From the NCBI RefSeq assembly GCF_000004195.4, contig NC_030677.2, positions 195,204,372 to 195,268,371 on the forward strand: a stretch of DNA of 64,000 nt. The letters run 5' to 3'. Both the position numbers and the translations under genes were made by a program. Below are positions 1 to 64,000 of the stretch, piece by piece. The notes under the pieces were generated by a model. That model was not told where the DNA came from. It searched no databases and saw only the letters and a list, made by a program, of their open reading frames with translations. The stretch's first letter is position 1, and each line of letters begins with the position of its first letter. This stretch comes from Xenopus tropicalis (taxonomy: Eukaryota; Chordata; Amphibia; Anura; Pipidae).

Positions 1-897
1 CTAGCTGATGCTCAAAGATGGAGCTAGCTGATGCTCAAAGATGGAGCTAGCTGATGCTCACAGATGAAGCAGGCTGGTGCTTACAAATGTAGACAGCTGA
101 TGCTCACAGATGGAATGGGTTGGTGCTTACAGATGGAGCAGGCTGATGCTTAGAGATATTGCAGTCTGGTGCTTGCAGATAAAGTAGGCTGATGCTCATG
201 GATGGAGCAGGTTGATGGTTGCAGATAAAGTAGGCTGATGCTCACAGATGGAGCAGGTTGATGGTTGCAGATAAAGTAGGCTGATGCTAACAGATGGAGC
301 AGGTTGATGGTTGCAGATAAAGTTGGCTGATGGTTGCAGATAAAGTTGGCTTATGCTCACAGATGGAGCAGGTTGATGGTTGCAGATAAAGTAGGCTGAT
401 GTCCATAGATGGAGCAGGTTGATGGTTGCAGATAAAATTGGCTGATGCTCACAGATGGAGCAGGTTGATGGTTGCAGATAAAGTCGGCTGATGCTCACAG
501 ATGGAGCAGGTTGATGGTTGCAGATAAAGTAGGCTGATGCCCATAGATGGAGCAGGTTGATGGTTGCAGATAAAGTTGGCTGATGCTCACAGATGGAGCA
601 GGTTGATGGTTGCAGATAAAGTCGGCTGATGGTTGCAGATAAAGTAGGCTGATGCTCACAGATGGAGCAGGTTGATGGTTGCAGATAAAGTCGGCTGATG
701 GTTGCAGATAAAGTTGGCTTATGCTCACAGATGGAGCAGGATGATGGTTGCAGATAAAGTTGGCTGATGCTCACAGATGGAGCAGGTTGATGGTTGCAGA
801 TAAAGTTGGCTGATGCTCATAGATGGAGCAGGCTGATGCTTACAGACAGAACAGACTAATGCTTACAGATGGAGTTAGTTGATGCTCACAAATGGAG
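1..897. repeat. 23/46-bp minisatellite, continues off the left edge
   Basis: A tandem array whose basic period is 23 bp. Two diverged 23-mers alternate, one starting GCTGATGCTCACAGATGG and the other GTTGATGGTTGCAGATAA, so most of the array has a 46-bp period. A few half-units are doubled or missing (for example near 330 and 610-640). The first 180 bp and the last 100 bp are more diverged. The array is cut by the window edge, so its true length is unknown. Neither period is a multiple of three, so the long antisense open frames here are repeat artefacts. Confidence 0.95.
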
Positions 898-2327
898 CCT
901 GGAAGCCTGGAAGGAATTGGGAAAAGAGTACATGCAGTATAAAAGAAGTAAACTAAGAAGTGAAGAGTAGAATAATAAAAAAAAGCTCAGGAAGAAAAAA
1001 AACCAGAAGGGGCCATTGCTTCAGTCTCCTCTGGCCCCTGGTGCACGCGCAGTAGGCTGAACAAGTCAGCCTTTTATTTAGATTTGACTTTTTACTGTAC
1101 TGTGCATAAACATCCAGAATTAATGAAAAAAGAGGACTGCTCCTTGGAGTTCCTACAGAAAAAAACCCAGACTGGTGCAGTTTTCAGCGAAAAGGAGCTG
1201 AAATAACTCAGAGATATGAACTTTCTTTTCTCTCATTTGTCTGCGGTGTGGTGCAAAGCTGGCAGTTACAAAGCTAGGGGACAGGTAGGGGGTAGAAGAG
1301 GGGCGCCTATGTGCCTCCACCCACCCCTTATAAATGCAGGCATCATTCATTTGGGTAACGCAGGTCTCTGAGTTCTGTTTTGGAGCAATTCATCTACTAA
1401 ACAAGGCAGGACTCAATGTGAAAACATACGATTGTGCCCATTTTTTACCATTGCACATAGAAGTAAATAACTCCTAGAAAGTTTTTGAAGAAATACCAGG
1501 TCATAGGCAAGGAGCAGAAAGAGAATGTCTCAGATGGGAGAAGCGAAAGCTGTGGGTGAGCATTATAATATGGCCTGTGGGGGGGGATCAGGGCAAAGGA
1601 AGGGAATAGAGGGTTGAAGAAGTGGAAATACAAAGGAACGCTAAGAATAGCGACATGGTTTATGGCAACAAAGGAAAGAGAATGGTAAGAAAGGGAGACA
1701 AAGGTAGGAAAATGATAGATTATTCCATTAGACAAATATAAAAGTGCAAAGTATCAATAACAAAAATTAAGGTTTTTTGGTCCATGAATGGGGTTTGACT
1801 GTAACATACTGTAAACCTGAATAAAAAATAGCAGGATCAATCATCAACTGCAAAATTCCTTCCTCATCTCAATGAAGAACAGTCATATCTGGCAGAGATT
1901 CACAGCAAAGCCCTGACTTCTATATGACAAACTGGAGCCAAATCCACACAAACAATGATGAGATAGAGTCAAGCAATTAGGCAGAATGGGTCGCAGTAAT
2001 TGTACCTCTGTCCAAGTCAACAGTTCATCAGAACATCATGAGTTTCATCAGAACATCATGCGTTTGCTCCTGTATGAATACATTTAGCCAATTAGGGATG
2101 TCCTACTCTGGAACTAACACAATAAGGGCACAGTGCAAACACTGGCAGATTTTGCTTTTGTAAATGTGAGTGTGTTATTAAATGGGTATTTAGTAAGTCG
2201 GTTGTGGTTAAACAATCCACTGGAATATAAAGTAACTGGAAATTAATATGGAAAGGTACATTTATACACTAGCTTGTTGTTGAACATACTGTCAAGCTAC
2301 AGAGTGTAAGTTCTGCTTTGTACATAG
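898..2327. other. No gene recognised
   Basis: AT-rich DNA with no exon-like open frame and no complete repeat that I recognise. The short frames near 1153-1350 and 1445-1735 (minus) have no splice context or family resemblance. Confidence 0.5.
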
Positions 2328-2605
2328 TACAGGTATGGATCCGGAAACCCAGAAAGCTCTAAAGGCCATCTCCCATAGACTCCCAAATCATTCTAATTTG
2401 ATGAATAATTTCCTTTTTTCTCTGTAGTAATAAAACAGTAGGCTGTACTTGATGGGAATTGAGTTGCATGATTTTATTTTGGTGGCAAAACAATCCTACT
2501 TGGCTTATGTAATGTGTAAATGTTTTTTAGCACGTGTAAGGTAAGGCCAGCCAAATTACAAACCCCAGGTCCCAAGCAGTCCAAATAATAGATTACATAC
2601 CTGTA
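2328..2605 (+). mobile_element. CAGGTATGG-type MITE with a single internal unit
   Basis: The left end reads TACAGGTATGGATCCGGAAA and the right end has the matching inverted ATTACATACCTGTA. The interior carries one copy of the segment around CTCTGTAGTAATAAAACAGTA. At 18395, 19634 and 41603 the same segment is amplified into a 113-bp tandem array. This copy is short and diverged and looks like the unexpanded form. Confidence 0.75.
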
Positions 2606-3124
2606 CTGAGAAGATGTTTTTTTAAAAAAACACACATTCATAATGGTTACTAATTCTAAAATACCAAATGATAACATGAAAGAAGGTCATAAAAATGTCT
2701 GCAGTGGACAATTGTAATGGAGAGAGATCAGCTGTTCAAAGGCAGGTTAAGCCAGAAGAAATGTGCTCCATTCTCACAATAAAACTGACAAACACAGAGC
2801 CAAGTTCTAGTTCTGTTGCTCCATTCTTAACATACAAACTGTCATTATGTGTAATGCTCAGTCTACCTTATTGTAATCACTATTATCAGTGACTATTGAT
2901 GATTACAGGGTGATTACAGGGAGCTTGGGGACCCTTATTGGGCTCCTTTTATGTTTGAAAGACTTAATTAGCATTAAGTTACTTTGACTGCAAGAGCTAG
3001 GGTCCTGCAGTGGGTGGAGAATGCGAGGAATACCTGCAAAGCGGTATCAGCTCTATAACTGCCTTGCCAGACTAGTACCAGTACAACACAGGTTATACTG
3101 GCTTTCGCTAATTGGAAGAAGAAG

Positions 3125-3745
3125 GTATGGGTGTTGTGCAACTACAATTTTCTTGCTGCTATACAGAAAAATAAAGACACAGAGAACAGAACAACAAAAC
3201 AGAAAGTTTATTGAACTTCCACAGGGTTTACTCACATTACAGCTTCTCAGAGGCAAGTGGACCAGGCAACACCACATACAGGAATCTCACTTCACCTCTG
3301 CGACACCCCATAGTGGCCTGGATCACCTCAGGGAATTCTCTATCATGATTCCCTATCCACTGGGATCCCTACACTACAGGCAATATGGCCCGGGAGAGAT
3401 ACCTCCAATCTCCTGTTGGAGCTCAGAACTGCTCTTTCTAGCTCAACCCTTACTGCCCAGTTTTCAGAATGTTGAAAACAGGGCAGGAGGTTTTGACCCG
3501 GGCAGCCCCTTGAAAAACCTGCCTGTAGGTTTGGAGAGTGAGAGTACCCAGAGGAAACCTGCACAAGCATGGTGTATCAGACTGAAGTGTTCTGGGCCCA
3601 CCGGGGCTGCCAGCTCAGGGCCTCCTACCCCAGTTGCTAACTCCTCCACAGCCCAATCATTAACTAAGAATCTGCCGCTAGACTCCACCACCCCCGCGCC
3701 ACATAACTTTTACTTCCTCCTTGTGACCACAATTGGGATGTTGGT
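3125..3745 (-). repeat. Probable solo LTR (approximate ends)
   Basis: A GC-richer block. On the minus strand it carries AATAAA (within TTCAATAAACTTTCTG, about 3205-3220) followed by a GT-rich stretch, as in a U3-R-U5 layout. The minus-strand ends may be TGTGGTCACAAGG and GTTGCACAACA, but I could not find an exact target duplication. A 296-codon plus-strand frame (3021-3911) crosses the block antisense to the inferred LTR and resembles no protein family I know. It could instead be another GC-rich repeat. Confidence 0.35.
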
Positions 3746-4891
3746 GGAGCATCCAAGTGTGTGTGAGTCAGTGGGGCACACTGTATTTTTCCCTATTGTC
3801 CAGCTTACCAAGTCCAACCCTGCACGTGGTGCCCTGGAATCCATCCCCAGCACTTACACATCAGGCATTAGGCATCAGTGCAAGTTATTCTTTTTAGTTG
3901 TGGGAAGATAGTGGAAGAAGGAGCAGAAACATAAACAAAATAAATAGGAAGGTGCAACAGAAATAGGAACTTTTGCTTTTTTGCATTCACTTATATGCAC
4001 AAAGCACCAAGACAGCAGCCATTGGTTCTACTTCTTTTAATGAACAGACATCATATTAACAAACAGAATCTATCCACAAAGAACTGAAACTAACTCACTA
4101 TATGAACAGACAACATGATTCTCAGATGATTTCATCACATATTTGCCATATTTCGGGCCTCCTTCTCATGACTAATGAGCTAGTGAGAAAATGTGTCTGG
4201 CAACAACATGCGCTTGCAGTCTGCTATCTGCCCGGGATTATTCTCCATATGTGAATATGCGTAAGTTATACATACTACAAATGCAATCACAATTATTATC
4301 TTTATTTATAAAGAGACAAATGATCAAAGTGTGCCAATATATTTTTAAAAGGAGTGATATGATATAAAAGGCAATAACATATCTATTTGTGCCTAATGTG
4401 TCTAATGTTCTGGAGTAATGGGAAATATATAAGGGCTCATTTACCAGAGCTAATCAGAAGCTTATAAATGTTCATGGGGGCAAATTTGCAGCCAGTAGTG
4501 TACAATACACATACACAATACACTACAACAATGGCAGGCTTTCCTAGTGCAAGGAACTGGGCGCCCAAGGGACTGTCCATGTCCCATCCACATGCCACCC
4601 TTTCTGTATATGTAATCTACAAAGTTTATAAAATTGCGTGGAAAGCTTCCTAAACTCCAACTTAGGGCTTGTCAGTTCTTGAGGGGCCTCACCCTGTCAC
4701 TACAGCATAAGAACAGAGTAATCTTTATTAGTCTGGGACAGAACAGATTCTGACTTATAGCCTTCAATTGTCAGTGGGTTATACTTCAACAACTTCAGGC
4801 TCGCAGGTTGGGAAACACTGACATGAAACACTGGTTGTTGTCTTCCAGCCCTGGCATTGCCATGTTGCTCTTAGCAGCAGCCATTATGGCA
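3746..4891. other. No gene recognised
   Basis: Nothing supportable. AT-rich single-copy-looking DNA with short chance frames only. Confidence 0.45.
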
Positions 4892-4899
4892 GCTATGCC

Positions 4900-5167
4900 C
4901 AGTGTCAGACTGGCCCAAGAGGATACCAGGAAAACTCCCGGTGGGCCCAGGTGTCAGTGGGCCCTCTTGCTTCTGACTGTTTGGCCAATTGCATGGTCAT
5001 TCCCTATTTCTGTATGGGAAAAAGAGATGGAAGGATAGAGAAAAGAGACTTGGATAATGAAGAAGTTGAAGGAGGAGAGGTTGAGTGAGGAGAGGAGTAA
5101 TAATAGTTTAGAAAGTGGGCATATGGTTCAAGGTTTTCTGGTCCCCTGGCACATCAGTCCGACACTG
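4900..5167. mobile_element. hAT-type MITE with perfect 8-bp target duplication
   Basis: A 268-bp non-autonomous element. It starts CAGTGTCAGACTGGCC and ends with the inverted CAGTCCGACACTG. It is flanked by the direct repeat GCTATGCC at 4892-4899 and 5168-5175. A perfect 8-bp duplication with CAG..CTG ends is the signature of hAT transposases. The element encodes nothing, and the small open frames across it are incidental. Confidence 0.88.
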
Positions 5168-5445
5168 GCTATGCCACTCTTGTTCCACCTTCAACTGCTG
5201 TTCTGCAGCCAACCTATTTCCAACCTAGTGCAGCCAACTTCATATTGAAGAGTTGCTGTTAACACACAAATCTGGGGTGTTGGTTGACTGGAAAAACACT
5301 GAAACATATTACCTCTTAAAGTGGTATACCAACACTTGGCTAGGACACATTCAATGAAACAACTGGACCAATGGTTCATAGTGAGCAGAAGCATACTACA
5401 GCCCAATCTCCATCATGCCCAGACATCTACCATATACCATGTTGT

Positions 5446-5600
5446 CAGGCCTGGACTGGCAATCTGTGGGTTCTGGAAAACGCCAGGGGGCTGCTGTAAG
5501 ATACCATAGACAGTCATTATTTAGTGGGCTGGTGGGGGACTGTTTAGGACCCTGTGTATTTGATATGCCAGGGCCTATTTGGAATCCCATTCCAGGCCTG
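5446..5600. mobile_element. Short hAT-like MITE
   Basis: It begins CAGGCCTGGACTGGCAATC and ends with the inverted CATTCCAGGCCTG. The flanking octamers CATGTTGT and TATGCTAG match at only four positions, so the target duplication is decayed or the boundary slightly wrong. Non-coding. Confidence 0.55.
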
Positions 5601-7835
5601 TATGCTAGGTGTAGAGTGGAGTAAAATAATGGAACAATATCAGGCATTGGCCTGTTAGAGTGATACTGACTTGTTCCTATCTATTATCACTTGAAATGAA
5701 GCTACTTCCGTCCACCAACGCTCTGACCAGGCCCAGCTTGCATGAGAGAAGGTTCTGTCACTCACGCATAAGTACAAGAACAGAGTTTATTTTAAATAAA
5801 CCATTTAGATTTTACTGACGTTTACACCATTAATAAATATACCCCTAAAACTTCCAAGATCTCTTGAACTGGAAGAAATTGCAGGAGCCTTTGGCATTAA
5901 GTAGCGCTGTAAAAATAACATAATTGTGGGGGAAAGGCTGTAGAAGCAAAGGCTATTTCAATAAGTGGTTCTGCACGAAGGAGAGAAAAACAGACTATTT
6001 CTGAGTAATATTTCAAAATGTCTTTTCAATAATTCAATTGTATGCAATTATGCTCTAAATACTGATATTCTAGTACAGTGCTGAATGTAAGTAACCCCTG
6101 TAATAGTTCAAACCAACCCTTTGAAACAAAAATAAATCATTCAGTTCCTGCACCCAGCAGGCAGAGAACCCAGCACTGAAATGTTTACCTCCTTGCCCTT
6201 AACATGATCTTATTCCCTTGGACCTGTAAGTGCTGCTACTTTTGGTTCTAAGCAAGAAATCTGGCCCATTATTACAAGTTACCGTTCATGATTGTTCCCT
6301 TCTTTATCTAAGGTGAATCATTTCTAAGCTTAGTGGCTGCTCAGAGGGGTTCCTCATACACAAGCACAAAGGACGTAATGAGCAGGTCAGTAATTGTACC
6401 TGAGCTCTTTATTTAGAGACAGGACCTCCCTCGAGAACTACAGCTCATGCCTAGAATGGGATTCTCTAGCTGGAAACCTACCAAGATGGCACCTACATTA
6501 TCCCTGAGCGTTTGCTACCTGGGAATCCTAAGGTTGAATTATAGTGCTTTAACCCTATGCATGTGACTACATTCGGCCATACACAGGCCTACTACCTACA
6601 CTCTCCGACTGATCGGCTCATTGGCTGTATGAGAGGCCACACACCGTATGGGTGTCTTCATTTTGTTCTAATAGTTCTAATGTAAGATGTACTTGCTGAT
6701 ATGGAGAATCGTCAGATGAAACTTTCCTACCAGCCCCTTCTCCGGACCAACCAATAGCAAGTACATTGCCGGTAAATCTGTAATACCGGTACCAGCCGTA
6801 GCTGGTAAATTCCCGACTAGGCCGATTAAATACTGACCAGTTGGAAACACTAGTTATGCTGTTGCTGTCTGCTTGCTTGCCCAGACAAAGTACACATGGA
6901 GATTTGACCGCTGCTGCCCGGCTAAAGCTAAGCCTAGAGCCAGCCAGTAGGCCAAGGTGGCGCCTAAGCAAATGCAATACAGTGTTAAACTATTCTCTTT
7001 CTCTTGTTGTTTGGCGCAGAATGCATAAAACACTTTCCTTTAATAGCCGTACCACTTCCTTGGTTTCACATTGCTGTGCACTCACTTGTACTATTATCTC
7101 AACAAATTATAAAGGTTAATCCAGCCATGTAGTGACACTTTTATGGCTTACAAATGGCATCTATATTTAGACGCCCTGACACCAAATCTCTCTCTCTATA
7201 TAGAAGACGATATTTATTATTCATCCATTAAACCTAGTGCCTGTTTAAAGTCTGGACGCTAACACGATTAAGGCTATCTCGCCAAAAGCAAATCTTTTCT
7301 TATTAGGTTGAATGTTGTTTATGTTTTCATCATACAGTTCAGCCATTTCTTTTGCACCCAGAGCCCTTTGCTCGCCCAGAGAAAAGCAGCGACTGTCAGG
7401 CGAAGCACGGATTTTATTCTTTCTGCTATTTCATTTTTTTGACAATGGCGTCCCGAGTGTAACACAAACCATGGGTAGTTGGATGCGTGAATCTATGAAT
7501 TATTGAAGTATTTGTTTTCTGGAATTCACAGCTCTGTTGCCAAAATGGGTCCCAAAAGTAGTCATTGTGGATTTGGCAGAGAGACATATTGCTCTGCTTG
7601 TAAACAACAATTTTATGGCTCTGACAAAACGCTTGATATATATCTCCTCAGATGCTAAACAAATGCACAAAGCAATATAAACACAAAAGTAGTTTGCTGG
7701 CCACACAGAATGGAAACGCACAACATTCAAACTGGGCACTCGGTAAACATAGAAAGGTTCCTCTGTGTATATTTATACTAGAATGCATCTTTTTGTTGGC
7801 TTGAAAACAGGACATTTAATTCTTTATTACATATT
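5601..7835. other. No gene recognised
   Basis: No exon with splice sites could be supported. The 119-codon minus frame at 6618-6977 covers a GC-richer patch with local inverted repeats around CCGGTAAATC and looks like repeat-derived sequence. Confidence 0.4.
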
Positions 7836-8595
7836 TAGGGGACTGAAGGTTTACCCTTTATTCAGGCAGTCCCGGTATGTTTTAAACAGCTAAGTGTAGA
7901 CCTAATTTATAGTTGGGAAGGGAAGATGTTTCCTTATGAAGGGTTAAAAAAGTTTTCTGGCAGTTCAGTAATTGGCCAGTAGGTGTCATTGTTCTGTTTT
8001 ATAAAAGAGGAAGCCAAAATGTGTTCAAACTCTTTGGTTCCCCCTTGTTTAAAAGGCTGGATGGTACTCTGAACTTGTGTGGAGGTAAGCTAAGCAGGTG
8101 AAGATAGTATGAAGATAGATTTGTAATAGCTCCCCTCTAGGAGTGAGCAGGCCCGGATTTGTGGCGAGGCTACAAAGGCTCAGGCCTAGGGCGGCATGCC
8201 GCCCAGCCGCAATGTGATTTTGCTCATACGGAACAATGGAGACCGGACGCGCAGAAACTTTTGCACGTCCTCTCCCCACTGCTCCGTATGACTTCAGTGG
8301 CGCGCATGTGCGCACGGGGGAAAAAGTTGTGGGTGCACGCATGCGCGATTGAAGTGGGCGGGCAGCAGAACAGGAGTGGCCTCAGGGCGCCCAATTCAGA
8401 AATCCGGCCCTGAGAGTGAGAGTTAGGAACAGGGTATTTAGTGAGCAGCCTGAGGCTCCTACAGGTAAAACAGAAGGAATAAAGTGCCACACTCAGGATT
8501 AGGACTCAAATGTGCAGACCTAGGGAGTACTGTAGCACATCTAGGTTCCACTTGGAAAGCCAGATGCTTGGGGTTGTCCATTTTCAAGTACACTA
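7836..8595 (+). repeat. Interspersed repeat with TATA motif, copy A (LTR-like)
   Basis: It begins TAGGGGACTGAAGG and shares blocks in the same order with 31985-32480: CAGTCCC, AGTTGGGAAGGGAAG, GTAGRTGTCATT, TATAAAAG(A/G)GGAAG, GGAGTGAGAGTTAG and CTAGGTTCCAC. The TATAAAAG motif suggests a promoter-bearing LTR. No TG..CA ends or target duplication were resolved, so the class is inferred. A hAT MITE (8148-8412) interrupts this copy. Confidence 0.55.
8148..8412. mobile_element. hAT-type MITE inserted in an older repeat
   Basis: A 265-bp GC-rich element starting CAGGCCCGGATTTGTGG and ending AAATCCGGCCCTG. It is flanked by GGAGTGAG (8140-8147) and AGAGTGAG (8413-8420), an 8-bp duplication with one difference. 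The related repeat at 31985-32480 keeps the uninterrupted site with one GGAGTGAG (about 32273-32280), which confirms the boundaries. Same family as 45593-45837. Confidence 0.9.
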
Positions 8596-8921
8596 TCTGC
8601 AGACTGATTACTGGCCCCTGATGGGCAAACACTTTTAGAAGTTTTGTTTGTTTGTATACGCTGAACAACTGTATTGTGCCATCTATGCATGGCCTCCAAA
8701 AAATCTGTTCTACATTCCTGCAAATGAAGAGTTGTCACTTGGTTAATAACCACTGGCACCCAACTGATTTCATTAACCTGAGAGTTGCACTTATGTGACA
8801 CCCTTCCTCCAACAATATGTAAGAGCCCATTCCCAAAGATCTGTAAAGAACTGCATGTTTACTGACTTGTATGGTGAGCAAAGGCTTTAATATGTTTGAT
8901 ACAAACTGCCTTCTGCTGAAG

Positions 8922-9078
8922 AGAGCTGAAGAACATAACATAACAAGAGAGCGCTGAAGAACATAACATAACAAGAGAGCGCTGAAGAACATAACATAAC
9001 AAGAGAGAGCTGAAGAACATAACATAACAAGAGAGCGCTGAAGAACATAACATAACAAGAGAGAGCTGAATAACATAT
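8922..9078. repeat. 28-bp tandem array, about 5-6 copies
   Basis: The unit GAGCGCTGAAGAACATAACA plus eight more bases repeats every 28 bp, with GAGAGCGC alternating with GAGAGAGC. The antisense strand stays open in several frames because the period is not a multiple of three. Those 118- and 74-codon frames are artefacts. Confidence 0.92.
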
Positions 9079-9307
9079 AACAAGTCTTCACAATGTTAAT
9101 AAGAAGACATACTGTAATGCTCAGCTCAGAATTGGTCTATCCTGTCTTCACAATAAGAATTCTTTATTCTCATTATTACCATATGATCATTTAGTGACTG
9201 GTGAAAGCAAAACTATGCATATTAAGCTAGATTAGACATTACAAATCTTTCACAGAAGGGTAGAATTACTCCCTCTACCCCTTCAAGCAATCTAAGCTCC
9301 TTAAACA

Positions 9308-9724
9308 GTTCTTCTCTGTTTTCTGCATCATTTGAAATCCTGGCAGGGGAGGAGGGACTAAAACACTGATGTTACAAATTGTAACAACTTCTCCACAGCT
9401 TACAGACAGCATGCAGGAACTACATAACCCACAATGCATTGCACTGTGATATTCCTTTCCTTATTGACATCACGTGTGCAGGGGATTGTGGGATTGGGAG
9501 GATGCAGGCTGAAGGCAGGCTGAGGGCAGTAAACTACTGTTACAGTTTATTTGAGTCTCAAAGTAGTCAGCCAGATCAGCAGGGGAACAGGGGGCGGGGC
9601 TTAGGGAACTGTTCCAAACCATATTATTACATTAAACACTATGAAAAGGCTGCATATTTTTTAATTGATGTAGATTGCAAAGTTGCTTGAAATTATGTTT
9701 TATTTTTAAAAAGCTTAAGTTGCC
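9308..9724. mobile_element. Truncated copy of the 28721-29286 TTAA MITE
   Basis: The core CATCATTTGAAATCCTGGCA through AAGCTTAAGTTG aligns along its length with the complete element at 28721-29286, but both terminal inverted repeats are missing. Non-coding. Confidence 0.8.
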
Positions 9725-10356
9725 CAAATCTAAAAGCTGCAAAAATATGATATATTTTAGAATTGAATGCCGTTTTTCTGAACTCTCCTATAAGTGATGC
9801 AAGAGGACCTGCTGCCTAGGCTTTGAAGCTACTCAATGTATTTATCATTCTTTGCTTAGTTCTGTTGGAAAGTTAAAGAGAACATCATGCCATTAATATT
9901 ATTACATGAAACAGAGAGTTCAGAAGCTCAATACAGTTCAGAGAGAAAAAAGGGAAAGGTTATCAGTGGAATGTCACAGGTTGACATGAATACAAACCAG
10001 GGATTCTAGTGGTTTAGTTGAACGGTACCACATCTGCCCAGGGATTGTTCCCAAGATAATTGGAGCCCTGGGAAACAAGCAAGAACATGAGCACTTCTGA
10101 GAGGTCCAGCTGTGCAATTGTTCCAATATCCTGCAAACTTGTCTTGCTGTCATGGAGGGGAAATACTGTATGTTTCAGCCAGGTTAGAAATCTCTTTGGT
10201 TAGGGAAAACAGGATCAGTCTAATGACTGTGACTAAATGCCTTAATTAAAAGAGATACCTAACATATCTTCCACGTTTGTCATTCATTTTTGCTAAAAAA
10301 TAATTTGTTTTTGTAATGGAAATTTAAATCTATACAGAAAGTAATTAATTCTAATA

Positions 10357-10577
10357 AACAGGTATGGGATCTGTTATACAGAAACCCATTATTTTGTCTA
10401 TCATAATAAAACAGTACCTTAAACTTTATAACACTTAAGATCACAATTACGGCATAGGGGCAAGTTTAGCTCTGGTGCCTAAGGCAGCACCAGTCCTAAA
10501 TACGCCCCTGGGATAGAGTCTTTATCCAGAAAAGCACAGATCCCAAGCATTCTGGATAACAGGTCCCATACCTGTAT
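10357..10577 (+). mobile_element. CAGGTATGG-type MITE, degenerate
   Basis: The left end is CAGGTATGGGATCTGTTATA and the right end is the inverted GATAACAGGTCCCATACCTG. The internal 113-bp unit is cut short after TAATAAAACAGTACC, and unrelated sequence carrying GGGGC/GCCCC ends (about 10455-10510) lies inside. That sequence may be a small nested insertion. Confidence 0.75.
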
Positions 10578-13500
10578 ACTGTTGAAATCTAATACTAAAT
10601 ATATATGATTGAGTTTCTTTTGCAACAGCCATTATAGTTTTAACTGCTTACAGAGTCAACTGGACTTGCTGTGTTTTTCTTGAAGACAGTCATCCGACTG
10701 GCTTTCTCAATTCAGAATGACTTGTACAAAGATCTTCCTGGAATAAATACCTCGGAATGTTGCTCCAATCAGACTTAATTGTGTTAATAGCTTGAATTTA
10801 ATTTGAGAGGAAATTGGGGGCCAGTGAAGGGATTTCCATGGGGGAAGGCAATCTGTAACTTGAAAGAATAGAAGGGGAGCTGTGTAGTAGATTGGGAGAA
10901 CTGCTGAATCAGCATTAACATGGTACTGGTATTCAAAGTATATGAATTTTACTTGATGTGGTGCAAACTCAGAAAAGCATGGGACCTAAGATAGAGCCTT
11001 GAGAAAAGCCAACAAAGAGAGTGAAGAGCACGATGAAGAGGTAGAAAAGAATGATCATGATGAAGATTTGCATGGGCAAAGAGCAGAAGGAGAGCTCTGA
11101 AGTAGAATGGTAGATCTATGGAATCAGCACAAACATGGTACTGCAATCCAAATTACATGAATATTCCTTAATGTGGTGCAGACTGAGAAAAGCAAGGGAC
11201 CTAATACAGAGTCTTGATGAACACAACAAAGAGAGTAAAGAGAATGAGGAAGAAGTAGAACTCAAAAAAAATCAACTTTAATAGAAAAAGCCAGGAAAGA
11301 ACAAAGCCATGAATGCCAAGGGAGAACAATTATATCTGAAAGGACTCAGATAGGTATTCAATTATATTAAAGGCTTTGGAAAGATCTAAAGTGTTGAGTA
11401 TAGAATAGTGACCTTTAGGAGGAGGATATTGGCAGCTTCTGTTGATTATTTTGGGAGAAAGCCAGGTTGCAGAGGGTCAAGTATGGAGCTGTGGGTGATC
11501 TGCCGGACCAGGCAGTTGTATTAATTATGAGAGACATGCTTCAGTTACTCCCCACAATAGTTGCTTCATTTAAGAACACTGTCAGAAGATGTTAGTAGCG
11601 TACGTTCAACTGAGAATTAATACGAACAGACATTATGTGCCCTGGTGACCAAAGCATAATATAAAACAAGTGAAGACCAAGAAGAAACACACAAAAAACA
11701 AATCCTGGTGTGCTACGTTACTTTTCCACTGCACTAAAATTGGGTTCGGAGCAGATTTTCTCACTTTTAAGTTGCTTCATTTTCTTGGACGTCCTCCTGG
11801 TTTATTCAGTCCCTGTCCTCATCTGACCCAGTCTGGCTCGCTCAGTCCCTAAATATACAAATGCGCGCACTGAGCCAGCGCTAGACGCTGCGATGTTGGT
11901 TATTTTTAAAGACTATGCATTATTTACACGTACAAAATCCTGTCCTTTACAAACAGCGGAATGGTTTACAACCTTGTATTACCAGACTAAATATTCAATA
12001 TAAGACCAAAAGAAATCCCTGACTGACCAACAAATTTGGACAGAGTCGAACAAGCAACATTAGGAAGTTTAGTGTAAATGGACAGAACACTAGCCAGCTG
12101 TTAATGTTCTATACGACTCTTCCAAGGTCTGGGAGATGGTCCTTGGAACAGTTGTTGCCTGGTAAAGCAAAGGAAATATCCACTTTTTATTGCAATATGA
12201 TATGAGGGGAACTATCCCGTGTACAGTTAGCAGAACAGCTTCCTATTCATACCCCTATGCAAACATATCAAGTAAAATATATCAGGTAAATCATATTCTA
12301 AATATTAATTATTTTTGCTTTCAATTCATATCTAAAGGCAACACTGGATTCCAGAAGATGCTCCCAGGCTGTCTAGTTAGTTAGTAAATATTTTTAAGCT
12401 CACAACATTTCCTATGCTTTCCATGCAAAGTGTGCATTCTGTTCTGTAGCACATCAATGAGGAGAGAAAAATGTATTTCTTCTCCACCGAATGAAAGTTT
12501 TTGGTGAGCACCTAAACATCTCAGGAGATCAAGGTAACATGAATCATTCTATCCAATGGGCTCACCAGCCAGTCCTTTTGTAAGAACTTTCAACTGGCGG
12601 ACCCATTCAAGAGAAGTTAGTGGGAATCTCAGGTAACTTCAGAAGAATTTGGCAGCCAATAAAAAAAAATTGGCGAGAATTAAAAAAAATACTTAAATAA
12701 TAAAGGAGGAGAAAATGTATTTGAGTTTGTAAAGTTAGGTAAAAATGTACACCTCCCCCTGCACCTGCACCCACAATCATACCCACCATACTCCTTACCG
12801 AAAGCCCATTGTGCAGTGGTATCCCCAATTGGACACTTGGGGGGCAGGGTAGTCATACCCCTTGTCCCTTCACATAACTCTAACTGCAGATTGATCAATA
12901 TAGGGCTGTGCCCAGCACTCCCAAAGAAATTTACATCTTTTCATCTTTGCCTTTAGTTGCTATGTTTGCCACCTGTTTTATGGATTAATCGTTAAACTGT
13001 AGGCAATTTTCTTCAATAACCAGAAGATGAATCACCCTGTGAACGCACTAACACCAGCCATGTTCCTACCCAAAGCCCAAAGGTAACAATAAAGTGAGAA
13101 CTACGCACGCAAGCCTTGCTACTGGCCAGGTTGGATGGGCCCAGAGGCCACGTTGCACGCCCTTACAGCATCTGCCATCCAAGTTATAAGCAACTGGGAA
13201 AACATTTAATAGCGAACAGAAGAAACATGTGGCAAAACAATGAATAAAATAAGCGGTGTGAAAGCCCTACTTTGACTCAGAGAATATTTACTTTATTAAA
13301 CTATTATTATTATTTTGTAACAGCTTTGTGATGTCTAACCAACATACATGATACAATAACAGAATAAATAAAGGCTCAGGTGGCTTACATAGTCACATAT
13401 AAATTGATATATCAGACTAGTTATATCTGCATTTATTTGCTAAGCTGCATTTTCCCAACAGCAGAGGGCTGGAGACATTACTGATTTACACAGCCAGAGC

Positions 13501-14403
13501 TGCCCAAGATCCCTCTTTCTTTAATTCCAGCCATTTGCTCAGGTCTGTCAATACTCAACATGATGGGTAAAAGTAAAAAAAAAATATGATAAATTACACA
13601 TGGTGTGCATGAATTTTGTTGGATTTTAGTGCTTTGCATCCCCATGTAGAGATACTGAAAGGCAGTACTAAGAATAGCAAGGGAAGGCCAATCAATCAGA
13701 AATACTATGGGACACGCCATAATGTTTATGGAAACTGCCAGTATTATAAATGAGAAATCGTAGTAGGTTTGTGTTGAATAGGGTTATAAAAATGCCCTAA
13801 AGTAAGAAAATTACCACAGGAAAAGCTGTGGCAGATAGATCCCACCTGTGAGCGGTGACAAACTTCACCTCTAACCAATGGCATCTCGCCAAAAGCCAGC
13901 GCTAGATGAGATTTTTTTCCATGTCCTTTCATATCATTTTAAGATTGTTTTTATGGAAATTTTAGGGCAGACGGCATGGAAATGATCTTGTTGCTGGAAA
14001 ATGCGTTATTGTGCCATTCATAAGGTTGGTTGCTTGTGTAGAACATCAACCATGGGGGCCTTAAGAGTAACATTAAGTAAGGGCAGGTGTTAAATCCAGG
14101 GCTCTGTTTCTTCCAATTGCACCAATGCAGTAAAGCAGGCACAGCTAGCATTTTGGCTCAAGGGCTAGTATAGGGGAGCATGTACTGATGCAGCTACCTA
14201 TCTGTATAGCATGTTAATGATTGCAATTTCATGCTCAATTTTGCATTTACATTAGTAAATGAGTCTTTTTTACATTACATTATTCAGTGCTTACTGTTGA
14301 AGTATGATATAAACAGGGGGCAAAGACCAGTCCCCCATTAGTGCACTCTAGGGGACATGCCCAATGCCAATATCAAAGTTAAGTACTTCAATGAAAGGCC
14401 AAA
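10578..14403. other. No gene recognised; one weak exon-like patch
   Basis: Mostly featureless AT-rich DNA. On the minus strand a segment near 12793-12878 lies between CTGCAG and GTAAGG and is open for about 28 codons, but its polypyrimidine tract is poor. Its phase also does not join directly to the phase-1 donor at 29374. I treat it as unproven. Confidence 0.4.
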
Positions 14404-14998
14404 TTAAAGGGGTAGTTCACCTTTAAATTAACTTTTAGTATGATGCAGATATTGATATTCTGAGACAATTTGAAATTGGTCTTTATTTTTTGTGGTATTT
14501 TCAGCAGCTTTTCACTTTAGTATTACAGCTAGTATTTGGTCGCTAAGTTCATATTTTCCCTAACAACCAGGCAATGGTTTTAATGACAGACTGGAATATG
14601 AATAGGAGAGGGACTGAATAGGATTATAAGTAATACAAAACAAAACAATAAAGTTGTAGCTTCGCAGAGCAATAGTTTTTTTGGCTGTCGGGGTCAGCGA
14701 CCCACTGTTTGAAATTTGAAAGAGAAAGACAAATAATTAAACAACTATTATTATTATTATTATTAACATTTATTTATAAAGCGCCAACATATTCCGCAGC
14801 GCTGTACAATAAGTGGGTTTCATACATTGGACATACAGAGTAACATATAAAGCAATCAATAACCGATACAAGAGGCGAAGAGGGCCCTGCCCAAAAGAGC
14901 TTACAATCTACAAATAATAAAGACTAATTGGAAAGCGGCTAGGAATAGGACATTCTATAACATATTAAAAGTTAACTTAAAGGTAAACCAACCCTTTA
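14404..14998. mobile_element. TTAA-target MITE (T2/Kolobok-like), interrupted
   Basis: The left end TTAAAGGGGTAGTTCACC and the inverted right end AAGGTAAACCAACCCTTTA form terminal inverted repeats starting at TTAA. Relatives lie at 57925-58271, 59186-59328 and 60568-60925. An L2-like retroposon tail (14745-14912) is inserted near the right end, between AATTAAACAACTA and AATAAAGACTAATTGG. Confidence 0.8.
14745..14912 (-). mobile_element. L2-like LINE/SINE 3' end with (TAA)n tail
   Basis: Read on the minus strand it starts AGATTGTAAGCTCTTTTGGG and ends GCGCTTTATAAATAAATG followed by (TTA/TAA)n. The TGTAAGCTC..GGGCAGGG core and simple-repeat tail are those of L2/MIR-type 3' ends. It is inserted in the TTAA MITE at 14404-14998. 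A shorter copy lies at 45295-45422. Confidence 0.75.
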
Positions 14999-16205
14999 GG
15001 GTCAAATACAATGGCCATAATTTAGTTTATACATTGCATAGGGCTGCTTCATCACTTTCCAAAGACAGCAGCTATTTGTATGTTAAACGGCAAGTAAAGC
15101 CTCAGATAAAAGCACTGTTGTGTTTTAAAATTTATAGGGCTGCTGTGCTACATCTCTGGGGAGCGCATGTTTGCAAAGGGAAATTCTCCCAAAAGACATG
15201 GAATAACAGGCCCACACTGGAGGAGTTTGTAAGTTTGGGGAGAATGGGGCACCGATGTCAGAAGCATAGGGTTGTTGGCTGTGCCCAGGATACCCCAGTT
15301 TCTCTGTACAAGCCTAGTCTGGCAGTTTATGGTAGCACAGCATATACTTTTCTTTATAATTAGTAGTCATCTAAGCCGTCAAAGGTTACTGGTTGTTTTT
15401 ATCTACATCCCCCAACATGCCTGGCAAGTACACTTAATCCCTGCTGTAAAATATTCTTGATAGATTGAAGCCACTTGGAGTTATGCCTCAGCCACAGCCA
15501 GGGAGTGGGTTGGCTTTCTGTCTGATGTTTCCCTTCCCTAGCCAAACTAGTTCTGTAACATCTGGAAAGCACAGGCTGCTTATTTCTGTAGCATAGGATT
15601 CAACTCCTCCAGTAGTTTCTTTATCATTCATATCATTTTGATAAGGAGGAACACTAGATCAAATTAAATTTCATAAAAAAAAACATACTTTCACTTGATC
15701 TATTTGTTTACTTGATCATCTATAAATTATCCTACTGTTATTATTCTCCATAGTTTTTGGAAGCAACAGCATAATTACAGAAGGACTGCTGAGTTGGGGT
15801 GGGGGTAGATTTGGTCATCCATGAGTTTTGGAAATGGACCTCAGCCCAACCAACACTCATAGTATTGATCTATCATATATATGAGCCTTCACATTACTTC
15901 TCCATAGGGTTTAGATGCAATAGCCCAATCTTCAGCTGAGTTTTATTATGACCCTCAGCCTGACTAAGGGCTCACCTGACATGCTTTTATAATATTGCTG
16001 CCTATGAACATGTGGAAGAGTTGATGCCTGGTGCACTGCATGGAAATTTGTGGCAGCACTAATCTGCAGACTTTGTGTGAACACTTTAATGATAACCTCA
16101 GGAGGTCTATGAAGAATGGTTCAGCCAGGGCAAGCCAAGGCACTGTTCTTCTATGTTTCATGAAAACAAGGCATCTTTGGCTCAGCTCTGATTCAATAAA
16201 GTGTC
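14999..16205. other. No gene recognised
   Basis: The 109-codon plus frame at 15034-15363 has no family resemblance, start context or splice support. Nothing else stands out. Confidence 0.45.
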
Positions 16206-16218
16206 CTGGTCATATAAA

Positions 16219-16536
16219 GACATACAGTATATACATATACATATAATGAAGGATGACTCCAAGCCCCAAACCTTCCCTAGCTACAGGTGTGGGGCTTTAA
16301 GCACCCGGACCACTCTTGGAAAACGATGATCCTTTTGATTTGAGCTGGATTTGACCTTGCTGGGAATTTTTGATTGTTTGCCATTTGGAGATAGACCTGG
16401 GGTATATACACCCGGGTCTCCACTTTTTATTTGGTATGAATTGATATAATTAACCTAGTAATAGTAGCTCTTAATTTATTTACTCATTTTGTTGACTTTG
16501 TATACTTGGTTTGGATTCTTATTTTTGTTTTTTCTT
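16219..16536 (+). mobile_element. Retroposon-like insertion with 13-bp target duplication
   Basis: About 318 bp lie between two direct repeats of CTGGTCATATAAA (16206-16218 and 16537-16549). The insert ends in T-rich sequence (ATTTTTGTTTTTTCTT) and contains ACACCCGGGTCTCC. It has no terminal inverted repeats. A long perfect duplication without inverted ends fits target-primed insertion of a short LINE or SINE fragment. The family is not recognised and the polarity is uncertain. Confidence 0.6.
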
Positions 16537-16549
16537 CTGGTCATATAAA

Positions 16550-17872
16550 AAAGTGCTCTGTAGGGTTACCAGATCGAATCAAAATTTAGGGACTTGTCTT
16601 GAAGAGCTGCGCTGGTCGCTATTTAATTTCAGTGCAACCCTGTGACCCTAGCTTAAAGGTTCTGTAAAGTCCTTTGGAACATATCCGTGCTATTTAAATA
16701 AAGGATAATATTAATATAATTAAATAATAAGAAGCCCAGCCAGATAGCCGAAACCTTGCCTTGGCAACAACAAAAGCCAGACAAAACTAACTGAAACGCA
16801 TTTCTTTACCGTGCCAAGAAACCAAAGACGGGCAGGAAGGTTTATTCCTGGCAATAGGTACACAAAGATAGGAAAGTAAGTGCATTTACATAGCTCTCAG
16901 GTCAGGAATTAAAATTATACTTCCCACAGCTCAGTTTCCTTGGCCTTCTGTCAAATATCAGACTCACAACAAAAACCAGCCCAGTGATATTTACCAGCCC
17001 TGAGGGGTTCTACCAGGGTAAAGAGCATTGCTGGCAGCAGATGGCAGCTCCGACAGCCTTCTAGCTCAGTGCCTAATGGCTGCCTCTTGCTATGAGATCT
17101 CCTTGTTATTTGTTGAAATACACATTTATAATAATAAGTGATCAGGGGGCTGTTTAAGCCTCCCATACAGGTCGGCCTGCTCTCTATATTGCTTTACTAT
17201 AGGAAGGCAATTGAATCTGTGTGGCATTGATGGCAGTATCAGCGCAGGGTTTTCAATGCTTATATCACATTACATTTTAATACAAATAAGTTCTTGGTTA
17301 TGAATGTGTACTCATTTTAAACAATTTAAAACATTTTTAAACATATATTGACTATATAAGGGTTTTTTATGCGGTTTCTGTGTTTATTTGTCCCCATGTT
17401 CTACTCCTGGTTTCTAAAGGCTATTAAGTTAAACTGACTTCAAGTTGTGTTTCCTAGACAACCTCAGTTGTTAAGCGGGACTATGTGACCAGTGATTGGC
17501 TGCCATGCAAAGTGAAGTTTCTTTGTGCCTGCCATTTATATGGATGAACATAGCTGGCTAAAATGCCATTTCATACATGCTATGCCCTTTAATGGACAAA
17601 TAAGAATATACATACGGAAATGGACAGAGACTCCATTAATCAAAAGGCTGCAAACCACTTCACTGACCAAGCTGTGGAAAAGCATTCAGCTCTGGAAAGA
17701 AGGGCATCTATCAAACAGTGCTATTATCTCCCAAGCCCAGCCTGAAGAGCAGTCATTATTCTTCACGTGACAGACTATCAGTAATGCTTTCAAACCTTCT
17801 GGAAGAAAATATAGCAAGAGCGCTAACCAATGCTTAGATTTAACAGCTTGAATCAGTCATGTTGCACCAATG
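16550..17872. other. No gene recognised
   Basis: A patch at 16560-16650 runs from TAGGGTTACCAG to GTGACCCTA and may be a worn relative of the GGGTTGCCACC-ended MITE at 42420. The rest has no feature I can support. Confidence 0.4.
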
Positions 17873-18130
17873 CAGTGATCCCCAACCAGTGGCTTATGAA
17901 CAGCATGTTGCTCCCCAACCCCTTTGATGTTGCTCCCAGTGGAATCAAAGTAGGTGCCCATTTGTAAATCTCTGGCTTGGAGACAAGTTTTGGAAGCACA
18001 GAGACTCCAAACAGAGCCTCCTGCAGGTTAGCAGCCTCATAGGGCTACCAAATAGCCAATCACAGCCCTTATTTAACATCCCCAAAGAACTTTCTTCATG
18101 CTTGTGTGGCTCCCCAACACTTTTTACATA
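17873..18130. mobile_element. CAGTGATCCCCAACC-ended element, right end decayed
   Basis: It begins CAGTGATCCCCAACCAGTGG and contains TCTCTGGCTTGGAGACAAG and CTACCAAATAGCCAATCACA, both shared with 29965-30659. The other copy supplies the right terminus GGTTGGGGATTCCTTCACT, giving hAT-like inverted ends. Here the right end has diverged. The segment GCCCATTTGTAAATCTCTGG preserves the uninterrupted form of a site that holds a TTAA MITE in the other copy. Confidence 0.65.
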
Positions 18131-18394
18131 ACAATATTGGACAGTAAGATATCTTACTATTACAGACAATGAAGCCAGAACTAGAGAATAGGAGAATAAT
18201 GTCACACCTGTATCACTATATTTTATATCTAATGGATGGTAGATCCTGCATTTGGTATTCTGTAGCTGACTCCCCATGTCATCTAATAGATTTCTTTATG
18301 GCTAAATGTTTAGATTGGCCCAACGTGGTGCTTCACTTGAGTGCCCTTAGCTGAAAAAGAGCTGGTGATATGTGGAATGCTATTTTTATACAGA

Positions 18395-19333
18395 ACAGGT
18401 ATGGGATTTGTTATTCGGAAAACCCATTATACAGAAAGCTTCAAATCATGGAAAGCCCGTCTCCCATAGACTCCATTTTAATCAAATAATTCAGAATTTT
18501 AAAGTTGATTTTCTTTTTCTCTGTAATAATAAAACAGTATCTGTACTTGATCCCAACTAAGATATAATTACCCCTTATTGGGGGCAGAACAGCCCTATTG
18601 GGTTTATTTCATGTTTAAATGATTCCCTTTTCTTTGTAATAATAAAACAGTACCTGTACTTGATCCCAACTAAGATATAATTACCCCTTATTGGGGGCAG
18701 AACAGTCCTATTGGGTTTATTTAATGGTTAAATGATTCCCTTTTCTCTGTAATAATAAAACAGTACCTGTACTTGATCCCAACTAAGATATAATTACCCC
18801 TTATTGGGGGCAGAACAGCCCTATTGGGTTTATTTCATGGTTAAATGATTCCCTTTTCTCTGTAATAATAAAACAGTACCTGTACTTGATCCCAACTAAG
18901 ATATAATTACCCCTTATTGGGGGCAGAACAGCCCTATTGGGTTTATTTCATGTTTAAATGATTCCCTTTTCTCTGTAATAATAAAACAGTACCTGTACTT
19001 GATCCCAACTAAGATATAATTACCCCTTATTGGGGGCAGAACAGCCCTATTGGGTTTATTTCATGGTTAAATGATTCCCTTTTCTCTGTAATAATAAAAC
19101 AGTACCTGTACTTGATCCCAACTAAGATATAATTACCCCTTATTGGGGGCAGAACAGCCCTATTGGGTTTATTTCATGGTTAAATGATTCCCTTTTCTCT
19201 GTAATAATAAAACAGTATCTGTACTTGATCCCAACTAATATATAATTAATCCTTATTGGAGGCAAAACAATCCTATTGGGTTTAATTAATGTTTTATTGA
19301 TATTTTAGTAGGCTTTAGATATGGAGATCCAAA
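18395..19333 (+). mobile_element. CAGGTATGG-type MITE carrying seven 113-bp units
   Basis: The left end is ACAGGTATGGGATTTGTTAT. Inside, the unit marked by GTAATAATAAAACAGTA recurs at 18523, 18636, 18749, 18862, 18975, 19088 and 19201, an exact 113-bp period. Internal units read CCCCTTATTGGGGGCAGAAC. The last unit differs (AATCCTTATTGGAGGCAAAA) and resembles the single unit of unexpanded copies. The right terminal inverted repeat is lost after TATGGAGATCC. Non-coding. Confidence 0.92.
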
Positions 19334-19633
19334 TGGGCCCCAAGACGACCAGTTAGATGGGCAGCAGATATCAAGTATTGTGGAAACAATAAGCCAAATC
19401 TTGATTTTATTCAGAAAAAAAAGGAACTTTAATATTTAATTTTAATACTCACAATACTAGGGTTAAAAGAACAGCCCACCAAGTCTTTGGCATTCTCAGT
19501 CAGAGTTCCACTAACCAATCAAGCATCAGGCTTCGAAAAGAAAGTGTATGAATTTCAGTTGTGCATCCATAATAAAAAGCAGAAGAAAGGGAGGACTGGG
19601 GTTCAAGCACCAGACCCTCAATGGGATATCAAT

Positions 19634-20501
19634 ACAGGTATGGGATCCCTTATCCGGAAACCGGAAAGTTCTCTCCCATAGACTCCATTATAAGCTAATA
19701 ATTCTAATTTTTACAAATAATTTCCTTTTTCTCTGTAAATAGAAAACAGTACCTGTACTTGATCCCAACTAAGATATAATTACCCCTTATTGGGGGCAGA
19801 ACAGCCCTATTGGGTTTATTTCATGGTTAAATGATTCCCTTTTCTCTGTAATAATAAAACAGTACTTGTACTTGATCCCAACTAAGATATAATTACCCCT
19901 TATTGGGGGCAGAACAATCCTATTGGGTTTATTTCATGGTTAAATGATTCCATTTTCTCTGTAATAATAAAACAGTATCTGTACTTGATCCCAACTAAGA
20001 TATAATTACCCCTTATTTGGGGCAGAACAGCCCTATTGGGTTTATTTCATGTTTAAATGATTCCCTTTTCTCTGTAATAATAAAACAGTACCTGTACTTG
20101 ATCCCAACTAAGATATAATTACCCCTTATTGGGGGCAGAAAAGCCCTATTGGGTTTATTTAATGGTTAAATGATTCCCTTTTCTCTGTAATAATAAAACA
20201 GTACCTGTACTTGATCCCAACTAAGATATAATTACCCCTTATTGGGGGCAGAACAGCCCTATTGGGTTTATTTAATGGTTAAATGATTCCCTTTTCTCTG
20301 TAATAATAAAACAGTACCTGTACTTGATCCCAACTAAGATATAATTACCCCTTATTGGGGGCAGAACAGCCCTATTGGGTTTATTCAATATTGAAATGAT
20401 CTTTAGTAGACTTAAGTTATGGAGATCCAAATTACGGAAAGACCCCTTATCCAGAAAACCCCAGGTCCCGAGCATTCTGGATAACAGGTCCCATACCTGT
20501 A
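19634..20501 (+). mobile_element. CAGGTATGG-type MITE carrying six 113-bp units, both ends present
   Basis: The left end CAGGTATGGGATCCCTTATC and right end CTGGATAACAGGTCCCATACCTG are inverted. Unit markers fall at 19735, 19848, 19961, 20074, 20187 and 20300, again 113 bp apart. It lies 300 bp downstream of the element at 18395, in the same orientation. Long minus-strand frames here are array artefacts. Confidence 0.93.
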
Positions 20502-21270
20502 ATAGAATTTCATTGCTTTAAGTCTTTATTATCAAGACTGCAACTTGCTTCCTTGTACAGATGTTGGATTTTGTATTAGTAACACAACTCTGCATAGGAA
20601 TATACTGAATGCAGGTGTGCCAGTCCCATAAACAGTTCTTCTCGGCCTACTTTACACTGTCATTGGAGTAAGAAGAAAGGGAGCTGACAGCTGTCTTTGG
20701 TTATTAGCTGATACAATAATCAGTGTTATTTATCCATCCTATCTATGAGTTACACTTAGCGCTTTAAAAAGTGATTAGTATCAGGGGTTTTGTGAGCCAA
20801 TAAAACCAGAGAGTCTCTTAAGCAATTATGCAAATAGGTACATAACGAAAAGACATTAGGAATATCAAGAGCAATTTGTATTTCTCACATAAAAGAGCAC
20901 TTATTTTCTCATTATAAATTCCCTCTGTGTATGCTGAGCCTTTAGAGATGCTGGCATGTTAACTCCACTAGTATTCGCTGAAGAAATATAGTGCGGTGGG
21001 AGACTCTTTGAATAAAGGTTTTATGAACAAACAGCTATCCCTGGAAACAAAAGGCATTTTACTATAGATACCAGGGAGACTCACTTAGTGCAGAGCTATA
21101 AATCAGCATTAGGGGCCATGGGCCATTGGACACATTAGTGACTGGTTGTTTGCACAAGAGTTTGCATGCACTTTTCCACAATAGCAGTTACTGTATATTC
21201 CACGGTCTCATCTAATGATTTACATGATTCACACATACCCAAATCCTTCCAAAATCTACGGAAAGAGTAA
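20502..21270. other. No gene recognised
   Basis: AT-rich DNA without exon-like or repeat structure that I can support. Confidence 0.45.
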
Positions 21271-22215
21271 TTAGCAATTATGTTAATTGATACAGAGCTG
21301 AATTCAGTCTTAAGCTGGCCATACACGCACCGATAATATCGTATGAAACCTCGTTTCGTACGATATTCGGTGCGTGTATGGCAAGTCGGAGAGTTGACCG
21401 ATATCACAGGAAGCTGCTGATATCGGTCGACTCGCCGATCGGGCCAGTTAAAAGATTTTGATCGGGCGGCTGACCAAAATCTGCCTTCAGCGCTGAATCG
21501 GCAGAAGGAGGTAGAAATCCTATTTCGGTAGAAATCCTATCCGGTTTCGACCGATGGTTGCACTAAAGATTGCAAATCGCCACGTATGTGGCCACCTTTG
21601 AGAACACCTGAACCAACCTTCCTAAGACATAGGGCTGACTCAACTGCTTCTCACCAAGTTGTCAGCCTATTGGCCTTTGTGTGGGCTTGAAATTATGGCA
21701 TCCTCAACCAATATCTGATCAGGACTCATTCAGATGCTAATAGGCTTAAAAAATCCTGGTGAGGGCATCCTGAAGCTGGAGATACGGCCCTATGTAGTTG
21801 ATAGATCCCTTGTGATCTAATTGTTTGCACAGTGGGTTGAACATCGGGTTGAGCCATTTTTGGGCTACCACTTACGCAACCTAGGCAAATTACTGTTAAT
21901 TGATTTAGAGCTGAATACAGTCTGAAGAACACCCAGACCATTATCTTCCTAAGACATATGGCCGTATACATGTTGATTTTGGCTGATGACCCAACCACTT
22001 TTCTCCAAGTTGTCAGCCAATTTGCCTTTGTATGGTCTTTAAATGATGGCATCCTCAACTGACATTTAATGAGTATGTATTCAGCGTGGAAGTCCTGGTG
22101 AGGGCATCCAGAAGCTGGAGATATGGTCCTTTGTCTAAAGGTCATCTCTTGTGATATAATTATCGCACAGTGAAGGAGTAATTATTGGCCCACAACTTAC
22201 ACAACCTAGCCAAAT
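21271..22215 (+). repeat. Diverged local duplication (about 300-bp unit), split by a MITE
   Basis: Shared blocks appear in order twice: CTTCCTAAGACATA, CCAAGTTGTCAGCC, GATGGCATCCTCAAC, TCCTGGTGAGGGCATCC, GAAGCTGGAGATA and ACAACCTAG. In the first copy they fall at about 21618-21882 and in the second at about 21946-22210. The lead-in GTTAATTGAT..AGAGCTGAAT.CAGTCT precedes both copies (21283-21310 and 21896-21923). A hairpin MITE (21311-21599) separates lead-in and body in the first copy only. Confidence 0.8.
21311..21599. mobile_element. GGTGGCCATACAC-type multi-hairpin MITE
   Basis: The left end TAAGCTGGCCATACAC is matched by the inverted right end GTATGTGGCCACCTTT. Inside are serial palindromes, such as ACCGATAATATCGTA paired with TACGATATTCGGT, and the CCGATATCA/TGATATCGG pair. 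It is closely related to 41036-41369. The duplicated flank at 21896-21930 shows the same site without the insertion. Confidence 0.88.
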
Positions 22216-22306
22216 TCTATCTTTGCACGTGTGGCCCATTTAATTTGATGCCGCTGCTGGTCATCTTCACACTTTTTTGAACTGCACCCTTATTAACTGT
22301 AAAAGA

Positions 22307-22467
22307 TAGGATCTGGTATAAATTAACACACAATAATTCCAAATTATGCATGGCTAATATAGATGCATACTTCATGGTTGCAGAGAATTAAATGAATTTG
22401 GCAGCATCCATCCAATTAAGCCAGGCAGGATGTGGAAGAAATATGTGTTAATTTATACCAGATCCTA
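22307..22467. repeat. 24-bp perfect inverted repeat, about 110-bp spacer
   Basis: The left arm TAGGATCTGGTATAAATTAA(CACA) is mirrored by TGTGTTAATTTATACCAGAT(CCTA) at 22444-22467. There is no recognised family, coding content or clear target duplication. It could be a small foldback transposon or a chance survivor of one. Confidence 0.7.
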
Positions 22468-24436
22468 TGAAGTCTAAAAGAACTTTAGGCCTCCTTTCTA
22501 ATTCTAGCGAGTGGTACATAATCATCCCACATTTAATAATATGATTAGGACTGATCGCTAAGCCTAGAGGTGCTACTAACATAATGCTCTTCCCTTGGCT
22601 GATGAAATAAAGGAAATAAGTACCCAGACTAAAGCGACAAGTATTGGATTTATCTCCAAGTGCAAACACAAAAGCACAGTTGTTCCAACGATTAAATCAG
22701 TTTTACTGCAAGAGGATAGGGTAATGAAATGATGAACCTGACATTTAATTTCCATGTTGTTGCCCTTTTTTCCCAGCTGTTAATGTGATTAGTACTGTCA
22801 TTTTTAATCAAAGCTCCTAACCAATTCAATAGCAGCAGCCTAGAGTGTGCGTCTACCAACAACAAAACACTTTATTTTAATATGAAATAATGTAACTATG
22901 GGGTTTTTGGAGGCTCTGTACCCAGAGGCAATTAAACAAGCACTTGCTGCACCACATGTGTGAACTGATCTCAATCTGCCCTGCAGGTATGTACCCACGG
23001 GAGCCGAGACCAACGCTCAACACAACAATATAGGTCTTGAGCATTATTGAGCTGAAAGCTTGGATGGGGGGCAGACTGAGACATCACGGGGCAGAGGCCG
23101 TGATGTCGCTGGGGCGATCACTGCGTCTAAAAACTGGGCTGTCCGGGTCGAAACCGGAGGGGTGGCAACCCTAGCTCTCCTGTATAAGGATCCTGGTGCA
23201 CGGCCTGAGGGAATGGCACCGCTTAGTAATCAACATAATGGAGAAAAGAGCCAGCACGGGTCTTCATGCAGTGGGATTAATCCTGTGTTTATTTGAAAAA
23301 ATTAAATAAATAAAATATATACATGGAGGGTTAATCCTGCTGCATAAGACATGTTGTGCCGGCAAGACGTACTTAATATATATACAGAATACACAGAAAT
23401 AATTAAAATTCTCCCTTCTGCCCTATTCTATAACTGACTCTTAACACATGCTTGTTCTACAAAATCTTTTCATAAAGAAAATAAAATTTCTAGCAAATGA
23501 CTTATATTTCAGTATCTTACTATTTTTTGACAGCAATGCACTGTAACACAGAAAGCTGTCAATGTAACAGAAACCAGCCCCTCGCTATAATCTGATAATT
23601 CTTGCTTCCAACCGACTGTCAAGATTGACAGCTCCAAATTAAAATCACGTTCCAGCGTTACACTGGGTAGTGACCCCTCAATCAAGTAAGAGAACTGTAA
23701 CTCATTGTTAGTGTGACACTTTATTAGATGAAGCTGGGATTTAGTTGCAGCAATTTTTACACTGTCACAAGCGAGACTGGCGCTACCAATTCACCCTGAC
23801 ATATAGTAAACCCACATGCTGTGTGGCTAATTTGCAAGCATTATAAATATAGTAAATTGAAGATAGCACAGGCTACAGAAGCTTCTTCAATTAAATTCAA
23901 ACAAGCTACGCAAGATATGAATTTAATAGGGGCACTTAGGGGAAAAGATTTGCCCAGGCGCGCTGCTTCTTAACTCGCCTCAGGTGGCAGCCCCCCCAAA
24001 AGTTACCAGGGGCAGCAAAAAGACGCTTCTGGTAACTTTAAGAACCAAGTTTCCCATTTTTAAACCAGAAACCACAATTGCACAATATGGCCTCACCTGG
24101 AGCCCCCTCTGGTGCAGGAAAGGCCACCCCTCTGGGTGGGAGGGGGTAGCGGGCATCGCAGGATGGCCCCAGGGTGAGAATTGCCCGTGAGTAAGGTTTT
24201 TAGTGCTCACTTTAGTAGGACCTGCCCCCCTATGTGTTGCAGTTTGCACTGAGCACCAGATGAAAAATCCAGCAGAGAGCAGCTCCAGGACATGCAGCTA
24301 AGCCCTGTCCTGTCCCCCCTGTCCCCCCGGCCTTAGGGAAGGCAGCAATGACAGAGCTCCAATGAGGGCTGCAGGTAGGGGTGGGTAGGGAACGGACAAG
24401 GGGCATCCGGGGCCATCAGGTACCCAGCTCAAGGGC
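22468..24436. other. No gene; small repeat fragment
   Basis: Around 23127-23175 the sequence GGTCGAAACCGGAGGGGTGGCAACCCTA resembles one end of the MITE at 42420-42615. A GC-rich patch at 23970-24420 (CCTCAGGTGGCAGCC and neighbours) looks repeat-derived, but I could not bound it. No exons are supportable. Confidence 0.4.
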
Positions 24437-24742
24437 AAACCTGTTATCTAGAAAGCTTCAAATTATTGGTACATATCTCCCATAAGACACCATTTTCATC
24501 AAATAATTCACATTTTTCAAATTGATTTATTTTTTCTATGTAATAATAAAATGGTATGTCGTACTTGATCCCAACCAAAATATAATTAATCCTTATTGGT
24601 GTCAAAACCATCCTTTTGGGTTTATTTCATGATTAAATGATTTTTAGCAGTCTTAAGAAATGAACTTTCAAATAATGGAAAGACCCCTTATCCATAAATC
24701 CCCATATCCCCAGCAATCTGGATAACAGGTTTCATACATGTA
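24437..24742 (+). mobile_element. CAGGTATGG-type MITE, left end truncated, one internal unit
   Basis: It matches the family from CCTGTTATCTAGAAAGCTTC to the right end GGATAACAGGTTTCATACATG. It has one 113-bp-type unit with the variant ATTAATCCTTATTGGTGTCA, the same variant that ends the amplified arrays. Confidence 0.8.
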
Positions 24743-26100
24743 CACCCCTTTTTCTGTTTTAAACTCCCTTCTGACCCAATTTAGTCTGGGATTTCCAATG
24801 AAATATAAAAGGTTACTGATATTTAATTTTTAATAGCTGTGCAAAATACAACCGATTTGTTGATTTTATACAGAGTTGAGTCCAAGTGCTTTTTGCCAGA
24901 TTGGGCTTTGGCTGAAACCTTGGTAATTAACTGCACTGCATTAGTAAAAGCGGGCAATACCAATGTGCCAGGATGAAGAATTTTGGCCAAAATACAAATT
25001 TTATAAAACTGTAACTTTTGAGGGAAACACTGTGCAATTCTCCTTCATGAATACTTTCCAAAAAGCACCCAATATGTAGGTACTATATAAAGACACAGTA
25101 AATGGGACAGGATTATTTTTGGTTCTTCGGGGAGCATTATTACACAGTAGGTGTATCTGCCGTATTTTAGAAGCAACAAAACAACGCCAATCTAGCAGCA
25201 TGCAGTACATAAAGTGTGGACAGTTTCCTACGCTGTTTATTTCTAATGGTAATATCTTTAATGAAGTGTAAAATTCTGCTGTTTATTTCTTCCTACTCAC
25301 TCGGAGCATAAAAGCTGGGCACAAAGGCTCATTTCACTGGGTTCTGCTAGTTAAGCTTCCCATACACCCATGGACATGCATATACTACAGAATAGAATTG
25401 GAACAACACAGTCCTAACAGTGTATCCTGTGGCTTGTCTGTGAGCTCCTGAAAATGAAAACATTTTTTTGGATAATTTGAAGCAGTTTGGTTATTTAATG
25501 TTTTTGAACGCTACACCTAAGATCACTGTAATTGGAATGCCATGCTGCCTTTGTTATTGCCTCATTTTAAAAGAGAGACCCCCTCTAGCCCATTACTCGG
25601 TACTCTACCAGCTATCCTACCAGCTGACCAATTACAGAAAGCATTTCACAGAAAGGCAAACCCTGGGTAACATTACATCAAATATGCTATTTGCATAATG
25701 ATCTGGCAGAACAAACCTTTTGCAGCAATAACAGTAAATCATTTTTAATCCCTATGTGCTACTTTGCAGACTGTTCAGGAGTGATTTCAGTCCATTATTC
25801 CAAATAATACACGAGTGGTTCAGAAATAAAAATAAATACAAGGCCCACAATGGCCCAGTCAAAGCCACAATCTCAATCTAATTGGCAATCTGTTGGCACT
25901 ATTTGAAAACTGGGATGTAAACCACTGCCATAACTAACAAACTCATGTTGAGTTTCAGTGCTTTGAAATATCAATGAAAGTGTCAGTCCTGGTGAGCTGT
26001 AAGAATTAACCATAGCAAAGAAGGGAAAGTTGTGCTCACCACTATATTTGACATTTTTAGACAGGAGCGGCAATGAAGTTGACCACAAAATTCATCCAGA
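24743..26100. other. No gene recognised
   Basis: Only short chance frames. No repeat family identified. Confidence 0.45.
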
Positions 26101-26288
26101 CAAAGACAAGAGGTCCTCAGCACTCACCCATTATCAATATATATAGATTATTTAGCCATTTTGTCAATTATGCTACCAAAACACCCTCCCTGTTTTGTCA
26201 TTTGGCATTTTGGTAGCTTAATGCGCAGAATGTCTTAATGCCCTATATATATTGATAATGGGCGAGTGCAAAGGATCTCTTGTCTTTG
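26101..26288. mobile_element. Foldback element with 46-bp inverted ends
   Basis: The left arm 26101-26146 (CAAAGACAAGAGGTCCTCAG to CAATATATATAG) is the near reverse complement of 26243-26288. The arms flank about 96 bp containing the smaller palindrome CTACCAAAA..TTTTGGTAG. Non-coding. No target duplication was resolved. Confidence 0.8.
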
Positions 26289-27540
26289 AGTAAGAATAGT
26301 GAAACTAGCCTACAGATGGAGTCTGATTCATTAAGATGACTTTACTGTCTTTTTAAGTTTTCTTTGCCGTTGACAGGAGTTTATTAGGTCCCCAAGCAAA
26401 TGGAATACATGAAGCAAAGTGACAACTCCTGCATCGCATTATTGGCTTCAGAATTGCTGATTAGGAAACCCATTGAGCGCCGACAAGCGAGAAACTGCAG
26501 TTCGCAGATGGAATCCCTGGTTGGAGCCATTATGGTTTGGCAAAGGTTTATATGGTTTCCAGAGACATCAGATATTTAGATGAATACGTTACACAGGAGA
26601 CTGACTCCAAATATAGCTAGCATTCTCATTATGTGTATCTCCTTATAACTCCTTCTCTGTGCCGTTTTCTCTGTTACCCTTTCCTCCGTTTCTCTGGCAG
26701 CTTGCCTTGCAACCCCTTCTCTAGCTGCTCTGATAAAACATTGATTGATGGGATTCTGACTTCCTCCTGTGCACTCCACTGAACCGTTTTTGTCCAATTC
26801 TGTTTGCTTTTGACCTCAGAACACTGTATGGGTCAGATGATCTCTCTGAACTATGGTCTGATGTCCTAGATACCATATAACCCACTGCATATGGGTGGGA
26901 CTTTTTTTTTATTTTATGCTTTTTATATGATCCCATTTTAAATGAGATGCTGCAATCCCACATATGAGTGGGTTCACTGACCCCTGGCACCAAATTCTGG
27001 TGTATACTATTTTTATATAATAAATTAACACAAAAAAAAAGAAAGAAAGAAAAGACTCCATTTTCTGGTTTGCAGACAAAAGTGACCCTGGAAATTCCTG
27101 ACCCCTTGAGATTTACATCAAAAACCCTCAGTTTGCATCATTTTCATAACGGAACTGTGTCCTTTAGTACAGAAATCTCTTTTCCAGTGTGAGACAGAAT
27201 CCATGGAAATAGTTTGACCACAGTGACACAATATACTTTTTTTCCACACATCATTATGTATTAGCGTTAGAAAGGCAGCTGTTATATTATCTTTTCATAT
27301 TTGCCATAAAAATCAACGTGCATTGGATCTGATTACCAAATGTACCCAGGGGAGGCGCCACAATGGCATCAAATGTGTCATTTTTATATGGGAGAGGAAT
27401 GTTATTACTCTGTTCTGTATCTGTAAAATATCATTTTGTGTCAATGCTGCTAAAATCCATCACATAACATATCAATAGGCGCACAGAGAGGGAGTCTTTC
27501 TGAGCAATAATGGGAAAGTAGAAGGAAGGGTTTTAGTGAG
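26289..27540. other. No gene recognised
   Basis: The 90-codon minus frame near 26721-26993 has no support. Nothing else stands out. Confidence 0.4.
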
Positions 27541-28368
27541 TGTGGGAATTGTGAATGCAAGCAGTGTGTGTTGGTGTCTGTGTGGGTAATTGTGAGTGCT
27601 AGCTGTGTGTGTTGGTGTCTGTGTGGGTAATTGTGAGTGCAAGGAGTGTGTGTTGGTGTCTGTGTGGGTAATTGTGAGTGCAAGGAGTGTGTGCTAGTGT
27701 CTGTGTGGGTAATTGTGAGTGCAAGGAGTGTGTGCTACTGTCTGTGTGGGTAATTGTGAGTGCAAGGAGTGTGTGTTGGTGTCTGTGTGGGTAATTGTGA
27801 GTGCAAGGAGTGTGTGCTACTGTCTGTGTGGGTAATTGTGAGTGCAAGGAGTGTGTGCTAGTGTCTGTGTGGGTAATTGTGAGTGCAAGGAGTGTGTGCT
27901 AGTGTCTGTGTGGGTAATTGTGAGTGCAAGGAGTGTGTGTTGGTGTCTGTGTGGGTAATTGTGAGTGCAAGGAGTGTGTGTTGGTGTCTGTGTGGGTAAT
28001 TGTGAGTGCAAGGAGTGTGTGCTAGTGTCTGTGTGGGTAATTGTGAGTGCAAGGAGTGTGTGTTGGTGTCTGTGTGGGTAATTGTGAGTGCAAGGAGTGT
28101 GTGCTACTGTCTGTGTGGGTAATTGTGAGTGCAAGGAGTGTGTGCTAGTGTCTGTGTGGGTAATTGTGAGTGCAAGGAGTGTGTGCTAGTGTCTGTGTGG
28201 GTAATTGTGAGTGCAAGGAGTGTGTGTTGGTGTCTGTGTGGGTAATTGTGAGTGCAAGGAGTGTGTGTTGGTGTCTGTGTGGGTAATTGTGAGTGCAAGG
28301 AGTGTGTGCTAGTGTCTGTGTGGGTAATTGTGAGTGCAAGGAGTGTGTGCTAGGGTCTGTGTGTGTAA
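27541..28368. repeat. 41-bp minisatellite, 20 copies, with higher-order structure
   Basis: The unit is GTGTGGGTAATTGTGAGTGC followed by AAGGAGTGTGTG and a variable 9-mer. Three 9-mer variants occur: TTGGTGTCT (T), CTAGTGTCT (A) and CTACTGTCT (C). In order the copies read T T T A C T C A A T T A T C A A T T A, then a final A-like copy with one change. Copies 6-12 and 13-19 have the same seven-letter order, so there is a 287-bp higher-order repeat. The antisense His/Thr-rich frames are artefacts of an open, non-triplet repeat. Confidence 0.97.
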
Positions 28369-28720
28369 AAGACTCAGGCATCTGTGGTGTATTAGTGTCT
28401 GAGTGTGTGTAAGATGCAAGACTGTTGAGGAATAGATGTGTAAAGGTGCATGGATGATAGATGGCGAATGAGTGTTTGATTGTGGGAAACAATGGAATTT
28501 AATTATTTCCCTCTAGGTTTGTACATGCAAGTTCATTATATCTTCAAGGAAAGAGCAGCACCTGAAATCCAGAGCTTCATGCCTGGCCAAGACCAGGGAC
28601 ATATTTATTTATGGTGTGACCCAAGCCCAAACCCACTGAGTGGGGCAATAACAGGATAACAGCTAAAGGGATGTAGGCTGTAACCCTCTCTGCAGCGCCT
28701 TACAGTTACATTAATGTATC
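28369..28720. other. No gene recognised
   Basis: The flank of the minisatellite decays into GTGTGT-rich sequence and then ordinary AT-rich DNA. Confidence 0.45.
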
Positions 28721-29286
28721 TTAAAGGGGAACTCCAGCTTCCAAACCAAAATGTATTAAGAGCCCTAAATACATAAACCCTAATATACCTATCACTGTAA
28801 TCTGTTCCTTCAAAAAGTATGAATAAATACAATTTTTATATGCTGAAATCCAGCTGCAAAACAGTTCTTCTCTTTCTGCATCATTTGATATCCTGGCAGG
28901 GGAGGAGGGACTAAAACATTGATGTTACAAATTGTAACAACTTCTCCACAGCTTACAGACAGCATGCAGGAACTACATAACCCACAATGCATTGCACTGT
29001 GATCTTCCTTTTTCTTATTGACATCATGTGTGCAGGGAATTGTGGGATTGGGAGGATGCAGGCTGAGGGCAGTTGACTATTGTTAAATTTCTCAGTCTCA
29101 AAGTAGTCAGCCAGATCAGCAGGGGAACAGGGGGCGGGGCTTAGGGAACTGTTCCAAACCATATTATTACATTAACAATCACGATAAGGCTGCATATTAT
29201 TTAACTGATGTATATTGCAAAGTTGCTTGAAATTATATTTAATTTTCAAGAAGCTTAAGTTGTGTTTGGGTGGAGTTCCCCTTTAA
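28721..29286. mobile_element. TTAA-target MITE, complete (566 bp)
   Basis: It begins TTAAAGGGGAACTCCAGCTT and ends with the inverted TGGAGTTCCCCTTTAA, with TTAA at both tips. TTAA target duplications with AAAGGG-type ends are typical of the T2/Kolobok-like and piggyBac-like MITEs of frogs. It contains CATCATTTGATATCCTGGCA and GGAACAGGGGGCGGGGCTTA, shared with 9308-9724. It ends 88 bp from the minus-strand host exon, so it probably lies in that gene's intron. Confidence 0.88.
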
Positions 29287-29373
29287 ATACCTTTTTAAAC
29301 TCCTCAAACAAGACCCGCAGCTTTTATATTTAATCGCAGTAAATATACAGTGTATAACTATATTAAGACTCAC

Positions 29374-29443
29374 CGTCCGTGGCCGCTGTGGAACCATCTA
29401 TGCAGAGGAGGATTGCTATAGCCCAGAATAGCCAGTAAGCCAT
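29374..29443 (-). CDS. First coding exon of an unidentified secreted or membrane protein
   Basis: On the minus strand a splice acceptor (GTGTTTTAATTACAG, ending at 29455) opens an 81-bp exon (29374-29454). After 11 bases of probable 5' UTR comes an ATG at 29443 in good context (G at -3 and +4). The 23 codons that follow start MAYWLF, run through the hydrophobic WAIAILLC and end GSTAATD. This reads as a signal peptide, with a plausible cut after STA. The exon stops in phase 1 at a strong GTGAGT donor (29368-29373). The segment is richer in GC than its surroundings and resembles none of the repeats nearby. The next coding exon should lie at lower coordinates, possibly outside the window. I do not recognise the gene. 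Upstream of the ATG the frame has no stop, so an internal exon with a hydrophobic segment is possible. Confidence 0.6.
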
Positions 29444-29464
29444 ACCTCTAGGACCTGTAATTAA

Positions 29465-29964
29465 AACACACGGTACAGCTGTTTAAATAATGGAAATCAA
29501 TCAGAGCATAGAGGGCTTTACTCATTAATCAAGTTGACTCTACATGCAGGAAATCTAAGTACAAAGAAACTTTATATAAGAAGTTCTACAGTAAATGTAT
29601 CAAGCAGACAGGAGGCATTCTGGAAAAAGTCTTGCGGTTCTTATGTTTCTGGGTTATAAGATACTTTAGGAAGAGAAGGCAATAACATCAAAGTGGACTT
29701 TTTTCAGATTCTTTTAACATAACAGAACTGCCGTGAAAGTTTGACTGAAGGGAAAGAGGAAAGGGAGCGAGATCTGCAGCAAGGCCAAGATGGAGTTCAA
29801 GGCCAGCGATGCATCTGGCGCATACAATTGGAACAGCACATTGTGCATTTTAATGGGTGTGGCTATGTGTGTCAGATACTGCAGTACAGCCCACTCCATC
29901 TGTGAACAATGTTTGCTGGATAAGCTCATTCTTTATTAATCTATATGTAACTATTACTTGACTC
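29465..29964. other. No gene recognised (likely intron upstream of the exon)
   Basis: AT-rich sequence with no clear 5' UTR exon, CpG-rich promoter or repeat that I can define. Confidence 0.4.
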
Positions 29965-30659
29965 ATTTCAGTCCCTGGAATTACAGTTCCTGCCCATTTT
30001 TAAAGTGGACCTGTCACCCAGACATGAAAAGCTGTATAATAAAAGTCCTTTTCAAATTAAACATGAAACCAAAATTCATTTTTATATTAACACATTTAAA
30101 CCCATTATAAATGCATTTAAAAATCCCAGCTGTCAATCATATACTGCCTGCCCCGCCTCTATGCCTTAGGCATAGAGGCGGGGCAGACAATTACTTAAAC
30201 TTTCCATTCAGCACTCACATTCTCCCTACCTTCTCACCATCTAATTGTGTAACCAGTGCATGGGCCTGGGCATCAGGTCCCCCATTCTGGCACATACACA
30301 AGATTTTGGGGTGATACAAAGCTTGCCTTACTAACAGTGCCCACAAAATGGCAGCTGCCTGCTTGCTGTGATTGTATATTTCCAAGACTGAAGGAAACAA
30401 GATATAGTATGTGAAGTTAATTTTGCTTAACAAACACAATAGAAAAGAAATTGGAATTATTTCTTAGAGTGACAGGTCCCCTTTAAATCTCTGGCTTGGA
30501 GACAAGTTTTGGAAGCACAGAGACACAGTTTTACTGCAGGCCTGCAGGCCACATGGGGCTACCAAATAGCCAATCACAGTCCTTATTTTGCATCATGTTT
30601 GTGGCACCAACACCTTTTACATTTGAGTTTGGCTCACAAAGGTTGGGGATTCCTTCACT
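29965..30659. mobile_element. CAGTGATCCCCAACC-type element split by a TTAA MITE
   Basis: The left remnant (AGTTCCTGCCCATTT) and right part (ATCTCTGGCTTGGAGACAAG through GGTTGGGGATTCCTTCACT) align with 17873-18130. A 487-bp TTAA MITE lies between them. The right terminus is the inverse of CAGTGATCCCCAACC. The left terminus is not visible. Confidence 0.6.
30000..30486. mobile_element. TTAA-target MITE, complete (487 bp)
   Basis: The ends TTAAAGTGGACCTGTCACC and GTGACAGGTCCCCTTTAA are inverted, with TTAA at each tip. Inside, 30148-30186 is a perfect 18-bp hairpin with a 3-base loop (CTGCCCCGCCTCTATGCC and its complement). A truncated relative begins at 60128. Its target is a TTAA in the older hAT-like repeat, read as GTAA in the other copy near 17967. 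Confidence 0.88.
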
Positions 30660-31984
30660 AGATGATCATTTTGGCTCCGTGGGCAGAGGATCCATAGCAG
30701 TTGTCCCCCTATTCCCTCACCTCTATGACCACTTTGTTTATACTTTATATATAAATCACAGGAAAATAAAATCAAGAGAATTGAACCTGCAAATCAAATC
30801 AAGTACAGTGCTTCTTTATAATTCTCACAGCGTTATTATCTTACAGGAACAACAGATTCAGCCTGCGTGGGGGTTAGGGAGTGTTTTCCATCCTTGAACT
30901 CAATAACTTGTCAGTTGTTTATTCCTATTTGAGCCTGCACCCAAAATGCTGCTTTGCTGGACGGCTAAGCCTCTTGTTGTGGGCAGGTCTGGATCCAACT
31001 GCAATTCCAGCTCGGAAAGGCCAGTAAATTCCACCTCCTCAGATGAGCACTTTTCCAGAGCATTCCAATACAATGGGAAGCATGTGATGGCCAAATAAAT
31101 CTGTGCGCTGTGGCAACTTTCTCTCTAGGTTACTATATTCTGTATAATTAATATTACAATTTTATATTGAAGTGTATACCTTTGTGCAAAACAGCAGGTT
31201 AAAAGCTGTAAAAATTATACATAATTTGGGAGACCAGGTAGAAGAGTGGGTAAGAATTCCACTATTATTTACCTGTTTTACTTTATTTTTCCCTGCAGTG
31301 GGTTATATCTCATTGTGTGTCATGGTCCGCTGCATTGCCATGCAAAATAAGGTGGCACAGATGAAAGAGCCAACCAGAAAGCTAGAGTCTGTGGCGCCAG
31401 CACTCTTGTCTTTTTATGAAGGCACCATAGATCCTTCGTTTGGTAAAACTAAAAGAGTTTCCTACTGACCATGGATGGGAAGGCAATGCTTAATGGTGTA
31501 TTATTATCAATATGGCTTTCCAATAGCAAGGGCATTTACAAATAACATTTAAAAGCATTTGCAATAAATGTATGTTTTGGATTTATCTACCCTTTGTCTT
31601 CTTCTATAGTATGGTTAGAGTCTAAAATGCAAAGTGCAATGAGCCAACTTGTTAAACCACATTTCAGAAATGATTGTATAATGTCCTTTCTCCATTAAAG
31701 CCTTCATGGTGCTTGCGCTTTCCCAGTGGGGAGGCAGAGGTCTGTGTGCCTTTTGTCAAGCATTACGCATATTTCAGTCACTGTAACACCATGTATAAAT
31801 CTTCTATAAATACAAATTATGAGCAATTTAACTGGATTAGATCAACCTTTGTCCCCATTGCCAAGAAACTTTAAACATACAGTATGTAATACAAAGAGAT
31901 GTAGAATGAAGACTTGTATAATCCAATGTTCTGGGGTGGTATATAGGGAGATATGGTAGAGGAATGGGCACTTCTATAATACAG
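30660..31984. other. No firm gene; one weak plus-strand exon-like patch
   Basis: At 31301 a good acceptor (TTTATTTTTCCCTGCAG) is followed by an open stretch to about 31440. The only GT there (GTAAAAC) is a weak donor, and the peptide resembles nothing known to me. Not called as a gene. Confidence 0.4.
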
Positions 31985-32480
31985 TAGGGGACTGAAGGTA
32001 GTTACCCTTTATTCAAGCAGTCCCCTAAGATTTTGGCCCTAAAGTTGGGAAGGGAAGCTTTTTTCTTATCCTGAGTATAAGTATTTTTCAGGCAGTTCAA
32101 TAACTGGCTGGTAGATGTCATTATTCTATTCTATAAAAGGGGAAGACAACATGTGCTCTGCCTTTTTTTATTAATTTTAACTTCCTGGAAGATGGGTGTG
32201 GGATAGGGCCTGGGCAGCGGTAGCCCAAGTAGGGGGAGTTAGTGTGAGGATAGTTCTGTAATAGTTCACTCCAGGAGTGAGAGTTAGAATCAGGCTAGCT
32301 GGTGAGCAACCTGAAGCTCTGCCGAGAAGAATTAGATTGATTTCAATCCTGGGCGTACCGCTCTCAGGATAGGGCTGAAAGTGAACAGCCTTAGGGACAC
32401 CTGTAGCTCGCCTAGGTTCCACGTGGGGGGCCTTATGCTGAGGACTTTTGAGTTGACTAAATCCACTGTTCAGTTGTTTT
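31985..32480 (+). repeat. Interspersed repeat with TATA motif, copy B (LTR-like)
   Basis: It starts TAGGGGACTGAAGG and shares ordered blocks with 7836-8595, including TATAAAAGGGGAAG and CCTAGGTTCCAC. At about 32273-32287 it reads GGAGTGAGAGTTAG without interruption, the empty site for the hAT MITE found in copy A. LTR nature is inferred from the TATA motif only. Confidence 0.55.
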
Positions 32481-32689
32481 GTAAAAACCTGTTGTCTGGA
32501 ACGCTTCCCTCTTACCCTGGGCAGGCACTCCTCCTGTCTGGCTTGTGCCAAGTGTAAGACTATGGCAAGGAGAGCTTTATTTAGCTGAAAGTGACCTTTG
32601 AAAGCAGATGGTTTGCATTTGAGCTACAGGACAGAGTTGACACTATAAGAGGATAAGGAATCAATTTTGTGAACCCTTTCAGATGCCCA

Positions 32690-32812
32690 TTATTTCTGAT
32701 AAGGCTTCATATGTCCTTTAGGATTCTCATAATGCTCTTTATTATGGAAAGACTTATCCAGTAAGCCATGGGTCCCAAGCATTCCAGATAACAGATCCTA
32801 TACATGTACAAT
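32690..32812 (+). mobile_element. Right-end fragment of a CAGGTATGG-type MITE
   Basis: TTATGGAAAGACTTATCC..GCATTCCAGATAACAGATCC..CATGTAC matches the right end of the complete copy at 19634-20501. The left part is missing. Confidence 0.6.
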
Positions 32813-33060
32813 ATGTTTGGAACAATGCATTTTCCTGTAGTACCAGACCTTGACTTTTACTAATATAGAACTCCTAAATAGGGTTTTTTAGGTTCAAGTT
32901 CTCTTTGTGGTCCAACATTTAATTTTATCTAAAACTATCTTAAGACCATAACACTGCAGCAGATATATGAAAACCCAGTCAACACAACACCCACTTTGAC
33001 AATTCCAAGAAACAAATAAGAATTTACTCTCAGATTTCACCCTAATCCCATTCAGGCGTC

Positions 33061-33419
33061 TAAAGGTGGCCATACACGTAAATATCCGCTCGTCTGGCGA
33101 GGTCGCCAAGCGAGCGGATCTTCTCCCAATATCCCCACTTACGGGTGGGCGATATCGGGGGAATTTAGGCTAATTCGGTCATTTGGCCCTGGGGCCAAAC
33201 AATCTAATTATAATGACTGGAATAGGTGCAGTTGGTTCGGGGACCGCATCAGTGAGCCAATGCAGTCCCTGATCTGACTGAATTTTTTAACCTGCCCGAT
33301 CAATATCTGCCCGATTTCAGGCTACTTATCGGTTGGGCAGGCCTGTCGTTGTTTCCCCTACACGGGCCGATAAACTGCCGAATTGGCAGCTACAATCGGC
33401 CCATGTATGGCCACCTTTA
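33061..33419. mobile_element. GGTGGCCATACAC-type foldback MITE
   Basis: The ends TAAAGGTGGCCATACACG and CATGTATGGCCACCTTTA are inverted. Internal hairpins include ATCCGCTCG/CGAGCGGAT and CGATATCGGG-type palindromes. Fragments of the same family lie at 55657-55835 and 57590-57860. No target duplication was resolved. Confidence 0.85.
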
Positions 33420-34677
33420 CAGTGACAGCAGTTTTAGTTTATTTAGTTAATTTTATTATTTTAATACATTTAATTGATGTATTTAATTACATAAATTTTA
33501 ATTACTAGATCCCACATATTGACTGATCTGTTTCTGTTTCATTATTGTCTACTTTAGAACCACTAAATGTGCACTAAATTGGAAGCACACACAAGCACAA
33601 AGAAATAACAAGGGCCTATATTTAATAGTAAGGAGTCTGGAATATTATTCTCTTGCACTCTAAAAGTAAGTCAAATGGGCAGTAGAATACCATGACATAA
33701 AGAGGCAGGGCTAAAGGTACTGGCTAGAGATTTAAGACTAAATTAAGGCCATGGTTGGGCCAAATTGCTGCCATAATACTGACAGCTATTCTTTAAAGGT
33801 TTTTTTTTGCATGATATCACTTTGTTAACCAATTAAAGGAACATATTTTCAAACATTGCCTGGTGCCAGTTGTGTGAGTACAGACATCTCTAGAGGTTCC
33901 ATGAATTTAGAATAGTTTTGACACAAACAAACATTATCTCAACTAAAGAAGGCAGCTGCATGTAAGCAATAGGTATTGCCGGGAGGGAAATTCAATCTAC
34001 AAATAAAAATGCAATGGATATGAGCATGTTTATTGAGTTTTACGTCTTGTTAACTTCAGACTATAAAAATGACCCAATTATGTTGGGCAGATCCACTGAT
34101 TACTTGTTTATTTCTTTGGGTTTACCTTATTTCTTCCATTCGAAAAAAAAAGAGAGCGCAAGAGATGATTTATTTTAATAATGAAAAGAACTGGAGGGTG
34201 TAACATCCCCCAAATAAATCCAATTAACACAACAACAAGCAAAGCATTTCCCACATAATAGCCATTATCAGCCCAGAGGTCACAACAGAAGAACACTTCA
34301 AGCGAACAGCAAATCTCAAACAACCTTGGTGAGTGATATGTTGTTTTATTGTAATACGAACCATGCTGGTATTGTTAGTTATGGGTGCTGATGGATAAGA
34401 AAATTCTGGTGGTGTAATGTCTGTAGCTATCACTCATGCTATTAACACAACGGCAACGGCACAAACAAGCGATTTAAGGAAATAGCAATGGCGATACTAT
34501 CAGAAATCGCAAGACGGTCGCCATAGTAATTAACTGTGGGGGGGGGGGGGGGGATTTGAGATCTAAAAACACAAGTGAATATTATTTGCTTTTTTAAAGG
34601 TTGTTTCACAGTAATACAGTAATTTTGATTTTATATATATGCATATTTTGCAAGATTTTGGCAGATGTATTTAGTAT
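33420..34677. other. No gene; 16-base G run
   Basis: Featureless apart from an uninterrupted run of 16 G at 34538-34553. Overlapping minus-strand frames at 34108-34433 have no support. Confidence 0.45.
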
Positions 34678-34693
34678 AAAACCTCAGTAGCAA

Positions 34694-35341
34694 ACCTATT
34701 GAGCCGACTGTTCTCCTGTGAGGTTCCTCTGGATCCTTCCACAATGCTATTGGGGAAACCATTCCCAAAAATGCGCAACAGTGGCCAAGCACTAATTAAT
34801 CAGATACTTACTGCCACCCGATTAGCCATTGCAGCCAAATGGAAAACATCTACCGCACCCACTTTGAATAAGATAATTAACCGAGTAAACTCCAACAGGA
34901 AATTCGAATAGCGAATTGCCACCCTCCATAACAACATTCCCCAATACCTTAAAATTTGGGACATTTGGGAACTACATGGTCTGGCCACCTAACTCAATAA
35001 AGCTTCAAAGGGGACACATGCCTACCTTCCCTTTAGCCATAATCCTACACCATCTATTGGCCTTCCATATTTAACAACTTAACGGTTTACCCTGGTATTT
35101 CTTTTACGATTATGCACCCATTGTTTAATTATACTTATGACTATTGTTCCTTCTCTTTTCTATTCCCTTTCCTTTTTATTGAAAATATAGTACTGCTGTT
35201 GTCAAGATCAACCGTTGACAATATGACTTGATAGACCTATTGAATCTTGATAATGGTCATATGCCTCATTTTACACTGTACTGTATTTTTCACTTTCTTT
35301 TCTGTACAACTAAATAAAATATAAGTTACAAAAAAAAAAAA
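34694..35341 (+). mobile_element. 5'-truncated L1-like LINE with poly(A) and target duplication
   Basis: The 3' end of an L1/Tx1-type LINE: the tail of ORF2, then about 400 bp of 3' UTR with AATAAA and a poly(A) run of about 15. It is flanked by direct repeats of AAAACCTCAGTAGCAA at 34678-34693 and 35342-35357. These are the marks of target-primed reverse transcription with strong 5' truncation. The target repeats still match fully, so the insertion is fairly young. Confidence 0.9.
34696..34911 (+). pseudogene. C-terminal fragment of LINE ORF2
   Basis: About 71 codons remain, ending at the TAG of 34909-34911. The segment GQALINQILTATRLAIAAKW followed by TAPTLNKIINRVNS resembles the C-terminal region of L1/Tx1-type ORF2 proteins, where a conserved aromatic/basic stretch sits beyond the reverse transcriptase and cysteine-rich parts. 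Endonuclease and polymerase domains are absent because the insertion is 5'-truncated, so it cannot be functional. There is no true start codon; the first in-frame ATG (34699) is internal to the original ORF. Confidence 0.75.
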
Positions 35342-35357
35342 AAAACCTCAGTAGCAA

Positions 35358-35801
35358 GCTCTACCAACCACCAGCATAGACTTCACACAAACCCAGTTAT
35401 ATAACCAGTGTAATGGCCCCCATGGCCATGGGAATCACTACGCAGGCCTTCAGCCTTGACTATTAGTATTATAACTGGCCCTACTCCCATTCTTATCCAT
35501 TAATATAACACCTTACATTATACAACTGGAGAACAACAGTATATAGTGTATTCTTTAACATACTCAAATGCTCAGTCATATGAGAAATAAGCTGAGCCAA
35601 ATCTATAAGCAGCTGGCTTTATCCAGTATTCTCTGTCCTCCTACCATGACCACCTTCAATTCTAAGTTAACACATTGCGTGCCCAATATTTGTCATGCCG
35701 TGTCTTTTGCTTGTTTCCTGTCACATTATTTCTATGGCTACAGAAGAAATTAATGATGAAATTATTTTTAGGCCCCAGTAAAGTGTCTGTGTAATGAATG
35801 G
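35358..35801. other. No gene recognised
   Basis: No feature I can support between the LINE insertion and the hairpin at 35802. Confidence 0.4.
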
Positions 35802-35879
35802 AGGAGGACAATAAGATGCTACTCTACTAGAACACAGCATAGAATAGTACTAGTAGAGTAGCTACTTAAGAGTCCTCCT
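35802..35879. repeat. Short imperfect hairpin (about 29-bp stem, 20-base loop)
   Basis: The left arm AGGAGGACAATAAGATGCTA(CTCTACTAG) is complementary to CTAGTAGAGTAGCTACTTAA(GAGTCCTCCT), with a few mismatches around the middle. The size suits a pre-miRNA, but it equally suits the core of a small foldback MITE. Pairing seems to continue weakly outside the stem, which favours the MITE reading. Confidence 0.55.
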
Positions 35880-36250
35880 GCCGCCCACCTCCAGTGAACA
35901 CTATTTATAAAGCCTGCTTCAGTAAAAAATCATTAAATGCACCTTAAATAATAAAAATGCCCCTTGACAATGACATTAATTGCAACAAGTGCTATTCTTA
36001 TTGATCCTGAAAGAATGTATAAGAGCCGGTAAAGTCAAGGAAGATGTTCCTCACTTCTTTATTTACTGAGTGTTCCAAGATACAGGATGTATAGGTAGTA
36101 CTTAAAGGGAAACTATACCCCCCAACAATGTAGGTCTTTATAAAATTATATTGCATAAACAGCTCATCTAAATAAACTATTTTCATAAAAATATAATTTT
36201 TAGTAGCATGTGCTATTCCTGGGTAATCCTAAATAGAAAATTGCCATTTT

Positions 36251-37288
36251 TTTTTAAAGATTTTCTTTATTGATTTTATGCAGAGGAGAAAATGAAGTAA
36301 GTGGTAAAAAATGGAATAGAAAACGGAGAAAGAGATGAGCGGTGATGGACGTTCCTACTTCACTGGTATATCATAGCCTAATATTATAGGGCTACATCTA
36401 TGATTCCAACTTCGGCTGTATTAATGCACTGCTTATTTGTAGGTTGGCCAACCAGCGGTTCCATATTTTCTCAAACTTGTGAAGCCCTCTTTTGCTACTG
36501 CATGAGATCTAGCATGCATTCACTTGCGTGTGGCGCTACAGGAGCCCTGTGCCTCCACTATATGGAAGGGCAGGTACACTGATAAATGGCGTGCCTCCAC
36601 CCAGGGTCAGGACAGGTTGGACTGCGGTACCCCTCCCTGGGAAACTTCTCTGATCCACAACACACAAACACAGGAAAGGTTGATGGATTTATTGGCAGAC
36701 GCTATACCTTTAAATTAGCAGAGATAAATACAGCCTGCCAGCCAGGGGCAACCTCACTCACATAACATACAGTAGGTGGTACTTTCTGAACTGCTGAGGG
36801 GAATCACCCACTTATGTGGCAAGTGCTTCAGAGTCTTAAGAACTCCCTTTGGCTTTCCGTGCCCTGAGAAGAGCACGCTTTGCTCTTCAGAGCCCTGTAC
36901 AGTACCCCCTTTCCTTCCGCACCCTAAGAGAGCGTGCTTTCTGCCACTGGGGGGGTTCCCAATTACTTTCTTATACAGAGCACTGTGTGAGCTCCCAACA
37001 CCTTGCTTGTCTATCTGCTTCCTTGTTCCCAGCAGCCCCTTCTTCTCTCACTTCCTTCCTGTCAGCTCACACAAGGGATGGGGGCTCCTCCTCCTTGCAC
37101 AGTAACAACACAGAGGAGAGACAAGTATACACAGCTCCCCTACACTTGGCAGGACATCCTCGTGCCAAGTAATTTAGTTTCTGCCGTGGAAGTGTATCAT
37201 CAATAAGTTTGTTCCAAAATCCCAGGTAGTAGGACTTTCCAGGCCAATAGAATAGCCTATTGGGCATAGTGAAGGAGTTGTTGTAGGC
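36251..37288 (-). mobile_element. L1-like LINE 3' end inserted in the T2 MITE, itself split by an LTR
   Basis: Direct repeats AGAAAATTGCCATTTT (36235-36250) and AGAAAATTGACATTTT (37289-37304) bracket the insertion. Read on the minus strand it holds the end of a LINE ORF2, with LIDDTLPRQKLNYLARG before the LTR and FEKIWNRWLANL after it. A TAG stop lies at 36398-36400, then a 3' UTR, AATAAA and a short A tail at 36251-36255. Removing the LTR and one CAAG copy leaves the reading frame continuous across the junction. Only about 370 bp of LINE is present. It is a dead 5'-truncated copy. Confidence 0.85.
36480..37144 (-). mobile_element. Solo LTR (665 bp), 4-bp target duplication
   Basis: On the plus strand it runs from TGAAGCCCTC to CTCCCCTACA, so it is TG..CA on both strands. 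CTTG flanks it on each side (36476-36479 and 37145-37148). Polarity is minus: AATAAA lies at about 36688 (CTGCCAATAAATCC) and a CTGTATAAGAAAG TATA-like motif lies upstream. No internal coding region remains, so it arose by LTR-LTR recombination or is a lone LTR. Family (Gypsy or ERV type) not determined. Confidence 0.82.
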
Positions 37289-37621
37289 AGAAAATTGACA
37301 TTTTAAGAATTTAGGGCCACCCCCTGGGATCATAAGACTCACTTACATGTTAGGTCACATCAACCAATGAATGGACAGAGTTCTGCCTTTTGCTCCCACA
37401 CTACTTCCTGTTACAGTTAGAGCTGCATTGTTTCCTGTCAGCTGATCTCTGAGGGAGCACACAGCCCATCACTAAATGGCGGCTCAAGGGAAAGGATGTT
37501 AAAGGACAATATTTACTGATATATATATTCCAGTTTGGTGAGATTCTTTAATAGGTCACTTAATATGATATAAACTATCTGTTGGTTAAGTATTCATTCT
37601 GGGGGTATAGTTTTCCTTTAA

Positions 37622-38926
37622 AAGATATATAGAAACGCATTCTGAGTGTGCTCATTGCCATTCTCTTCCAGTCACTTCAGAGGTTTTAGTTCCCTACTTT
37701 TCCTTCTGCTTTATGGCAATGCATGAACACAAGGCTTCCTAAAATCTACACAGGGAATGAATTGTTTTTAATGAAAATGATCCTATTGCTGACTTTGAGG
37801 CGCAGTGCCAACTGTTTGCGCCCTTTCTCTATTTTTGTCTGGTTTCCAACACATTCTTTGTACTTCATCTCAATTAATATAATAAAAGGTCTAAGCATCG
37901 TGACCCTCCGAATGTAGCAGGAAACAAATGTCACTACTGTAAAACCTGCTTGGTACCCCTTTAATAAATCTAAATGAAAAAATGAACTGTTCTGGAAACT
38001 AAAGGCTCAGGCAATGGGTTTTAATGTAAGAGTTTCTATATTTAGAAAAACTTATTTTGACTGTTTTGGATCACTTTAGACTATTGACTATGCCATTATA
38101 AAAAAAAAAGCAAAGGGATTTTTCGCTGATTTCGTTCAATATTAGCAATTTCAATTTCTCTTTTTAAAATAACAAAATATAAGATTAAACTGAGGAATTG
38201 CAGTCTTTATGGATGTATTTTATACTGCACAATTAGCATACGTATGGACTAAAAATATATTCTTATTATTTTTAAACCAACCCCTTTGTTTATAAAGAAA
38301 GACAGAACCAAGGAAACAATTGCAAAGAATGATTCGTCAAAGCACTGAATGGAAACACTATTATATCTGCAGATCTTCTGTATCCAAGACTTTGTTTTTA
38401 TTAAACTGTTTAAGAAAAGCTTTAACCAAACATGAATGAAATAGATGCATAAAGAATGGTTGGCCGGGCGACCAGGTTTAAGAAAACAGTATAATTATTA
38501 TTTAAAGCTAAAGCTAATTAAAGCCTACTTTACCAGCTTTTTATTAAATCTCGTTATTGTAAAGCTTATTATCTGCTAATGTAATTCAAACGCCCAGAGC
38601 CACTGATTCTAAAAGATGCATTGGCAATATATGGAGACCTGTATTGCTTGGGGCCCACGTATTGATAATGGAAAAGTTGCCACAGGGGGTCATCATCTTC
38701 GATTCTGTTAAAAGTGTCAGTGACACTGCACATGCTCAGCGGGCTCTGGGCAGCTGTTGAGAAGCTGAGCTTAGGGGTTGTGGCAAATTGTCAAGTACAA
38801 AATGAGGTTTGTCTGTCATATAAGCTGATGCTACAGGGCTGATTATAACATTTTGATGATAATTGCACTGGTTTCAAAGCTGTCATGTACTAATAATCTG
38901 TATTATTTACTAATCAGCCTTATATT
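37622..38926. other. No gene recognised
   Basis: AT-rich sequence with no repeat or exon I can support. Confidence 0.45.
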
Positions 38927-39358
38927 GTGACATTTATATTGTATATATACAGTATATAGTGAGTGGGCCCCTAAGCTCAGGTTATACTGTGACATTTATA
39001 TTGTATATATACAGTATATAGTGAGTGGGCCTCTAAGCTCAGGTTATACTGTGCCATTTATATTGTATATTTACAGTATATAGTGAGTGGGTCCCTAAGC
39101 TCAGGTTATACTGTGACATTTATATTGTATATATACAGTATATTGTGAGTCGGTCCCTAAGCTCAGGTTATACTGTGCCATTTATATTGTATATATACAG
39201 TATATAGTGAGTGGGCCCCTAAGCTCAGGTTATACTGTGACATTTATATTGTATATATACAGTATATAGTGAGTGGGCCCCTAAGCTCAGGTTATACTGT
39301 GACATTTATATTGTATATATACAGTATATAGTGAGTAGGTCCCTAAGCTCAGGTAAGT
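38927..39358. repeat. 62-bp tandem array, seven copies
   Basis: Units begin GTGACATTTATATTGTATAT (or GTGCCA) at 38927, 38989, 39051, 39113, 39175, 39237 and 39299, exactly 62 bp apart. Each contains TATATACAGTATATA, a near palindrome, and ends CCCTAAGCTCAGG. Variants GTGACA and GTGCCA are interspersed. Confidence 0.95.
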
Positions 39359-41035
39359 GACAGCAGCACAGAGCATGGGCAGGGAATCAGCAGAAAAGAA
39401 GATGGGGGGCTACTGGGGCATCTTTGGGGGCACAGATCTCCATTGCCAAAGGGCTGTGGATGCCTTGGGCTGGTGCAGAACACCAAAACATAATGTAGAA
39501 AATTACAGCTGTGTCTTTAGTTAAGCTTTAGTTCTCATTAGATTTCCAGATTATGTATTTATGTTTTTATTACAAGCAGTCCCTCAGTCAGAGCACAGTG
39601 GCCATACTGGTATCAGGTTTGCCAGATACTATTGTATGGAATGGGGCTGACACGCTGGCATCCAGTTAACAGATCTGCCACTGTCCTACAGTCATACACT
39701 ACTCAGTTAAGCGTATCACTTTGCTTAAGATGGTTTCATTCTTGTGCCAGCCTTGATAACTATGAAGTGAACTGTCCTGTGGTCCCTGTATTTCAGTTCT
39801 TAATGATATTACCTAACAACCCATAGCGAAGGAAACACTAAAAATTCATAAACAGTACAACAGTTAGGCTTGTCTGCTATATCATGCATTGTGGATATGA
39901 AATACATCTGCTTATTACCAGGGAATCATAAGTGATAATACAAATCCTTATATACCTTGTATATTTGTGTTTATTCCTGTGCTGCCATACTTACTGCGCT
40001 GATAAGTGACTATAACAGCCTCGGACTAACGAAACCCTGTCCTACTGAAGCCACTTTGTCGGGAACAATGGTAGAACGCTTGTTTTTATCGAGCAATACC
40101 TTTTGAACTGACAACCTTTGAAGCATGAAACAACCTTTGTTGTACTCAACAGGAAAACCCCTGCACCATTTCCTAAATCTGTAACAGGTCAGTACAATAT
40201 CCCTTTTACCCACTAGCAGCTCTATTGAAGGCCAAGTGAAGCATCCCCAGAGCAGAGGGATTAGTACACTGGCCTGATGTATGTGCCAATTGCACTTGTA
40301 TGATTCATCCCTCTTATTTACAAAAATCAATAGTTGCCAGGTACATTTCTATAGTATCACTTTACTACAAAAATATCCTGAACGTGGTTATTTGTTCTGC
40401 GGGGATCAAAGTATCAAAGTAGATTTAAAGTAGAGCTAAAGGATTTCAGAAGCCTTAACAACAAGAGCTTTTATAAACTTTCCCAGTGAGGTGTTATTGA
40501 TCCTAAAGTAGACGATGGCCTCCCACTTCCCCCTGCTTTAGCTGTGCAAGGATTTCCTCGCTTATCAGGAGATGCTGACTGATACAGGGATAAAAAACAG
40601 CATGCTATTAAACCCAGCTGACAATTTCCCCATGTTCATTAGAAACAAATATTCCCCAAGTGCAAGTGTATAATATTCTGGCCAGTCTACAAACACATAT
40701 ACAGTCACAAATAAATCATTGTAGGAAGAAACAGGACTGGCTTACTTAGGTTTTTTGAGCATTTAGGAGCCCGAAAGTGTAAAGGGCCATTAGACAAATA
40801 TGCAGTTTCAGTATGTTTGTGCAACTAGATTCCTTCTTGGGAGTAAAATATTTTTCTGTTGGGTTCCGTATAGTCTACTTATGCCACTGGAATTCTGGGT
40901 TTGATTGATGGTGACATAGCCTGCAGTCTTGGGCTTCTAATTAAAATCGTGGATTCTAAGATTTCCCAACATTTTGGTTGCTCCAACTCCAGCTCCAATT
41001 TCAGCTCAAACTCCAGCAAGAGTGAAAAGAAAGGC
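39359..41035. other. No gene recognised
   Basis: The 106-codon minus frame at 40010-40330 has no splice or family support. Otherwise featureless. Confidence 0.4.
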
Positions 41036-41369
41036 TAAAGCTGGCCATACACGCACCGATAATATTGTACGAAACCTCGTTTCGTACGATATTCGGTGAG
41101 TGTATGGTATGTCGGCGAGTCGACCGATATCACAGGAGGCTGCTGATATCGGCCGACTCGCCGATCGGACCAGTTGGAAAATTTTGTTCGGCGCCTGAGC
41201 AAAATCTCCCTTCAGCGCTGAATCGGCAGAAGGAGGTAGAAATCCTATTGTTTCTACCTCCTTACCTGCCGATTCAGCCCTGAATGGTGTGTGGCACATC
41301 TGATGATGTTTCGTGCGACCGATGGTCGCACAAAACATCGTCAGATCGCCACGTGTATGGCCAGCTTAA
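41036..41369. mobile_element. GGTGGCCATACAC-type multi-hairpin MITE
   Basis: The ends TAAAGCTGGCCATACACG and CGTGTATGGCCAGCTTA are inverted. Four palindromes follow one another inside: 41056-41098 (GTACGAAACC..GGTTTCGTAC type), 41114-41164 (CGGCGAGTCG and CGACTCGCCG), 41218-41277 (CTGAATCGGCAG..CTGCCGATTCAG type), and 41300-41342 (GATGTTT..GTGCGACC and its partner). Sister of 21311-21599. Confidence 0.9.
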
Positions 41370-41602
41370 CATACTGCTATGTGTCCTATAAGACACGTTT
41401 TACTTATCTTCAGTGTTTATCTAGAATCTGTCTTTAAATGGCAATGAAACATGGCAAAACGATGGCTGCCATCCTTCTTGAGAGAATGTATTTCCCTACA
41501 CACAACCACTTCCCAATCTGTGAAATGGGAAACACACTGTCTGTATAACCTCATAAAAAGAGGATTTTTTTTAAATAAGCATTGCTAATTAGCGTAGCAT
41601 TG

Positions 41603-42349
41603 TACAGGTATCGGATCCCTTATCCGGAAACCCATTATCCAGAAAGCTCTGAATTACGGAAAGCCTGTCTCCCATATTTAATCAAATAATTCAGAATTTT
41701 AAAACTGATTTCCTTTTTCTCTGTAATAATAAAACAGTACCTGTACTTGATCCCAACTAAGATATAATTACCCCTTATTGGGGGCAGAACAGCCCTATTG
41801 GGTTTATTTAATGGTTAAATGATTCCCTTTTCTCTGTAATAATAAAACAGTACCTGCACTTGATCCCAACTAAGATATAATTACCCCTTATTGGGGGCAG
41901 AACAGCCCTATTGGGTTTATTCCATGGTTAAATGATTCCCTTTTCTCTGTAATAATAAAACAGTACCTGTACTTGATCCCAACTAAGATATAATTACCCC
42001 TTATTGGGGGCAGAAAAATCCTATTGGGTTTATTTAATGGTTAAATGATTCCCTTTTCTCTGTAATAATAAAACAGTACCTGTACTTGATCCCAACTAAG
42101 ATATAATTACCCCTTATTGGGGGCAGAACAGTCCTATTGGGTTTATTTCATGGTTAAATGATTCCATTTTCTCTGTAATAATAAAACAACACCATGTAAT
42201 TGATCCCAACTAAGATATACTGTAAATAATCCTTATTGGGTGCAAAACAATCCTATTGGTTTAATTAATGGTCTATAGATTTTTTAGTAGACTTAAGGTA
42301 AGGAGATCCAAATCACAGAAAGACCCCTTCTCAGATCCTATACCTGTAC
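41603..42349 (+). mobile_element. CAGGTATGG-type MITE carrying five 113-bp units
   Basis: The left end TACAGGTATCGGATCCCTTA and the worn right end AGATCCTATACCTGTA are inverted. Unit markers fall at 41723, 41836, 41949, 42062 and 42175, 113 bp apart. The last unit is the divergent AATCCTTATTGGGTGCAAAA form, as in the array at 18395. Confidence 0.92.
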
Positions 42350-42419
42350 CTGGTTTCTGTATAATAGATCCCATACCTTAGGACTGGACTTACTCATCGG
42401 GCAGAATATGGATAGAGCT

Positions 42420-42615
42420 AGGGTTGCCACCCAACCAGATTTGAACTAGACAGAAATCCGCCAGTTGCATCTAAGTGACAAAATAATCCATTACTTTAAC
42501 CCCAACAGCATCATGCCCCCCCCCCCCCCCCCAGCATCACTACTACACCCCTGAACCCCTCAGCCCTGCCCCCTCATTTGTCTGGGTTTAGTCGCTGGCA
42601 TAGGTGGCAACCCTG
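42420..42615. mobile_element. Small element with GGGTTGCCACC ends and a 17-base C run
   Basis: It begins AGGGTTGCCACCCAACCAG and ends with the inverted TAGGTGGCAACCCTG. A run of 17 C lies at 42516-42532. There is no clear target duplication, so the superfamily is undetermined. Related fragments are suspected at 23127-23175 and 16560-16650. Confidence 0.6.
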
Positions 42616-43502
42616 AACAAGTACTAACTTCTACACTTCACACAGAGCAAAGTAAAGAGGCTTCAGCCTAAAATGTGTATGAAATGAACTTGTTTAGAGA
42701 AAAGTGTAAGAGAAGAATCCGGTGCCTGGGAATATAAATATTATTATATACAAAAGCTCAACAGTTGTCAAGTTCAGGTTCTATATTACCATAATTCCTG
42801 TTTTGTACAAAAACACACTGTAAAAAGGAGAGCTTTCTGAATAAAATTGTGGTCTAGGGGATGCTTTATTCAACATTTATTTAACAGTTATTACTATTGG
42901 TAGTTTACTGATGTTGCTGCCTACAGAGAAAGTGCCCTTTAGTCTATACAGGTTAAATGTGGCACATCAAGGGAAAACAAATGTAAAATAATTGGCTTTT
43001 AAGCCGCTTTTCTTATAGAAATGTCAAACCCATTGTTATAACCACCTAGAAAAGCTTTACATATATTATCCTTTCCTTCCTCTAAACTCACACTCGAGAA
43101 TTTTTCTACTCCTCTAAGCCAGTGGTTGTTGGACTTATTTATTTCAAGTGCCACTTGAAGATCCATCTTTTGGTCATGGCCCCTCCAGGTGCATTACAAG
43201 GTTAGAGATATGGGGAAAACATTACCATATAAGCCCTTTAGCTATAGATCCAAATATATATATATATATATATACATTTAAGGTAAACCACTCACCCTGG
43301 GAATAACAACTGTGTTTTCCAAGTAGCGCCCCAACACTACCTGCATATATGTCCCATACCACATATCCATCCGCAGAGATTAATTCCTTATAGAATTACC
43401 ACTTGCTCTATTTTTCAACATTCTCTGAAGACTACAAACCTCTTTAGCAAATTAATTTCTCCATTACTTCACACAGTTTCTACATGAAGGAGATCATGCC
43501 AT
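42616..43502. other. No gene; (TA)n tract
   Basis: A (TA)n microsatellite lies at about 43253-43274. Otherwise nothing supportable. Confidence 0.45.
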
Positions 43503-43766
43503 GCCAAACTATACCCCCAGAATGAATACTTAACCAACAGATAGTTTATATCATATTAAGTGGCCTATTAAAGAATCTTACCAAACTACAATATATATAT
43601 ATATATATCAGTAAATAATTTCCATGTTTTTTTCCTTGAGCTGCCATTTTGTGATGGGCTGTGATCACCTGACAAGAAATAAGGCAGCTCTGACTGTAAC
43701 AAGAAGTAGTGTGGGAGCAAAAGGAAGAACTCTGTCCATTAATTGGCTGATGTGACCTAGCATGTA
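43503..43766 (-). mobile_element. Partial T2-type TTAA MITE
   Basis: AAACTATACCCCCAGAATGA..GGCTGATGTGACCTAGCATG is the reverse complement of the right half of the element at 36102-37621. The terminal TTAAAGGG and the other half are gone. A (TA)n tract at about 43590-43609 lies inside. Confidence 0.85.
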
Positions 43767-43924
43767 TGTGTGCCATGGTTTGTTTGAGTGCACCATGATT
43801 GCACCATCATTCTGAATGGGGGAAGCAAGACTATAAGAGCAGGAGTAATGGACTGACAGTTAGCCATTACTATGTTATGGAACAGCATTACCTAAAAAGA
43901 CAAATACCATCTTCTTTGATATCC

Positions 43925-43992
43925 TTAAACACATCATGGACGTACGTCTTTTTTCAACCCAACTTACTATGTTACTATGTTACTATGATGAC
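43925..43992 (+). mobile_element. Retroelement 3' tail with (TTACTATG)n
   Basis: GGACGTACGTCTTTTTTCAA followed by CCCAACTTACTATG and three ACTATGTT-type 8-mers. This ending is very common in frog genomic DNA and looks like the simple-repeat tail of a non-LTR element. Only a short piece can be recognised and the 5' limit is uncertain. Confidence 0.5.
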
Positions 43993-45294
43993 CCTCCCTT
44001 CTATGTACTTAAATGGTTATTGCCATAGCTTGGGAGATGTCCTTAGAAGTTAGGTTGTAGTTTTGGGTTTACTGCTGCTGCTACTACTGTTATTTATACA
44101 GCATTGATACATTTACACAGAGCTTTACAGAGATTATACATGGTTCATATCAGAATCCCTCACAAGGCTCTGTAATGCCTAGTTTCTATAGCAGTTATTC
44201 TCAGCAGTTCAGGTTTTACTGAGAAAAATGTCAGTTGCGGTTTTTGTTCAGTGAAGCACCGTAGGGAATGGTAAAAGAACTTGTTGGAACAGAAGTGGGC
44301 TTTAATGACCATCTGCTTGAGGTCTACAAACCCCGTAAATTGCTCCTTGTTTGTGGTTATGTAACTCCGACCTTTACCCTTATTATTATTATTACATGTT
44401 ACATAAGCAAATGCTGTTGGCTATCGTTTCCAAATGCATCACACAGGTTTAAAGAAAGGGGGCCATCATTATTCTTTAGCCTAATAAAACACATTATTGC
44501 TTTACAGTCCTGAAAATATGTTTCTATGCAAAGAAATCAAAGGGTTGTACGCACAAGGGGATGGAAATATGGTTGTGGTTTTTTTTAATACATAAAATGT
44601 CCATATAATTGTAAACAAATAAAAGTTTTAGTTTTAATACATCTACAATGTTTCCCTCGAGTGTGCCAATAAAATTGTTTCTTTCCTTTCTTCTTTGATA
44701 AGAGGGGAGTCATCCTGTTTTGGACCCCCACATTCTGACAATTTTTCCTGGCTAGGTTAGACCCCACACTGTGAGCATTGATGTCTCTGCAAATCTAAAT
44801 TACATACACCCATATGGGGCAAATACACAAGCAAATATCAGGCCTAAACATTTGTCCTCAGAGACAAACCTCCATTAACCTTTTCAGGGGCAGGCAGTGC
44901 TCGTAAGGAGAGTGAGCGACTGTGCAAGAACCAGACAATCATCTATTGGCCTGCCCATTCACTGACTACAACCTGTCAACTCAACACCGAGAGGTAGCTT
45001 ACTCCTCATGTAAACAAGGCGTGCTTATAGTTTGTTCTACTGTATATTTATTAAAAAATCACTGTATTGGTCATGCACACTGAAGGTAATTACTTATCCA
45101 CATACATGAAATGGCTGAAACCCAGCTCTTTGACTTTTATTTATCTAAATAGGAACACCTAAGTAATAAAAACCTAAATAAATATCTGTATAGCAGTTAC
45201 AGTACTCACATAAAGTATGATAGTTAACTAATAAAAGACCAGATAATGGTCTCTCAAAATAATAAACTGGTCAGCATAATAACCCATTAACCTT
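43993..45294. other. No gene; possible worn retroposon tail
   Basis: At 44085-44165, GTTATTTATACAGCATTGAT..CAGAGCTTTACAGAG resembles another L2-like tail, too worn to bound. Other frames here have no support. Confidence 0.35.
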
Positions 45295-45422
45295 TTATTA
45301 TTATTATTATTATTATTTATTTATAAAGCGCCAACATATTCTGCAGCGCTGTACAATAAGTGGGTTTCATACATTGGACATACAGAGTAACATATAAAGC
45401 AATCAATAACTGATACAAGAGG
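45295..45422 (-). mobile_element. L2-like 3' end, truncated
   Basis: The minus strand runs CCTCTTGTATCAGTTATTGA..GGCGCTTTATAAATAAATAA and then (TAA)n. It is very similar to 14745-14912 but starts inside it, so it is 5'-truncated. Confidence 0.75.
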
Positions 45423-45592
45423 TTTATAAATTAAGCTTGTTACATCCACAGCCATTTCTTAGTTACCTGTGTAATGTATGTATCCCAATAATTTGGCATA
45501 ACAAATGGATTTTAAAGGAAGGCTATAGGCAGGTGTGGCCCCTATCTACAACAAGTTGGTATTTGACTTTTAAAACTTGGAGAAATCAGAAG

Positions 45593-45837
45593 CAGGCCCA
45601 GATTTGTGGCAAGGCCAAAAAGGCCCAGGCCTAGGGTGGCACAAATTTGGGGGTGGCATGCTGCCCAAGCCGCACTGAAATTTTTCTCACATTCGGAGCA
45701 ATGGGGACCTCTCCCCACTGCTCTGTATGTGAGTTTAAATTGAAGCGCAAATGAGCATGTGTGTGCGTGGGGTGGGGGTGGGGGGTTGATATGCGTGTGG
45801 GGGGGCGGCCCGCACCCATATAACAAATCCGGCGCTG
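45593..45837. mobile_element. hAT-type MITE with perfect 8-bp target duplication
   Basis: It starts CAGGCCCAGATTTGTGG, ends AAATCCGGCGCTG, and is 245 bp long. ATCAGAAG flanks it on both sides (45585-45592 and 45838-45845). Related to 8148-8412 by its ends and the CAGGCCTAGGG(C/T)GGCA block. Non-coding. Confidence 0.92.
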
Positions 45838-45845
45838 ATCAGAAG

Positions 45846-48841
45846 ACCTCATTTATAACCAACAAAACCAACGGTGTTCCAACAGGATGACAAAATGACA
45901 TTTGCAATGGTGGGGCAACTGCCAGGTTGGCAGAGCTATACAGGTCTATGTTGTTCTATAGCTTTAAAGATGTGGCATAAGAACACACTGTAACAACAAA
46001 GACAGGACACTCAGAAATGGGCCCAGGAGTATAAGAGTTTATAGGATTATAGCGGGCCTACTGGTTCTCTGAGGCAGGTTATCTTCAACATACAAAAACT
46101 CTATTAAAGTATAGGTGTTAATTGGGGCTAAATTAGGAGAAAAGTTTTTCCCCCTCTCGCCCATATGTTCTCACCCAATGAACCATAAAATAATGTTTTC
46201 TCATGGAAATGAATCAGGCCCATTGTGTCAATATGACTTCCTCTAAGGAAAACTTGCCGTGATGGGTTGCATCTGGACATTTTCTAACAATTAAAATATA
46301 TTCACAATTAACAGCCATAGGGAATTGAAACAGCTGCAGCAGCATGGCTTGCAGATCTGTGGTTATTTGTGTGTCTCCTGGCAGAGCTCCCATAATAACA
46401 ACATTTATGTATCACTAATAGGTTAAGTGCTCACTATGACCCTTCCCTCACAGATAAAGGTACATGCCTCTGTCTGTAATTGCACAGTAATGTCGATATG
46501 CGCCTTTTACCATGTCCGTGGCTGCAGATCCATTTGCCATTACACAAATAAACTTTGTATTTAGCCTTCACAGAAGATGTTTCCATGCCCTCTCCTAAAA
46601 TAGAATATTTCCATCTCTTCACTTTTTTGGCCTTTTAATCAATGCTGTTTTTGTGTTCGCTTTTGTGGTCCATAATTAGCCAAAGTATGCCTACTGAGTT
46701 TCCTCCAGTGATTTGCATGGTGCCACGTCAGCACAATCTCTGAGAGAACCAATGCTTTATTGCAGATATTTAGTAAATTTCCCACTTGATGACAGGCCAG
46801 TGAAGGTTTGGAGCCGATATAGGCATATACAGTACTTACTGTGCTTAAGCTGGCCACACTTACTCTACTTTCCATTCTAGTTTCCAACTTCCTCAAGGAC
46901 TAACTAATTAGATCATTGTGGAAACATGGTCTCATTCTAATTTTGACTGACTGAAAACGCCATTCATGTGTTGTTGGGGTAGGGGCATTTAATAATAATA
47001 ATTCTGTGTTTATGTTTTGCAAAGAACATAAGCTTTTAAAGCACTTTAGCAGGCACTTCCTATACAGTTTTCCTAATTTCCTAATTTTATTTGGAAATCT
47101 TTCCCATGCCCTGTGAGGTTTGGTTTAGCCCAACTATTCTATCAATAGTATGAGGAATTTCAGGGAAGCATAATGTCCCAGTAGTGAAAAACAAGAACCT
47201 CAGAATTCTTCTCTGTCCTATCCCTGGAATAGGTAAGTTATAGAAACAACATGATCCCATTACAGATTGCTTTCATAACTATGTCTAATCTACCCTTTGA
47301 TCTAATGCTGGCCATCGGCCAGCTTCTCTAGTGGTGATGGGGAGACTGGCCAGATATTAGAGCAAGGTAGACATACGTAAAATGGGCAAAATTCGCTGAT
47401 CCAATAAATTTATCAACAAGACAATTGCTTGGATCATTCAGTAGAAATATGGGTCATTGGTTGGCATAGTTCTATATTTTGGCCAATACATATTGGAGTG
47501 ATTGCACCAAAGGCTGATTACCCACATCATTTATTTTAGATGTCAACACACAGATTATTTGGGGCCATCACAATACTGAATCAAAGACTGCAACCATTTT
47601 CAGTTGAAATTGCGAATGGAAAGGTAGGATTGCTAAGGATGGACCCCAGACCACAACAAGTGTAACCAGCTCCACCTGCAAGCTAGGTAAGAGAAATGCA
47701 AAACCCCAAGCACATGCCAACCAATATTTACAACTTCTATTGAAACTGTCACTTCTCTATACCTAGTTATACAGAGATGCTTACTGAACACAGACACAAC
47801 CATTTCCAATGATGAAAGTAAACATTTACATAGCTATCATGCCTGGCACATTCCCTTTGTATCTTGGGAGACCATAGAAGAAAGAATCCTTTATAACATC
47901 AAAAAAACCACTTTATTTGACTTTTCATTTAGTCTACCAGAGTTTGCCCCCTGCCAAAGAAGGCAGCTATTATTGCTTCAGGATCCCACACTCCTGGCTA
48001 ATGATAATGATACAGTCGTTATTTCTTCTAGTCAGGTCATTAAAGCCAGGCTTGGGATAATAATGGTAGCTAGTGGAGTGTACTACTCACAGTGGGGATA
48101 CTGAACAGACACTGAAGTGATACTATAGCATTTAATACTAAATGACATGGGAAGCTTCATAGGTGCACAAAAAGGGGGGAGAAAAAATGGAAAGTGTGAG
48201 GTGAAGAAGCAAAATCAAAATGTATGGCCCTCTGAGACTAAAGGTTTCCCTGATCTTCAAGTCTCAACTATTCCGAAAATGTAACTGTAGGACTGTCAGC
48301 TACTGAGTCATATAACAAAGTATCAGCAATGTACAACACTTCCACACTGGACAGACTACGGGGAAGGGCTGAGTGACTGCAGCAAAGCTAATGGCTTTTG
48401 TATGGCATAATGTCTTCTCCGTAAATTGCAGATGGTTTTGGGGTGACTAATCAATGTGTGTACCAGCCCTAGATGTAAATAAAGAAACACATTCTCGTGT
48501 TTTTATGCTTTGTCCCTGGGAAAAGCCAAGACAAAATACAACAAAAGGTCCCATGTGCTTTTGAGGGTTTGTTTTAGACAATAACCTGAATTACCTTTTC
48601 AGGATGATAAAGCTGAAAAAAATGTGTAACATAGCAACGTTCACTTCAATTTTAATTGAAGAAAGATCTATGCTTGATTTTTGTGTGGATTCCTGATTCA
48701 GTCCCTTGTGGCCTTGGACCTAAGACTAGCTTGTGTACCAAACCGTCAGGGACATATAACTGAAATCATGCCCTTTCAGCAGTTTCTATAGCACCCTTTT
48801 ATACACAATCCTCAATGGACCATAGGGCTGCTAAGATACAT
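45846..48841. other. Three kb without a recognisable feature
   Basis: No gene or bounded repeat. A minus-strand stretch near 46502-46590 has an acceptor-like TTCTATTTTAG and an open frame, but only a weak GTAAAA donor. A worn relative of the GGTGGCCATACAC family may lie near 47300-47560. Confidence 0.4.
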
Positions 48842-49158
48842 AGGGCCTGATTCACTAAAGGGCGATAAAACGTGTGCTATTTTTATTGTGCGCTAAAATT
48901 TTTACCGCGGCTTAATTTTGGCGATTTTTCGCACGATTCACTATAAGCATACTCGCGCTTTTTTACGCGCGATATTGCATGCGTTATTTAACTCGCGAAG
49001 ACTATTTCAATGCGGTATTTGCTGGTACATGTGCTAAATTACGCCCGCGAATAGTCACCGCATATGAATGGTAGCTTAGAAATAGTGTATAAAAATTGTC
49101 GCCGCATATAAGAGGATTTGTTACTCACCGATAAAGCCTTTTCTCGGAGTCCCGTCAC

Positions 49159-49289
49159 GGCAGCACAGGTACCAGTGGGTTAATGCACTCTTCCCTTTAG
49201 GAGGCAGGATAGCAAAAGTAAAAAAGGCTAGGGTCCCTCCCCAGCCTTTCCCCTCCCTCTTCCCTGCATTAACCCCTCCTCCGACAGTT
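49159..49289. repeat. DIRS inverted terminal repeat (3' end of the element)
   Basis: This 131-bp stretch (GGCAGCACAGGTACCAGTGG to CTCCGACAGTT) is the reverse complement of 54633-54763 with no difference that I can see. The outermost 46 bp (49113-49158) differ from the other end, as usual in DIRS elements, and are represented in the internal complementary region instead. Confidence 0.95.
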
Positions 49290-49332
49290 ACGGTTAGCAC
49301 AGCTTATGGAGAAGATAAAAAGGGTGGGACTC

Positions 49333-49431
49333 CCTGTGCTGCCGTGACGGGACTCCGAGAAAAGGCTTTATCGGTGAGTAACAAATCCTCTTTTCTCGGT
49401 CGTCCCTAGGCAGCACAGGTACCAGTGGGTT
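49333..49431. repeat. DIRS internal complementary region
   Basis: The first half (49333-49392) is the reverse complement of the element's low-coordinate tip (49111-49170). The second half (49391-49431) is the reverse complement of the high-coordinate tip (54741-54781). The two meet around CCTCTTTTCTC, which is the sequence expected where the ends join in a circle. In DIRS elements this region is thought to template the ends and the circular junction before recombinase-mediated insertion. Confidence 0.95.
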
Positions 49432-49563
49432 CGTCCCAAAGCAGAGAGTAAAAGGGGGGGAATACTTGTACAATAGGAATAGCAATAAAAAATAGAACGA
49501 AATGGAAGTAATAACTTAACTGAAGGATGTAAATGCTCTAACATGGCAAACTGAGAGCGGGCG

Positions 49564-50556
49564 TTACTGCTGGACCGCTGACTGAAGAACTTTCCGGCCG
49601 AAGGCTGCTTCCGCCGAAGAGAACACATTAAACTTGTAAAATTTCGTAAAGGTGTGAATGGAGGACCACGTGGCCGCTTTGCAGATCTGTTCGGTTGATG
49701 CGGCGTTGGCCAGCGCCCATGAAGTGCTGAGGGCTCTAGTAGTGTGTGCAGACGTTTTGAATGGTATCGGTAAGCCCTTGTCCCTGGAGATTGAGGTAAT
49801 TAGGGCTTTGATCCAGCGGGCGATGGATGCTTTGGAAGCCTTGGCACCCTTGTGTTGGGGGCCGTACAAGACGAAGAGTGAGTCGGACTTGCGGGTATTC
49901 GCTGTCCTATGGATGTAGAACTTTAGTGCTCTCACCACGTCTAGGTTGTGTAGCAGTCGTTCCTGTGGTGATGCCGGTTTAGGGCATAGTGAGGGGAGAA
50001 CTATCTCCTGATTAAGGTGGAATGCTGAGTTGACTTTTGGAATGAATGTAGGTAAAGTTCGCAGGACGGCTTTGTCCTCGTGAAAGATGCAGTATGGAGG
50101 CTTATGGGATAAGGCTCCTAGTTCCGAAATCCTTCTGGCTGAGGATATTGCCACCAAGAAAGCCACCTTCCAAGTGAGGAGTTTCAGATCGCTGGTGGCT
50201 AATGGTTCGAAAGGTGCGTACTGAAGCGTGCGGAGGACTAGGTTCAAGTCCCATGGTGGTAGGGGGCTTTTGTATGGTGGTTTGATGTGTGTTGCCGCTT
50301 GCAAGAATGTCCTGATGTCTGGATGTGTCGCTAGTTGGTGCTGAAAAAGCAGTGAGAGTGCGGACACTTGTACTTTTAACGAGTTAACCCCCAGGCCTTT
50401 GTCTAGGCCGTTCTGGAGAAACTCTAGTAGTGTGGGGATATGACACTTGGATGTACTGCGCTGGGTGCCGGTGCACCGGGTGAGGAATGTGTTCCAGATG
50501 CGATGGTAAGCTTTCATGGTGACCGATTTGCGGGCTTTCATGAGTGTGGAAGTCAC
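49564..50556 (-). CDS. DIRS tyrosine recombinase
   Basis: Integrates the circular DNA copy by tyrosine recombination. The domain fills the last 330 codons of a 951-codon open frame that begins at 52419; numbering here uses that frame. A helical core-binding part (from about residue 622, KARKSVTMKAYHRIW) precedes the catalytic part. Candidate catalytic residues are Arg 762/763 (SSARRISEL), His 892 and Arg 895 (HTTR), Trp 918 or His 922 (ATWSSIHTF) and Tyr 928 (TKFYKF). The end is SAVQQ before the stop at 49564. The domain starts just as the RT frame stops (50553). The nearest in-frame ATG is 50541, so restart of translation or a -1 shift from the RT frame are both possible. The coordinate given is the domain limit, not a proven start. 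Confidence 0.92.
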   Translation of the reverse strand: MTSTLMKARKSVTMKAYHRIWNTFLTRCTGTQRSTSKCHIPTLLEFLQNGLDKGLGVNSLKVQVSALSLLFQHQLATHPDIRTFLQAATHIKPPYKSPLPPWDLNLVLRTLQYAPFEPLATSDLKLLTWKVAFLVAISSARRISELGALSHKPPYCIFHEDKAVLRTLPTFIPKVNSAFHLNQEIVLPSLCPKPASPQERLLHNLDVVRALKFYIHRTANTRKSDSLFVLYGPQHKGAKASKASIARWIKALITSISRDKGLPIPFKTSAHTTRALSTSWALANAASTEQICKAATWSSIHTFTKFYKFNVFSSAEAAFGRKVLQSAVQQ

Positions 50557-52493
50557 TCTGGTGGAGAATCCCTTACGTGACCAGATGGCGGTTTCAATAG
50601 CCACCCCGTGAGTGCCAAGTTTTCCAGTCCAGGGTGGAGAAGTTTGCCCTGGAGTAGGAGGTCCGGCCTTAGCGGGAGCCTCCATGGCGGTGCTATTGCG
50701 AGTGTTTGGAGTTCGGAGAACCACGGTCTTCTCGGCCAGAACGGGGTGATGACTATGGCTGTGGTTCGGAACTGAAGGAGTCTGCGGAGGACTGGGTGGA
50801 TCATGGGTATGGGAGGGAATATGTACACCAAGTCGAAGGTCCACGGGGTGGACATTGCATCGACCGCGAGTGCCTGTGGGTCCCGATATCTGGTGCAATA
50901 GTGGGGAAGTTGATGATTGAACCGGGAAGCCATCAGGTCTACCTGTGGCGTTCCCCATTGTCGTGTGATTTGCTGGAACACTGTTGTGTTGAGGGACCAT
51001 TCCCCTGGGTCTGCAAAGTTTCGGCTGAGGAAATCTGCCTCCCAGTTGAGGTGACCCGGGATGTATACTGCTGTAAGGCGGCAGTGATAGTCCTCTGCCC
51101 ACTGGAGTATCCGGGAGACCTCTTTCCAGGCGGCGCGGCTCTTGGTGCCCCCCTGGTGATTTATGTATGCCACGGTGGTGGCATTGTCTGATTGGACTTT
51201 GACTGGGCGTCCCCCCAGTAGGTGTGTCCAGTGGGTGATGGATAGGTACACTGCTCGGAGCTCCAGTAGGTTGATGTGGAGGTCCTTCTCCTGTGAGGAC
51301 CATTTCCCTTGGACCGTCCTGTGATTGAAGACGCCGCCCCAGCCGAGTAAGCTGGCGTCTGTTGTGATGACGGCCCAGTTGGTGAAGGAGCAGGTCCTGC
51401 CTTTTAGGAGATTGTTGGGTTGAAGCCACCATTGTAAGGAGGCTCTTGTGGGGCGGGACAGGCGTATTAGGCTGCTGAGGTTGTGGCGAAGCCTTGCCCA
51501 TTGTCTGAGGAACTCCAGTTGTAGCTGCCGCATGTGAAATTGAGCAAAAGGCACTACCTCTATGGTTGAGGTCATCAGGCCCAGAAGGCGCATGCATGTC
51601 CTTGCGGTGATTGCCGTGGAGGATACGGCTTGTCGTGCCGCGGCTGATATGCATCTCTGTTTTACCTTTGTCAGGGAGACTTTGTGTTGCCTGGAGTCGA
51701 ATTGGACGCCCAGAAAGATGATGGACTGTGTTGGTTGCAGCATACTTTTTTTGAGGTGTATCTGCCACCCGTGTGCCTCTAAGATGCGTACGCATGTTGT
51801 GGTTCCGCTTAGTGCTTGGGCATGGGTCGGGGCTCGCAGTAGGAGGTCGTCTAGGTATGGGAGTACGTAAAGTCCCTGTTGTCGCATGTAGGCCACCAAG
51901 GCTGCCATTACCTTTGTGAAGACACGTGGAGCCGTGGCCAGGCCGAAGGGTAAGGCCTGAAACTGGAAGTGACTTCCTGCGAATGCGAAGCGTAGGTATT
52001 TCTGGTGGTCTTGGTGTATAGGTATGTGTAGGTAGGCGTCTCTTAAGTCGATGGACGTGAAGAAGTCCCCTTGCTGGACGTTGGCTATAACGGAGCGAAG
52101 TGATTCCATTTTGAACGACGGTACCACTAGGAACTTGTTTAAGGCCTTCAGGTCTAATACCGGCCGGAATGACCCGTCCTTCTTTGGGACGAGGAAGAGG
52201 TTTGAGTAGAAACCCGCCTTCCTTTCTGGTGCTGGTACTGGTATGACCGCTCTGGCGGTTAGCATGGTGTTTATGGCTTGTTTGAGAGCGAGTCTCTTTT
52301 GTGCCGTGGGAGGGATATTTGACTCTATAAACTTGCAGGGGGGGTCGTGGTGGAATTGGATCCTGTAACCCGAAGCAACGAGTTGGTGAACCCACTTGTC
52401 TGTTGTTGAGGATAGCCATGCTTCCCTGAAGAGTAGGAGGCGCCCCCCTACCGCCTCCTGCATACCAGGGGGGGCTTGTCTTTCATGCGTCAT
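50553..52493 (-). CDS. DIRS reverse transcriptase / RNase H / methyltransferase-like protein (646 aa)
   Basis: Copies the element's RNA into DNA. The N-terminal VGGRL motif (15-19) is typical of the family. The RT domain spans about 90-265, with FTSIDLRDAY (145-154, Asp149) and YLDD (213-216) as catalytic motifs. RNase H follows: Asp379 (TTDAS), Glu411 (LELRA), Asp436 (SDNATT) and Asp487 (EADFLS). The rest (about 510-600, VDLMASRFN and YIFPPIP) corresponds to the methyltransferase-like domain of DIRS elements; its FPP triplet stands where a DPPW/Y motif would be expected, so activity is doubtful. The start at 52493 overlaps the end of the Gag frame by 11 bases (52483-52493). All key residues are present and the frame is unbroken. 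Confidence 0.95.
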   Translation of the reverse strand: MTHERQAPPGMQEAVGGRLLLFREAWLSSTTDKWVHQLVASGYRIQFHHDPPCKFIESNIPPTAQKRLALKQAINTMLTARAVIPVPAPERKAGFYSNLFLVPKKDGSFRPVLDLKALNKFLVVPSFKMESLRSVIANVQQGDFFTSIDLRDAYLHIPIHQDHQKYLRFAFAGSHFQFQALPFGLATAPRVFTKVMAALVAYMRQQGLYVLPYLDDLLLRAPTHAQALSGTTTCVRILEAHGWQIHLKKSMLQPTQSIIFLGVQFDSRQHKVSLTKVKQRCISAAARQAVSSTAITARTCMRLLGLMTSTIEVVPFAQFHMRQLQLEFLRQWARLRHNLSSLIRLSRPTRASLQWWLQPNNLLKGRTCSFTNWAVITTDASLLGWGGVFNHRTVQGKWSSQEKDLHINLLELRAVYLSITHWTHLLGGRPVKVQSDNATTVAYINHQGGTKSRAAWKEVSRILQWAEDYHCRLTAVYIPGHLNWEADFLSRNFADPGEWSLNTTVFQQITRQWGTPQVDLMASRFNHQLPHYCTRYRDPQALAVDAMSTPWTFDLVYIFPPIPMIHPVLRRLLQFRTTAIVITPFWPRRPWFSELQTLAIAPPWRLPLRPDLLLQGKLLHPGLENLALTGWLLKPPSGHVRDSPPE

Positions 52494-53268
52494 TAGGTTT
52501 ATCGGAGGTTCCCTTGAATGGGCGCCTCTGCGTGTTCCAAGATGGTTTCCTGTTGGGGCGGTAACTTTTCGCGGGACCTGAGTAGGTGTTTTGTGGCCTT
52601 GGTTGTTGGGGGGAGCGCCTGAAATAGTTGGAGGACCGAAAGGACCGTTTGGGTTGTGAACCGCTCGGGCGTGTCTTCTTGTCTTGTGGAAGGAAGTTAC
52701 TTTTTCCCCCGGTTATCTTGTTGATGATTGAGTCCAATTCTGGACCAAAGAGGGAAGCGCCTGTGAAAGGTAGGGCTACTAGGTTTTTCTTTGAAGCCGG
52801 ATCAGCGCTCCAGGTTTTCATCCAGAGGGCCCGTCTGGCTCCGATGGACATGGCTGATGTTTTGGCCAGAAGTTGTAGTGTGTCCATGGAGGAATCACAT
52901 AGAAAATGAACCGCGTTTAGGATCTTGGATAACTGCCCGTGCATGTCAAAGGATTCGTCAGTGACAGCGGTTAGGGCCTCCTCGAGCCACAGGACTGCCG
53001 TGCGTGATACACAAGCTGAAGCTACTGTGGGTTTAAAGGCTGAATTAGAGGAGGAGAATATGTTCTTGAGTAGACTTTCTGCCTTTCTGTCCATGGGATC
53101 TCTAAAGGACGTTCCGTCCTCTAATGGGATTGTGGTTCTTTTGGCTAATCTAGCTACCGGTGCATCCACCTTGGGGGTGCTGTCCCATAAGTCCTTATGT
53201 GCCTGGTCAAATGGATACAAAGTATCGATTCTCTTATCTTTAGTTAGTCGGCGATCTGGGGTTTCCAT
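52483..53268 (-). pseudogene. DIRS Gag-like protein, C-terminal part (261 codons)
   Basis: Continues the Gag-like frame after a frameshift. The first ATG (53268) lies 24 bases upstream of the stop of the N-terminal part and is unlikely to be the natural start. The middle is helical and Cys-poor. The last 60 residues are very basic with many Arg, Pro, Gln and Asn (FRSSNYFRRSPQQPRPQ), as expected for RNA binding, and there is no CCHC zinc knuckle. It ends at 52483, overlapping the RT start, so the two are probably translationally coupled. The break could also be a sequencing error. Confidence 0.8.
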
Positions 53269-53861
53269 TCTTTTTTAATGAGCTCCTGTACGGTTTCATG
53301 TACCGGAAACTGTTTCTGGTTTCGGTGAGCTGAACCAAAAAGTTTGTCTAGTGTCTTTTGTTCTTTCACTTCTTCCTGTATGCCTAGGGTTTGGAACATG
53401 TCTGTAAGCAAGACGTTGACTGCCTCTGTCTGAGGTCTGTGGGTTGGATCGGCTGAGTGAGTGGCCTGATCTAGCTCCTCAGAGCTACTGAAAGCTAGGT
53501 TGTCTTCCCCAGAGGAATAACCCTCTATGTCAGGCTGTGTGGGTCCCATTCCCATACTAGGTGCTGGACCCGCTATAGGGGCATTGTCAGGTGTGGTACC
53601 CTTGTGAGCTTGTTGTAAAGAGGAAAGTTTTTCAAGTGAGGTGGAGATACCCAACAGTGTACTTTGAAAGGGTTTAAACCAATCTGGTATTTCGGTTGTA
53701 ACCTCTGTGTGTTGTGTGGAGGGCTTGCTCCTTTTAGACTCTTGGTTAGGTTCCCTGGGCTTTGAGCGCTTGTATTGGCGCTTGCCTGTGCCCTGAACCG
53801 GTTCTGCGGTTCTTAGATCCCCTGTGTCTGGGCTGGGGGAGTTGCCTGACTCAGAAGCCAT
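53244..53861 (-). pseudogene. DIRS Gag-like protein, N-terminal part (205 codons, ends at a frameshift)
   Basis: Starts at ATG 53861 and opens MASESGNSPSPDTGD. A basic KRQYKRSKPR patch (about 29-45) and an acidic, Ser-rich stretch (EGYSSGEDNLAFSSSEELD) follow, so the protein is hydrophilic and low in complexity, as DIRS ORF1 proteins usually are. The frame stops at 53244 just after an A-rich run, and the -1 frame continues as the 261-codon part. A loss of one base (or gain of two) near 53250-53270 is the simplest cause. A (TA)n tract lies at about 53879-53899, just upstream of the start. Confidence 0.8.
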
Positions 53862-54333
53862 GTTAGGCTAAGTGGGGATATATATATATATATATATAGA
53901 GAGGGAAAATACCCCGTTTGGGATAGAGCAAAGGTAGTGAAGAGGAGGCTGTGCCAACCGTACCTGTGCTGTTATGGGGCTAATATTGCCCTTGGTGGAG
54001 TCTCCCGCAGGGTGTGTATCCCTCCCGCCGTTTGTGCCTGTAGTCGGAGCGTTCCGCGCTGGCTGGGCTCTACTGGAAGTGCGCAGCGTGTCGGATCCGG
54101 AACTTCCGGTGACGCGTTCAGGCGCGAAGAAAGTGGCGCCACATTTGAAATTTCGGCGCTGAAAATGACTGGCGGGGGGAATGTGCGGGTGACCGCTGTG
54201 CCGCCAAGGTGATGGGGCATCTCAGGCGGTCCCTGTGACAGCGCTGACAGCTGCCTTGGGTTTGGGGAAATTGAGCAGCGCTGCAGCTGCAAACCCCTGC
54301 AGGGATGCTTACCCTGTGATGGAAGGGGACAGG

Positions 54334-54445
54334 GGCAGCGCTGAAGCATGCCCTTCCAGTCCTCCTTCTGCAGTTAGGCAGCGCAGAAGCATGCCGTTGA
54401 AGACCCCTTTGTGTATGATAGCCCCTGGTAGCGCAAAAGCATACC
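54334..54445. repeat. Three short direct repeats in the DIRS leader
   Basis: GGCAGCGCTGAAGCATGCC at 54334, GGCAGCGCAGAAGCATGCC at 54377 and GGTAGCGCAAAAGCATACC at 54427, spaced 43 and 50 bp. Further CAGCGCTG words lie at 54239 and 54275. They are in the untranslated leader of the element, 5' of Gag, so a role in expression or RNA packaging is possible but unproven. Confidence 0.7.
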
Positions 54446-54632
54446 GTGTGGGCAGGGGTTGTTGTCCAAGAAAAGGGCCATAGAATATCCATGGCGTCCT
54501 GGGTATCACCTGTACCAAAAATAAATAAGCCTAAAAGATAAAACATAAAAAATAAAAAGTAAAAAGTAAAAATAAAAGGTTGAGGGAGCAGAGCTCCCAC
54601 ACTACCTGCCTCCAGGAAGCAGGATAGCAAAA

Positions 54633-54763
54633 AACTGTCGGAGGAGGGGTTAATGCAGGGAAGAGGGAGGGGAAAGGCTGGGGAGGGACCCTAGCCTTTT
54701 TTACTTTTGCTATCCTGCCTCCTAAAGGGAAGAGTGCATTAACCCACTGGTACCTGTGCTGCC
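54633..54763. repeat. DIRS inverted terminal repeat (5' end of the element)
   Basis: The reverse complement of 49159-49289, identical as far as I can read. In the element's own orientation this is the upstream repeat, followed by the leader and Gag. The outermost part (54764-54781) carries GCCTAGGGACGACCGAGAAA, which differs from the other end and matches the internal complementary region. Confidence 0.95.
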
Positions 54764-54850
54764 TAGGGACGACCGAGAAAAATGGTGTATATAAATATTA
54801 GCCACATATAAATGGTATCATATAAATAGTAGATGCTTATAAATAGTAGC

Positions 54851-55158
54851 CGCTAGTGATGAGCAAATGTGTTCTGGTTTCTTTAGTGAAAAATTAGCAA
54901 ATCTTTCGAAAGATCCCCGAAACGGCAAAAATGTTGTGCGGGCAAAAAAATTGTTGCTGTGACTATTATTTTTTGACGCTTGTATAAATTTTTGGATGTG
55001 CGGTGAATTTTTGCGTGGCAAATTTTTTCATGCGTTTTGCCATTGGCGGATTGTTTTGCGAAACGCATGAAAAAATCCGCCGTGAAAAAATTCAACGCAC
55101 GTCCAAAAATTTGCTGCGAATCCATGCCTGGCGAAACATTTCATCACTTGTAGCCAAA
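54851..55158. mobile_element. CTAGTGATGAGCAAAT-ended MITE inside the foldback element
   Basis: It begins GCTAGTGATGAGCAAATG and ends with the inverted AACATTTCATCACTTG. Internal palindromes include CATGCGTTTTGCC..GCGAAACGCATG. The flanks share GTAGCC (54846-54851 and 55151-55156), a likely decayed target duplication. Confidence 0.7.
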
Positions 55159-55656
55159 TATAAATAGTCGCGCAAATGAACGCACGCCATGTTAGCCATA
55201 CACGCCAATACTTGCGGAAAATTACTGTATTAAAAATGAACATTTCGCTGCAAACTGGCGGCTGCGTCACTCTAGGGGAAACACAGACTTGAATAAATAA
55301 CACTGTAAGTCCATATTTTATTGCAAAAAATCATTTACTGTACTTTTGTATAATTTTTCGCCTGCCTGTAGTAGGTGTTAATTTTCGCATAGCCAAATGC
55401 GATATTTAGCGCGCAAAAGTTATAGTGAATCATGCGATCGTATTCTTTTCAGCGCGGAAATTAACGCATGCGGTAAAACTAGTGCGAGAAATAACCCATG
55501 CGAAAATGGCGATTTTTCCCACGCGATAATACTATGGTGAATCGCGCGCAAATTATTTTGCGTTTTTTAACGCAAAAAAGCGTGCGATAATTTTTATCGC
55601 ACTTTAGTGAATCAGGCCCTCTGTCCTCTCAATCTAGTAATGCTACAGCTCCTGAC

Positions 55657-55835
55657 TTAAGGTGGCCGCACATTGAAAGATTTGTTGCATTGAAGACTGC
55701 ATCAATGTGCAGATCTGGTTCTGGGAGAATTAAACCTGCTTGATCAACATCTGGCTAATTGTCAGCCAGATATTGGTCAGGTAGGCCTGTCAGAGGGTCC
55801 CATACTTGGGCTGATAAGATGCTGACTGCAGCTTT
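55657..55835. mobile_element. Fragment of the GGTGGCCATACAC family
   Basis: TTAAGGTGGCCGCACATTG and, downstream, CCTGCTTGATCAACATCTGG..GGCCTGTCAGAGGGTCCCAT correspond to the end and interior of 33061-33419. Worn, right end lost. Confidence 0.6.
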
Positions 55836-57589
55836 AGTAGTCTAACCATCAAACTGTCCCTCATTTATGAGTTTCCCTTCCCTGAAGTTGTGAGGTTCCC
55901 ATTCCTGACTTGGACTTCACTAGGGTCCATCCCCAGGCTCTGTAAAGACTTTATTAATCTCTTGGGCATAAGCCAAGAAGAAACTAGAACATTTGCCTTC
56001 CCATGGAGGTCACTAGATGCTGCCTCTCACATGGAACACTTTAGACGGGGATCTGAATTCAAAATTAAGCATTCTAAAAAGTTGTAAAAGCAAATTGCTA
56101 TCAGGTGCTTTTGTGCTCCGTGCCGCCTAAGAGAGCAGACCCTATGCTGTCTCCTGTCATCCCTGACACCTACCACTTCTCTGCTTGGACCTAAAAGGAA
56201 TGCTAGTGTAGGCAGACCAGTTACATGTCATTGGTTTAATGTATGTCCCATTTGTAACCACAAAGGGTATAAAAGATATTGAATGGGGAAAGTCAACAGC
56301 CACTTGCTTGGTGATCTAGATTGTAGCCAAAGCTCCAAAAAGCTAAAAAGCTCTTCTCCCAGGTTCTTTAATGCTGGTTATACAGTTTAGCGACCCTTAC
56401 AACCAAATTGGAACCAGTTGGGAAGCTTGGGTCAGTAAGCCTACTGACTGGAAACAAACTTCATTCCGTGCACTATTTATATCCAGAAGGTTCCTTTTTG
56501 TATCAGACCTGGGATCAGTAGTGAAATCACAGGAAGCTACTAATTAGCATGCAATCATCCCTTGTTAACAATGACAGGAAAAATACTCGCATAGTTAATG
56601 GGTTTCCAGAGAAAAACAAGGCAGCCTAAATAAAAAACCAGTGCTATTATTTCCCATATCTGTTTCTCCTCTCTGAAACAATAAATAGAAACCAAATGTA
56701 TCATTTAGCTGCAGCACTGCCATCAATGAGACAAAACATTCATTAAGAGATTTTTGCCTGAAGCAATGGCAGATCTATAGATGTAGCTGCTGTACTGGTG
56801 ATTGTGCCTGCAATGCCTTCTCAGGGAACATTATGGCACCTACATCTTCTAACCAGATCCTTCAAACTCCTTCTAACTTGAAAAATGCCCTTTTGAATAT
56901 ATATATTTAAAGAGAGCAATTAATAGTTGGACATTTTTATTAACTATTTAACAAACTGCTCATAAATGTGACAGGTTCAAAATGAGCTTTTAGGCATGTT
57001 TAATGACTAGCGCTACATTTTGCAGGGTAATAGGCCTATATGGTGGGTGCCATGTGGTTGCTAGGTGCTTTGAGCCGCTATCACCCATTATATCTCTGGC
57101 TGCAAGGACTGTGATACTTTGAGTACAGATAATTACGTGCCTTTCTGTATGTATGAGTTTGGCTGGAAGCCTAAAAGGTTTGCAATTAATCACAACATTA
57201 TCAGTTTCCTAGGTGTCCCCAGCTTTCCTGGAAAGGAACTCTAAATGCATCACACATATGTGTAACAATAATGCAGAATTGTACTTCCAGCTTGGAACTC
57301 ATGGTTTATGTTATGATATAAATGCTTTATGGTTCACTGCTTGTAGGAAGTAACAGTATTCCAGTCTAAATGTAGCTACCATGGAACAGTGATACCTAAT
57401 ATTCAATTACCTTAGTTCTATTTTTTCGAATTGCTGGGTGTCTTTCCATCCTCTGCTTCATTAATATGTTACCATATACTGTGCAGCACCAGAACGCACC
57501 ATCAATAACATACAAGCAAGGTGCCCAAATCTTTACAAAGATACAATAATAACCAACTAACCCAACTGGACGCAAGTTGGGCATACCTG
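55836..57589. other. No gene recognised
   Basis: Short chance frames only. No bounded repeat. Confidence 0.4.
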
Positions 57590-57860
57590 GTAAGATATGC
57601 TCATTTGGCAAGGTCACCGAGGTGGCCACTGACATGGTAGGGCAAATTAGGATGGACTTGAACTTTTGGTCCCCAGGACAAAGATTGGATCATAAGGGGG
57701 GCCTGTGGAAACCTGTTGGAAGAGGACCACATAAATGGGTGATGCTGTATATTCCCTAATGGATTTTCAAACCTGCCCAATTAATATCTTACCATTAGGA
57801 CCTACTAAGAGCCCCATACAGTGGCCGATAAACTGCTGTGTTGGTGGCTTTTACCATCCA
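57590..57860. mobile_element. Worn fragment of the GGTGGCCATACAC family
   Basis: AACCTGCCCAATTAATATC..CCATACAGTGGCCGATAAAC..TTGGTGGC follows the interior order of 33061-33419. The termini are decayed, so the limits are approximate. Confidence 0.5.
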
Positions 57861-57924
57861 TGTTTGACCAGAATAATAGGTGCAACATCACACCCCATGG
57901 TTCTCAGTTACAGTGCCCTGTTGT

Positions 57925-58271
57925 GTTTTTTCAGTTATTTGGCTTATTGTTCAGCAGCTCTCCAGTTTGGCTTTTTAGCAGCTATCTGGTTGCTAGGGTC
58001 TTGTTTACCTTAGCAACCAGGCATTGTTTTGCATGAGAGACTGGAATATGAATTAGAAAGGGCCTGAGTAGAAAGATAAATATTATAAAACTGCAGGCTC
58101 ACAGAGCCAGGGTCATTGACCCCCATTTGAAAGCTGCAAAGATGTAGAAGTGCAAGGCAAGTAATTCAAAAACTATACAAAATAAATAGTGAAGTCCTAT
58201 TGCAAAGTTGCAACAAATAGCACATGCAATAAAGTGTTAAAAGTTAGTTTAAAGGTAAACCACCCCATTAA
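57925..58271. mobile_element. TTAA MITE (14404 family), left end missing
   Basis: Contains GGTTGCTAGGGTC, CAGAGCCAGGGTCATTGACC and the right end TTTAAAGGTAAACCACCCCATTAA. The left terminus has decayed. Confidence 0.65.
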
Positions 58272-59185
58272 AACATTAAGTAACCCATAGTAACCAAAAA
58301 GAAGTTAGCCTATATCAGTGCACTGCAGGTAGCATAATGAAACCTAATTTCCATGTTATTGCTCTGGGTGGCTTCACTGGGATTGTTATGTGCAATGAAA
58401 TCACCCTCTCTATAAGACTTTCCTAGAATGAAAGTAAACAAAGGGTCAAACTAATGTCCCATTTTTAATATTGTCCACTGGGGGCACTGTTTTCTTTGCA
58501 AGAGCAGGCAGCAGGGCAGTTGTGTTTAGAATAATCTTACCCTATTGATTGAAAGGACAAAACACCTTGCTTATTAATACACCTCTGCTTGTTGGTAAAT
58601 AATATAAAGATATTTATATTTACAACTCACATAATATACAATGAAGGAGGAATAGACTTTAGATAGGGCAAAGATAGCACTTCCTGACATGCAGAAAAAA
58701 AGTCCCCATTGAATAAGCCTGTCAGATGTGGGACAGTGAGAAGATACAGGGGAGATCCGCTTACAGGTGGCATGACCTGAACCAGCAATATGTGTCACTC
58801 AACTGAGCAACATATAATGGCCCGTGACACCAGACACTGGAATTCAGCACGGCTCCCCGTGCAGCTGCTAAACATTAATTATGGAGCGGCTGGGAAGCAA
58901 GCTCAGTGTGAGATGCCATATAGGAATATAGAGCTGCCTGCGCATATTGGGGGCCCCTCAGATCTGCACTTGTAGGTATAAAGGGTGCAGGTGGAGTAGG
59001 GAACGATAGAAAAAGATAGTAACAGTGGAGCAAGATGGTGAAATTTTATACTGGCATTGCCCAGTGTTGGTCACCTCAGGTCACAGCACCCACTCGCTGC
59101 TAATTCTATGAGATAATACCTATATGGACTGAGAACTAATTGTCCCTTTATTTTGTCCCCTTTATTTTTTCCCCCAAGCCTAGTC
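58272..59185. other. No gene recognised
   Basis: No supportable feature. Confidence 0.4.
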
Positions 59186-59328
59186 AAAAGGGTAGTTCAC
59201 CATTAAATTAACTTTTAGACATTGATATTCTAAAACAGTTAGCACATGAAAACCAACTGCAAAGTTGCTAGGAATAGGGCATTCTATAACATACTAAAAG
59301 TTAACATAAAGGTGAACCACCCCTTTAA
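59186..59328. mobile_element. TTAA MITE (14404 family), internally deleted
   Basis: It has AAAAGGGTAGTTCACCATTA at the left and AAAGGTGAACCACCCCTTTAA at the right, but only 143 bp in total. Compared with 14404-14998 most of the interior is deleted. Confidence 0.75.
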
Positions 59329-60127
59329 GATTGAGGAGTTGGGGGTCTGTTATTGTGTCATGGGGCCATGTATTGTAAGACAAGTGCCATAACCATGTGA
59401 CACTGTGTATAGTAAGCCAAGCAGGTGTCAGGGGAAGACACTTGGTGTATGGAATATACAGTAATGTAAATGTAAACAGATGTTGGACAGATTGTGGGCG
59501 AGGCTTCAGCATTATAAAGTCATGGGCGATGTTTTTTTCATTGGGACCCCATTTTACTTGTTGCCAGTGCACTCAACCCAGACCCCAGTTGCTACTTTAG
59601 GGTGCCCTGAGTTCTCATTGGGGCTCTAACTGTGATAGCTGGTTGCTTTATAAATAATGTGGCCTCCAAACAAACCATTTTCCTCCTGTTCCCAATAGTA
59701 CTAAGGAGAGGGCTCATTTCATATCTGCATAATGGGAGGGGGAAAAACACAACAAGGTGCAAAATATACAAGCAAGCATTGTTTAGTAATGCCCCCCCCC
59801 CCCCCCCATCCCTAATTACATTGGCACATTCCAGCTGAATGGAAGCAATATTCTAGGGACACATAATACAAGTGAGCAGCATACCAGGATGCCATGCTGT
59901 TATCTACACCGCCCTGCTAGAGACATCAGACGAGCACACACCCTCATGTAAGTGAGCTGCATCGGCTGAACTGTGAGCAATGTGACTTATTTATGCATCG
60001 CACAAGCGCCGAGACCTGCGGAACAGCCTGATCAGCTCTTATCTCCCTCCTGTGTTTAATGACAAGTAATTCTGAATGTTGGGGATTCTAAACATTATAA
60101 ACATTCCCCAATTGTAAAAGCTGTGAA
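59329..60127. other. No gene; 16-base C run
   Basis: A run of 16 C lies at 59792-59807. Otherwise featureless. Confidence 0.4.
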
Positions 60128-60320
60128 TTAAAAGGGGACCTGTCACCTTAAGAAATAATTCTAAATCCTTTTATATCATGTTAGTAGAACACAATAAACT
60201 TTACTTATACAGTACTGTACATTAATTAAATATATAAATGCAATTACATCTACAAAGTGCTGAATGGAAAGTGAAAGTAATTTCCTGCCCCACCTCTATG
60301 CCTGTTTCTGCTATAAAAAC
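60128..60320. mobile_element. Truncated relative of the 30000-30486 TTAA MITE
   Basis: The left end TTAAAAGGGGACCTGTCACC and the shared CTGCCCCACCTCTATGCCTG block match. The hairpin's second arm and the right end are absent. Confidence 0.7.
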
Positions 60321-60567
60321 AATTGATAACAATAATTATTCTCGCTAATTTCTGTCCACTGTCCCAGCCAGGGCTCTACTGAGGTCTACGCTAATGCCAG
60401 ACAGGATCCTTGACTGCCACTTCTCTGTCCCAGGAAATTTCTATACTAGCAGGTAGATTCCAGCACATACCTTCTATGGGCTATTTAGATATATATACTG
60501 TTTTAATGCACCTTTTGCCCTGTGTTTGCACATAGCAATGAAACCATTAGTCAATACTGGTCTCAAA

Positions 60568-60925
60568 TTAAAGGGGTTGTCCACCTATGAGTTAAGTTTT
60601 AGTATGATATAGAGAGTGATATTCTGAGACGATTTGCAATTGGTCTTCATTTTTTATTTGTAGTTTTTTATAATTATTTCTGTTTTTTGTTTGGCAGCTT
60701 GGAGTTTTAGCAGCTATTCGGTTGCTAGGGTCCAAATTACCCTAGCAACCAGAGTGTGGTATGAAAGACTTATATATGAAAAGGAGAGGACTTGAATAGA
60801 AAAATAAGTGATATAAAACAATAACAATTAAACTGTAGCCTCACAGAGGCTCAGGGGTCAGTGACCCCCATTTGAAAGCTGCACAGAGTTAGAAGAAGAA
60901 GGCAAATAATTCAAAAACTATGAAA
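60568..60925. mobile_element. TTAA MITE (14404 family), right end missing
   Basis: It starts TTAAAGGGGTTGTCCACC and continues through AGTGATATTCTGAGACGATT, GGTTGCTAGGGTCC and GGTCAGTGACCCCC. It stops after AATTCAAAAACTATG without the right terminus. Confidence 0.75.
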
Positions 60926-62353
60926 CTATGTACGAGGGGAAAGTTCTGAAAGGCTCCATTGGACAAGCCTTGGAGAGGAGTATGCCTTGCCATAGCCAGA
61001 GGCGCTCTATGATGCTGCAGACGAACCAAACCCTGAACGGCAGCCAAGACAATACGACTTGCTTACATGATCTGCAGAATATATATGTGATGAGTAAGAG
61101 TTTGCTTTCAGTTTTGTGTCTCTTGGCAGACCTTTCCCCCCCGCACTATATGCTTTGCATAGCTGGCAGGTAGCCTTGTGTGAGTTGAGAAAGAGCTCGA
61201 CGCTTACATAATCCAGCTCACTAAATGTTATGCCGCAGGCCAGTGTTTATGCAACTGGTGCTTAAAGAATATATTACACCTAATTATATGTTGCATAAGA
61301 GACATCATGTTATATCCACTAGACAATGCCTTCAAAAGATACTGGAATTTAACAAGGATCAACTTCAAAGGAGGTACCTAACGTTAATGTAGCAGTAAAA
61401 AAGAATGTTTCTGGAACAGTGCAAGTCCTTGATAGCTCTGCAGTACAACTGGATCTTGCACGCAGCCCTGTTTACTACAACAAGAGCTCACAGACTCATG
61501 TATTCCAGTGTGAGGCTTATTCTGTAAGTTGGAACCTTGAGAAGGTGGTTAGGCTAACAAGGAGTCATCTGTGTGCCACTATTGATAAATCATAGGGAAA
61601 TAATATTGTATCTGATCATCTGGTCCCTTAATAAATTAAAAAATCATGGCAACTGCCATAAAGAGGGTACATTTTCACAATTTGTTACAATGTATGGAAA
61701 AATAACCACAGTGGTTTCTGCAATACTCAGAGACGGCGCCTTAAGCCAATGGTACTGGAGGAGCTCTGTAGTGGTCAAAATATCCTATGACCTCCAAATA
61801 CAATTACAGACCAAAGATCAGAAACAGCATGATCCATCTGTCACCTCCAGGCCTACTATGAGCAGGGCGCCTCTCAAACATCTTTGAAAACACCACCTAA
61901 AAACAGCAGGGGACAAACACCCCTCGTGCCATTGGCCATAGCGGGTAAGGGCAGGTACACTCAAAAGACAAAACTTCAACCACTTAACAATAACGATGGG
62001 GGTTCATCCATGTCTGGATCATCTACCACTAGGCCCTTCCCTTCTGCCTAGAGACAGGTAATTCCCCATCTAACTTTTCATTCATCAAATACTACACTGT
62101 AACACCCTCAGGTCCCAACCTCATGGTGATTATTGGGTGAATGCCCAGCTACATTTCTGTTTTCCTGCCTACACCACCATCAGGCCCTTCTATCTAATGA
62201 CTGATAGGTGAATGCCCATCAACAACTCACTCTGTGCATCACCATAAGTCACACTCAAGTCCTTCCTCCAAATAAGGACTTTTCATCTACTTTCCAGTTT
62301 ACCAAGTGCCACCCATCACCACCCACAGAGCCATCACTCCTGGTGACTAGCAT
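60926..62353. other. No gene recognised
   Basis: The frames at 60928-61173 and 61573-61887 (plus) have no splice or family support. Confidence 0.4.
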
Positions 62354-62796
62354 TTAAAGGAACAGTAACACCAAAAAATGAAAGTGTATAAAAATAATTA
62401 ATATATTATGTACTATTGCCCTGCACTGGTAAAAGTTGTGTGTTTGCTTCATAAACACTACTACAGTTTATATAAATACCCTGTTGTGTAGCCATGGGGG
62501 CAGCCATTTAAATTGAAAAAAGGAGAAAAGGCACAGGTTACTAAGCAGATAACAGATAAGTAGCATAGATTCCCATTGTATTCTACAGAGTTATCTGTTA
62601 TCTTCTTATGTAACCTGTGCCTTTTCTCCTTTTTTCAATTTAAATGGCTGCCCCCATGGCTACACAGCAGCTATTTCTATTAACTATAGTAGTCTTTCTG
62701 AAGCAAACACGCAACTTTTACCAGTGCAGGGCAACATTACATTATATTTTAATTATTTTAAAGCTTTTTTATTTTTTAGTGTTACTGTTCCTTTAA
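62354..62796. mobile_element. Complete foldback MITE, palindromic nearly end to end (443 bp)
   Basis: The ends TTAAAGGAACAGTAACACCA and GTGTTACTGTTCCTTTAA are inverted, with TTAA at each tip. Pairing continues inwards: CCCTGCACTGGTAAAAG (62419) with its complement near 62731, then a long inner pair (62485-62559 and 62591-62667) around GCCATGGGGGCAGCCATTTA. The loop is about 30 bases. Non-coding. Confidence 0.92.
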
Positions 62797-64000
62797 ATAC
62801 CCAGCTATATATTTCAGTTCCCAATCTTATGTTACACTCTGGCCCTCCTTCTCTCCAGGTGAGTGTCCATCTTCATTTGGCTTGTACCAGATACTCCTCA
62901 GTCCTACTTTTCTCATGACGGAATAGTATTCTTTACAATACTTCGTGTACCAGTTTGCAACACACTCTGGCCCTTCTCTTCTGGAGATTGCCAGTTGACT
63001 GACAGAGATTGACAGGTGAATGCCCATCTACTTTTCAGTTTTCACATACCCATTTGGCCTGGCCCTTCACTTCAGCTGATTGGCAGGGTGAATGTTCCTC
63101 TACATTTCAATTCTTCTGGTACATGAGATTTCACATCTACTGTAGCACATTCCTAACTCTTTCTGCTTTGTGTCAGTACTGGAATGTGAGGCACGTGAGC
63201 CTCCAGCTGCTGTGGGCAATAGCTTCTCCTCTCAACCCTCTGTGTTTAACATCTCTGCCTTATGGCCTTATGCACAATGCTCACAGACCCACCAATACCC
63301 CAATCATTTCAGGATGCCGCACGTCCCCCACAGTCCATAGGCAATCACTTTCTTTCCACTGCGTATTAATGTAATAAAATTCAAATAACCCATTATTGTT
63401 TCCATTTTAATAACTTTTCATATTAAAACTGTAAAATATCTTTGAATCCCTTGGAGCAGAAATCCTGAATAAGCAACATTATTTATTCATTCAAATTCTA
63501 TATAGTCACCCACTGTAGGGAATGCAATATCCTATCACAGTGTAGGAGTATGAGAGTATGTGGCTGTGAATTCAGAGTATGGTACTGAACTATGCTTGGA
63601 AAAAAAAGTATAATTTTCTATAATATCACCTTGTACCAAAGCTAAAGGTACCCCTCAATGATTCAGATTCAGTCAAATCACTTGTGGAGGAATTGGTATT
63701 TGTCTGAATCTAAAAATTGTTGCTTGATGTTTCCCTTTATACAGCATAAACACTAAGAACAAAATAATACATAAAAAAAAAACATAGTCACAACGGTGAC
63801 TTGTGATCCTGCGTAATGTGATGTTCTTGGGTTATGTGCCAAATATGCCAGGTTGTGTTACCAGAAGACAGGCTGAGACATCACAATGAATGAAGAGCTC
63901 TTTTGAGCTAACACAGTCTATCACAATTACTTCTGCATGCAAGCCTGCACAGTTAGTGCTCTGAGGCTACCAAAGGCCATTCCTGGGGAGCAAGGGATTG
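62797..64000. other. No gene recognised
   Basis: Related phrases (GGTGAATGCCCATCTAC, TTCAGTTTTC, GGCCCTTC) recur loosely from 62060 to 63130 at irregular spacing, as if from a very old tandem repeat. The 121-codon plus frame at 63009-63374 lies in it and is not supported as a gene. Confidence 0.35.

Follow-up and report, generated by a model that had tools for sequence, protein, structure and literature searches.

A DIRS-like retrotransposon of Xenopus tropicalis whose recombinase frame continues Gag across a UGA codon and stays open through the reverse transcriptase gene

XtDIRS2 and XtDIRS3, two DIRS1-like elements of Xenopus tropicalis, are described in the available text of PMC3266345 as having a TTT start, an AAA circle junction and a long overlap of open reading frames (ORFs), and in all three respects they are like the element analyzed here. 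Compared by the values of the published table, their lengths are 5,571 and 6,196 versus 5,669 for our element, their conserved repeats 102 and 123 versus 131, their right extensions 30 and 34 nt versus 26 nt, and the halves of their complementary regions 43-61 and 41-65 versus 41-60 (PMC3266345). The available text of a second study counts 75 DIRS-like Repbase families in X. tropicalis, so that our copy very likely belongs to one of them, and describes such families with three ORFs (LAP2alpha-type Gag, RT/RH/MT and YR), terminal repeats of ~120 bp and a complementary region, as found here; the overlap given there is mainly between ORF2 and ORF3, which differs from the presence of Gag and YR in one frame across a UGA in our element (PMC9210276). 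The LAP2alpha domain of TMPO and ZNF451 is homologous to our Gag; there, however, it is part of a domesticated host protein without an element, and its origin from a DIRS1-like ORF1 has been published (PMC4495291). With respect to expression, the UGA of gag-UGA-pol in Tca2 is bypassed by some ribosomes, as we propose below (PMC2194720), and at the UCC_UGA of OAZ1 termination, readthrough and +1 frameshifting compete at one stop codon (PMC9841425). In the available texts, neither is described as reaching two enzymes in two frames via one UGA (PMC2194720, PMC9841425).

The window, by which we mean the whole 64,000-nucleotide stretch of DNA analyzed, contains on its minus strand a full-length DIRS-like retrotransposon of 5,669 bp (49113..54781; 5΄ end 54781, 3΄ end 49113; junctions compared with those of other genomic copies), in which Gag is frameshifted and which lies in an older repeat without a target duplication. 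An earlier note on this DNA had assigned it to the DIRS type, and we found these features of that type: inverted repeats with an extension, a complementary region, and gag, RT/RNase H and tyrosine recombinase genes. The note had also called the 131-bp terminal repeats identical. This holds for the inner cores of the 5΄ repeat (54633..54781, minus strand; core 54633-54763) and the 3΄ repeat (49113..49289, minus strand; core 49159-49289), which were complementary at 131/131 positions when exact equality was re-tested. It does not hold for the entire repeat (145/152 matching columns), because the outer ends differ, the outer 18 nt of the 5΄ repeat matching the other repeat imperfectly, and the 3΄ end has a 26-nt outer extension (49113-49138) like those published for DIRS elements (PMC3266345). 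The internal complementary region (49333..49431, minus strand), the putative circle-junction template, pairs with both tips as the note had read it: 49333-49392 with 49110-49169 at the 3΄ end (60/60), and 49391-49431 with 54741-54781 at the 5΄ end (41/41), the halves sharing 2 nt (49391-49392). The same layout of repeats and complementary region was found again in other genomic copies. With the repeats inverted, the split direct repeats of Ngaro and PAT were not found, the longest direct repeats being 37 nt and imperfect.

At the 3΄ junction (49110..49112, no strand assigned), AA at 49110-49111 is assignable to either target or element, and an A run at 54778-54782 forms the corresponding 5΄ junction; an empty allele at the insertion site would be expected to read CATATAAATGG. 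The best match of the joined flanks is a neighbouring repeat unit with three A. The proposed lack of target duplication was upheld among the copies with both ends: in 17 of 21 the flanks share no 4-8 nt, and in the other four (L012, L013, L017 and L033) they have only TA-type sequence in common. The older host repeat is bounded by a left terminal inverted repeat at 48838..48870 (plus strand; 33 nt, 93.9% complementary to its partner) and a right one at 55592..55624 (minus strand), and its flanks showed no clear target duplication by eye. A tRNA search found none, Rfam gave no match at gathering level, and viral contigs yielded one weak RT relative (L001), further viral contig searches giving no relatives.

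All genes lie on the minus strand. Gag consists of two pieces in different frames with a 31-nt overlap, in which the frame is broken: the first (53244..53867) has its ATG at 53859-53861, and the second (52483..53274) contains the LAP2alpha domain (Pfam PF11560, 1.2e-12; PDB 2v0x, 2.6e-13) and ends at the UGA at 52483-52485. A predicted frog protein, P0009, spans both pieces in order, 2 residues apart (E 1.7e-35 for the second; a weak match, E 0.003, for the first). The single Gag frameshift noticed earlier is therefore real, and is absent from the unbroken Gag of copy L012. The RT/RNase H frame (50553..52712), +1 relative to Gag, matches Pfam RVT_1 (9.3e-24) and RT_RNaseH (9e-07) and contains YLDD at 51846-51857 and RNase H motifs at 51351-51365, 51252-51269 and 51180-51194. 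The tail of this frame (~50721-50939), which we take to be methyltransferase-like from position and motifs only, gave no Pfam match at E up to 1; DLMAS and FPP, which on our assumption are comparable to methyltransferase motifs, are in the expected place after RNase H. The recombinase frame (49564..52482, 972 codons) begins directly after the Gag UGA, in frame with the second Gag piece, and has its first AUG at 52417-52419. Its part that overlaps RT (50553-52482) is referred to as the linker, and the tyrosine recombinase (YR) domain occupies 49564..50610. No Pfam match was obtained in this frame; the YR domain has 94 homologous proteins, several of them named tyrosine recombinase, and a predicted Cre-like fold (best E 5.9e-08), and we presume its motifs to be an R box (50119-50142), HxxR (49735-49749) and a tyrosine box (49630-49647). 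Both enzyme frames are open, as had been claimed. The X. tropicalis protein P0215 corresponds to the recombinase frame of L012 from codon 22 (0/951 mismatches) and differs from that of the window at 2/951.

In the window, Gag and recombinase thus form one reading frame cut by a single UGA, with RT/RNase H in the +1 frame. We compared 19 copies picked for an intact overlap, and in each of them a single UGA closes the Gag frame, which then continues without a stop through the whole RT (629-701 codons per copy). Shuffles of each copy's own synonymous codons led us to expect 8.7-18.2 stops, and zero was reached by none of 1000 shuffles per copy. The third frame of the overlap was not short of stops in 18/19 copies (the exception being L051, one-sided P 0.04), and of 12 controls placed in Gag and in the recombinase domain one was short of stops (P 0.02), the other 11 being unremarkable; a chance open frame was rejected on the shuffles and the other frames. 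Third positions of RT before AA, AG or GA never carry T in the window (0/113), L002 (0/142) or L003 (0/100), compared with 53/529, 91/532 and 122/600 elsewhere. At the level of sequence, these results show that stops are kept out of the recombinase frame along the entire RT gene, even in elements whose RTs are only 35-41% identical. In 16 of the 19 copies the first stop lies beyond the recombinase, 966-1,002 codons on; in L019 the frame already closes within the recombinase domain, at codon 745, and L054 and L056 are still open at the end of the fetched stretch.

The 19 copies (window, L012, L014, L016, L017, L019, L032, L046, L047, L049-L056, L002 and L003) are neither a random sample nor 19 independent cases; they represent eight lineages, defined as groups at ≤66% RT identity to others, and two come from apparently eukaryotic contigs. 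From 44 Gag-probe places, window included, 34 others were fetched (L012-L045), and from 62 RT places scored among 5,185 candidates 11 more copies were taken, eight picked without a stop inside RT and three from places with one. L048 was omitted for an indel at ~locus position 2263 that swaps frames, its Gag-continuing frame being open for 641 codons. L024 (YR open for 954 codons, RT for only 442) and L013, L020, L022, L023 and L028 (frames partly open, not joined to Gag) were also left out; the remaining 22 of the 34 fetched copies L012-L045, whose longest frames are shorter or frame-shifted, stood outside the shuffle test. In L022 and L028 RT is in frame with the preceding Gag; in the alignment a C run downstream of the Gag stop is one base short in L022, which we read as decay rather than as an alternative layout.

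Of 33 aligned rows, 29, the window among them, could be read at the Gag stop, which is TGA in every one (L018, L026, L038 and L041 were dropped as unaligned there, and L025 and L045 lacked a match at this place); it is UGA in all 19 intact-overlap copies. The RT frame of these copies ends in 8 TAA, 8 TGA and 3 TAG, and the recombinase frame, where its stop was seen (16/19), in 9 TAA, 7 TAG and 0 TGA. Every one of the 19 chosen copies has a stop-free extension after this conserved and presumably leaky stop. CU follows the UGA in 5/8 lineages and CUA, a strong context, only in L052, L054 and L056 (3/19 copies, 2/8 lineages), UGA-CUA being a readthrough motif tested in human cells according to the available texts (PMC4132726, PMC5133446); the window's own clade has a purine, not C, at this place. 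A role of RNA structure after the UGA was rejected for the three elements folded, in which the 93 nt from the UGA showed no unusual fold (z –0.01 in the window, 0.64 in L002 and –0.83 in L003).

We propose that most ribosomes would terminate at the UGA to yield Gag, that a minority would read through it to yield a Gag-linker-recombinase fusion, and that others would shift +1 before or at the UGA to yield Gag-RT/RNase H; judged from the sequence comparisons, we assign this reading a probability of roughly 0.6. Both enzymes would be carried into Gag particles as minor Gag extensions. During reverse transcription, following the published model, the internal complementary region may be used to rebuild both ends and close the circle, which the Cre-like recombinase would insert at short T/A matches; circular DNA is reported as verified in Dictyostelium in the available text of PMC5633606. 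We suggest only tentatively that one UGA acts as a three-way switch in DIRS elements (stop, readthrough and +1 slip for Gag, Gag-recombinase and Gag-RT/RNase H). If so, a single recoding site would set the dose and the packaging of two enzymes in overlapping frames, which would need neither a protease nor splicing nor their own start codons. The switch would explain why RT is kept stop-free along its full length in a second frame, down to the lowest RT identities.

Several observations count against recoding. Between copies with RTs 80-87% identical (10 pairs) and recombinases 84-92% identical (6 pairs), the linker proteins reach only 52-66% identity, and conservation of the linker beyond that due to RT plus openness is slight (z 2.09, –0.19 and 1.94), a weak signal at most for a functional conserved linker; a segment of a fusion protein would not be expected to change so fast. 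A long overlap is missing from half of 28 published elements, as far as the available text of PMC3266345 shows, and the Candida Tca2 junction by itself failed to bring about readthrough in yeast, according to that of PMC2194720. Because the opening of the RT frame into Gag is no longer than shuffles allow in three elements (P 1.0, 0.26 and 0.29), the frameshift site was not located, and an RT start far upstream in Gag was rejected.

The main rival to recoding, which we regard as unlikely, is that the recombinase arises not by readthrough but from an AUG soon after the Gag stop, at codon 22 in the window, through internal initiation or termination-reinitiation; since the linker would still be translated, this also explains the open frame. 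The first recombinase-frame AUG lies at codon 17-30 in 16/19 copies, 15 of which carry G at +4. In the window clade it lies at codon 22 with G at +4, where P0215 begins, so reinitiation could make the recombinase there. An RT-frame AUG is present near or before the Gag stop in 11/19 copies, and in the window and L012 two codons before it. However, L002, L052 and L055, and thus at least one copy in each of three lineages, have no recombinase-frame AUG for 154, 237 and 327 codons after the UGA, and these stretches are nevertheless without a stop (P 0.004, 0.0004 and 0.002, respectively). The AUG is not kept within a lineage, being absent from L052 and at codon 29 in L054 (RT 88% identical), and in the alignment that of the window clade coincides with an RT tryptophan codon, so that it may be a by-product. 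Reinitiation also leaves the constant UGA unexplained. The RT frame itself has no AUG from its opening to codon +41 or later past the Gag stop in 8/19 copies and 6/8 lineages (L002, L016, L017, L032, L046, L054, L055 and L056).

It is improbable that splicing or separate transcripts supply RT and recombinase and that the overlap is open for another reason. Some retroelements do use extra promoters, and a minor promoter in the Tca2 gag-pol junction is described in the available text of PMC2194720, which nevertheless concludes that Tca2 pol itself derives from gag-pol RNA. Moreover, a message joined just before the recombinase domain needs no ~640 open codons upstream, yet 19 copies keep them. 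It is disfavoured and highly improbable that this is an ordinary DIRS copy whose long overlap reflects composition and means nothing for expression: in the available text of PMC3266345 half of 28 elements are already recorded with a long ORF overlap, and T is scarce at third positions of the RT region, but the shuffles preserving each copy's codons, the other overlap frame, the controls and the third-position T counts speak against it.

The DIRS literature that we searched, mostly from outside the subscription journals (PMC3266345, PMC9210276, PMC2685390, PMC3783388, PMC6681497 and PMC5633606), holds in its available text no description of Gag recoding for RT and recombinase and no explanation of how both are expressed from overlapping frames, which is why the layout matters. 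If both enzymes are Gag recoding products, dual coding over ~640 codons would have a reason, the Gag/enzyme ratio would become testable with a ready reporter assay, and a genome-resident vertebrate element would join the users of readthrough and +1 frameshifting.

The unexpected part is the gene layout and not the insertion; the window copy in itself is ordinary, one more young DIRS copy. Close copies were few: a 1-kb Gag probe found at least 44 genomic places, at least three of them above 90% identity, window included. Identity of the terminal repeats alone is a weak clock, and dating by it was rejected: matching arms were also found in L013 (130/130), L032 (104/104), L031 (89/89) and L033 (131/132), although the frames of L013, L031 and L033 are broken and L013 is ~5% diverged from the window. 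The earlier note had nevertheless supposed a recent insertion from a family with active members and had called for pairwise divergence and a copy with unbroken Gag. Among the genomic copies found, L012 (C3:133.0 Mb) is the nearest; across 5,392 aligned columns it shows 8 substitutions and 1 gap column, and its Gag is one unbroken frame of 461 codons. A second close pair, L016 and L017, has 8 differences over 5,651 aligned columns, and in both all three frames are open. These results therefore support a recent insertion and the existence of recently active families.

The DIRS-like element lies on the minus strand, with its 5′ end at 54781 and its 3′ end at 49113, and its recombinase frame contains 972 open codons, 643 of which lie across the RT gene. 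Shuffling the synonymous codons of this RT gave an expectation of ~9 stops across the gene, and the codon usage of non-overlapping genes gave 17–19. The same layout, with Gag and recombinase in one frame, a single TGA between them and RT in the +1 frame, was found in two elements from contigs labelled bacterial (L002 and L003), whose RTs are 37–38% identical to that of the window element. Past the Gag stop, T at the RT third position before AA, AG or GA is wholly absent in all three elements. The two contigs are evidently eukaryotic contamination in bacterial records, which are labelled Proteobacteria and Breoghania MAGs; L002 is a partial element, and L003 extends from repeat to repeat, its contig starting and stopping at the element's own repeats.

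We examined the layout in further genomic copies. The recombinase frame starts right after the Gag TGA in the long-open-frame copies of the window clade (L012, L014, L016, L017, L024 and L032) and likewise in L019, where it is open up to codon 745; partly open frames, none joining Gag, were found in L013, L020, L022, L023 and L028. Among the distant families (L046–L056), 10 of 11 copies displayed the whole-overlap layout of the window element, and L048 did so up to an indel; RT identity to the window element was 51–65% in 10 of these copies. Within the window clade, the Gag stop was TGA in 29/29 rows aligned at the stop. Overall, the overlap was intact in 19 copies from 8 lineages (groups at ≤66% RT identity), including L002 and L003, all picked for being intact. 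These sequences indicate that selection keeps the Gag/recombinase frame crossable by ribosomes through all of RT.

Ribosomes would terminate at the Gag UGA and rarely read through into the recombinase, a scheme that would explain why Gag and recombinase share a frame with one stop between them, why this stop is constantly UGA and why CU often follows it. CU follows the UGA in 5 of the 8 lineages, and GCA or GCC precedes it in 5. A UGA with C after it terminates weakly, and in OAZ1 a single UGA is the site of competition between readthrough and +1 shifting (PMC9841425); the CCC_UGA of L002 resembles the antizyme UCC_UGA. The constancy of UGA may be partly RT-driven, since in every case an acidic RT codon takes its GA from the Gag terminator; the T of the terminator, however, occupies an RT third position, where no T precedes AA, AG or GA elsewhere downstream in L002, L003 and the window element. 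A serious rival to readthrough is reinitiation of the recombinase at codon 17–30, which is possible in 16/19 copies; however, L002, L052 and L055, which have no recombinase-frame AUG for 154–327 codons past the Gag UGA, speak against it. An RT-frame AUG is present near or before the Gag stop in 11/19 copies. In the other 8, no AUG occurs in the RT frame earlier than codon +42 past the stop, whereas the conserved VGGRLLLF-type RT start is found at roughly +12 to +28, so RT requires another route. The simplest is a +1 shift from Gag, which would take place at the UGA or upstream.

Earlier reports describe the element type, the LAP2alpha Gag and long ORF overlaps in X. tropicalis (PMC9210276, PMC3266345), and extensive YR-RT/RH overlap as general knowledge for the order (PMC6681497). 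Our literature search, which did not reach the founding analyses in subscription journals, found no description of Gag and recombinase as lying in a common frame interrupted by one UGA, and no selection test on the overlap.

RT and RNase H of the window element matched Pfam families, and the recombinase frame had no Pfam match. The best recombinase homologues were frog proteins (identity up to 59%), and R, HxxR and Y boxes are present. Its predicted structure (mean pLDDT 83.6, pTM 0.70) was most similar to Cre-loxP complexes (TM ~0.5). The second Gag piece matched the LAP2alpha family (Pfam; PDB 2v0x), whose origin from DIRS ORF1 has already been published (PMC4495291). The X. tropicalis database protein P0215 corresponds to the recombinase frame of L012 at 951/951 residues. 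Several frog and turtle proteins named for host genes (e.g. myosin motor, laminin EGF-like, RAD51 homologue) also matched DIRS RT or recombinase, which suggests gene models fused with DIRS fragments.

We searched the 1.45-Gb assembly (167 contigs), in which the window occupies C1:195204372–195268371, for copies of the element. The nearest found, L012 (C3:133.0 Mb), differed from the window copy by 8 substitutions and 1 gap column in 5,392 columns, in agreement with the recent insertion proposed in the earlier note, and it has the unbroken Gag frame sought there. Neutral rates are ~1–3 per billion sites and year, at which this divergence corresponds to under a million years. Among the matches listed, the next copy was 95% identical, followed by copies at 85% and less. 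L016 (C1:161.67 Mb) and L017 (C1:25.56 Mb) form a second young pair at different sites, with 8 differences in 5,651 columns and all three frames open in both.

Terminal repeat identity alone says little about age. The repeats of the window element had been described as identical, which is true of the inner part (131/131) and not of the outer ends, 145/152 columns matching over the whole repeat; at the 3′ end a 26-nt extension lies beyond the repeat match. The proposed internal region complementary to both tips was borne out: 49333–49431 matches the 3′ end at 60/60 and the 5′ end at 41/41, its halves overlapping by 2 nt. The differing outer repeat parts fall within the stretches covered by this region, which holds each end separately, as expected from the published DIRS model, in which the ends are templated internally. 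We infer that the internal region serves as the template for the element ends and that the inner repeat parts template each other.

In L012 both the right half of the complementary region and the right-repeat core are missing (L012:5771–5837), and the sequence of this copy would fit a jump from one CCGAGAAAA repeat to another. In the window copy this right half and the 3′ end form a 60-bp perfect hairpin; therefore, template jumping, later deletion and assembly error are all possible causes. The right half is gone at element positions 5392 to ~5641 in L012, 5402–5463 in L015 and 5401–5475 in L039.

The element was inserted into an older repeat, whose inverted ends (33 nt) lie at 48838 and 55592; a palindrome with 55-nt arms (85% complementary) lies inside this host repeat at 54986–55112. 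Copies start with (A/T/C)TTT in 29/29 cases with a readable 5′ end, and end with CTT followed by T, A or G in 24/25. As previously claimed, no target duplication was seen: 17 of 21 two-ended copies share no 4–8 nt between flanks, and the remaining 4 share only TA-type sequence. The window flanks matched a neighbouring host-repeat unit best when joined with exactly 3 A (score 33, compared with 17–27 for 0–2 or 4–7 A). Added to 4 A at the circle junction, these 3 A give the same total as the 2+5 A observed at the two junctions (3+4), so that no base gain or loss is required. Insertion by circle recombination at a very short match fits these observations.

The window also contains 113-bp satellite arrays with one common unit, two side by side (18515–19291 and 19722–20385) and a third ~21 kb away (41710–42219), and tandem arrays of 46-bp (3–898), 41-bp (27540–28368) and 62-bp (38920–39354) units. 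At 62352–62798, a 447-nt region matches its own reverse complement at 86.5%, forming a long imperfect inverted repeat.
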